The notes under the pieces were generated by a model. It was given only the letters and a program-made list of their open reading frames with translations, was not told where the DNA came from and did no database searches. This document shows positions 1 to 33,018 of a stretch of DNA of 33,018 nt, piece after piece; the stretch's first letter is position 1; every line of letters begins with the position of its first letter. Made by a program: the position numbers and the translations under genes. Source of the DNA: Methylococcales bacterium (GTDB taxonomy: Bacteria > Pseudomonadota > Gammaproteobacteria > Methylococcales > Methylomonadaceae); assembly GCA_030693155.1 (NCBI GenBank), contig JAUYBJ010000089.1, positions 1 to 33,018 on the forward strand. Reading direction: 5' to 3'.

Positions 1-110
1 TTGGTCGGTTCGCCTTTGGGATTGGTCAACGGCGGTACGGCATGATAAGCACGGAATAAAAAAGACGAGCCGTCAACGAGACACAGGGTTTTTTGAGCTG
101 ATAAAGTCAT
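1..110 (-). CDS. polA: DNA polymerase I, N-terminal fragment (runs off the left edge)
   Basis: Reading the minus strand from an ATG at 108-110 gives 36 residues beginning [20 protein letters not shown] and continuing [16 protein letters not shown]. This is the typical start of the 5'-3' exonuclease (FEN) domain of bacterial DNA polymerase I; the early Asp in LVDGSS is a metal-binding residue in that family. DNA polymerase I removes RNA primers and fills gaps in replication and repair. Only the first 36 codons are inside the window; the rest lies to the left. The gene diverges from the sugar kinase at 219, so the roughly 108 bases between them should carry both promoters. Confidence 0.9.
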
Positions 111-174
111 AATGAATAAACGGTAAAATGAACAACAGACAACACGATACCATTTTTTAATCGCTTTCCCCACT

Positions 175-189
175 AGACCTGTCAGGTCT
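175..189. repeat. Short palindrome AGACCTG-T-CAGGTCT, copy 1
   Basis: A perfect 7-1-7 inverted repeat lies between the divergent polA and sugar kinase genes. Closely related 15-base motifs occur at 31407-31421 and 32878-32892. It could be a dispersed repeat or a binding site for a dimeric regulator; the sequence does not decide. Confidence 0.5.
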
Positions 190-218
190 TGTTAATCCGT
201 TTACATAAAGTGAATACT

Positions 219-1124
219 ATGAACAATCAACAGATAGGCATATTCGGCGAAGTGCTGTTTGACCAGTTTCCCGATGGTCAGCAGGTGCTGGGCGGCGCAC
301 CGTTTAATGTTGCGTGGCACACACAAGCCTTCGGACTTGCGCCGTGTTTTATCAGTCGCGTTGGTGATGATGTTCAGGCTGATAATATCAGACAGGCAAT
401 GGATATGTGGGGCATGACAACGGCTCAACTACAAACTGATTACGATCATCCAACAGGCGCGGTGCAGATTAGCTTTAATAACGGCGAACCCAGTTATGCC
501 ATTTTGACACATCAGGCTTACGATTTTATTACCACCGATTTACTGGATTTATCCGCCCATTATTCGCTGCTGTATCACGGCACGCTGGCAATTCGTCATT
601 CGACTGTAACCCACACGCTTGACGTATTAAAAGCGCATCATCAAGGCAAAATATTTGTGGATGTCAATTTGCGTGAGCCGTGGTGGCAAGCCGAGCGCGT
701 GAAGCGCATCATCGACCAAGCGCATTGGGTGAAGCTGAATCAATATGAACTGGAGCATTTACAGCCGTTACACGCCGATTTAAAAGAGGCAATGGTGTTA
801 TTTATAGAGCGGAATCATCTGGAAGTATTGATTGTGACCTGTGGTGAGCAGGGCGCGATAGCGATGACTCAGTTCGGTGAAACGGTTGAAGTCGCGCCCA
901 CTGCTCAGCTTACGGTTGTCGATACGGTCGGTGCGGGTGATGCGTTTTCGGCGGTGCTGTTGTTAGGTTTACAACGCGGCTGGTCATTGCAGATAACGAT
1001 GGAAAGAGCGCAGGATTTTGCCTCTGCGTTAGTAACACAACGCGGGGCAATTGTGCAGGATAGGGGGTTTTATCAGGCGTTTATTGAGGCGTGGTCGCCC
1101 GTTCCCAATCAGGAGAAACCGTGA
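219..1124 (+). CDS. PfkB-family carbohydrate kinase, probably fructokinase-like
   Basis: This is a 301-residue ATP-dependent sugar kinase of the ribokinase/PfkB family, expected to phosphorylate a sugar such as fructose in the cytoplasm. The N-terminal GGAPFNVAWH segment (residues 25-34) forms part of the sugar site. The signature DTVGAGDAFSA (235-245) carries the anion hole and the catalytic base Asp241. DVNLREPWW (148-156) resembles fructokinases. I chose ATG 219; a longer reading from a TTG at 189 starts inside the palindrome at 175-189 and lacks support. The last codons (PVPNQEKP) and the stop lie inside a long palindromic element (1100-1208). Substrate is inferred. In methanotrophs fructokinases serve sucrose metabolism, but no such genes are visible here. 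Confidence 0.85.
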   Translation: MNNQQIGIFGEVLFDQFPDGQQVLGGAPFNVAWHTQAFGLAPCFISRVGDDVQADNIRQAMDMWGMTTAQLQTDYDHPTGAVQISFNNGEPSYAILTHQAYDFITTDLLDLSAHYSLLYHGTLAIRHSTVTHTLDVLKAHHQGKIFVDVNLREPWWQAERVKRIIDQAHWVKLNQYELEHLQPLHADLKEAMVLFIERNHLEVLIVTCGEQGAIAMTQFGETVEVAPTAQLTVVDTVGAGDAFSAVLLLGLQRGWSLQITMERAQDFASALVTQRGAIVQDRGFYQAFIEAWSPVPNQEKP

Positions 1125-1208
1125 AATGTGGGAGAGGCTTTAGCCTCGAATGCGAGGCTAAAGCCTCTCCCACATAAATACTTTCACAGTCTCAGGAAAT
1201 TGGGAACG
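1100..1208. repeat. Long nested palindrome overlapping the sugar kinase 3' end (REP-like)
   Basis: The core is a perfect 23-bp stem, 1126-1148 against 1153-1175, with the loop AATG. Its arm reads ATGTGGGAGAGGCTTTAGCC and so on. An outer 10-bp inverted repeat, CGTTCCCAAT (1100-1109) with ATTGGGAACG (1199-1208), encloses it, and GTGAAA/TTTCAC (1121-1126, 1182-1187) pair in between. The kinase stop codon (1122-1124) is inside. It lies between convergent genes, so it may end transcription from both, though there is no clear T-run. Confidence 0.8.
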
Positions 1209-1224
1209 AGACAAATTAAGTCGC

Positions 1225-1298
1225 GTAGGGCGGGCAACGCTCTTTTGCCCACCATTTACCCACAAAAGCGGTGGGCAGAAAAACGCTGCCCACCCTAC
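1225..1298. repeat. GTAGG...CCTAC palindromic element, copy 1 (74 bp)
   Basis: The ends GTAGGGCGGGCA (1225-1236) and TGCCCACCCTAC (1287-1298) pair with one mismatch. Inside, TGCCCACC (1246-1253) pairs perfectly with GGTGGGCA (1270-1277). The element can fold as one long hairpin or as two adjacent hairpins. Its architecture matches the elements at 7593, 14661 and 27855. Confidence 0.75.
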
Positions 1299-1313
1299 AT
1301 GACTATCAATCAA

Positions 1314-2114
1314 TTACAACGCAAACAACTCGCGCATTTTTTTGCCCGATTGTTCCACGCGCATAAATGCTTCGCCGACTAAAAAGCCGTAGATGTTGTT
1401 GCTTAGCATTAGCTGTACGTCGTCGGTGGTGTGGATGCCGCTTTCGGTGATGATTAAGCGGTCGTCTGGGATGCTGTCTTTTAAGGTTAAGGTGGTTTGT
1501 AAATCGGTGGCGAAGGTGCGCAGGTTGCGGTTGTTGATGCCGATGAGTTTGGTGTCCAGCGTTAAGGCGCGTTGCAGTTCGTCGGCATCGTGGACTTCGA
1601 CTAAGACATCCATGCCCAATTTGGTGGCTAGGTCGGCTAATTCGTGCATGACGCTGTCTTCTAATGCGGCAACAATCAACAAAATACAATCTGCACCTAA
1701 GGCACTGGCTTCGTGGACTTGGTAGGCATCTATCATGAAATCTTTGCGTAATACGGGCAGTGGTACGCGCTTTCTGACTGCGTCCAAGTAGGCTTCTGAT
1801 CCTTGGAAATATTCTTTATCGGTGAGTACCGATAAGCAGGTCGCGCCGTTCATGGCGTAATCTTGGGCGATGGTGACGGGCTGGAAGTTTTCCCGAATCA
1901 CGCCTTGGCTGGGTGAGGCTTTTTTAATTTCGGCGATAATGGCGGGTTTTTTTGCCAGAATTTTACTGTGCAGGGCATTGGCAAAGCCGCGCGGACGCTC
2001 TACGCCGCTGGCTATTTCTTGCAGCATTTCTATGGGCGTGTTCAGGCTGCGTCTTGCCACTTCCTGTTGTTTGGTGGCGAGGATGGTTTTTAAAATATCG
2101 GGGGTGTCAGTCAT
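1314..2114 (-). CDS. trpC: Indole-3-glycerol phosphate synthase
   Basis: The 266-residue protein is a (beta/alpha)8 barrel enzyme. It decarboxylates and closes the ring of CdRP to indole-3-glycerol phosphate in tryptophan synthesis. Family motifs are present in order: [13 protein letters not shown] (catalytic Lys and Glu segment), [31 protein letters not shown] and ITESGI. Length is normal for a monofunctional TrpC; no TrpF domain is fused. It starts 12 bases after the trpD stop, so the two are cotranscribed. No trpG lies directly upstream of trpD here. Confidence 0.97.
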
Positions 2115-2126
2115 GATTTTTTGTGT

Positions 2127-3143
2127 TTATAAAGAGTTGGAATAAGCGATTAAGGCGTTCAGTTTAGCACGCGCCGCGCCGCTGGCAATGACTTGTCCAG
2201 CGGTTTCAATACCTGCGGTCAGGGTATCACTAAGCTGTGCCGCATAAATCGCCGCACCTGCGTTGAGTTGCACAATGTCCTGCGCCGCGCCTGATTGATT
2301 GTTCAGCACGGCGTTAATCATTTGCAAACTGTCGGCGGCATTTTCAACGGCTAATTCAGCTAAACTGGCACGGTTAAAGCCGAATTGTTCAGGCGTAATG
2401 GTGTAGGTTGTCACTGTGCCGTTTTTTAATTCGGCAACCTGAGTCGGTGCGGCAATGCTGATTTCATCCAAACCATCTTCGGCATTAACGACCAGCACAT
2501 GATGACTGCCCAATTTTTTTAAGACTTGCGCCAGCGGCTCTACCCAATGCGCGGCAAATACGCCGATGAGCTGATTGGGTGCGCTGGCAGGATTGGCTAA
2601 AGGGCCCAGCAGATTAAACAGGGTTCTTACGCCCAGCTCTTTACGCACGCCGATGGTGTGTTTCATTGCGCCGTGATAATTGGGTGCGAATAAAAAGCCC
2701 ACGCCCAAAGTATTGACACAATCGGCAACTTGCGCGGCGGTAAGATTGAGATTAATACCCGCCGCTTCCAATAAATCGGCACTGCCGCAACGGCTGGACA
2801 CGGAACGATTGCCGTGTTTGGCAACCTGCCCGCCCGCCGCCGCAACGACAAACGCCGAGCAGGTGGAGATGTTAAAGGTATTTGCACCATCGCCGCCCGT
2901 GCCACAGGTATCAATAATATGCGCACCTGTCACGCTGACTTTAGTCGCCAGTTCACGCATGATGTCAGCGGCGGCGGCAATTTCATCGACAGTTTCACCT
3001 TTGCACCGCAAGGCAATCAGAAAACCTGCCAGTTGGGCATCGGTTACGCCGCCCGTCATAATCAGGCGCATGACTGCCTGCATTTGTTCGGTGTTGAGGT
3101 TTTGCTGGTTTAACAGGAGTTGTAAGGCTTGTTGTATCTGCAT
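2127..3143 (-). CDS. trpD: Anthranilate phosphoribosyltransferase
   Basis: The 338-residue enzyme joins anthranilate to PRPP, the second step of tryptophan synthesis. The N-terminal helical domain (about 1-70) is followed by the PRPP-binding motif [14 protein letters not shown], then [18 protein letters not shown] and [21 protein letters not shown], all diagnostic. It is the first gene of a trpD-trpC pair. The glutamine amidotransferase partner gene trpG, often directly upstream, is absent; a small unknown gene and sbcB lie there instead. No strong Shine-Dalgarno is visible before the ATG at 3143. Confidence 0.97.
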
Positions 3144-3186
3144 GGTGAGGGCTTATAGCATTGTAGTGATTGGATGGTGGGCGATT

Positions 3187-3462
3187 TTACAAATAGATGA
3201 CAATTCTTATATAGCCTGTTTCGCCTGTTATTTCATGCTGGAAAATATTGTCTAAATCTTGTTTTTTAAGCAATGATGTGACTGTTCCTTTTAATGAGGT
3301 TGGTATCACCAAGGCAATTGTGTGGGAAACGGCATCGTATTCATAGCCCAGCAAAGGCGAATACTTCTTTTTTGATAGTGGCGTTCCTATTTTTACATCG
3401 TTTGATATTAAAAGAGCGTCTAGTTTGATCTCCAAATTTTTAATGTCATGTTGCGTTTTCAT
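3187..3462 (-). CDS. Small protein of unknown function
   Basis: This 91-residue reading frame lies between sbcB and trpD on the same strand. I do not recognise a family. The protein looks soluble and mixed alpha/beta, with no signal peptide or membrane segment, and has a Lys-rich stretch (SKKK) near residue 30. The DNA is more AT-rich than trpD and sbcB, and no good ribosome binding site precedes the ATG. It fills an otherwise empty gap and has no frame competing on the other strand, so it is plausibly real, but the evidence is only the open frame. Confidence 0.45.
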   Translation of the reverse strand: MKTQHDIKNLEIKLDALLISNDVKIGTPLSKKKYSPLLGYEYDAVSHTIALVIPTSLKGTVTSLLKKQDLDNIFQHEITGETGYIRIVIYL

Positions 3463-3529
3463 ATCGTCATACGGTGGTCATTTCATAACCTTTTATATCG
3501 TTCCTGATATTTATGGTGAAAGGATATTA

Positions 3530-4972
3530 TTATGTCATACCCAACTGATTGGACAACTCAAGCGCGTAGGATTCCAGTGCTTGAACAGTTGACTGATTGA
3601 CCGTTGCATCCGCTTTTAGTTCATTCAACCGTGTAATATAAGCGTCAAATGTAATGTCTGCGCCTGCTTGCTGTCCTGTTAATCGGTTAATACAAAATGC
3701 TTGCCAGCGTTGCTTTTCGTCGGTGTTTAAGCTGTCTGGATAGTTACGCCCCCTGTATCTGAACAGCATTTCCGCCAGGCGTTTATCGGTGAAATTGAAT
3801 GAGTTGCCTGCTAAATTTTCAGGTGGCAGGGTGCGGATTTTTGCCATGGTGGACTTATCGGCATCGGCAAAAAAACCACCGCTGTAGATGGCTAAATCGG
3901 GATCTGTGTCCTGTCCGTCACCATGACTGCTGAACACAACGGCTAATTTTTCGCTCAAATCTGCCGTGGTTTTTATGGATTCAATGTGTGCCAAGCAATT
4001 AATCAGGTCGATATTAAGACGCTCGGCATCGGCGGGTTTTAGTACAGAAATAGGAGCTAATACAGGGCATTTATTGATATGTACTACTTTTAGTGGAATT
4101 CGCGCCACGCCTTCGGGCAAGTCGGCGGTGGCGGTGAATAAGCGGTGCTGAATATCTTCGGCTGATAGATTTAACAAGGCTTCTGGATTGACTGATAAAT
4201 CATAAACGATAATGCCGTTTGGATTGGTCGGGTGTTTACAGAGCGGCAACACGACGGCTAAACAGTTTTTTTCTGCCCGATATTTGCCTGAGATATGCAG
4301 CACAGGCTTAAAATGACCCAGTTGCAATAAATCCAGCACTTTATTTTTAACACGGTGTTCCAGTAAAAACTGAAACAATTTGGGCTGAGCCTGTTTGATT
4401 AATCTGGCGAGTTCAATCGTGGCGTAAACATCCGCCAGTGCGTCATGCGCCGCTTCGTGGACAATACCGTTGGCAATGGTCAGCTGATCCAGACGAAAAC
4501 TGGGTTTACCGTCGCCATTATTTACCCATTGAACTCCGTCGGGACGCAAAGCACGCGCGGCGCGTACTACGTCAATTAAATCCCAGCGGGAATTGCCGTT
4601 TTGCCATTCTCGCGCATAAGGGTCATAAAAATTGCGGTATAAAATATTACGAGTGACTTCATCATCAAAACGCAGGTTGTTATAACCCAGCGTGCAGGTA
4701 TTGGGCTGGGTGAGTTGTTCATGAATGCGGCGGATAAATTCGGCTTCACACACGCCTTTTTGCTGTACTGACTGAGGAGTGATGCCTGTAATAACACAGG
4801 CATCAGGGTGTGGCAGGGTGTCCGCCGCCAGCCTGCAATACAGCACCAGCGGCTCATCAATTACGTTAAAATCCGCATCGGTACGCACGCCTGCAAATTG
4901 CGCGGCGCGGTCACGTTGCGGGTCAAGACCAAAGGTTTCATAGTCATGCCAATAAAAAGTCTGTGTTGCCAT
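3530..4972 (-). CDS. sbcB: Exodeoxyribonuclease I
   Basis: The 480-residue protein is a 3'-5' single-strand DNA exonuclease acting in mismatch repair and recombination. The N-terminal DEDDh nuclease domain starts with FYWHDYETFGLDPQRDRAAQ, giving the metal ligands Asp10 and Glu12. Then come GYNNLRFDDEVTRNILYRNF and NSRWDLIDVVRAARALRPDG, which are characteristic of ExoI, and the HDALADVYAT segment with the catalytic His and Asp. The C-terminal half matches the SH3-like and helical regions. Length is close to the E. coli enzyme (about 475). It starts 12 bases upstream of the CBS gene stop region and reads in the same direction. Confidence 0.97.
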   Translation of the reverse strand: MATQTFYWHDYETFGLDPQRDRAAQFAGVRTDADFNVIDEPLVLYCRLAADTLPHPDACVITGITPQSVQQKGVCEAEFIRRIHEQLTQPNTCTLGYNNLRFDDEVTRNILYRNFYDPYAREWQNGNSRWDLIDVVRAARALRPDGVQWVNNGDGKPSFRLDQLTIANGIVHEAAHDALADVYATIELARLIKQAQPKLFQFLLEHRVKNKVLDLLQLGHFKPVLHISGKYRAEKNCLAVVLPLCKHPTNPNGIIVYDLSVNPEALLNLSAEDIQHRLFTATADLPEGVARIPLKVVHINKCPVLAPISVLKPADAERLNIDLINCLAHIESIKTTADLSEKLAVVFSSHGDGQDTDPDLAIYSGGFFADADKSTMAKIRTLPPENLAGNSFNFTDKRLAEMLFRYRGRNYPDSLNTDEKQRWQAFCINRLTGQQAGADITFDAYITRLNELKADATVNQSTVQALESYALELSNQLGMT

Positions 4973-4984
4973 GACTTGCCTACG

Positions 4985-5380
4985 TTATTTAAGGGTAATC
5001 AACGCTTTTAATACGTCTGTACGGCTGATGATGCCGACAAATTTCCCGTCATCAAACACAGGAAAACTTCTGACCGACGAATGTTCAAATTTTTCTGCCA
5101 GTTCAACAATACTGGAATCAGCATCAACGCTAATCGCACCCTCCGTCATATAATCGCCGACTTTGCCGCCCATACTTTGGTTATACACACTACCTAGAAA
5201 CACTTTAATACTGTCTTTTTCAGAAAATACGCCTAACAAACGACCTTGATCGTCAACCACAGGGGCGCAGGTGATTTTGTGGCCCAGCAACTTTTTAATG
5301 GCATCAATGACATTGGTGTCTTTAGTCAGCGTCACGACTCTGGTAGTCATGTAATCTGCAACTGTAATTTTTGTCAACAT
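4985..5380 (-). CDS. Two-CBS-domain protein
   Basis: The 131-residue protein consists only of a Bateman module. CBS1 covers about residues 5-60 (VADYMTTRVVTLTK, then CAPVVDDQGRLLGVFSEKD) and CBS2 about 72-128 (VGDYMTEGAISVDADSS, then SFPVFDDGKFVGIISRTDVLKAL). Such modules bind adenine nucleotides and act as energy or ligand sensors. No effector domain is attached, so the partner is unknown. A strong Shine-Dalgarno (GAGGAG) precedes the ATG at 5378-5380. It lies between nqrM and sbcB on the same strand; a functional link with either is not shown. Confidence 0.88.
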   Translation of the reverse strand: MLTKITVADYMTTRVVTLTKDTNVIDAIKKLLGHKITCAPVVDDQGRLLGVFSEKDSIKVFLGSVYNQSMGGKVGDYMTEGAISVDADSSIVELAEKFEHSSVRSFPVFDDGKFVGIISRTDVLKALITLK

Positions 5381-5430
5381 GATGAACTCCTCGTTATTTA
5401 TTATTATATTAGACGAGGGACTAACGGGCG

Positions 5431-5631
5431 TTATCCTTGTGTCAGATGCGCCTGCGCTGCCTCAGCGTCCAGTTTTTTTCTTTTGTCACATTTTTCCACG
5501 CACACACACGCGGCTTTATCCATGCCGCCGCCACAAGAACCTTTAATAGCGCGTCTGCCAAATATAACACCGACAGCCATAATAGCAATCACAACTAACA
5601 TAACCACAAAAGTCACTATAAAATACATCAT
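5431..5631 (-). CDS. nqrM: Na+-translocating NADH:quinone reductase maturation factor NqrM
   Basis: The 66-residue protein has one membrane helix (about residues 4-24), then the signature VGVIFGRRAIKGSCGG and a Cys cluster with Cys33, Cys42, Cys44 and Cys48. This matches the NqrM (DUF539) family, needed to deliver iron to the membrane Fe site of Na+-NQR in the inner membrane. GAGGA precedes the ATG. The nqrABCDEF operon itself is outside the window, but nqrM implies that the cell makes a sodium-pumping NADH dehydrogenase. The C-terminal tail after residue 50 is slightly longer than usual and charged. Confidence 0.85.
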   Translation of the reverse strand: MMYFIVTFVVMLVVIAIMAVGVIFGRRAIKGSCGGGMDKAACVCVEKCDKRKKLDAEAAQAHLTQG

Positions 5632-5807
5632 AATTTATTCCTCAATCTCAGTAAAAAATGGATAAAAACTCTGGATAAGAGCCTTTATTCATTTTCATAG
5701 TTCCCACATATTGTACACGACTAAGCGATTCATAAAACGAGCAATGTCCGCCAAATGTTTGCGTATAAAAGACGGACGATAATCGCCATTTAGCAATTCC
5801 CAATAAC

Positions 5808-5833
5808 AAAAAAGCGGTCAACGACCGCTTTTT
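5808..5833. terminator. Bidirectional intrinsic terminator
   Basis: A short stem, AGCGGTC/GACCGCT with loop AAC, is flanked by six A on the left and five T on the right. It works as a Rho-independent terminator on either strand. It lies 22 bases after the stop of the exported protein gene (5856-6122, minus) and ends that transcript before nqrM. Confidence 0.88.
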
Positions 5834-5855
5834 CTATTCAAATCTAAAATACAGA

Positions 5856-6122
5856 TTATTTTGCAGGGGTTTCGACAGGCTTAGGCTCAACAGCAGGAGC
5901 GGCAACAGGCGCAACAGGAGCGACGACGGGCGCAGCGACAGCAGTGCTGTTCTTTTCCCACTTGCCGCCCGCTTTGAGACACTCTTTTTTGGTCTTCACC
6001 ACAACAGCCTCATTCAGCACACAACTGTGATTTTGTGCGGGCGGTGGAGTGCCTTTTGCCGATTTAGCCAAAGTGGCAGAAGACAATAAGGCAAGAGCGA
6101 CTGCGAAAACTATCTTATACAT
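5856..6122 (-). CDS. Small exported Ala/Pro-rich protein, unknown function
   Basis: Starting at ATG 6122, which has a clear AGGA upstream, the product has 88 residues. Residues 1-19 (MYKIVFAVALALLSSATLA) are a classic Sec signal peptide with an Ala-x-Ala cleavage site. The mature part carries two cysteines (SCVLNEAVVV and KKECLKAGGKWEK) that could form a disulfide in the periplasm. It ends in a low-complexity Ala/Pro/Val/Glu tail. The longer frame up to 6167 adds 15 residues that spoil the signal peptide. A perfect FNR box lies about 194 bases upstream, at the correct distance from a TATATT -10 element on this strand, so oxygen control is likely. Function unknown. Confidence 0.7.
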   Translation of the reverse strand: MYKIVFAVALALLSSATLAKSAKGTPPPAQNHSCVLNEAVVVKTKKECLKAGGKWEKNSTAVAAPVVAPVAPVAAPAVEPKPVETPAK

Positions 6123-6288
6123 GGTTATTTTCCTGTTAGATTTAAGAACAAATGTTTGAAAATTCAAACACGCGGGGCTGAGTTTGACAACCTACCGCTC
6201 TCTTTGTCAAGCCTGTTGTCGGCATTGAACGCATTCTATCGAGAGTCAATCGTCTACCCCGCGCAACCAGCAAACACCGACATTGTTA

Positions 6289-6294
6289 AATATA
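6289..6294 (-). promoter_or_regulatory. Candidate -10 element for the exported protein gene
   Basis: On the minus strand this reads TATATT, five of six bases matching the sigma-70 consensus. It predicts a start near 6282, which puts the FNR box centre (6322.5) at about -40.5, the class II activator position. The untranslated leader would be about 160 bases. Confidence 0.4.
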
Positions 6295-6315
6295 AGCGCA
6301 CTTTTTTGATTGTTT

Positions 6316-6329
6316 TTGATCTATATCAA
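6316..6329. promoter_or_regulatory. FNR/Anr box TTGAT-CTAT-ATCAA
   Basis: This is a perfect match to the FNR consensus TTGAT-N4-ATCAA, between the divergent exported protein gene (minus) and the small lipoprotein gene (plus). The regulator encoded at 6648-7367 keeps the FNR recognition residues Glu199, Ser202 and Arg203, which read TTGAT half sites. Weak -10 elements lie at the class II distance on both sides, so one site could activate both genes when oxygen is low. Confidence 0.85.
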
Positions 6330-6350
6330 AAGCACACATTTTATGTATGC

Positions 6351-6356
6351 CACAAT
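6351..6356 (+). promoter_or_regulatory. Candidate -10 element for the lipoprotein gene
   Basis: CACAAT matches four of six bases of the sigma-70 -10 consensus. A start near 6363 would place the FNR box at about -41, as in activator-dependent promoters. Support comes from spacing more than from sequence. Confidence 0.35.
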
Positions 6357-6450
6357 ATGCCAAGTCAATAAAGACTTAACACCTGCTTCATATTCACAAC
6401 GCCATGTTGTGAGTCAGCGCACACCCAAACTAAAATAACGGGAAAATCCT

Positions 6451-6567
6451 ATGAAAAAAATCAGTTATGTTTTGTTATTACTTGTTGCTGTCACTACGCT
6501 TGCTGCTTGTGGAGAGCAAGGTGTAGGTCCCGCTAAACCAGGCGCGACTCAAGAATCTGCAAAATAA
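6451..6567 (+). CDS. Very small lipoprotein (38 residues)
   Basis: ATG 6451 opens a 38-codon gene whose product starts MKKISYVLLLLVAVTTLAAC. This is a type II signal peptide with lipobox LAAC, so Cys20 would be lipidated. The mature peptide is only 19 residues (CGEQGVGPAKPG, then ATQESAK). The length suits entericidin-like or LptM-like mini-lipoproteins, but the mature sequence matches neither family clearly. It lies downstream of the perfect FNR box and diverges from the exported protein gene. The upstream ACGGGAAAATCCT gives only a weak ribosome site. Function unknown; location should be the inner or outer membrane. Confidence 0.72.
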   Translation: MKKISYVLLLLVAVTTLAACGEQGVGPAKPGATQESAK

Positions 6568-6632
6568 ATAGTTTTTGCTGAACTGGCACTGCCGTATTGT
6601 TTAATTATGGTGCGGTAATACCACGTTGCAGG

Positions 6633-6646
6633 CTGATTTATATCAA
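6633..6646. promoter_or_regulatory. FNR-like box (one mismatch) just after fnr
   Basis: CTGAT-TTAT-ATCAA matches the FNR consensus at nine of ten defined positions. It lies one base beyond the fnr stop codon, between convergent genes, where a normal promoter is not expected. It may be chance, or a site for an antisense transcript. Confidence 0.3.
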
Positions 6647-6647
6647 C

Positions 6648-7367
6648 TCAATGCAACGGGCAAGCATTCACTATCGTTTTCAGCAAATCCAGATTATCTA
6701 TTTGAATTCCGCGTTGTTTAACCGTAATAACCCCCTGTTGACTTAAATAAGTCAATTGCCGACTGACGGTTTCAACCGTTAAACCCAAAAAATTGGCAAT
6801 ATCCTGCCGCCCCATAGACAAATTAAATTGCGTACTTGAAAAGCCTAACGCGGTATAACGCAACGACAACATTAATATAAACGTCGCCATTTTTTCCTTT
6901 GCCGAACGGTGTCCAAGCAACACAATTTTATCGTGATCCGATGCAATTTCTTTCCCTAATATCCGCATCAACTGGGTTTGTAAGCGGGGAATGCGCGAGC
7001 ATAACTCATTAAAATGACTTAATGGCAACTCACACACCGATGCCGTTTCTAAAGCGACGGTCGAGCAAGTAAAACGCCCGTGCTGCAATGAATCCAAGCC
7101 CATTAATTCACCTGGCAAATAAAAACCAATAGTCTGCTCATCCCCCGCCAACGTCGTTATAAAACTTCGAAATGAACCCGATTTAATTGCATACAAACTC
7201 TCGCAGGCTTGACCTTGCCCATACAGCAACTCATCCGCTTGCAAAGGGCGTTTATTCTTAACAATATCAACTAATTGAGTGACTTCGTTTTTTTGCAAAC
7301 CGAAGGGCAGACATAATTCAGACAACTTGCAATCAGGGCAAGTTATCGTAGGTTGCGTTAATTTCAA
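6648..7367 (-). CDS. fnr: Fnr/Anr-type oxygen-sensing transcription regulator
   Basis: The 239-residue CRP/FNR-family protein senses oxygen through a [4Fe-4S] cluster. N-terminal Cys10, Cys13 and Cys19 have the C-x2-C-x5-C spacing of E. coli FNR, and Cys112 in ALETASVCELP matches the fourth ligand (Cys122). A cyclic-nucleotide-like domain covers about 25-140, followed by a dimer helix. The helix-turn-helix MGRQDIANFLGLTVETVSRQ has Glu199, Ser202 and Arg203, equal to FNR Glu209, Ser212 and Arg213 that read TTGAT. The start is TTG at 7365-7367, with AGGA nine bases upstream; there is no earlier or nearby ATG. The extra Cys101 is not a known ligand. The perfect FNR box next door is a probable target. 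Confidence 0.93.
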   Translation of the reverse strand: MKLTQPTITCPDCKLSELCLPFGLQKNEVTQLVDIVKNKRPLQADELLYGQGQACESLYAIKSGSFRSFITTLAGDEQTIGFYLPGELMGLDSLQHGRFTCSTVALETASVCELPLSHFNELCSRIPRLQTQLMRILGKEIASDHDKIVLLGHRSAKEKMATFILMLSLRYTALGFSSTQFNLSMGRQDIANFLGLTVETVSRQLTYLSQQGVITVKQRGIQIDNLDLLKTIVNACPLH

Positions 7368-7559
7368 GTGTTTCTATCCTTGCTTAGAATAATTCACTCA
7401 ATAATAACAGAGCCGCCTACAACACTCAGGCTTCATTTATACCAAACTCACTGAATAGCGTACCAAACGCTCAAAAATGCGAACAAGAGATGCTCTGCGT
7501 TGGAATGCTTGTGTGACGCTCCAGCATCATGTCTCGCAACGCTGGGGCTTTGCAGGATG

Positions 7560-7584
7560 AGTTCTCACGCTGGAGGTGGGAACT
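7560..7584. repeat. GTTCCCAC-type hairpin, degenerate copy
   Basis: AGTTCTCAC (7560-7568) pairs with GTGGGAACT (7576-7584) with one wobble. It resembles the hairpin at 20438-20461 and the outer arms of the element at 1100-1208. It lies in the 389-base gene-free stretch between fnr and the SecB-like gene, which otherwise holds only the element at 7593-7707 and a possible fnr promoter. Confidence 0.55.
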
Positions 7585-7592
7585 ATGAAAAC

Positions 7593-7707
7593 GTAGGTCT
7601 GAGTAAGACCGTCCAAGCGGTAGCGCAGAACGGGCGTTTCCGACATCGCATAAGTTTGTCGGAAACGCCTGTGTCGCTCCCGCTCAATAATGCTTATTCC
7701 GACCTAC
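7593..7707. repeat. GTAGG...CCTAC palindromic element, copy 2 (115 bp)
   Basis: The ends GTAGGTCTGAGTAAG (7593-7607) pair imperfectly with CTTATTCCGACCTAC (7693-7707). A strong internal 13-bp stem, 7633-7645 with 7657-7669 (arm GGCGTTTCCGACA), sits in the middle. It lies just after the end of the SecB-like gene and may also act as a transcript end. Confidence 0.7.
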
Positions 7708-7756
7708 AGGACTCCAGTTTTAGAACAAGAAAAAATGGCAATCTAATCTACAACGG

Positions 7757-8266
7757 CTAACTTGATTTGTTTATAGAAAACATTGGTAATATAGATACAG
7801 GTAGAGACATCCTTGCACAAGTTGAGTGGCAATATTCTCTCCAGTAAGCCCAAATTTGATGTGGTACGTTAAGTCTGCCAAACTCAGAAACTACATCTTC
7901 AGGTAATTCTTCATTGCACTTAATAAGATACTCTGAAACGAAAGTAGCTTTTATTTCAGCAGCGATTAGCTTATCTAACAGCTCTTCATTTTCTAGGCTT
8001 TCTTTTAATTCATCAGTATTAGAACCTATTAAATAACGCATGGCTGCTTCGGTTTGATAAACCAAAAACCTGTATTTTTCACCAGTTTCAGTGTCCTGAA
8101 CTTCTTTGAGACGGCATGATTTTGGAGTAATTCCATATTGTCCAACCAACTCCTGATTAGGCATTAAAGGATCAAAACCATTATGAATTTTTGTTTCACT
8201 GGAATGTAGATAAATCATTTGTATTGAAAGATTATCTATTGCCTTTTGTAATAATTTTCTATTCAT
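7757..8266 (-). CDS. SecB-like chaperone of a toxin-antitoxin-chaperone system
   Basis: The 169-residue protein resembles SecB-type export chaperones. Its C-terminal part contains VPHQIWAYWREYCHSTCARM followed by SLPVSILPMF, which matches the conserved C-terminal helix region of SecB. It is the third gene of a tightly coupled set: its ATG (8264-8266) overlaps the antitoxin TGA by four bases. In TAC systems such as M. tuberculosis Rv1955-Rv1957, a solitary SecB-like protein binds the C-terminal tail of the antitoxin, shields it from degradation and so controls the toxin. The same role is inferred here. It is not the housekeeping secB, which is normally near grxC or gpsA. Confidence 0.85.
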   Translation of the reverse strand: MNRKLLQKAIDNLSIQMIYLHSSETKIHNGFDPLMPNQELVGQYGITPKSCRLKEVQDTETGEKYRFLVYQTEAAMRYLIGSNTDELKESLENEELLDKLIAAEIKATFVSEYLIKCNEELPEDVVSEFGRLNVPHQIWAYWREYCHSTCARMSLPVSILPMFSINKSS

Positions 8267-8754
8267 GCTACTTGACGATTAGATTCAGAATATTTTTTAT
8301 CATTAACTGCATTATTTTGTATTAAACGCAAGCTAGGTGTGGTGGTTACAGTAGCCCCCCAAAATATTTTTTCATATCCAAATCCATTGCAATAAAATTC
8401 TTTTAAATCTTGTTCGCGTGAAGTGCGTTTTAAATTTTCAGCGTTGAGCTTGGAAATGTCTAAAATACCGTCACTGAATTTTTCAAAAGAAACTTTGATT
8501 GTTAAATCAAATGCTTTAGCCAATTTACGCAAAGTTTTAAGTGTCCAAGCGTCATAATCGACATTTTCAAGTGCAGAAATACGTTCTTGTTTCATATCAG
8601 CAGCTTTTGCAAGTTGAACTTGTGTCCAATTACGTTGTTCGCGCAATACTTTAATTTGAGCAGCAATAGCCATATTAGAAACTTCTTCCATGTAAGCATG
8701 AGCATACTCTTTGTCATCAAACTCTTTGACTAATGTTTTAACTAACTCTTTCAT
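8263..8754 (-). CDS. XRE/HigA-like antitoxin with C-terminal chaperone-dependence tail
   Basis: I start it at ATG 8754, which has AGAAGGAAAG eight bases upstream, giving 163 residues. The open frame reaches 8925, but that part only shadows the toxin gene. Residues 29-90 form an XRE helix-turn-helix (IKVLREQRNWTQVQLAKAAD, then MKQERISALEN). Residues 105-163 extend beyond the usual HigA fold and include FYCNGFGYEKIFWG, an aromatic-rich segment like the chaperone addiction tail of TAC antitoxins. It overlaps the toxin gene by 17 bases and the SecB-like gene by four. It is expected to neutralise the toxin and repress the operon through the palindrome at 9154-9171. Confidence 0.85.
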   Translation of the reverse strand: MKELVKTLVKEFDDKEYAHAYMEEVSNMAIAAQIKVLREQRNWTQVQLAKAADMKQERISALENVDYDAWTLKTLRKLAKAFDLTIKVSFEKFSDGILDISKLNAENLKRTSREQDLKEFYCNGFGYEKIFWGATVTTTPSLRLIQNNAVNDKKYSESNRQVA

Positions 8755-9154
8755 GGTCTTTCCTTCTATTGGGATTTTTAATAATAATCTTCTTTCGCTG
8801 ATCAGCTTCTTCGTCAACATCTTTAGGGATAAGGCGATCACCTTTTTCTGTTGCACCAACAAGTAACGTAAACTCTGTTTCGTGGTTAATCGGTCCTCTA
8901 CACAACATAGGTCTAAGCTGAACATTATTAGCTTTTACTCTAAGTTTTAAGATGCCAGAAGTAGGAGTACCTGTAAGCAACTCAGGAAATAATTCAGAGC
9001 CATGCTGTTCAAGCATATCAAGTTTCGCATTGAGCTTTGCACGTTCAACTTTTTGCAATGTTTCTGTCCACTTTTTAAAATCGTTATTGCCCTTTTCATC
9101 TATGTAGTCAAACAGGGCAAACTCTTTCTTTTCAGTTGAAGTGGACTTCATCAT
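8738..9154 (-). CDS. RelE/HigB-superfamily toxin
   Basis: The 138-residue protein has the pattern of HigB-like mRNA interferases: FDYIDEKGNNDFKKWTETLQ at the N-terminus, GILKLRVKANNVQLRPMLC in the core, then EFTLLVGATEKGDRL and a basic tail (KNPNRRKDHERVS). Such toxins cleave mRNA at the ribosome and stop growth unless bound by the antitoxin. It is the first gene of the TAC operon. Two ATG codons in a row (9152-9154 and 9149-9151) have no Shine-Dalgarno, and the start abuts a perfect 18-bp palindrome containing TATAAT, so translation may be leaderless or weak. Toxin activity is inferred from the family. Confidence 0.82.
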   Translation of the reverse strand: MMKSTSTEKKEFALFDYIDEKGNNDFKKWTETLQKVERAKLNAKLDMLEQHGSELFPELLTGTPTSGILKLRVKANNVQLRPMLCRGPINHETEFTLLVGATEKGDRLIPKDVDEEADQRKKIIIKNPNRRKDHERVS

Positions 9155-9171
9155 ATAATAAATTTATTATA
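9154..9171. promoter_or_regulatory. Operator palindrome of the TAC operon, overlapping the -10 element
   Basis: TATAATAAATTTATTATA is a perfect 18-bp palindrome touching the toxin start codon. Read on the minus strand it contains TATAAT. A transcript from this -10 would begin within a few bases of the toxin ATG. This is a typical arrangement for autorepression by the XRE antitoxin. Confidence 0.6.
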
Positions 9172-9239
9172 ATTTCTATGAATGGATTGAAAACAGCGGA
9201 TTAGCAATAGCGTCTCTGCTATGTATGTCTATCATCATA

Positions 9240-9268
9240 CGGCGCAATTCGGCAAACCTATTGCGCCG
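9240..9268 (-). terminator. Hairpin downstream of carB
   Basis: CGGCGCAAT (9240-9248) pairs perfectly with ATTGCGCCG (9260-9268) across an 11-base loop, starting nine bases after the carB stop. There is no T-run after it on the minus strand, so it is either a weak terminator or an RNA-end stabiliser. It separates carB from the TAC promoter. Confidence 0.45.
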
Positions 9269-9276
9269 AACCACGA

Positions 9277-12200
9277 TTAATTCAAACTCTTATGCAAATC
9301 CTGCAAACAATTCACATCCCCAGCATCCAATTCACCTAGCGCAAAACAAGCGGCTCTCGCTCCAGCCATTGTGGTGTAATAAGTGACGCGGTGTTGTAAG
9401 GCTTCGCGGCGCATGGTGAAGGAATCGGAAATAGCTTGTTTGCCTTCGGTGGTGTTGATGATTAATTGGATTTGGTCGTTTTTAATCATATCCACGGTGT
9501 TAGGTCTGCCTTCGTTGACTTTGCACACCACTTCACACGGAATACCTGCCGCTTTCAGGAATCTTGCTGTGCCACCTGTTGCGACGATTTCGTAGTTTTT
9601 TGCGACTAACATCCGCGCAATTTCTGGCAGTTTCACTTTATCAACTTCACGAATACTAATCAGCACTTTACCGCTGGCGTTTAAATCCACCCCTGCGGCG
9701 CGTTGTGATTTAGCAAACGCTTCACCAAAGGTTTTACCTACGCCCATGACTTCGCCTGTCGATTTCATTTCAGGGCCTAATAATGGATCAACACCTGGAA
9801 ATTTTACGAAGGGGAATACCGCTTCTTTCACCGAGAAATAATCAGGAATGCGTTCTTCGGTAATGCCTTGTTGTTCTAAAGTTTGTCCGACCATAACTCT
9901 GGCGGCAATTTTTGCTAAGGCATAACCTGTGGCTTTAGACACAAACGGCGCGGTGCGTGAGGCGCGTGGATTGACTTCCAGCACATAAATATCGGTGCCT
10001 TGAATCGCAAATTGAGTATTCATTAGGCCACGAACGCCCAAGGCTTCTGCCATTTTCGCCACTTGTTCACGCAATTGGTCTTGCAGTTCTTTGGATAAAT
10101 CGTAAGGCGGTAATGAACAGGCAGAATCGCCCGAATGCACGCCCGCTTGTTCAATGTGTTCCATCAAACCGCCGATTAACACGCGCTCACCGTCATAAAT
10201 CGCATCCACGTCCATTTCTACCGCGTCATCTAAAAAGCGGTCGAGCAGTACAGGTGAATCATTCGACACGCTGACCGCTTCTTTCATGTAACGTTGCAAG
10301 CCTTCTTCATTAAAGACAATTTCCATTGCACGACCACCTAATACATAAGACGGACGCACCACTAACGGATAACCCAATTCTTTAGCGGCATTAATGGCTT
10401 GTTCGGTTGAACGTGCGGTGGCATTTGGTGGTTGTTTCAGTCCTAAACGCTCTAATAATTTTTGGAAACGTTCACGGTCTTCCGCTAAGTCGATTGAATC
10501 AGGGGATGTGCCGATAATGGGAACACCTGCCGCTTCTAACGCGCGGGCTAATTTCAGCGGCGTTTGTCCGCCATACTGCACAATCACGCCTTTGGGTTTT
10601 TCAATGTGGACAATTTCCAGCACATCTTCCAGCGTTAGCGGTTCAAAATATAAACGGTCTGAGGTGTCAAAATCAGTGGACACGGTTTCAGGATTACAGT
10701 TGACCATGATGGTTTCATAGCCATCTTCACGCAACGCCAACGCCGCATGAACACAGCAATAATCAAACTCGATACCTTGTCCAATACGGTTTGGGCCACC
10801 GCCTAGAATAATGATTTTTTCTTTGTCAGAGACTCGCGCTTCGCATTCTTCTTCATAAGTGGAATACAAATAGGCGGTATCAGAGGCAAACTCCGCCGCG
10901 CAGGAATCTATGCGTTTATAAACAGGACGAATGCCTTGTTTATGACGCACGTTGCGCACTTCGGTTTCTGACGCATCCAATAATTTTGCCAAGCGTCTAT
11001 CAGAAAAGCCTTTGCGTTTCAGTCTGAATAATTCGCCTTCTTTTAACGTCGATAAAGTTTTAGTCGCTAAGGATTTTTCACTCAGCACCAAATCTTCAAT
11101 CTGCGCCAAGAACCACGGATCAATTTTGCTGGAATCATGTACTTCTGCCAATGTCATGCCGCTACGGAAGGCATCGGCAACATACAACAATCTATCCGGG
11201 CCGGGGTGACGCATTTCACGGCGCATTTTATCGGCGGCATTATCAGCGGTTAAATCGGTAATTTCATTCAAGCCATCAATGCCGATTTCCAAACCGCGCA
11301 AGGCTTTTTGCAACGACTCTTGAAAGGTACGCCCAATCGCCATGACTTCGCCGACTGATTTCATTTGTGTAGTCAGACGGTCATCGGCTTGCGGGAATTT
11401 TTCAAAGGTAAAACGCGGCACTTTGACGACCACATAATCAATCGACGGTTCAAATGACGCAGGGGTTTTGCCGCCTGTGATTTCATTTTGTAACTCATCC
11501 AAAGTAAAGCCCACCGCCAATTTAGCCGCAACTTTGGCAATCGGAAAACCTGTGGCTTTAGACGCTAACGCCGACGAACGCGACACGCGCGGATTCATCT
11601 CGATGATAATCATGCGTCCATCGACAGGATTAATTGCCACCTGCACGTTAGAACCGCCTGTATCCACGCCAATTTCACGCAAAATTGCCAGCGACACATT
11701 ACGCAGAATTTGATATTCCTTATCGGTCAAGGTTTGCGCAGGGGCAACGGTGATAGAGTCGCCCGTATGCACGCCCATCGGGTCAAAGTTTTCAATCGAA
11801 CACACGATGATGCAATTATCTTTAGAATCGCGCACCACTTCCATTTCGTATTCTTTCCAACCCAGTACCGATTCTTCAATCAATAACTCATTGGTTGGCG
11901 ATAAATACAAACCGCGTTCGCAAATCTCCATGAATTCTTCTTTGTTATAGGCAATGCCGCCGCCACTACCGCCCATGGTAAATGACGGACGTATAACCGT
12001 CGGATAGCCGACTTCTTTTTGTGCGGCAATCGCTTCTTCCATGGTATGCGCGGTTTTCGACTTCGCCACTTCGTAGCCGATTTTTTTCATGGCATCATTG
12101 AAAAGCTGGCGATCTTCAGCTTTATTAATCGCCTCTTTAGTCGCGCCTATCATTTCCACGTTGTATTTTGCTAATACCCCGTGTTTGTCCAAGGCAAGAG

Positions 12201-12495
12201 CGCAATTCAACGCCGTTTGTCCGCCCATGGTCGGCAACACCGCATCGGGACGTTCTTTGGCAATAATTTTTTCCACCGTTTGCCAATCAATCGGCTCGAT
12301 GTAAATCGCGTCCGCCATATCGGGGTCGGTCATGATAGTCGCAGGATTAGAATTGACCAGAATCACGCGATAACCTTCCTCGCGCAACGCTTTACAGGCT
12401 TGCGTACCTGAGTAGTCAAATTCACAGGCTTGCCCAATAACGATAGGGCCCGCGCCTAATAATAGTATGGATTTTATGTCGGTTCTTTTTGGCAT
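9277..12495 (-). CDS. carB: Carbamoyl phosphate synthase large subunit
   Basis: The 1072-residue protein makes carbamoyl phosphate from bicarbonate, two ATP and ammonia supplied by CarA, feeding pyrimidine and arginine synthesis. The first ATP-grasp half (about 1-400) begins [20 protein letters not shown]. An oligomerisation region covers about 400-550. The second ATP-grasp half starts at [20 protein letters not shown]. The C-terminal MGS domain (about 935-1072) carries the allosteric site ([12 protein letters not shown], then [12 protein letters not shown]). Length matches the E. coli protein. In many bacteria carB follows carA directly; here a 2.25-kb AT-rich cassette separates them on the same strand. 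Confidence 0.98.
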
Positions 12496-12559
12496 ATTCT
12501 TAAATGTTAGGGTTGGAATTTTTTGTTATTGGCTAAATGGGGAAGTTTTTAGCTCTTAA

Positions 12560-12742
12560 TTATAAATCGTCTAAAGAAATACGAATAAGTGGCTGTCCAT
12601 CATTTAACCGTGTATCAGTAAGTGTATTGAGTTCGTTGTCAGATTCATTCTGTATTGAATAACTAATACCTAATCGCTTCAATAATTCCAATATAAATTT
12701 TTCATCTTCGTTATTTTCCAGCTCTAAGGTTACCTGTGACAT
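12560..12742 (-). CDS. Orphan 60-residue acidic protein, possibly antitoxin-like
   Basis: The product starts MSQVTLELENNEDEKFILEL and continues LKRLGISYSIQNES, ending in IRISLDDL. The very acidic composition and the helix with the LLKRLGIS pattern resemble small orphan antitoxins that accompany PIN or RelE toxins, but no toxin gene is beside it. It lies between carB and the DUF4326 gene, 104 bases after the latter, on the same strand. No strong ribosome site is visible. It could also be a regulator of the neighbouring operon. Function not recognised. Confidence 0.5.
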   Translation of the reverse strand: MSQVTLELENNEDEKFILELLKRLGISYSIQNESDNELNTLTDTRLNDGQPLIRISLDDL

Positions 12743-12804
12743 TTTTTACTACCGTAAATTTAGATAAGAGTATTTGATAAGCACACCCTATTAATTGGAG
12801 AAAA

Positions 12805-12835
12805 CCTAGATTCCGTTACACTCCATTTAGGCTAC
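12805..12835. repeat. Degenerate palindromic repeat remnant
   Basis: CCTAGA and TTTAGG pair with one mismatch around TTCCGTTACACTCCA, followed by GCTAC. The pattern resembles common GTAGCCT...AGG extragenic palindromes. It lies between the DUF4326 gene and the 60-residue orphan. Confidence 0.35.
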
Positions 12836-12846
12836 TTGCTATAAGT

Positions 12847-13434
12847 TTATTTACCATCATCGAGTGAATTTAAATAATTAGCTAAAACATCACCGTGGCA
12901 AGCAGCAGGTTTACAATGACAACCTAATGTTTTTCCGCGTAGTTTTAATAACTGTTCTTTATTGCTTTTGAGAAATCCACGCTCAAAATCATATTGATAT
13001 TTTCTGATAACTTCGTCCCTATCACCATCAATGCCTATTGCGTAAGGATTACCCCAATCGGAGCCTCTACCAATATAAATGTCGTAACTTTCGTTTTTAT
13101 CAACATTAACAACGTGGGTGATATTTGTATTGATTACTCTTGATACTATGCCTTTTTGTTTTAATTCATTAATAATGTGAGTAAAGCTTTCGCCATCATT
13201 AAAAATTACGGCATGAGTTATTTCTTCTAATTTATCTTCAGATGTTTTTATGGCATCGTGAATTCGCTGGTCATCTTCCATTTTTTTAGCAATGAAACCA
13301 TTGTAATCATCAATCATAGCCAAGGAAAAACGCGGTAAACTTGAAAAAATTTTACTAATTTTTCTTTCAAACTTTGGATAACAAATAAATTCTTTTGGAT
13401 AGGCGATTAAAATCGTGGGTTCTTGAATATTCAT
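12847..13434 (-). CDS. DUF4326-domain protein with N-terminal Rossmann-like region
   Basis: The 195-residue protein has two parts. Residues 1-105 (TILIAYPKEFICYPKFERKI, then THAVIFNDGES and RVINT) look like a Rossmann-type fold of the nucleotide or SLOG kind; this is inference from strand spacing. Residues 108-192 are DUF4326: IYIGRGSDWGNPYAIG, then LRGKTLGCHCKPAACHGDVL. The C-H-C and C-H-G-D residues could bind metal or form an active site. The gene overlaps the DUF488 gene by four bases (ATGA), so expression is coupled. The DNA is AT-rich beside carA and carB, suggesting transfer. Function unknown; nucleic acid or nucleotide processing is likely from the context. Confidence 0.75.
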   Translation of the reverse strand: MNIQEPTILIAYPKEFICYPKFERKISKIFSSLPRFSLAMIDDYNGFIAKKMEDDQRIHDAIKTSEDKLEEITHAVIFNDGESFTHIINELKQKGIVSRVINTNITHVVNVDKNESYDIYIGRGSDWGNPYAIGIDGDRDEVIRKYQYDFERGFLKSNKEQLLKLRGKTLGCHCKPAACHGDVLANYLNSLDDGK

Positions 13435-13871
13435 AATAAATGTACTACCTCTATATTAGAATCCCAATGTTTATTCAAATATTCAACAACTAGCCTACGA
13501 TGACATTGATGTGGCTCATGCTCACTACACAATAAACAGCCATTATCCAGAATATCTTTATTTATAGTTTTTTCTATGTTCCTCTGCGCCATTAAATTAG
13601 TAAACTTATCCGCATAATTATCCCAAGTAATAGCCTTATTTTTATAAGAATCAAGCATAGGTTTTGTTGGTGTTAAGTCTGGAACATGAATGTAATCAGC
13701 GTGACACAATTCTTTAAGAAAATAGCTTAGGTCATTTTTTTTAGCGAAACCTGCTAATTGTGAAGTGGTATTCAAACGAACATCTACGACTCGACTAATA
13801 TTATTTTTTATTATTAGCGAAAAAAAATGTTCGGCTGTTTTTTGGGTAAAACCAATAGTAAAAGTTTTCAT
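13431..13871 (-). CDS. DUF488 family protein
   Basis: The 146-residue protein shows all DUF488 marks: the N-terminal strand KTFTIGFTQ, the VVDVRLNTTSQLAGFAKKND segment with YFLKEL, and the C-terminal LLCSEHEPHQCHRRLVVEYL carrying Cys and Cys-His. No biochemical activity is firmly known for the family. Its ATG directly abuts the stop of the dual-OB gene with no spacer, and its TGA overlaps the start of the DUF4326 gene. The Cys...CysHis motif resembles LGCHCKPAACHGD in the downstream gene, so the two proteins may share chemistry. The product should be cytoplasmic. Confidence 0.85.
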   Translation of the reverse strand: MKTFTIGFTQKTAEHFFSLIIKNNISRVVDVRLNTTSQLAGFAKKNDLSYFLKELCHADYIHVPDLTPTKPMLDSYKNKAITWDNYADKFTNLMAQRNIEKTINKDILDNGCLLCSEHEPHQCHRRLVVEYLNKHWDSNIEVVHLL

Positions 13872-14579
13872 TTACTCATACCGTCTAGCATTCTTAAAAT
13901 AATCTGGAAAACTATAAATACCATTAACTTGTATCCAAAATCCAGTTTTATCCTGTTGACTTGTATGAATTCTACCTAAACCAATACGAAGAAAAACCTC
14001 TTTTTGACTTTTAATTACAGAATTAATTTCATTGTAATTATTTGTTTCTTTATAGTGGTTTTCAGCATAACTATGAAAACCAAGATCAGTAATAGATAAA
14101 AAACTATACTCTTTAAAATTATTATCAGTAAAATGAATTTTTATTTTTTTAGAATCATATTGGTCTTGAACAATTTTAACTGCATTTGGATTTACTGAAA
14201 TGGTTATTATTGATTTTGATGGTGCTAATTCTAGCGGTATATGTTTTTGGCGATTTTCCAACTGTACATTGAAACCATCCTCTATATTTTCAGAGCATGA
14301 TTGCAACAATACATCTCTAAATTCGCTATCCGAACAATGTCCATGAAATTGTAGATTTTCATGGTGCATATCTTCAGAATGTGGACGCTCTATACTTGTT
14401 AATGCACTGAAATTACCTGATAAGATTGCACCTGGTAATAAATTTAATTCTTTGCAGTATGAATATCTTAAATAAGGCATTGGTCTAACGCACTCACCAT
14501 TATTAACATCTATACCAGCCGTGCAAACAATTTCTCTATTAGAAAATCTTGTTAAATCAGTAATTATTATTTTTCTCAT
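13872..14579 (-). CDS. Predicted dual-OB-domain protein
   Basis: I start at ATG 14579, which gives 235 residues beginning MRKIIITDLTRFSNREIVCT. The longer frame to 14693 is rejected because its first codons are only a translation of the palindromic element at 14661-14739. The sequence ITDLTRF...VCTAGIDVNNGECVRPMPYL, then LPGAILSGNF and the later ITDLGFHSYAENHY with LRIGLGRIH, resembles dual OB-fold proteins found beside DUF488 genes; this assignment is from memory of the pattern and is moderate. OB folds usually bind single-stranded nucleic acid. It is the first gene of a gapless three-gene operon with the DUF488 and DUF4326 genes, set between carA and carB. Confidence 0.6.
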   Translation of the reverse strand: MRKIIITDLTRFSNREIVCTAGIDVNNGECVRPMPYLRYSYCKELNLLPGAILSGNFSALTSIERPHSEDMHHENLQFHGHCSDSEFRDVLLQSCSENIEDGFNVQLENRQKHIPLELAPSKSIITISVNPNAVKIVQDQYDSKKIKIHFTDNNFKEYSFLSITDLGFHSYAENHYKETNNYNEINSVIKSQKEVFLRIGLGRIHTSQQDKTGFWIQVNGIYSFPDYFKNARRYE

Positions 14580-14660
14580 GGGGTCTCTTGTGTTTGAGTA
14601 TTTTAACGGTTCAGATTTATCTGTTCCTATTTTAATAAGCTGATTTATTTTTTTCAGTTT

Positions 14661-14739
14661 GTAGGTCGGGTTAGGCTTGCCGTAACCCGACATTTACCTG
14701 TGATGGTTGTCGGGTTACGCTATCGCTAACCCGACCTAC
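14661..14739. repeat. GTAGG...CCTAC palindromic element, copy 3 (79 bp)
   Basis: The ends GTAGGTCGGGTTAG (14661-14674) and CTAACCCGACCTAC (14726-14739) pair perfectly over 14 bp. Inside, CGTAACCCGACA (14681-14692) pairs perfectly with TGTCGGGTTACG (14708-14719). It can form one nested hairpin or two side-by-side hairpins. It lies just after carA on its transcript and before the cassette. Confidence 0.85.
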
Positions 14740-14747
14740 GATGTTAT

Positions 14748-15872
14748 TTAACGCGCATTCATCAAATCTATAAACTCATCAAACAAACCTTCGACATCGT
14801 GAGGGCCGGGGCTGGCTTCGGGGTGTCCTTGAAAGCTGAATGCGGGGCGGTCGGTGAAGCGAATGCCTTGTAAGCTGCCATCAAATAGTGAGCGGTGTGT
14901 GGCGATGACATTGGCGGGTAAACTGGCTTCATCGGCGGCGAAACCGTGGTTTTGACTGCTAATCATGACGCGACCTGTGGCGATTTCTTGTACAGGGTGA
15001 TTCGCGCCGTGATGTCCGAATTTCATTTTTTCAGTTTTCGCGCCACTGGCTAGGGCTAATAATTGATGTCCTAAGCAAATACCGAACACGGGGATTTTAG
15101 TTTCTAAAATCGTTTTAATAGCTTCAATCGCATAAGTACAAGGTTCTGGATCGCCTGGCCCATTAGATAGGAATACGCCGTCTGGGTTCATTGCCAATAC
15201 GTCAGCCGCAGGAGTTTGTGCGGGAACAACAGTGACGCGGCAACCACGATTAGCAAGCAAACGCAGGATGTTGCGTTTAATGCCGAAGTCGTAGGCGACA
15301 ACGTGCTTGGTCAGGTTTTCAGCTTCGACATGACCGTTGCGTAAATTCCAAGTGTTTTCTGTCCATTCATAAGACTCAGTCACAGATACCACTTTGGCTA
15401 AGTCCATGCCTTTTAAACCTGCAAAGCCATCAATAGCGGCGGTGGCGGTTTCCACGCTTATGTCGTCACCAGCCATGATACAGCCGCGTTGTGCGCCTTT
15501 ATCACGCAAAATGCGCGTCAGTTTGCGAGTGTCAATTTCCGCAATCGCGACTACGTTGTTATCAATCAAGTATTGTTGCAGGGTTTTTTCTGAACGCCAG
15601 TTGCTTGCCAATAACGGCAAATCACGAATCACTAAGCCACTGGCAAATACCGCGTGCGATTCGTCGTCTTCGCTGTTGGTGCCTGTGTTGCCGATGTGCG
15701 GATAAGTCAGCGTGACAATTTGTTGGCAGTAAGATGGGTCGCTGAGAATTTCCTGATAGCCTGTCATAGCGGTATTAAACACCACTTCGCCGACGGAACA
15801 ACCGTCTGCGCCTATGGATACGCCGTTAAATACGGTGCCATCTTCTAGCACTAATAATGCGGATTTAGTCAA
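14748..15872 (-). CDS. carA: Carbamoyl phosphate synthase small subunit (glutaminase)
   Basis: CarA hydrolyses glutamine and channels ammonia to CarB. The N-terminal domain begins [20 protein letters not shown] and contains [20 protein letters not shown]. The class I amidotransferase domain carries the nucleophile in [11 protein letters not shown] and the His/Glu pair in [14 protein letters not shown] chose TTG at 15870-15872 (374 residues): it aligns with the E. coli start and has GAGGTG five bases upstream. A GTG at 15881 (377 residues) is the alternative and is poorly placed for that site. A terminator-like hairpin (15897-15924) lies only 24 bases upstream, so carA is read through it or starts from a promoter before it. 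Confidence 0.96.
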
Positions 15873-15896
15873 ACACGTCACCTCTAATGTACAAAA

Positions 15897-15924
15897 CGGG
15901 ATGACCCCTTAAGGATTCATCCCG
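15897..15924 (-). terminator. Intrinsic terminator after creC, also in the carA leader
   Basis: On the minus strand CGGGATGA and TCATCCCG pair perfectly around a 12-base loop, followed by TTTTG. It lies about 50 bases after the creC stop and 24 before the carA start, so it should end the cre operon. Any carA message starting upstream must pass through it, which opens the option of attenuation. Confidence 0.65.
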
Positions 15925-15974
15925 CTATAAAAAAATTAATTGTACCACTATACAAAATTATGCCGCGTAGGTCA

Positions 15975-17582
15975 TTAATAATTTTTTTTATCATGTGCTA
16001 AGGGTAAGGTTAAGACAAATAACGCGCCTTCTGTGCTTTCTGCCAACGCGATACCACCACCGTAAGTTTTTAATAAGGAAACGGTAATTTCCAAGCCCAA
16101 ACCTGTGCCGCCGTTATTTCTGCGCGTGGTAAAAAACGGCGTGAAAATTTTTGTGCGATTGGCGAGCGATACGCCTGTACCGTTGTCGTGCAAATGTACT
16201 TTCAGCGTATTTTCATGGGCAATGACGCTGAGCGTTAATTGATGCGCTCCGTGTTGCAGGCTGTTTTCAAATAGATTGGTCAGGATAATATCCAGCGCGT
16301 CTGGAGCTATAGCGAGTGGATTATTGGGTAATTTTGCATAATTCAATTGCAAGCCGCGTTCGGCATAACGATTCTGTAAGGCGAAAATTGCATCGTTCAG
16401 GCGGCTGTCTTGCTGACTGGGTTCTGATACATCGGCACGCGCCAGTTCCAGCAAACGATTGACCAGTTGTTTCAGGCGTTGAGTGTCGGCGAGTAAATTA
16501 TCAATAAAACGGTGTTGCTGTTCGCTGGGCATGGTGTCGAGATGATCTTGCAACAGTTCCAACGCGCCCTGCATGGAGGTGAGCGGAGTTTTAAATTCAT
16601 GGGAGACGTGGGTGGCGAAGCGTTGTATATAATCGGTGCGTTCATTTAAAGCGTGCGACATACTGGCAAAACTGTCCGACAGCTGGGCGATTTCATAAGT
16701 CACAGGATTGTTTAGCGGCTCTATCAGTTGTTGTTCGCCGTGTTTGACGCGCTCGGTCTGGCGGATGAGTTCACGAATCGGACGCGAAATAGTCGCCGAT
16801 ACCAGCAACACCAGCAGAATCACCAGCACCAGCAAACAGCCGCTTGCCATTAAAATTTTATTCTGCACTTCAAACAAATGTTTGATGATGTTGTTGGGGG
16901 TGCGAGATAGATATAACACGCCTTGCAGATGTTGATTTTCCACGATAGGAAACGCGACAAACACCCGAATATGGGTTCCGCGACTTAAGGAATACAACGG
17001 CGGTGGTGGTTCATCGGAAAGTCGTTGCCGAATCACACTGGCGTAGCGTCCTTGCATGGCTTGCTGTACTTCGGCAATCTGCGCCAACGATAAACCGACT
17101 TCTTCACGCCCAGCAATCACCGTGCCGTTCATATCCAGCAACCGAATACCTGCCAGCGGAATATGCTGAGTATCAAAGATGATAGGGTTCATCAGCCCGC
17201 CGATTTTTTGGGCAAATTTATCAACATGCAATGCGGGCGCGGCGGCTTCTGGGCGCGGCAACTGCACGGGATTAATTAACGTTAAAGTTGGAGTGATGGG
17301 TTCATAGGAATGATTCGTTGGCGGTAAAGCGGGTAAATAACGCCCGTAAATCATTGGCGCAGTCTGTAAAATGCGCACCGATTGGCGATAACTCGCCGAT
17401 AGCGCGGCGGCTTGCGAGATAAGCTCCAACTCGGTTTGTTGCACCAAGGCATTTTCATAAATACGAAAAAAGTACAAACCACCCAGCGGCAACGCCAACA
17501 CCATCAACATCACGAACAATAAAATATTGCGCAGTGGAAATAAGCGGCGGCGAAAAAATGGCAGTTGCGCGTTTATTGGCAT
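15975..17582 (-). CDS. creC: CreC-type sensor histidine kinase
   Basis: The 535-residue inner-membrane kinase has one membrane helix near residues 19-39, a long periplasmic sensor (about 40-242) and a second helix near 243-263. A HAMP linker (264-315) follows, then the phosphoacceptor motif ATHVSHEFKTPLTSMQG with His328. The ATPase domain has N440, DNGTGVS and GGTGLGLEIT boxes. The start overlaps the creB stop by ten bases. The assignment to CreC rests on the neighbouring creB-type regulator and creD. CreBC systems respond to metabolic or cell-wall stress, including beta-lactams in some species; the signal here is inferred. Confidence 0.85.
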   Translation of the reverse strand: MPINAQLPFFRRRLFPLRNILLFVMLMVLALPLGGLYFFRIYENALVQQTELELISQAAALSASYRQSVRILQTAPMIYGRYLPALPPTNHSYEPITPTLTLINPVQLPRPEAAAPALHVDKFAQKIGGLMNPIIFDTQHIPLAGIRLLDMNGTVIAGREEVGLSLAQIAEVQQAMQGRYASVIRQRLSDEPPPPLYSLSRGTHIRVFVAFPIVENQHLQGVLYLSRTPNNIIKHLFEVQNKILMASGCLLVLVILLVLLVSATISRPIRELIRQTERVKHGEQQLIEPLNNPVTYEIAQLSDSFASMSHALNERTDYIQRFATHVSHEFKTPLTSMQGALELLQDHLDTMPSEQQHRFIDNLLADTQRLKQLVNRLLELARADVSEPSQQDSRLNDAIFALQNRYAERGLQLNYAKLPNNPLAIAPDALDIILTNLFENSLQHGAHQLTLSVIAHENTLKVHLHDNGTGVSLANRTKIFTPFFTTRRNNGGTGLGLEITVSLLKTYGGGIALAESTEGALFVLTLPLAHDKKNY

Positions 17583-18256
17583 AAAGCGAGTTTGTAGCCC
17601 ACGCCGTGGACGGTTTCAATCAAGGCATCACAACCCGCGTCGGCGAATTTCTGGCGGATGTGGCGGATGTGACTGTCTATGGTGCGGTCGCTGATATAGA
17701 TATTGTTATACGCGCCAGTCATGATGCTGTCGCGACTGAACACGCGCTGCGGCGAGCGGACAAATAATTGCAGCATGGCGAATTCAGTCGCGGTCAGGCT
17801 AATCACTAATCCGTTCCACGTTGCCGCGTGTTGTTCCAGATGTATGGCTAATTTGCCGTGTTGTAGCTGATTCATTACGGCGGCAGGTTTGGCAACCACG
17901 CGCTTAAGAATGACGTTAATCCGTGCCACCAATTCACGCGGACTGAACGGCTTGGTGACATAATCATCACCGCCGATTTCCAGCCCTAAAATACGGTCGA
18001 TTTCATCATCACGCGACGATAAAAACAGAATCGGCGTATCGGAAGTTTTACGAATTTCACGACACACTTCCAACCCGTCAAGCTCTGGCATATTAATATC
18101 CAGCACCAGTAAATCAATGCTGTGCAACGCAAAATAATCAATCGCCTGCCGTCCATCTTCGGCGAGTGTCACCTGCATTCCCGCTTTTTCCAGTGCGAAA
18201 CTGATAACTTCGCGGATATGCAAATCGTCATCGGCAACAAGGATGTGTTTGTTCAT
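17573..18256 (-). CDS. creB: CreB-type OmpR-family response regulator
   Basis: The 227-residue regulator has a receiver domain (1-115) with the acidic pair Asp9-Asp10, phosphoacceptor Asp53 in LVLDINMPELDG and the conserved Lys102 (VTKPFSP). The C-terminal winged helix (about 130-227) carries LTATEFAMLQLF and TIDSHIRHIRQKF, then ETVHGVGYKL. It lies between the M23 peptidase gene (four-base overlap) and creC (ten-base overlap), forming one translationally coupled unit. It is expected to be phosphorylated by CreC and to control genes such as creD. No cre tag site was confidently found. Confidence 0.88.
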   Translation of the reverse strand: MNKHILVADDDLHIREVISFALEKAGMQVTLAEDGRQAIDYFALHSIDLLVLDINMPELDGLEVCREIRKTSDTPILFLSSRDDEIDRILGLEIGGDDYVTKPFSPRELVARINVILKRVVAKPAAVMNQLQHGKLAIHLEQHAATWNGLVISLTATEFAMLQLFVRSPQRVFSRDSIMTGAYNNIYISDRTIDSHIRHIRQKFADAGCDALIETVHGVGYKLALCQ

Positions 18257-18783
18257 GTGGCTCTGCCTGTCAGAAATTCATGGGGATTAAGGTAATACAT
18301 TTTAAGCCATGCTTGCGGCTTACTGGCATCGTATTGTCCGATTAACGGAAATAAACTGCGGATGGTGAAATGTAAATGCGGAGGCTTACCGAGCGCATTC
18401 CCTGTATTACCGACCGTACCTATTTTTTGCCCTGCACTGACCCACTGAAAAGCGCGGCTATCAATGCGTTGCAAATGCGCGTAGTAATAAAACCGCCATT
18501 TCGCGCCGAGGATTAACAGATTATTGCCGCCCATATCATTAAAGCCTGTGTGAATAATAAAACCGTCGGTAGCAGCAACAATAGGTACACCCGCTTTGGC
18601 AAAAATATCGATGCCTTTGTGTGTACCTGAACGTCCCCACGGACTGTACCAGAAAGAACGCGGATTCCAATCGGCGGAACTTGCCCCTGCAACGGGAATT
18701 TGTTTGTGCATAGGCAGATACCAGCCCAGCGCAAAAATTGCTAATGCCAGCAGGCATAAAGTAATACTGAGTTTAGTAAGCAT
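18253..18783 (-). CDS. M23 (LytM-like) peptidoglycan endopeptidase, membrane-anchored
   Basis: From ATG 18783 the product has 176 residues; the GTG at 18831 would add residues encoded by a palindromic element. Residues 5-23 form a signal anchor, so the domain faces the periplasm. The zinc site is complete: His55 and Asp59 in THKGIDIF, His103 in YYAHL, and His136/His138 in HLHF. Active M23 enzymes cut peptide cross-links in peptidoglycan. The stop overlaps the creB start by four bases, so the peptidase is made together with the two-component system. There is no coiled coil, so it is a minimal enzyme and not an EnvC-type activator. Confidence 0.9.
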   Translation of the reverse strand: MLTKLSITLCLLALAIFALGWYLPMHKQIPVAGASSADWNPRSFWYSPWGRSGTHKGIDIFAKAGVPIVAATDGFIIHTGFNDMGGNNLLILGAKWRFYYYAHLQRIDSRAFQWVSAGQKIGTVGNTGNALGKPPHLHFTIRSLFPLIGQYDASKPQAWLKMYYLNPHEFLTGRAT

Positions 18784-18817
18784 CTTGATACCGCTTTGAT
18801 TACCTATTGATAAGCAA

Positions 18818-18880
18818 TGTCCACGAAACACACAAAAAGCACGAACAGTTTTTTCGTGTCTTTCGTGCTTTTCGTGGACA
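18818..18880. repeat. Palindromic element between creD and the M23 gene
   Basis: TGTCCACGAAA (18818-18828) pairs perfectly with TTTCGTGGACA (18870-18880), and AAAGCACGAA pairs with TTCGTGCTTT inside. The low-complexity CACGAAA pattern is seen in intergenic repeats of many proteobacteria. It starts six bases after the creD stop and could reduce readthrough into the M23-creB-creC genes. Confidence 0.75.
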
Positions 18881-18885
18881 ACACA

Positions 18886-20247
18886 TTAATTCAGTGTGCT
18901 TTTATCTTCCTGCTCAGTCAACGCATACCAATCAAAATGCCGTGTTGCCATCATTAACCCTGCCAACATCACGAAGATTAATACACTACCCATTAACAGC
19001 GCGTTTTCTTCCGATTGCAAAATCACATACAGCAACACATACAGCGTAGCCAACGCCGCACCGAGTATTAAACCTTGCTTGCTACTGTGCAGAATCGCGC
19101 CGAAGTAACAGGTCAGTAATGTCATGCTGGCGATTGCGCCGATACTGTAGGCATACAAGAATAACAGGTGTTCAGATAAAGAAATCAGCAACAGATAGAA
19201 CACTAATAATGCCATCCCGACCAGCGTGTACTGTATCGGATGGATGCGCAATTTTTTCAGCAATTCAAACAACACCAATGCCATAAAAGTCAGCAGAATA
19301 AACAATGCAGCGTATTTAATACTGCGTTCTGATTGCTGATACACATCCACAGGCTGTATCAATTCAAAACCCACTGCACGTTGTAACAGACTGGCACATT
19401 CACCTTTTCGGCATTGTTCTAACGCACTGGAAACATCATAAGAAAAAGACGATGCCCGCCATTCAGCGGTAAAACCTTGGTCGGTGATTTCGCGTTTTTC
19501 AGGCAGTAATTCACCCGTAAAACTGGGATTTGCCCAATTAGCCGCCAGTTGAACGTGGGTATTTTCAGACAATAACGCAAAATTCATTGCACTCATGCCG
19601 CGCAATTCCATCGTAAAGGCAAACGGTACAACGGTAGCTTTATCCAGTGCGATGTCGGGCAAAGGCGCGTGCATCCCTGCGGTGGCATTCGGTAACGCGG
19701 CACTGGGTTGAAAAGCAATCGGCGCGTTATTCCACGTTAAACTCGGTGGTACGGCGATACCGCGTTGATCGCTGACTAATACCGATAATTGCGGCTTATC
19801 CCAGCGGATTTTTTTGTCTTTATGTTCCGCGATTAAATCCAGCAGGGCTTGATTGTTGAATTCACCCGTCACTTGTAATTTATTGCCATACACGGGAATT
19901 TCATAAATGCCGCGATAGCGCATCGAGCTGTCTAACTGACTGTTAATGCTCAGTTGTTTGGGAATGATGTACAACACATCGTCTACAGTGACTTCTTTAA
20001 TCACCTCTTTTTCGACTTTATTGACGATAATTTTTTCTTTGCTGTTAAAGGTCAGATGATACGGAACACTCAGCACAGGCCCTGCCAAGGTTTGCATACC
20101 CGGCCAGCTCTGTTCAATGCTTTGATACGCCTGTTGCCGCCACGCGGTACGCTCACTGACTAAATCCATAATAAACGATTGCGGAATCAGCAAAGCCAAG
20201 ATAAGGACGAAAATAATGCCCAGTTTTACATAAAAACGTTGTTTCAT
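18886..20247 (-). CDS. creD: CreD, cell envelope integrity inner-membrane protein
   Basis: The 453-residue protein has an N-terminal membrane helix (about 9-27) and a large periplasmic region containing TLAGPVLSVPY and several beta-rich segments. Six closely spaced membrane helices follow (about 310-440), and the protein ends at the conserved RHFDWYALT. This is the CreD layout, named for a membrane protein whose overproduction protects against colicin E2. In CreBC regulons creD is the main target. AGGAG precedes the ATG at 20245-20247. Here creD comes first, then the M23 peptidase, creB and creC, unlike the creA-B-C-D order of E. coli. Confidence 0.93.
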   Translation of the reverse strand: MKQRFYVKLGIIFVLILALLIPQSFIMDLVSERTAWRQQAYQSIEQSWPGMQTLAGPVLSVPYHLTFNSKEKIIVNKVEKEVIKEVTVDDVLYIIPKQLSINSQLDSSMRYRGIYEIPVYGNKLQVTGEFNNQALLDLIAEHKDKKIRWDKPQLSVLVSDQRGIAVPPSLTWNNAPIAFQPSAALPNATAGMHAPLPDIALDKATVVPFAFTMELRGMSAMNFALLSENTHVQLAANWANPSFTGELLPEKREITDQGFTAEWRASSFSYDVSSALEQCRKGECASLLQRAVGFELIQPVDVYQQSERSIKYAALFILLTFMALVLFELLKKLRIHPIQYTLVGMALLVFYLLLISLSEHLLFLYAYSIGAIASMTLLTCYFGAILHSSKQGLILGAALATLYVLLYVILQSEENALLMGSVLIFVMLAGLMMATRHFDWYALTEQEDKSTLN

Positions 20248-20437
20248 AACGATAACTCCTGATGGTTGGGTATGGCGTTACTGTACGCGCCAGTTATGCA
20301 GATATGATGTGGGTATTGTGGATTTTTCGGGTGAAATGTGCAGATTTGGTGCAGGGGGTGACGCAACTCGCTGATAGTTTAATGAATTATCCGTATGGGG
20401 CTTGCCTTTCTTACAGCTTAGAATACCAACCAGCGCA

Positions 20438-20461
20438 ATTCCCACGGCGAAGCGTGGGAAT
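20438..20461. repeat. ATTCCCACG hairpin, GTTCCCAC-type repeat
   Basis: ATTCCCACG (20438-20446) pairs perfectly with CGTGGGAAT (20453-20461) around GCGAAG. It lies 14 bases after the end of the restriction gene and upstream of creD. The remaining stretch 20248-20437 holds only the likely creD promoter. Confidence 0.7.
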
Positions 20462-20475
20462 GAGGTAATAACTAT

Positions 20476-21533
20476 TCACACCCAATTTTGATTTATTAGC
20501 TTATCGTAACCGCGTTTCTCCATAAACTGTAAAAACTCCCTTTTGTCGGTGGCAGGAAATTCAACTTGAATTTCATTGGCTAAGTTTTGTAAAACGCTAT
20601 CACCGATTGAATCCGCAAATTTGCCGCGTAATGCTCTTTCATACCATCTCAATAAGTCGGTTTCGGTAACAATACTTTGAATTTTTGACTTCCAACCCAG
20701 TTGATTCAACAAAGAAACGATTATTTTTTGCTCGGCGGCTTTACAAACAATCACAATGCGGTCGGCGGATACTGACGAAACAATATTTTCTGCCAACTCT
20801 TCGGTTAATGAAAGATGCTTGATTTGTATTGCCAGTCCATTGTTGCCCACATATCCAGTCCTCTATCAGCGGCATTCGTCACGCCGACACGGTGAATTCT
20901 GGCTTTGAGTTTTATGGTGGTTTGTTCAAGCGTAAGCTGCATAACGCTTTTAGAAAAATCGGCAAATTCTTCGAGAATATCTATTTTTTCAGGATTCATT
21001 CTGACTTCAACAGCTACTTCCAGAGCTTCTACTAATGCAGAAAATAATGAATACACAATAATTTCATACACTTTATCAATGCTTCGGCGTAGCCCTGCTT
21101 CGTGCCAAAATAAGGCTAGAAATTCGTCTAATTTAAAATTGCTTTTATCATGAATGATGCAATAGTCCAATCCTGTAGACATTTGGCTAAAGCGTTGTAA
21201 AAATTTTCGATAAATATAGGCTTCGACTATACCGTTTCCTGCTCTATTTTCTTCACCCAGTTTTTCTAAAATAGCAGGCGGTACAGCATTGTCGTTAAAA
21301 ATATCATCTTGATAACGTGCTGAAGAGGTGCTGGTTCTGCCTAGAAATTGAATACAAATCACATCACGCCATTTTTTTGACTGGGTGCGATAAGTGGTAA
21401 GTTCTGAGAGGGTAATATTCTGCTCAACCCTATCACGATACAGAATTTCGGCAATTTGTATCGGTTTGTAAAGATGAACTCGCGCCTTATCAATGACTTT
21501 ATCTAATGCTTTTTTAGCCGTTGTCATACTCAT
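20476..21533 (-). pseudogene. HaeII-like type II restriction endonuclease, split by a one-base frameshift
   Basis: Two frames together give one protein of about 352 residues. Frame 1 (20805-21533, 242 codons) runs from MSMTTAKKALDKVIDKARVH to DRGLDMWA and then becomes unrelated sequence before a stop. Frame 2 (20476-20850) continues directly with NNGLAIQIKHLSLTEELAEN to the end. One extra A in the GCAACAA stretch near 20840-20846 would restore the frame. DRGLD...AIQIKH looks like a PD-(D/E)XK variant core (Asp, then Gln-x-Lys), so the break separates the catalytic residues. The start lies one base after the methyltransferase stop. HaeII relatives cut RGCGCY; specificity here is inferred. The break may be real loss, or a sequencing error. 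Confidence 0.75.
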
Positions 21534-21534
21534 T

Positions 21535-22488
21535 TTAGGCTTCGCATAAGGTGAATTGCATAGGAGTTTTTAGGGCAGTTTTTTGCAGTTGTAACGTTTT
21601 TATCATTTCTTCCGCTATTGCTTTAATGACTGGCACAGACACCGAATTACCCGCTACTTTACGCACGCCTGAATAGGGTATGGTAATTTTGAAATCGTCA
21701 GGAAAACCCTGTAAACGTAACATTTCTCTATCGGTTAAGCGTCTCACACCATTCACCACCAGATAGTTATAACTGCCTCCCGCTCTTAGCGCACATGAAT
21801 ACGGCAATGCGGAAATATTACCACCTATATTTTGATGCCATATTGAGGGAACGGGTGGCGTGCCTTTTACCGCATTCAGACGATTTTGTTTGATGGCGTC
21901 TGATAGAAAATAGCTTGGTGGTATGTCGTTATCATCTTGAAGAATAGACGTTAGTGGTTGGTAATAACCTAATGGCGTGGGAAAGTTGAAATGTAGCGGG
22001 GCTAAAAAACCAACTAAATAAATGCGTTCGCGTTTTTGCGGTAAACCAAAATCTAAAGAATTAAATACTTTGGTGTAAACGGTATAACCCAATGCTTTTA
22101 ACTTTTCGACTATCACAGCAAAGGTTTGACCGTTATCGTGGGTAGTCAGACGTTTAACATTTTCCAGTAAAAAAGCACGCGGCTTTTTGGCTTTAAGTAT
22201 GGCTTCAATATTAAAAAATAATGTGCCTCTGGTATCAGCAAAACCTAAACCTTTGCCTGCGATACTAAACGGCTGACACGGAAAACCCGCTAACAAAATA
22301 TCGTGGTCTGGAATACTTTCGGGGTCTATGAGATTAATATCACCGTGCGGTTTTTCGTTAAAGTTGGCTTCATACATCGCTTGCGCATCTTTGTCCCATT
22401 CCGAAGAAAATACGTTCTTACAGCCGTAAGCCTCAAAGCCAAGGCGAATACCGCCAATACCCGCGAATAAATCAATGGTTTTATACAT
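21535..22488 (-). CDS. Type II DNA (cytosine-5) methyltransferase
   Basis: The 317-residue enzyme transfers methyl groups from S-adenosylmethionine to cytosine C5 in its target. Motif I is TIDLFAGIGGIRLGFEA, motif IV has GFPCQPFSIAG with catalytic Cys71, motif VI is FLLENVKRL, motif VIII QKRERIYLVG, and motifs IX-X include RRLTDREMLRLQGFP and VAGNSVSVPVI. All are intact. The target recognition region (about 185-240) is short. It precedes the restriction gene by one base, so the two form an M-then-R operon. The target may be RGCGCY, by analogy with the HaeII-like partner. With the nuclease broken it may act as a solitary methylase. Confidence 0.93.
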   Translation of the reverse strand: MYKTIDLFAGIGGIRLGFEAYGCKNVFSSEWDKDAQAMYEANFNEKPHGDINLIDPESIPDHDILLAGFPCQPFSIAGKGLGFADTRGTLFFNIEAILKAKKPRAFLLENVKRLTTHDNGQTFAVIVEKLKALGYTVYTKVFNSLDFGLPQKRERIYLVGFLAPLHFNFPTPLGYYQPLTSILQDDNDIPPSYFLSDAIKQNRLNAVKGTPPVPSIWHQNIGGNISALPYSCALRAGGSYNYLVVNGVRRLTDREMLRLQGFPDDFKITIPYSGVRKVAGNSVSVPVIKAIAEEMIKTLQLQKTALKTPMQFTLCEA

Positions 22489-22741
22489 TTTTTAGTGATG
22501 TTTAGTAAATTTTACGAACTTTATTCTAACATTCATTGAAAGCTGATGACTCGCCTTAAGTCGTAGTCACGCACAACTTATGTTAAGCGGATGCAAGCAG
22601 CAAAGATTTCGGTTTAGCGAATGCTGAATTTAATCACAAACAGGCATTACCACCTCGCGCCAACAAATTTTACATTCGTTTGCGCGATATGGGCGTAAAT
22701 GCTTTATCATTAGCCGCTTAATTAGTGTCTTTTGGTTGTTG

Positions 22742-23719
22742 ATGAAATTACATGATGAAAAGCTCCGCGCCTTGGGTCTTGCGGTTATCCAGGTGGAAAC
22801 CCAAGCGATTGCCGCGTTAGCTGAACAGATTAATGAGCAGTTTGTGCTGGCGTGTAAGCTGATGTTTGCCTGTAAAGGGCGCGTAGTGGTCACGGGCATG
22901 GGTAAATCGGGGCATATTGCGGGTAAAATTGCCGCGACTTTAGCCAGTACAGGAACACCTGCATTTTTTGTACATTCGGGTGAAGCCAGTCATGGTGATT
23001 TAGGCATGATTACCGCGCAGGATGTGGTGCTGGCGTTATCAAACTCTGGCGAGACCGAAGAAGTCATTACCCTGTTACCGATTATTAAACGTTTGGGCGT
23101 GCCGTTAATTGCGATGACAGGCAATCCTGCATCCACGCTGGCTAAATTTGCCACTGCACATATTAATGTTGCGGTTGAGCAGGAAGCCTGTCCGTTGGGG
23201 CTTGCGCCTACATCCAGCACCACAGCCGCATTGGTGATGGGTGATGCACTGGCGGTGTCTTTATTAGAAGCACGCGGTTTTACCCGTGATGACTTCGCGT
23301 TGTCACATCCCGGCGGTAGTTTGGGCAAACGACTGTTGTTGCGCGTCAGTGATATGATGCACGTCGGTGAACAGATTCCCTCGGTGCAGGAGTCGGCATT
23401 TATCAGCGACGCATTGCTGGAAATGACGGAAAAAAAATTGGGCATGACGGCGATTGTCAATGCGCAAGAGCAAGTCAGCGGTATTTTTACCGATGGCGAT
23501 TTACGCCGTATGCTGTCAAAAAATCTGAACATTCACACCACCAGTATTATGGAAGTCATGACTTCGCACTGTGCGGTTATCACAGCCGATATTTTAGCCG
23601 CCGAAGCGATGCAGATTATGGAACGGAAAAAAATTAATGCGTTAATCGTGGTCGATGATGAACAACGCGCTGTCGGGGCGTTGAATATGCACGATTTAAT
23701 CCGCGCGGGGATTGTGTGA
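22742..23719 (+). CDS. kdsD: D-arabinose-5-phosphate isomerase
   Basis: The 325-residue enzyme converts ribulose-5-phosphate to arabinose-5-phosphate, the first step to Kdo for lipopolysaccharide. A SIS domain (about 35-170) contains VVVTGMGKSGHIAGKIAATL, HSGEASHGDLG and LSNSGETEEV. Two CBS domains (about 205-325) contain GIFTDGDLRR and VVDDEQRAVGALNMHDLI. ATG 22742 is preferred over two in-frame TTG codons just before it. It opens a plus-strand operon that continues into kdsC with a one-base overlap. Its 5' gap (22489-22741) must carry the promoter, though no strong consensus stands out. Confidence 0.96.
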   Translation: MKLHDEKLRALGLAVIQVETQAIAALAEQINEQFVLACKLMFACKGRVVVTGMGKSGHIAGKIAATLASTGTPAFFVHSGEASHGDLGMITAQDVVLALSNSGETEEVITLLPIIKRLGVPLIAMTGNPASTLAKFATAHINVAVEQEACPLGLAPTSSTTAALVMGDALAVSLLEARGFTRDDFALSHPGGSLGKRLLLRVSDMMHVGEQIPSVQESAFISDALLEMTEKKLGMTAIVNAQEQVSGIFTDGDLRRMLSKNLNIHTTSIMEVMTSHCAVITADILAAEAMQIMERKKINALIVVDDEQRAVGALNMHDLIRAGIV

Positions 23720-24249
23720 TGATGAATAGCGAGCTGGTCGAAAAAGCGAAAAAACTGAAATTATTGATTCTTGATGTCGATGGCGTACTGACGGATGGCA
23801 AGCTGTTTTTTGATAATGACGGCAATGAATACAAGTCGTTTCATGCGCGGGATGGACATGGAATTAAGCTGTTACGGCAGACGGGCGTAGAAGTGGCGAT
23901 TATTTCAGGACGCAAATCCAATTCGGTCGCGCTGCGCATGAAAAGTCTGGGCATTGAGTATGTTTATCAGGGGCATGAAAATAAAATTGCGGCTTTTAAT
24001 GAAATTATTGAGAAAATAGGCATTACCCCTGAGCAAGCGGCTCATGTCGGTGATGATGTGCTGGATTTACCCGTGATGATGCGTGTCGGTTTGGCGATTG
24101 CGGTACAGGATGCTAATTTTGCCGTTAAACAACGGGCGGACTGGTGTACTGAATTATCAGGTGGTTGTGGTGCGGTGCGTGAGGTGTGCGATTTTATTAT
24201 GCAGGCGCAAGGCACATTTGATGACGCATTAAGCCCTTATCTCAAATGA
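23719..24249 (+). CDS. kdsC: 3-deoxy-D-manno-octulosonate 8-phosphate phosphatase
   Basis: The 176-residue HAD-superfamily phosphatase releases phosphate from Kdo-8-phosphate. The N-terminal LLILDVDGVLTDGKLFF gives the nucleophile and acid-base Asp pair. FHARDGHGIKLL, VAIISGRKSNSV and AAHVGDDVLDLPVM supply the remaining HAD motifs. Two ATG codons follow each other (23719 and 23722). The first overlaps the kdsD TGA by one base; either may be used. The protein has the compact cap-less form that acts as a tetramer. The stop overlaps the lptC start (ATGA). Confidence 0.95.
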   Translation: MMNSELVEKAKKLKLLILDVDGVLTDGKLFFDNDGNEYKSFHARDGHGIKLLRQTGVEVAIISGRKSNSVALRMKSLGIEYVYQGHENKIAAFNEIIEKIGITPEQAAHVGDDVLDLPVMMRVGLAIAVQDANFAVKQRADWCTELSGGCGAVREVCDFIMQAQGTFDDALSPYLK

Positions 24250-24815
24250 AGAATTTAAGAAATAAAAAGTTCTACCTGACGCTAACGTCTGCCGCGCTGG
24301 TCAGCTGGGGTTTGGCTATGCTTATAGAGGGCGATGGCGATCAAAGAGGTGCTGTACCCGCACACAGCACTGATTATTTCAGCACGGGCTATACCAAATG
24401 GGAAATGAATGAACTCGGTGTGTTAAAAAGCAAGCTGATTGCCGATAAAGTCATCCATTACAACGATGATGATACGATGCACAGTATTAATCCTGTGATG
24501 TTTTTTTATAATGAAAAAACGCCGCCGTGGATTGTGAAAGCGGAAGCGGGCATCTTGTCTTCTGATGGTAAAGACCTATTCTTAAATGGCAAGGCAGTTG
24601 TGCGCAGGGATAAGGCGGAAGGTATCAAGGAAATGATTATTAACACTTCCAACTTAAGAGTAAAGCCAGACACCAGTTATGCAGAAACCGACGAGTGGGC
24701 AGAGTTACTCAGTCCGCCTAACGTCACTACAGGTACTGGTATGAAAATGGTGTTTGTAGCTCCCGTTCATCTGGAATTATTGGCAAATGTGAAAGGAAAA
24801 TATGAAAAAAAGTAA
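24246..24815 (+). CDS. lptC: LPS export protein LptC
   Basis: The 189-residue bitopic membrane protein hands LPS from the LptBFG transporter to the periplasmic LptA bridge. A single N-terminal helix (about 9-26) anchors a periplasmic jellyroll beginning TDYFSTGYTKWEMNELGVLK. The NPVMFFYNEKTPPWIVKAEAG stretch and the repeated beta pattern through AETDEWAELLSPPN fit the family. Sequence conservation is low, as usual for LptC, and placement between kdsC and lptA supports the call. Its ATG overlaps the kdsC stop by four bases, and its 3' end overlaps lptA by 14. Confidence 0.92.
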   Translation: MKNLRNKKFYLTLTSAALVSWGLAMLIEGDGDQRGAVPAHSTDYFSTGYTKWEMNELGVLKSKLIADKVIHYNDDDTMHSINPVMFFYNEKTPPWIVKAEAGILSSDGKDLFLNGKAVVRRDKAEGIKEMIINTSNLRVKPDTSYAETDEWAELLSPPNVTTGTGMKMVFVAPVHLELLANVKGKYEKK

Positions 24816-25311
24816 CAAATACGGTGTGATGCTATTACTTTGCTTGTATAGCGCGGGATCTTTTGCCTTAGAAACTGATAAAGATCAGCCTATTAACATT
24901 GATTCCAATACCGCGACTTATGATGATGCAGCCTCTACCAGTATCTATACGGGTAATGTCATCTCAATTCAGGGCAGTTTGCGCGTAGAATCAGATAAGC
25001 TGGTGGTGTATTTTAAAGACGGTGAAGCCGATAAAATGGTCTTTACGGGTAATAAAGCCAAGTTTAAACAAACCCCTAAAGAGGGTGATGAGGACATCAC
25101 AGGTGAATCTTTAACAGGCGAATACTACCCTAAAAAGCATTTGATTGTACTGATTAAAGAAGCCACCGTCTGGCAGGGTACGGGTACTTATGCCAGCGAT
25201 TATATTGAATATGACAGTCATAACTCGGTGGTAAAAGCAGGTGAATCCTCATCGGACAGCAAGCGCGTCCATGTGACTATACAACCCAAATCTAAAGAGC
25301 CGAAGAAGTAA
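24802..25311 (+). CDS. lptA: LPS transport periplasmic protein LptA
   Basis: The 169-residue protein polymerises into the periplasmic bridge that carries LPS from LptC to LptD. Residues 1-22 are a signal peptide ending SAGSFA. The mature OstA-like domain starts [20 protein letters not shown], a typical opening, and continues with [20 protein letters not shown] and [16 protein letters not shown] beta repeats. A clear AAGGAAAAT ribosome site lies inside the end of lptC. The stop shares one base with the lptB start, so translation is coupled. Confidence 0.95.
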
Positions 25312-26036
25312 TGGCAACACTTGCAGCGTCTCATATCATAAAGTCTTACAATAACCGTAATGTTGTTAATGGCGTGTCTTTGTACGTTAATACCAGTGAA
25401 GTGGTCGGCTTGCTCGGTCCTAACGGCGCGGGCAAAACCACCAGCTTTTATATGATGGTAGGACTGGTTAAGGCGGATCAAGGGCAGATTACACTGGATA
25501 ATCATGATATAACCCAGCATCCCATGCACTTGCGGGCGCAATTAGGTATCGGTTATTTACCCCAAGAACCGTCCATCTTTCGCAAATTAAGCGTTGCCGA
25601 TAATTTACGCGCCGTGTTACAAATCCGTTCCGATTTAACGCGCGGGCAAATGGAAATGGTCATTGAAGAATTGCTGGAAGAGTTCCACATCACTCGTTTA
25701 CGCAATCAGCAAGCCTCCAGTTTGTCAGGCGGTGAACGGCGAAGACTGGAAATTGCACGTGCCTTAGCGACTAATCCGCAATTTATTTTGCTGGATGAGC
25801 CGTTTGCGGGGGTTGATCCCATTTCAGTAGAAGATATTAAAAAAATCATCGAACATTTGAAATATCGCGGTATCGGCGTACTTATTACCGAACATAATGT
25901 TCGGGAAACTCTGGGTATCTGTGATCGCGCTTACATACTCAATCAGGGTCAAGTTATTGCAGAAGGCGGCGCGGAAGATATTGTCGCTAATGAGCAAGTG
26001 CGCAATGTTTACCTCGGCAATAATTTTAGTATGTAA
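25311..26036 (+). CDS. lptB: LPS export ABC transporter ATPase LptB
   Basis: The 241-residue ATPase powers LPS extraction from the inner membrane with LptF and LptG, whose genes lie elsewhere. Walker A is GPNGAGKTT (36-44), the Q-loop region is [16 protein letters not shown], the ABC signature is [16 protein letters not shown], Walker B is [13 protein letters not shown], and the switch His is in [11 protein letters not shown]. All key residues are present. It follows lptA with a one-base overlap and precedes rpoN by 24 bases, the usual arrangement in gammaproteobacteria. Confidence 0.97.
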
Positions 26037-26060
26037 CTCACTGATGAAACTAACAGTCAC

Positions 26061-27503
26061 ATGAAGCAATCCTTAAACCTTCGCTTAGGTCAGCAACTCT
26101 CACTAACGCCACAATTACAGCAATCGCTGAAATTGTTGCAAATGTCTACCCTCGATTTACAACAGGAAATCCAGCAGGCACTGGAATCCAATATGATGCT
26201 GGAAATTGAAGAAGACAATAACAGCTTACCGTTTGATACCAGCTTCGAGCAAAAATCCGACAATATCGACTCACAAACCAGCGAAGGTTCACAAACCGAT
26301 ATTCCCGATGAATTACCGATTGATTCTTCATGGGAAGACGTGTATGAAAACGCCCTGCTGCCAGTCGGCAATAGTGAAGATTCACAGGATTTTGAAGCGC
26401 AAAACTGCAAAGTCTCCACCTTGCTGGATCATCTGTTATGGCAACTGGAATTCACCCATTTTTCAGAACGAGACCGCGCCATTGCTATCACCCTGATTGA
26501 TTCCATCAATGAAGATGGTTATCTGCGTGACTCACCTGACGCTATTTTTCAAGGCTTGCAACAACAGCTGGATGATCTTGATTTTGATGAAGTTATGGCG
26601 GTACTGCACTGCATTCAACGCTTTGATCCCGTCGGGGTCGGCACCGAAAATTTAAGTGACTGTTTAGCTGTACAGTTACAACAACTGCCAGACAACATAC
26701 CTTACAAGGCTGAAGCACTGACGATTGTCACTCGGCATTTAGACCTGTTAGCTACGCATGATCAGGAAAAACTCATGCGCGAACTACACCTGAGCGAACA
26801 ACAAACGCGACTCGCTATTGCCTTAATCAGAACCTTGGATCCGAAACCAGGTGCGAAAATACAAAGCTCGGAGAGTGAATACGTCATTCCCGATGTTTAT
26901 GTCAGCAAACAAAATGGACAATGGCAAGCAAGCCTTAATCGAGACATCGCGCCTAAATTGCGTGTTAATCCCTTTTATTCTGCTTTAATTAAAAGAGCGG
27001 ATAACAGCAGCGATAACAACTGCATGAAAAACCATTTACAGGAAGCCAAATGGTTTATTAAAAGTCTGCACAACCGTAACGATACCTTATTGCGCGTAGC
27101 GAAGTGTATCATCGAAAAACAATCAGGATTTCTGGAGCATGGCTCTGTTGCTATGCGTCCTATGATATTAAAAGACATTGCCGACGAACTGGAATTACAC
27201 GAATCGACCATATCGCGCGTCACCACGCAGAAATATATGCACACGCCCAACGGCATCGTGGAATTTAAATACTTTTTTTCCAGTCATGTGGCAACAGAAT
27301 CGGGCGGCGAATGTTCATCTACCGCTATTCGTGCGTTTATTAAAGAATTAATCAGCACCGAAAATTTAGCAAAACCGCTAAGTGATGACAAAATAGCCAC
27401 CCTTTTAAAAGAAAAAGGCATAATTGTTGCCAGAAGAACCGTTGCCAAGTATCGTGAAGCAATGGCAATTTCACCATCCAATCAGAGAAAGCGCGTGTTA
27501 TAA
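26061..27503 (+). CDS. rpoN: RNA polymerase sigma-54 factor
   Basis: The 480-residue sigma factor directs RNA polymerase to -24/-12 promoters with AAA+ activators. Region I (about 1-50) is Gln/Leu-rich, starting MKQSLNLRLGQQLSLTPQLQ. An acidic linker (about 52-115) follows. The core-binding domain runs to about 300, the helix-turn-helix covers PMILKDIADELELHESTISR, and the RpoN box ARRTVAKYRE is at 457-466. All parts are intact. It lies directly after lptB, as in many relatives, and is followed by hpf. I found no convincing sigma-54 promoter in the window. Confidence 0.97.
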   Translation: MKQSLNLRLGQQLSLTPQLQQSLKLLQMSTLDLQQEIQQALESNMMLEIEEDNNSLPFDTSFEQKSDNIDSQTSEGSQTDIPDELPIDSSWEDVYENALLPVGNSEDSQDFEAQNCKVSTLLDHLLWQLEFTHFSERDRAIAITLIDSINEDGYLRDSPDAIFQGLQQQLDDLDFDEVMAVLHCIQRFDPVGVGTENLSDCLAVQLQQLPDNIPYKAEALTIVTRHLDLLATHDQEKLMRELHLSEQQTRLAIALIRTLDPKPGAKIQSSESEYVIPDVYVSKQNGQWQASLNRDIAPKLRVNPFYSALIKRADNSSDNNCMKNHLQEAKWFIKSLHNRNDTLLRVAKCIIEKQSGFLEHGSVAMRPMILKDIADELELHESTISRVTTQKYMHTPNGIVEFKYFFSSHVATESGGECSSTAIRAFIKELISTENLAKPLSDDKIATLLKEKGIIVARRTVAKYREAMAISPSNQRKRVL

Positions 27504-27555
27504 CGCGAACTGAAGCACCACCCATTATTATTATTATTAAAAAAGGAGTACCACC

Positions 27556-27846
27556 ATGCAAGTTATCGTAACCGGTCATCATCTTGAAGTCACCGACGCA
27601 TTAAAAGCGCATATAGATGACAAATTCGCCAAATTAGCGCGTCATTTTGACAAAGTTACAGAAGTACACGTTATTTTAAGCGTAGAAAAGTTAGTTCAAA
27701 AAGCAGAAGCCACACTGCAAATCAGCGGCGCGAAACTGTTCGCAGAAGACCATCAGGAAGATATGTACGCGGCTATTGATGAGATGGTTACCAAATTAGA
27801 CCGTCAAATCACCAAACACAAAGAAAAAACTAACAGCCACCGCTAA
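27556..27846 (+). CDS. hpf: Ribosome hibernation promoting factor, short form
   Basis: The 96-residue protein belongs to the short HPF/YfiA family, which binds the 30S subunit and, with RMF, promotes 100S ribosome dimers in slow growth. It begins MQVIVTGHHLEVTDALKAHI and continues DDKFAKLARHFDKVTEVHVI, then AEATLQISGAKLFAEDHQED and MYAAIDEMVTKLDRQITKHK, all typical. AAAAAAGGAGTACCACC gives a strong ribosome site. It has no C-terminal dimerisation domain of the long form. The next gene is rapZ; ptsN, which usually follows hpf, is missing and a palindromic element lies there. Confidence 0.95.
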   Translation: MQVIVTGHHLEVTDALKAHIDDKFAKLARHFDKVTEVHVILSVEKLVQKAEATLQISGAKLFAEDHQEDMYAAIDEMVTKLDRQITKHKEKTNSHR

Positions 27847-27854
27847 CTTAGCGC

Positions 27855-27954
27855 GTAGGATGGGTAGAGGCAATAGCTGAAACCCATCACACATCACTGA
27901 TGCCAAAAGGTTTCACTGCGTGCTTTACACGTCGCATTAATCTAACCATCCTAC
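27855..27954. repeat. GTAGG...CCTAC palindromic element, copy 4 (100 bp)
   Basis: GTAGGATGGGTAGA (27855-27868) pairs with TCTAACCATCCTAC (27941-27954) with one weak position. GATGGGT (27859-27865) can also pair with ACCCATC (27882-27888), giving the alternate two-hairpin form seen in copies 1 and 3. It fills the gap between hpf and rapZ where ptsN would normally be. Confidence 0.7.
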
Positions 27955-27967
27955 AAACACAAACCCT

Positions 27968-28825
27968 ATGAAACTACTTATTATTAGTGCGTTATCGGGT
28001 GCGGGTAAAAGTACCGCCTTAGATACTCTGGAAGATTGCGGCTATTACTGTATTGACAATCTGCCTGTGACCTTACTGGAAGATTTTATTATTCATGTCG
28101 TACTGGCAGATAAAAAAACCTACCAAAAAACCGCCATCGGCATTGATGCGCGTAATAAAAACGAGAGCCTCAACAATTTTGCCGATTGTCTGGAATTTAT
28201 CCGCAGCAAAGGCATAGAGTGTGACATTATTTTTTTACACGCCGACGAAGCAACCTTATTAAAACGCTATAGCGAAACACGCCGAAAGCATCCCTTGACC
28301 GATGCCAATATTCCGTTAAAAGATGCGTTAAAAATTGAAAAAGCCCTGCTCGAACCCATAGCCCGACACGCCAGTATCGTTATAGATACCAGTCGCACCC
28401 ACTACCATCAATTACGCGAACTCATCAGAGATCAGATTGATGAACGTAATTCCAAACATATTTCCTTACAATTCCAATCCTTCGGCTTTAAAAACGGCAT
28501 TCCGCTGGATGCGAATTTTGTCTTTGATGCGCGAACCCTGCCCAATCCTTACTGGATTCCAGAATTACGCCCGTTCACAGGAAAAGATCAACCCATCATC
28601 GACTATCTGAAAGAAGAGGGTTTGGTGACTGAACTGTTTCAGGATATTGCCCACTTTCTTGAACGCTGGTTACCGCGATTTGATGCCGAAGGACGCAGTT
28701 ATTTAACGGTAGCGATTGGCTGCACAGGCGGGCAACACCGTTCAGTGTATCTTGCCGACGCATTATGCCAGCACTTTAAAAATCCTGAGCTTAATGTCAT
28801 TGTCCGTCACAGAGACTTAAATTAA
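27968..28825 (+). CDS. rapZ: RNase adapter protein RapZ
   Basis: The 285-residue protein has an N-terminal P-loop domain with LIISALSGAGKSTALDTLED (Walker A around 8-16) and DCGYYCIDNLPV. The C-terminal domain has FDARTLPNPYWIPELRPFTG and GCTGGQHRSVYLADALC, the sensor and RNA-binding region. In E. coli RapZ binds glucosamine-6-phosphate, nucleotides and the GlmY/GlmZ RNAs and guides RNase E; here the target RNAs are unknown. It closes the plus-strand block. The usual neighbours ptsN (before) and npr (after) are absent. Confidence 0.95.
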   Translation: MKLLIISALSGAGKSTALDTLEDCGYYCIDNLPVTLLEDFIIHVVLADKKTYQKTAIGIDARNKNESLNNFADCLEFIRSKGIECDIIFLHADEATLLKRYSETRRKHPLTDANIPLKDALKIEKALLEPIARHASIVIDTSRTHYHQLRELIRDQIDERNSKHISLQFQSFGFKNGIPLDANFVFDARTLPNPYWIPELRPFTGKDQPIIDYLKEEGLVTELFQDIAHFLERWLPRFDAEGRSYLTVAIGCTGGQHRSVYLADALCQHFKNPELNVIVRHRDLN

Positions 28826-28833
28826 CGGCAAAT

Positions 28834-28889
28834 CGGAGTCCAATAGCTTCAGCTATTGGCTGGAAAACAGCTAAAGCTGTTTTACTCCG
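28834..28889. repeat. Cloverleaf-like palindrome between rapZ and alr (three-way junction)
   Basis: Stem A, CGGAGT (28834-28839) with ACTCCG (28884-28889), encloses two perfect 8-bp hairpins. One is CCAATAGC-TTCA-GCTATTGG (28840-28859) and the other AAAACAGC-TAAA-GCTGTTTT (28864-28883), joined by CTGG. The alr stop codon lies inside. Placed between convergent genes, it probably terminates both or protects both 3' ends. Confidence 0.85.
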
Positions 28890-29979
28890 CCACAGCCTCT
28901 AGCTGCTTAACCCGCTGTGTAACGCCGCACACTAAAGTATAAGGAATGGTATCGGCACATAACGCGATTTCCTCGACAGGTAAATCCTCGCCCCATAACG
29001 TGACCGCATCCCCCGCTTTAGCATTCGGTTGTGAACCTAAATCCACGGTAATCATATCCATAGACACCCGCCCGATCAGCGGCACGCGCTGCCCATTGAC
29101 CAACACAGGCGTACCGATCCGCGCATAACGCGGATAACCATCGGCATAACCGATTGCCACCACACCCAGTAGAGTATCGCGTTCACACAGCCAACTGCCA
29201 CCGTAGCCCACCGTATCGCCTTTTGTGACGGTTTTAACAGCAATCAAGCGCGAATGTAGGCTCATGATGGGCTTTAACCCCAGTTCCGCACCCGTAGATT
29301 CAGCAAACGGTGAAATGCCATACAACATAATGCCTGGGCGTACCCAATCGCTTATCGCTTGCGGCCACGCCAGAATCCCCGCTGAATTGGCAATACTGCG
29401 CTCATTACCCGCACTTAACGGCAATGTAGCCAAGGTGTCATTAAACAACGCCAGTTGCTTAAGCGTCATCGCATCCTCTACATCATCGGCATTGGCTAAA
29501 TGCGTCATGATATTAATCGGCTGTTTAACAATCGAACACGCGCTTAATTGCTGATAAACCACCTGCAACTCATGCGCCTTAAAACCCAAGCGATTCATGC
29601 CTGTATCCAGTTTCAACCACACCGCTATTTTGTCGCGCTCCGTGTAGGCTTCCAAAATGACCAACTGCGCAAACGAATGCACCAAAGCATCCAAACCATG
29701 CGCCACTAATTCATCCAATTCTTCGGCACAGGTAAAGCCTTCCAATACCGCGATTCTTTTCAGATCCCCTGCCCTGCGCAAACGCACACCTTCATCCACT
29801 CGCGCCACAGCAAAGCCATCGGCATCACTTAACGCCCCCGCCAAGCGCAACATCCCATGCCCATAGGCATTGGCTTTAATCACCGCCATCACCTTGGCAT
29901 TCGGTGCAATCTCACGCACTTTTTGCAGATTATGGCGAGCGGCGGCGACATTCAATACGGCATAAGCGGCTGGAATCAT
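28882..29979 (-). CDS. alr: Alanine racemase
   Basis: The 365-residue PLP enzyme interconverts L- and D-alanine for peptidoglycan synthesis. The N-terminal barrel has the PLP lysine Lys35 in VMAVIKANAYGHG, then the MNRLGF and MTHLANAD motifs. The C-terminal domain has VGYGGSWLCER with the catalytic Tyr, IGYADGYPR and RVSMDMITVDLG. It overlaps dnaB by four bases (ATGA), the dnaB-alr pair common in gammaproteobacteria. Its final codons and TAA lie inside the cloverleaf palindrome. Confidence 0.97.
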   Translation of the reverse strand: MIPAAYAVLNVAAARHNLQKVREIAPNAKVMAVIKANAYGHGMLRLAGALSDADGFAVARVDEGVRLRRAGDLKRIAVLEGFTCAEELDELVAHGLDALVHSFAQLVILEAYTERDKIAVWLKLDTGMNRLGFKAHELQVVYQQLSACSIVKQPINIMTHLANADDVEDAMTLKQLALFNDTLATLPLSAGNERSIANSAGILAWPQAISDWVRPGIMLYGISPFAESTGAELGLKPIMSLHSRLIAVKTVTKGDTVGYGGSWLCERDTLLGVVAIGYADGYPRYARIGTPVLVNGQRVPLIGRVSMDMITVDLGSQPNAKAGDAVTLWGEDLPVEEIALCADTIPYTLVCGVTQRVKQLEAVAE

Positions 29980-31370
29980 TCATACTCCTCATTACTGTAA
30001 GACGGCCCTGAAAAATTTTCAAAGCGGGTATACTGCCCCAAAAAGGTCAAGCGCACCGTCCCCAACGGGCCGTTCCGCTGCTTGCCGATAATCATTTCCG
30101 CAATGCCTTTATCAGGACTGTCTGGGTTATAGACTTCGTCCCGATAGACAAATACAATCAAATCCGCGTCCTGCTCAATCGCGCCCGAATCGCGTAAATC
30201 GGACATCACAGGGCGTTTATTGGGGCGTTGTTCCAGATTCCGATTCAACTGCGATAATGCCACCACAGGCACATTCATTTCTTTCGCCAAGGCTTTCAAA
30301 CCTCTGGAAATATCGGAAATCTGCTGGACACGATTATCGCCACTGCTGGGCGATTGCATCAGCTGCAAATAATCCACCACAATCAAACCTAACTGCCCAT
30401 GCTCACGCGCCACGCGCCGCGATCTGGCGCGTAATTCCGTCGGGCTTAATGCGGGTGTATCATCAATAAATAATTTGGTATTCGCCAGCAAACTAATCGC
30501 CGAGGTTAAACGCGGCCAATCGTCATCTTCCAGTTTACCCGTGCGTACTTTATGCTGGTCGATACGCCCTAACGACGACATCATCCGCATAGTCAGTGCA
30601 TCCCCTGGCATTTCCATACTGAACACCAGCACGGGTTTATCCGATTTTAACGCCACGTTTTCTGCGATATTCATCGCTACAGTGGTTTTGCCCATGGAAG
30701 GCCTGCCTGCAACAATGATTAAATCCGACGGCTGCAAGCCCGAAGTCAACTCATCCAAATCCGTGAATCCCGTACTCGCGCCGGTAATCGAACCTTCTTG
30801 ACCGTATAAACGTTCAATTTTTTCTACGGTTTTCGCTAATAAGGTTTTAATGCCAACAAAACCGCCCTGCCCTTTTTGCCGCTGTTCGGCGATTTTAAAC
30901 ACCTGTCGTTCCGCGTTTTCCAACAAATCAGGAGTTTCGCGTCCGTCGGGATGAAAGGCGGAATCAGTAATCTCGGTGCCGACATGAATCAATTGCCGCA
31001 ACACTGAACGGTCTTTAACAATCTCGGCATAGGCGACAATATTCGCGGCAGTCGGTGTATCTTCCACCAGCATACTCAAATACGGTATACCGCCGATATT
31101 GTCCAGCTCGCCCATGTTACGCAAGGCATCTGACAAGGTAACAATATCAAACGGTGCCTGTTTTTCTGCCAGTTGCTCAATGACACGGAAAATTAATTGA
31201 TGATTGCGGCGATAAAAATCCGCCTCGATAACTTTATCGGCAACACTATCCCACGTTTGATTGTCCATCATCAAACTACCCAGCACAGCTTGCTCGGCCT
31301 GCGTGGAATTAGGCGGCACTTTCAGTTGTTCAACTGAATAATCACGATCGGATGTGTAATTTTCGTACAT
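29976..31370 (-). CDS. dnaB: Replicative DNA helicase DnaB
   Basis: The 464-residue hexameric helicase unwinds DNA at the fork and recruits primase. The N-terminal domain (about 17-115) begins PPNSTQAEQAVLGSLMMDNQ. After the linker, the RecA-like domain has Walker A GRPSMGKTT, Walker B LIVVDYLQLM, and LSQLNRNLEQRPNKRPVMSD with the arginine finger region. No intein is present. The start is ATG 31368-31370. The rpsF-rpsR-rplI genes often found upstream are absent; mtaB diverges instead. Confidence 0.97.
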   Translation of the reverse strand: MYENYTSDRDYSVEQLKVPPNSTQAEQAVLGSLMMDNQTWDSVADKVIEADFYRRNHQLIFRVIEQLAEKQAPFDIVTLSDALRNMGELDNIGGIPYLSMLVEDTPTAANIVAYAEIVKDRSVLRQLIHVGTEITDSAFHPDGRETPDLLENAERQVFKIAEQRQKGQGGFVGIKTLLAKTVEKIERLYGQEGSITGASTGFTDLDELTSGLQPSDLIIVAGRPSMGKTTVAMNIAENVALKSDKPVLVFSMEMPGDALTMRMMSSLGRIDQHKVRTGKLEDDDWPRLTSAISLLANTKLFIDDTPALSPTELRARSRRVAREHGQLGLIVVDYLQLMQSPSSGDNRVQQISDISRGLKALAKEMNVPVVALSQLNRNLEQRPNKRPVMSDLRDSGAIEQDADLIVFVYRDEVYNPDSPDKGIAEMIIGKQRNGPLGTVRLTFLGQYTRFENFSGPSYSNEEYE

Positions 31371-31406
31371 TATGGATTAAATGATAAAAACGGCTTGACC
31401 GAGGAT

Positions 31407-31421
31407 AGACCTGACAGATCT
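31407..31421. repeat. Short palindrome AGACCTG-A-CAGATCT, copy 2
   Basis: The 7-1-7 inverted repeat has one mismatch and lies between the divergent dnaB and mtaB genes, as copy 1 lies between the divergent polA and sugar kinase genes. Confidence 0.45.
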
Positions 31422-31521
31422 AACATTAGTCTTGAAGTTGATAGTGTAAAAGCGGTTCATGATAACGTAAATTTAAGGTCATCGGGTAAAAACAACTCGC
31501 CTCTATAACGCGAAAAAAAGT

Positions 31522-31527
31522 TATAAT
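31522..31527 (+). promoter_or_regulatory. Candidate -10 element of mtaB
   Basis: A perfect TATAAT lies 26 bases before the mtaB ATG, giving an untranslated leader of about 20 bases. No good -35 element is seen at the right distance. Confidence 0.4.
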
Positions 31528-31552
31528 CAATCCCTTTTTTTGCCTTGACATC

Positions 31553-32842
31553 ATGCTAGTACACCTTAAAACCTTAGGCTGCCGCCTTAATGAAGCCGAA
31601 TTGGAAACGTGGGCGCAAGCCTTTCAAAAATCAGGGCATTCCATCACCCAGCAAGCGGAATCCGCTCATCTGATTGTGCTGAATTCCTGCGCGGTCACAG
31701 GCGACGCGTCACGAAAATCACGCCAGTTAATCCGCCGTATTCACCGTGATAATCCACAGGCTAAATTAGTGGTCAGCGGCTGTTATGCGACGCTGAATCA
31801 GCAGGAAGCCGAATCGTTGTTAGGTGTGGATTTAGTAGTCAGCAATAAAGACAAAGATTCGCTGGTTGAAAAAGCCATGACCGAGCTGAACATGAACACC
31901 ATGCCCGCCATGTCCACCGAACCTGCGGAAATATCGCTGTTTACCCGTGGCAGACAACGGGCGTTTGTCAAAGTGCAGGACGGCTGCCGTTACCGTTGTA
32001 CGTTCTGCATCGTCACCGTCGCACGCGGTGATGAAGTCAGTCGCCCTGTACAGGCGGTGATTGAGGAAATCAACGCGCTGCACGCCCAAGGTATCCATGA
32101 AGTTATTTTAACAGGCGTGCATTTAGGCGGTTATGGCAGTGATTTAGGCAATAATTTATCGGATTTGATTAAAGCCATTCTTGCCGACACTGCTATTCCG
32201 CGCTTACGTTTAGGCTCGTTAGAACCGTGGGAATTGCCCGCTGATTTTTTCCAGTTGTTTGATAATCCGCGCTTGATGCCGCATCTGCATTTACCGTTAC
32301 AAAGCGGCTCAGATACTGTATTACGGCGTATGGCTCGCCGCTGTAAAACCGAGGAATTTACCGCTATAGTCGCCCAACTACGCGCTAAAATCCCGCATTT
32401 TAATATCACCACCGATATTATTGTCGGCTTTCCTGCGGAGAGTGAACAAGAATGGCAAGACAGTTTTGCTACTGTACAGCGCATCGGCTTCGGGCATATT
32501 CATATCTTCACTTATTCACGGCGCGAAGGTACAAAAGCCGCGACCCTGCCCGAGCAAATTCATAACGACATTAAAAAACAGCGCAGCCAGCAACTGCATG
32601 AATTAGCCGACACCATGAAACAACAGTTCTGCGTCGCCAATATCGGCAATGAATTTCCTGTGTTATGGGAGGGCTATAAAGAGCCGTTAGCCAATGGTAA
32701 ACAGCGCGTGTTTGGCTATACGCCCAATTATTTGCGCGTGGCGTGTGAGTTGGACGCGGATATAGTTGTTGAAAATCAGACGATTAACACCCGTTTGATA
32801 GCGGTGCAAGATGGATTTATTGTCGGTGAATTGGTGCGCTAA
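31553..32842 (+). CDS. mtaB: tRNA (t6A37) methylthiotransferase MtaB
   Basis: The 429-residue radical-SAM enzyme adds a methylthio group to t6A at position 37 of tRNAs reading ANN codons. The N-terminal UPF0004 domain has Cys10 (KTLGCRLNEAE), Cys46 (NSCAVTGDASRKSRQ) and Cys77 (SGCYAT) for one [4Fe-4S] cluster. The radical-SAM motif DGCRYRCTFC holds Cys145, Cys149 and Cys152. HLPLQSGSD and TDIIVGFPAE are conserved, and a TRAM-like region closes the protein. E. coli has no MtaB, so this gene separates the organism from enterics. No ribosome site precedes ATG 31553. It is a single gene. Confidence 0.93.
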   Translation: MLVHLKTLGCRLNEAELETWAQAFQKSGHSITQQAESAHLIVLNSCAVTGDASRKSRQLIRRIHRDNPQAKLVVSGCYATLNQQEAESLLGVDLVVSNKDKDSLVEKAMTELNMNTMPAMSTEPAEISLFTRGRQRAFVKVQDGCRYRCTFCIVTVARGDEVSRPVQAVIEEINALHAQGIHEVILTGVHLGGYGSDLGNNLSDLIKAILADTAIPRLRLGSLEPWELPADFFQLFDNPRLMPHLHLPLQSGSDTVLRRMARRCKTEEFTAIVAQLRAKIPHFNITTDIIVGFPAESEQEWQDSFATVQRIGFGHIHIFTYSRREGTKAATLPEQIHNDIKKQRSQQLHELADTMKQQFCVANIGNEFPVLWEGYKEPLANGKQRVFGYTPNYLRVACELDADIVVENQTINTRLIAVQDGFIVGELVR

Positions 32843-32877
32843 CACGCCATTAGTTTAGTTATGACGGGGAAAGTTGT

Positions 32878-32892
32878 AGACCTGCGAGGTTT
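32878..32892. repeat. Short palindrome AGACCTGCGAGGTTT, copy 3
   Basis: AGACCT and AGGTTT pair with one wobble around GCG, 36 bases after the mtaB stop. It is related to the motifs at 175 and 31407, and together with T-runs may help end mtaB transcription. Confidence 0.4.
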
Positions 32893-32930
32893 TTAACACC
32901 TTGTATGTTAAACATAAGGCAACATAATGA

Positions 32931-32962
32931 GTTTTGATTAGCTCAGGAGAGCTAATCAAAAC
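32931..32962. repeat. Perfect 14-bp hairpin with AGGA loop
   Basis: GTTTTGATTAGCTC (32931-32944) pairs perfectly with GAGCTAATCAAAAC (32949-32962) around AGGA. No T-run follows. It lies in the gene-free tail (32843-33018), which also holds copy 3 of the AGACCTG palindrome and a weak CCTTG/AAGG hairpin near 32900-32920; no coding frame is seen there. Confidence 0.65.
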
Positions 32963-33018
32963 AGAGGAAAGGTAGACCGATAAGACCTTGGTTTATGAAA
33001 ATAAAACCGTCTGCGAGC

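Follow-up and report, generated by a model that had tools for sequence, protein, structure and literature searches.

The single FNR box between two diverging genes in a 33,018-nt stretch of DNA from a Methylococcales bacterium (contig JAUYBJ010000089.1; this whole stretch is hereafter the window) appears to be the upstream element of a conserved promoter for a 38-aa lipoprotein, and comparison with related genomes makes FNR control of the lipoprotein gene from a class II position a well-supported reading. The box probably serves the lipoprotein gene only, and the divergent gene for an exported two-cysteine protein would be transcribed mainly from a proximal promoter of its own.

The box, TTGATCTATATCAA at positions 6316–6329, is a perfect 14-bp dyad centered at 6322.5. 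On the plus strand the hexamer CACAAT (6351–6356) is immediately preceded by TGC, forming an extended −10 element (TGC-CACAAT, 6348–6356) with a predicted start at 6363, and on the minus strand the hexamer TATATT (6294–6289), which has no TG before it, predicts a start at 6282; the center of the box lies 40.5 bases from each. The lipoprotein gene (6451–6567, plus strand), in whose product LAAC precedes a mature part beginning CGEQGVGPAKP, is convergent with fnr (6648–7367, minus strand, TTG start), and the two-cysteine gene, encoding 88 aa, occupies 5859–6122 on the minus strand with its ATG at 6122. The initial annotation had described the box as TTGAT-CTAT-ATCAA at about 40–41 bases from promoters on both strands, between an exported two-cysteine gene and a 38-aa lipoprotein gene close to fnr, and all of these letters, distances, and genes proved correct. 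Next to the two-cysteine gene, positions 5431–5631 encode an NqrM-like small protein (PF04400, 34.2 bits against a cut-off of 22).

The assembly of the window (G000) contains a second fnr–lipoprotein–two-cysteine block on contig C101 (L053), which is 84.7% identical to the first over 1.7 kb. A paralogous origin of this copy is disfavored by the bin contamination of 5.64%, by the restriction of the identity to 1.7 kb, and by the presence of one copy only in the near-identical genome G048, which matches the window at 98.4% identity over 9.7 kb; C101 is more likely a contig of a sister species in the bin.

The genome contains 20 perfect FNR boxes and a single match to the reversed pattern, a contrast that is not readable as 20 promoters because the reversed pattern contains TAG and would hence be avoided in coding DNA. 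When the boxes of the window and of C101 are set aside, 17 of the other 18 fall inside mechanically defined ORFs of at least 80 aa, which led us to reject the 20 boxes as an FNR regulon; the remaining one is intergenic and precedes a 378-aa ORF by 98.5 bases. A perfect box alone is thus weak evidence, and the evidence must therefore come from relatives. As for the hexamers, a five-of-six match to TATAAT within ±1 base of a given place occurs at 3.7% of the intergenic positions of the window and at 2.0% of those in the upstream flanks of the lipoprotein genes (9.5% and 5.8%, respectively, within ±4 bases), and the plus-strand hexamer of the window matches TATAAT at only four of six positions. 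A simple promoter scan listed neither predicted start (6363 or 6282), and the one sigma-70-like site that it returned (6407–6436, plus strand) occurs at the frequency seen in shuffled sequence. Two further candidates were dropped: the near-box CTGATTTATATCAA at 6633–6646 has no equivalent in the corresponding stretches of C101 and of Crenothrix sp. D3 (G022), and the three matches to known RNA families at the site all fell under the gathering score. It is conservation that raises the putative plus-strand half of the arrangement above chance; the minus-strand half shows no clear rise.

Relatives of the lipoprotein were collected by a profile search in 201 genomes sampled from a single Methylococcales family, and 61 of these genomes encode it at an E value of 0.001 or less in a total of 64 copies; weaker matches (71 genomes at E ≤ 0.1) were left out. 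Fifteen aligned sequences share the invariant residues M1, K2, S5, L9, L17, A19, C20, G24, G26, P27, and P30. Among the 39 named loci, 36 are titled as Methylococcales taxa, two as proteobacterium, and one (L081) as Geobacteraceae, the lipoprotein of the last being identical to that of a Methylococcaceae metagenome-assembled genome (L080). Searches of the order and of the class beyond this family gave weak matches only (20.6–29.3 bits), the order search matching 34 genomes, of which one (G258) lies outside the family, and the class search 15, of which 13 do; the best of these matches is in G403 (E value 2.2e-6). The lipoprotein resembles LptM (YifL; PF13627, NF047847) in being short and in having a mature start similar to CG..G....P; however, the match is weak, falling under both cut-offs (11.3 of 27.3 bits in Pfam and 21.6 of 27.7 in NCBIfam), and the same genome has a separate LptM match on contig C30, and we therefore rejected the assignment to LptM. 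A role in the cell envelope during low-oxygen life is probable.

A box with no more than one mismatch is found upstream of the lipoprotein gene in 33 of the 39 named loci. To compare spacing, we considered 53 boxes, that is, the 55 copies with a box minus those of G048, which is the same as the window, and G198, which has a different layout. An extended −10 of the form TGN + NANNNT lies 28.5 or 29.5 bases from the center in 49 of them, corresponding to a box at −40.5 or −41.5, and the other four (G189, G076, G080, and G095) have a five-of-six hexamer at 28.5. At other offsets on the lipoprotein side this pattern occurs in 2% of the boxes or fewer per offset, and at the same two offsets on the mirror side it occurs in none of the 53. 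In E. coli, according to the accessible part of a published survey, 19 of 23 directly activated promoters with a known start have their FNR site at −41.5 ± 4 (PMC3688515); the box of the window lies in this range, at −40.5 as reckoned from the predicted −10, the start itself being predicted. Crenothrix sp. D3 carries a second fnr–lipoprotein pair (L117, G022:C69) with its own perfect box at class II spacing.

The product of fnr matches NF008365 at 241.6 bits (cut-off 228) and aligns with a solved FNR structure at the CxxCx5C motif, the later VCE cysteine, and the ETxSR helix, residues that we take to be functionally important as cluster cysteines and recognition helix; the genome with the box thus also encodes a cognate FNR. 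Across the family, 54 of the 57 lipoprotein copies from FNR-positive genomes have a box with no more than one mismatch in the 260 bases upstream, versus one of the seven from FNR-negative genomes (Fisher p = 7e-6, counted by copies, those of the window, of its near-twin G048, and of C101 entering separately, and uncorrected for relatedness). In the sole FNR-negative genome with a box, G013, the contig breaks off next to the lipoprotein gene, at the place expected of fnr. Among the 57 copies from FNR-positive genomes, fnr is the convergent neighbor of the lipoprotein gene in at least 50, with a gap of 81–333 bases to the profile match, and none of the three FNR-positive copies without a good box (G001 on C60, G009 on C55, and G036, which has two mismatches) adjoins fnr. 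Within genus g1, the lipoprotein is present in three genomes with fnr, and no lipoprotein was found in the five genomes without it (G070, G088, G102, G114, and G123; 74–99% complete).

Five FNR-less genomes of the Methylobacter group (g16; 86–99% complete; loci L029, L030, L035, L043, and L049) have kept the lipoprotein and lost the box, and their lipoprotein genes are preceded by TTGATA at 17 bp from CATACT, which is standard sigma-70 spacing. The alignment suggests that this TTGATA is the old FNR half-site, and the five cases, sharing one common layout, probably reflect a single event. In another FNR-less genome (G175) the box has decayed and reads CTGATTTATTATCAA. Conserved spacing, the co-occurrence of box and fnr, and the TTGATA layout of the FNR-less genomes together lead us to infer a conserved class II FNR promoter. 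The class II spacing towards the lipoprotein that the initial annotation had drawn from the window is therefore borne out, being kept in 49 of 53 relatives, with the box present where fnr is present.

We propose that at low oxygen FNR encoded by the neighboring convergent gene would hold its 4Fe-4S cluster and that its dimer would bind 6316–6329, centered at −40.5, and so stand in for a −35 element. From this position it would recruit sigma-70 RNA polymerase by class II activation to TGC-CACAAT, the extended −10, and the lipoprotein would be made when oxygen is scarce. The two-cysteine gene would be a lineage-specific neighbor driven mainly from a putative proximal promoter at approximately 6210–6181.

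The two-cysteine gene is found in six of the 201 genomes of the family, five of them belonging to genus g1. A TTGACA block lies 59–88 bp from its ATG in all five genus-level layouts (the window, C101, G022, G070, and G088); in the window this proximal element occupies 6181–6210 on the minus strand, with TTGACA at 6210–6205. The TTGACA is followed by TTGTCAAACT (TTGTCACACT in C101, whose proximal TTGACA has one base fewer), giving TCAAAC or CAAACT at 17 or 18 bp as candidate −10 elements, each with three of six matches to TATAAT. In G070 and G088 the gene and its proximal element are kept without box, lipoprotein, or fnr. At 6184–6210 of the window, upstream of the two-cysteine gene, there is a TTGACA-N15-TGTCAA inverted repeat that occurs once in the genome and may combine a promoter with an operator.

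The segment around the minus-strand TATATT is conserved to a lesser degree. Crenothrix sp. D3 has an intergenic stretch that is shorter by 85 bases and, by alignment, lacks this segment, its box lying directly before the proximal block; in C101 the second base of the hexamer is altered, giving TGTATT. Aligned with C101, the window shows 84% identity over the proximal block, 51% over the TATATT segment, 100% over the box, and 79% over the promoter and leader of the lipoprotein gene. The initial annotation had placed one box at about −41 to two divergent promoters and had put both genes under the same dimer. The plus-strand side of this proposal is well supported. Its minus-strand hexamer is near chance level, and control of the two-cysteine gene from −40.5 is not supported, since its proximal TTGACA is kept where box and fnr are missing and the TATATT is absent in D3 and altered in C101. 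The TATATT is most likely a chance hexamer and not a working promoter.

That one FNR dimer at −40.5 nevertheless activates both the 6363 start on the plus strand and the 6282 start on the minus strand, and so co-regulates the two proteins, is in our judgment unlikely. The hexamers are indeed symmetric, and in the immediate surroundings of the minus hexamer (TTGTTAAATA-AAGC) the window and C101 resemble each other. Four of the 53 flanks (8%: the window, G117, G064, and G014) have a five-of-six hexamer at the mirror offset, which exceeds most offsets, although 17.5 reaches 19% and 23.5 reaches 9%. One of the four, Methylomonas methanica R-45363 (L070, G117), has TATATT at exactly the mirror offset together with a divergent 260-aa ORF that is also present in L071. 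However, in the two loci that have AATAAT at the mirror place (L063 and L064, from G064 and G014), the next upstream ORF runs in the other direction, and a survey of ORFs of at least 70 aa at 39 loci found no divergent gene upstream of the box that is common across genera; single clades share one.

Precedents from CRP bear on this model in both directions. Cases in which a single CRP dimer serves both of a pair of divergent promoters are known. The part of one paper available to us, which cites El-Robh and Busby (2002), counts 11 E. coli cases of divergent promoters under one CRP site (PMC3105977), and since such single-site control of divergent genes exists, a two-sided FNR model is possible in kind. 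The arrangement described here resembles these pairs, as far as the same source presents them, in that one dyad lies between a pair of diverging genes, but it differs in having a conserved promoter on one side only, the element of the other gene being approximately 105 bp from the box. Furthermore, at overlapping bidirectional promoters, CRP activating one arm from −40.5 or −60.5 blocked the other arm (PMC12825309, accessible portion), which is suggestive only, as the layout differs.

A composite of these models would hold that one dimer serves both genes by a geometry that has been rebuilt within the genus, the lipoprotein being always class II and the two-cysteine gene being a weak class II target near 6282 in the window species or a class I target at −62.5 in Crenothrix sp. 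D3, and that loss of FNR in the Methylobacter group converted the half-site that survived to a −35 element and made the promoter FNR-independent. Taken as a whole, we consider this composite unlikely.

It is improbable that FNR affects the two-cysteine gene through the proximal promoter, near a class I position in Crenothrix sp. D3 and from approximately −148, with little effect, in the window species. The alignment places the box of D3 at −62.5 or −63.5 as measured from the proximal element, and the E. coli survey, in its accessible part, includes one class I FNR site, at −60.5 (PMC3688515); however, such spacing is found in one species only, and the proximal −10 is poor, with its three matches of six.

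Nitric-oxide sensors of the Dnr/NnrR kind use the same box as FNR, and a regulator of this sort, or another member of the CRP/FNR family, might read the box instead of the neighboring FNR. Weaker paralogs of the family do occur, for example in G000:C264 and G048:C20 (29–30% identical). Such paralogs persist in G137 and G155, however, and therefore the box follows the fnr ortholog and not any family member; with fnr also the convergent neighbor in most copies, we regard a different reader as quite improbable. A chance sequence without function, for which the location of most other perfect boxes within ORFs might speak, is very improbable, as position, spacing, and co-occurrence with fnr are kept over many genera.

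The leader of the lipoprotein mRNA may carry a further feature. In the window a candidate hairpin (AAGTC..GACTT, 6362–6377, plus strand), proposed from folding and shuffling, begins at the predicted +1 or immediately upstream of it. Stems of at least five pairs are found at the start of 35 of 52 leaders, compared with a shuffled mean of 20.9 and a largest value of 34 in 200 shuffles, a count to be read with the caveat that the leaders are related and thus not independent. The stem sequence varies (AAGTC/GACTT, AGCCC/GGGCT, and CCAAGCC/GGCTTGG), and because a MAFFT alignment of the leaders (31 distinct among the 52) leaves the stems out of register, the support comes from shuffling statistics only. 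There is no excess of stems in the next 28 bases (a five-pair stem in 28 of 51, shuffled mean 27.6), which also fold more strongly than shuffles, or in the last 28 bases (20 of 50 vs. 19.4). The hairpin is possibly a 5′ stabilizing stem.

In its mechanism, the proposed lipoprotein promoter is close to the class II FNR promoters of E. coli, where the available text of the survey places the FNR sites of focA-pflB and yfiD at −40.5 and those of narG and dmsA at −41.5 (PMC3688515). As there, one TTGAT-N4-ATCAA at −40.5 or −41.5 would replace the −35 element, with a sigma-70 −10 downstream. It differs from them in having as its target the gene of a small lipoprotein from a single methanotroph family, adjacent to fnr, in that a TGN extended −10 is present in 49 of 53 relatives, and in being known from comparison alone. 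The proposed class II mechanism is ordinary and the target is new; among the matches listed in a literature search that left subscription journals mostly outside its range, no title described FNR targets in Methylococcales.

These results name a conserved, lineage-specific FNR target in methane oxidizers that are called aerobic, members of which have been reported, in the part of the publication accessible to us, to be active in anoxic lake water (PMC11192741). Expression of the lipoprotein could report the oxygen level that methanotroph cells perceive as low. The FNR-less Methylobacter group would represent a natural case in which an activator-dependent promoter has been made activator-independent by a short change of spacing.
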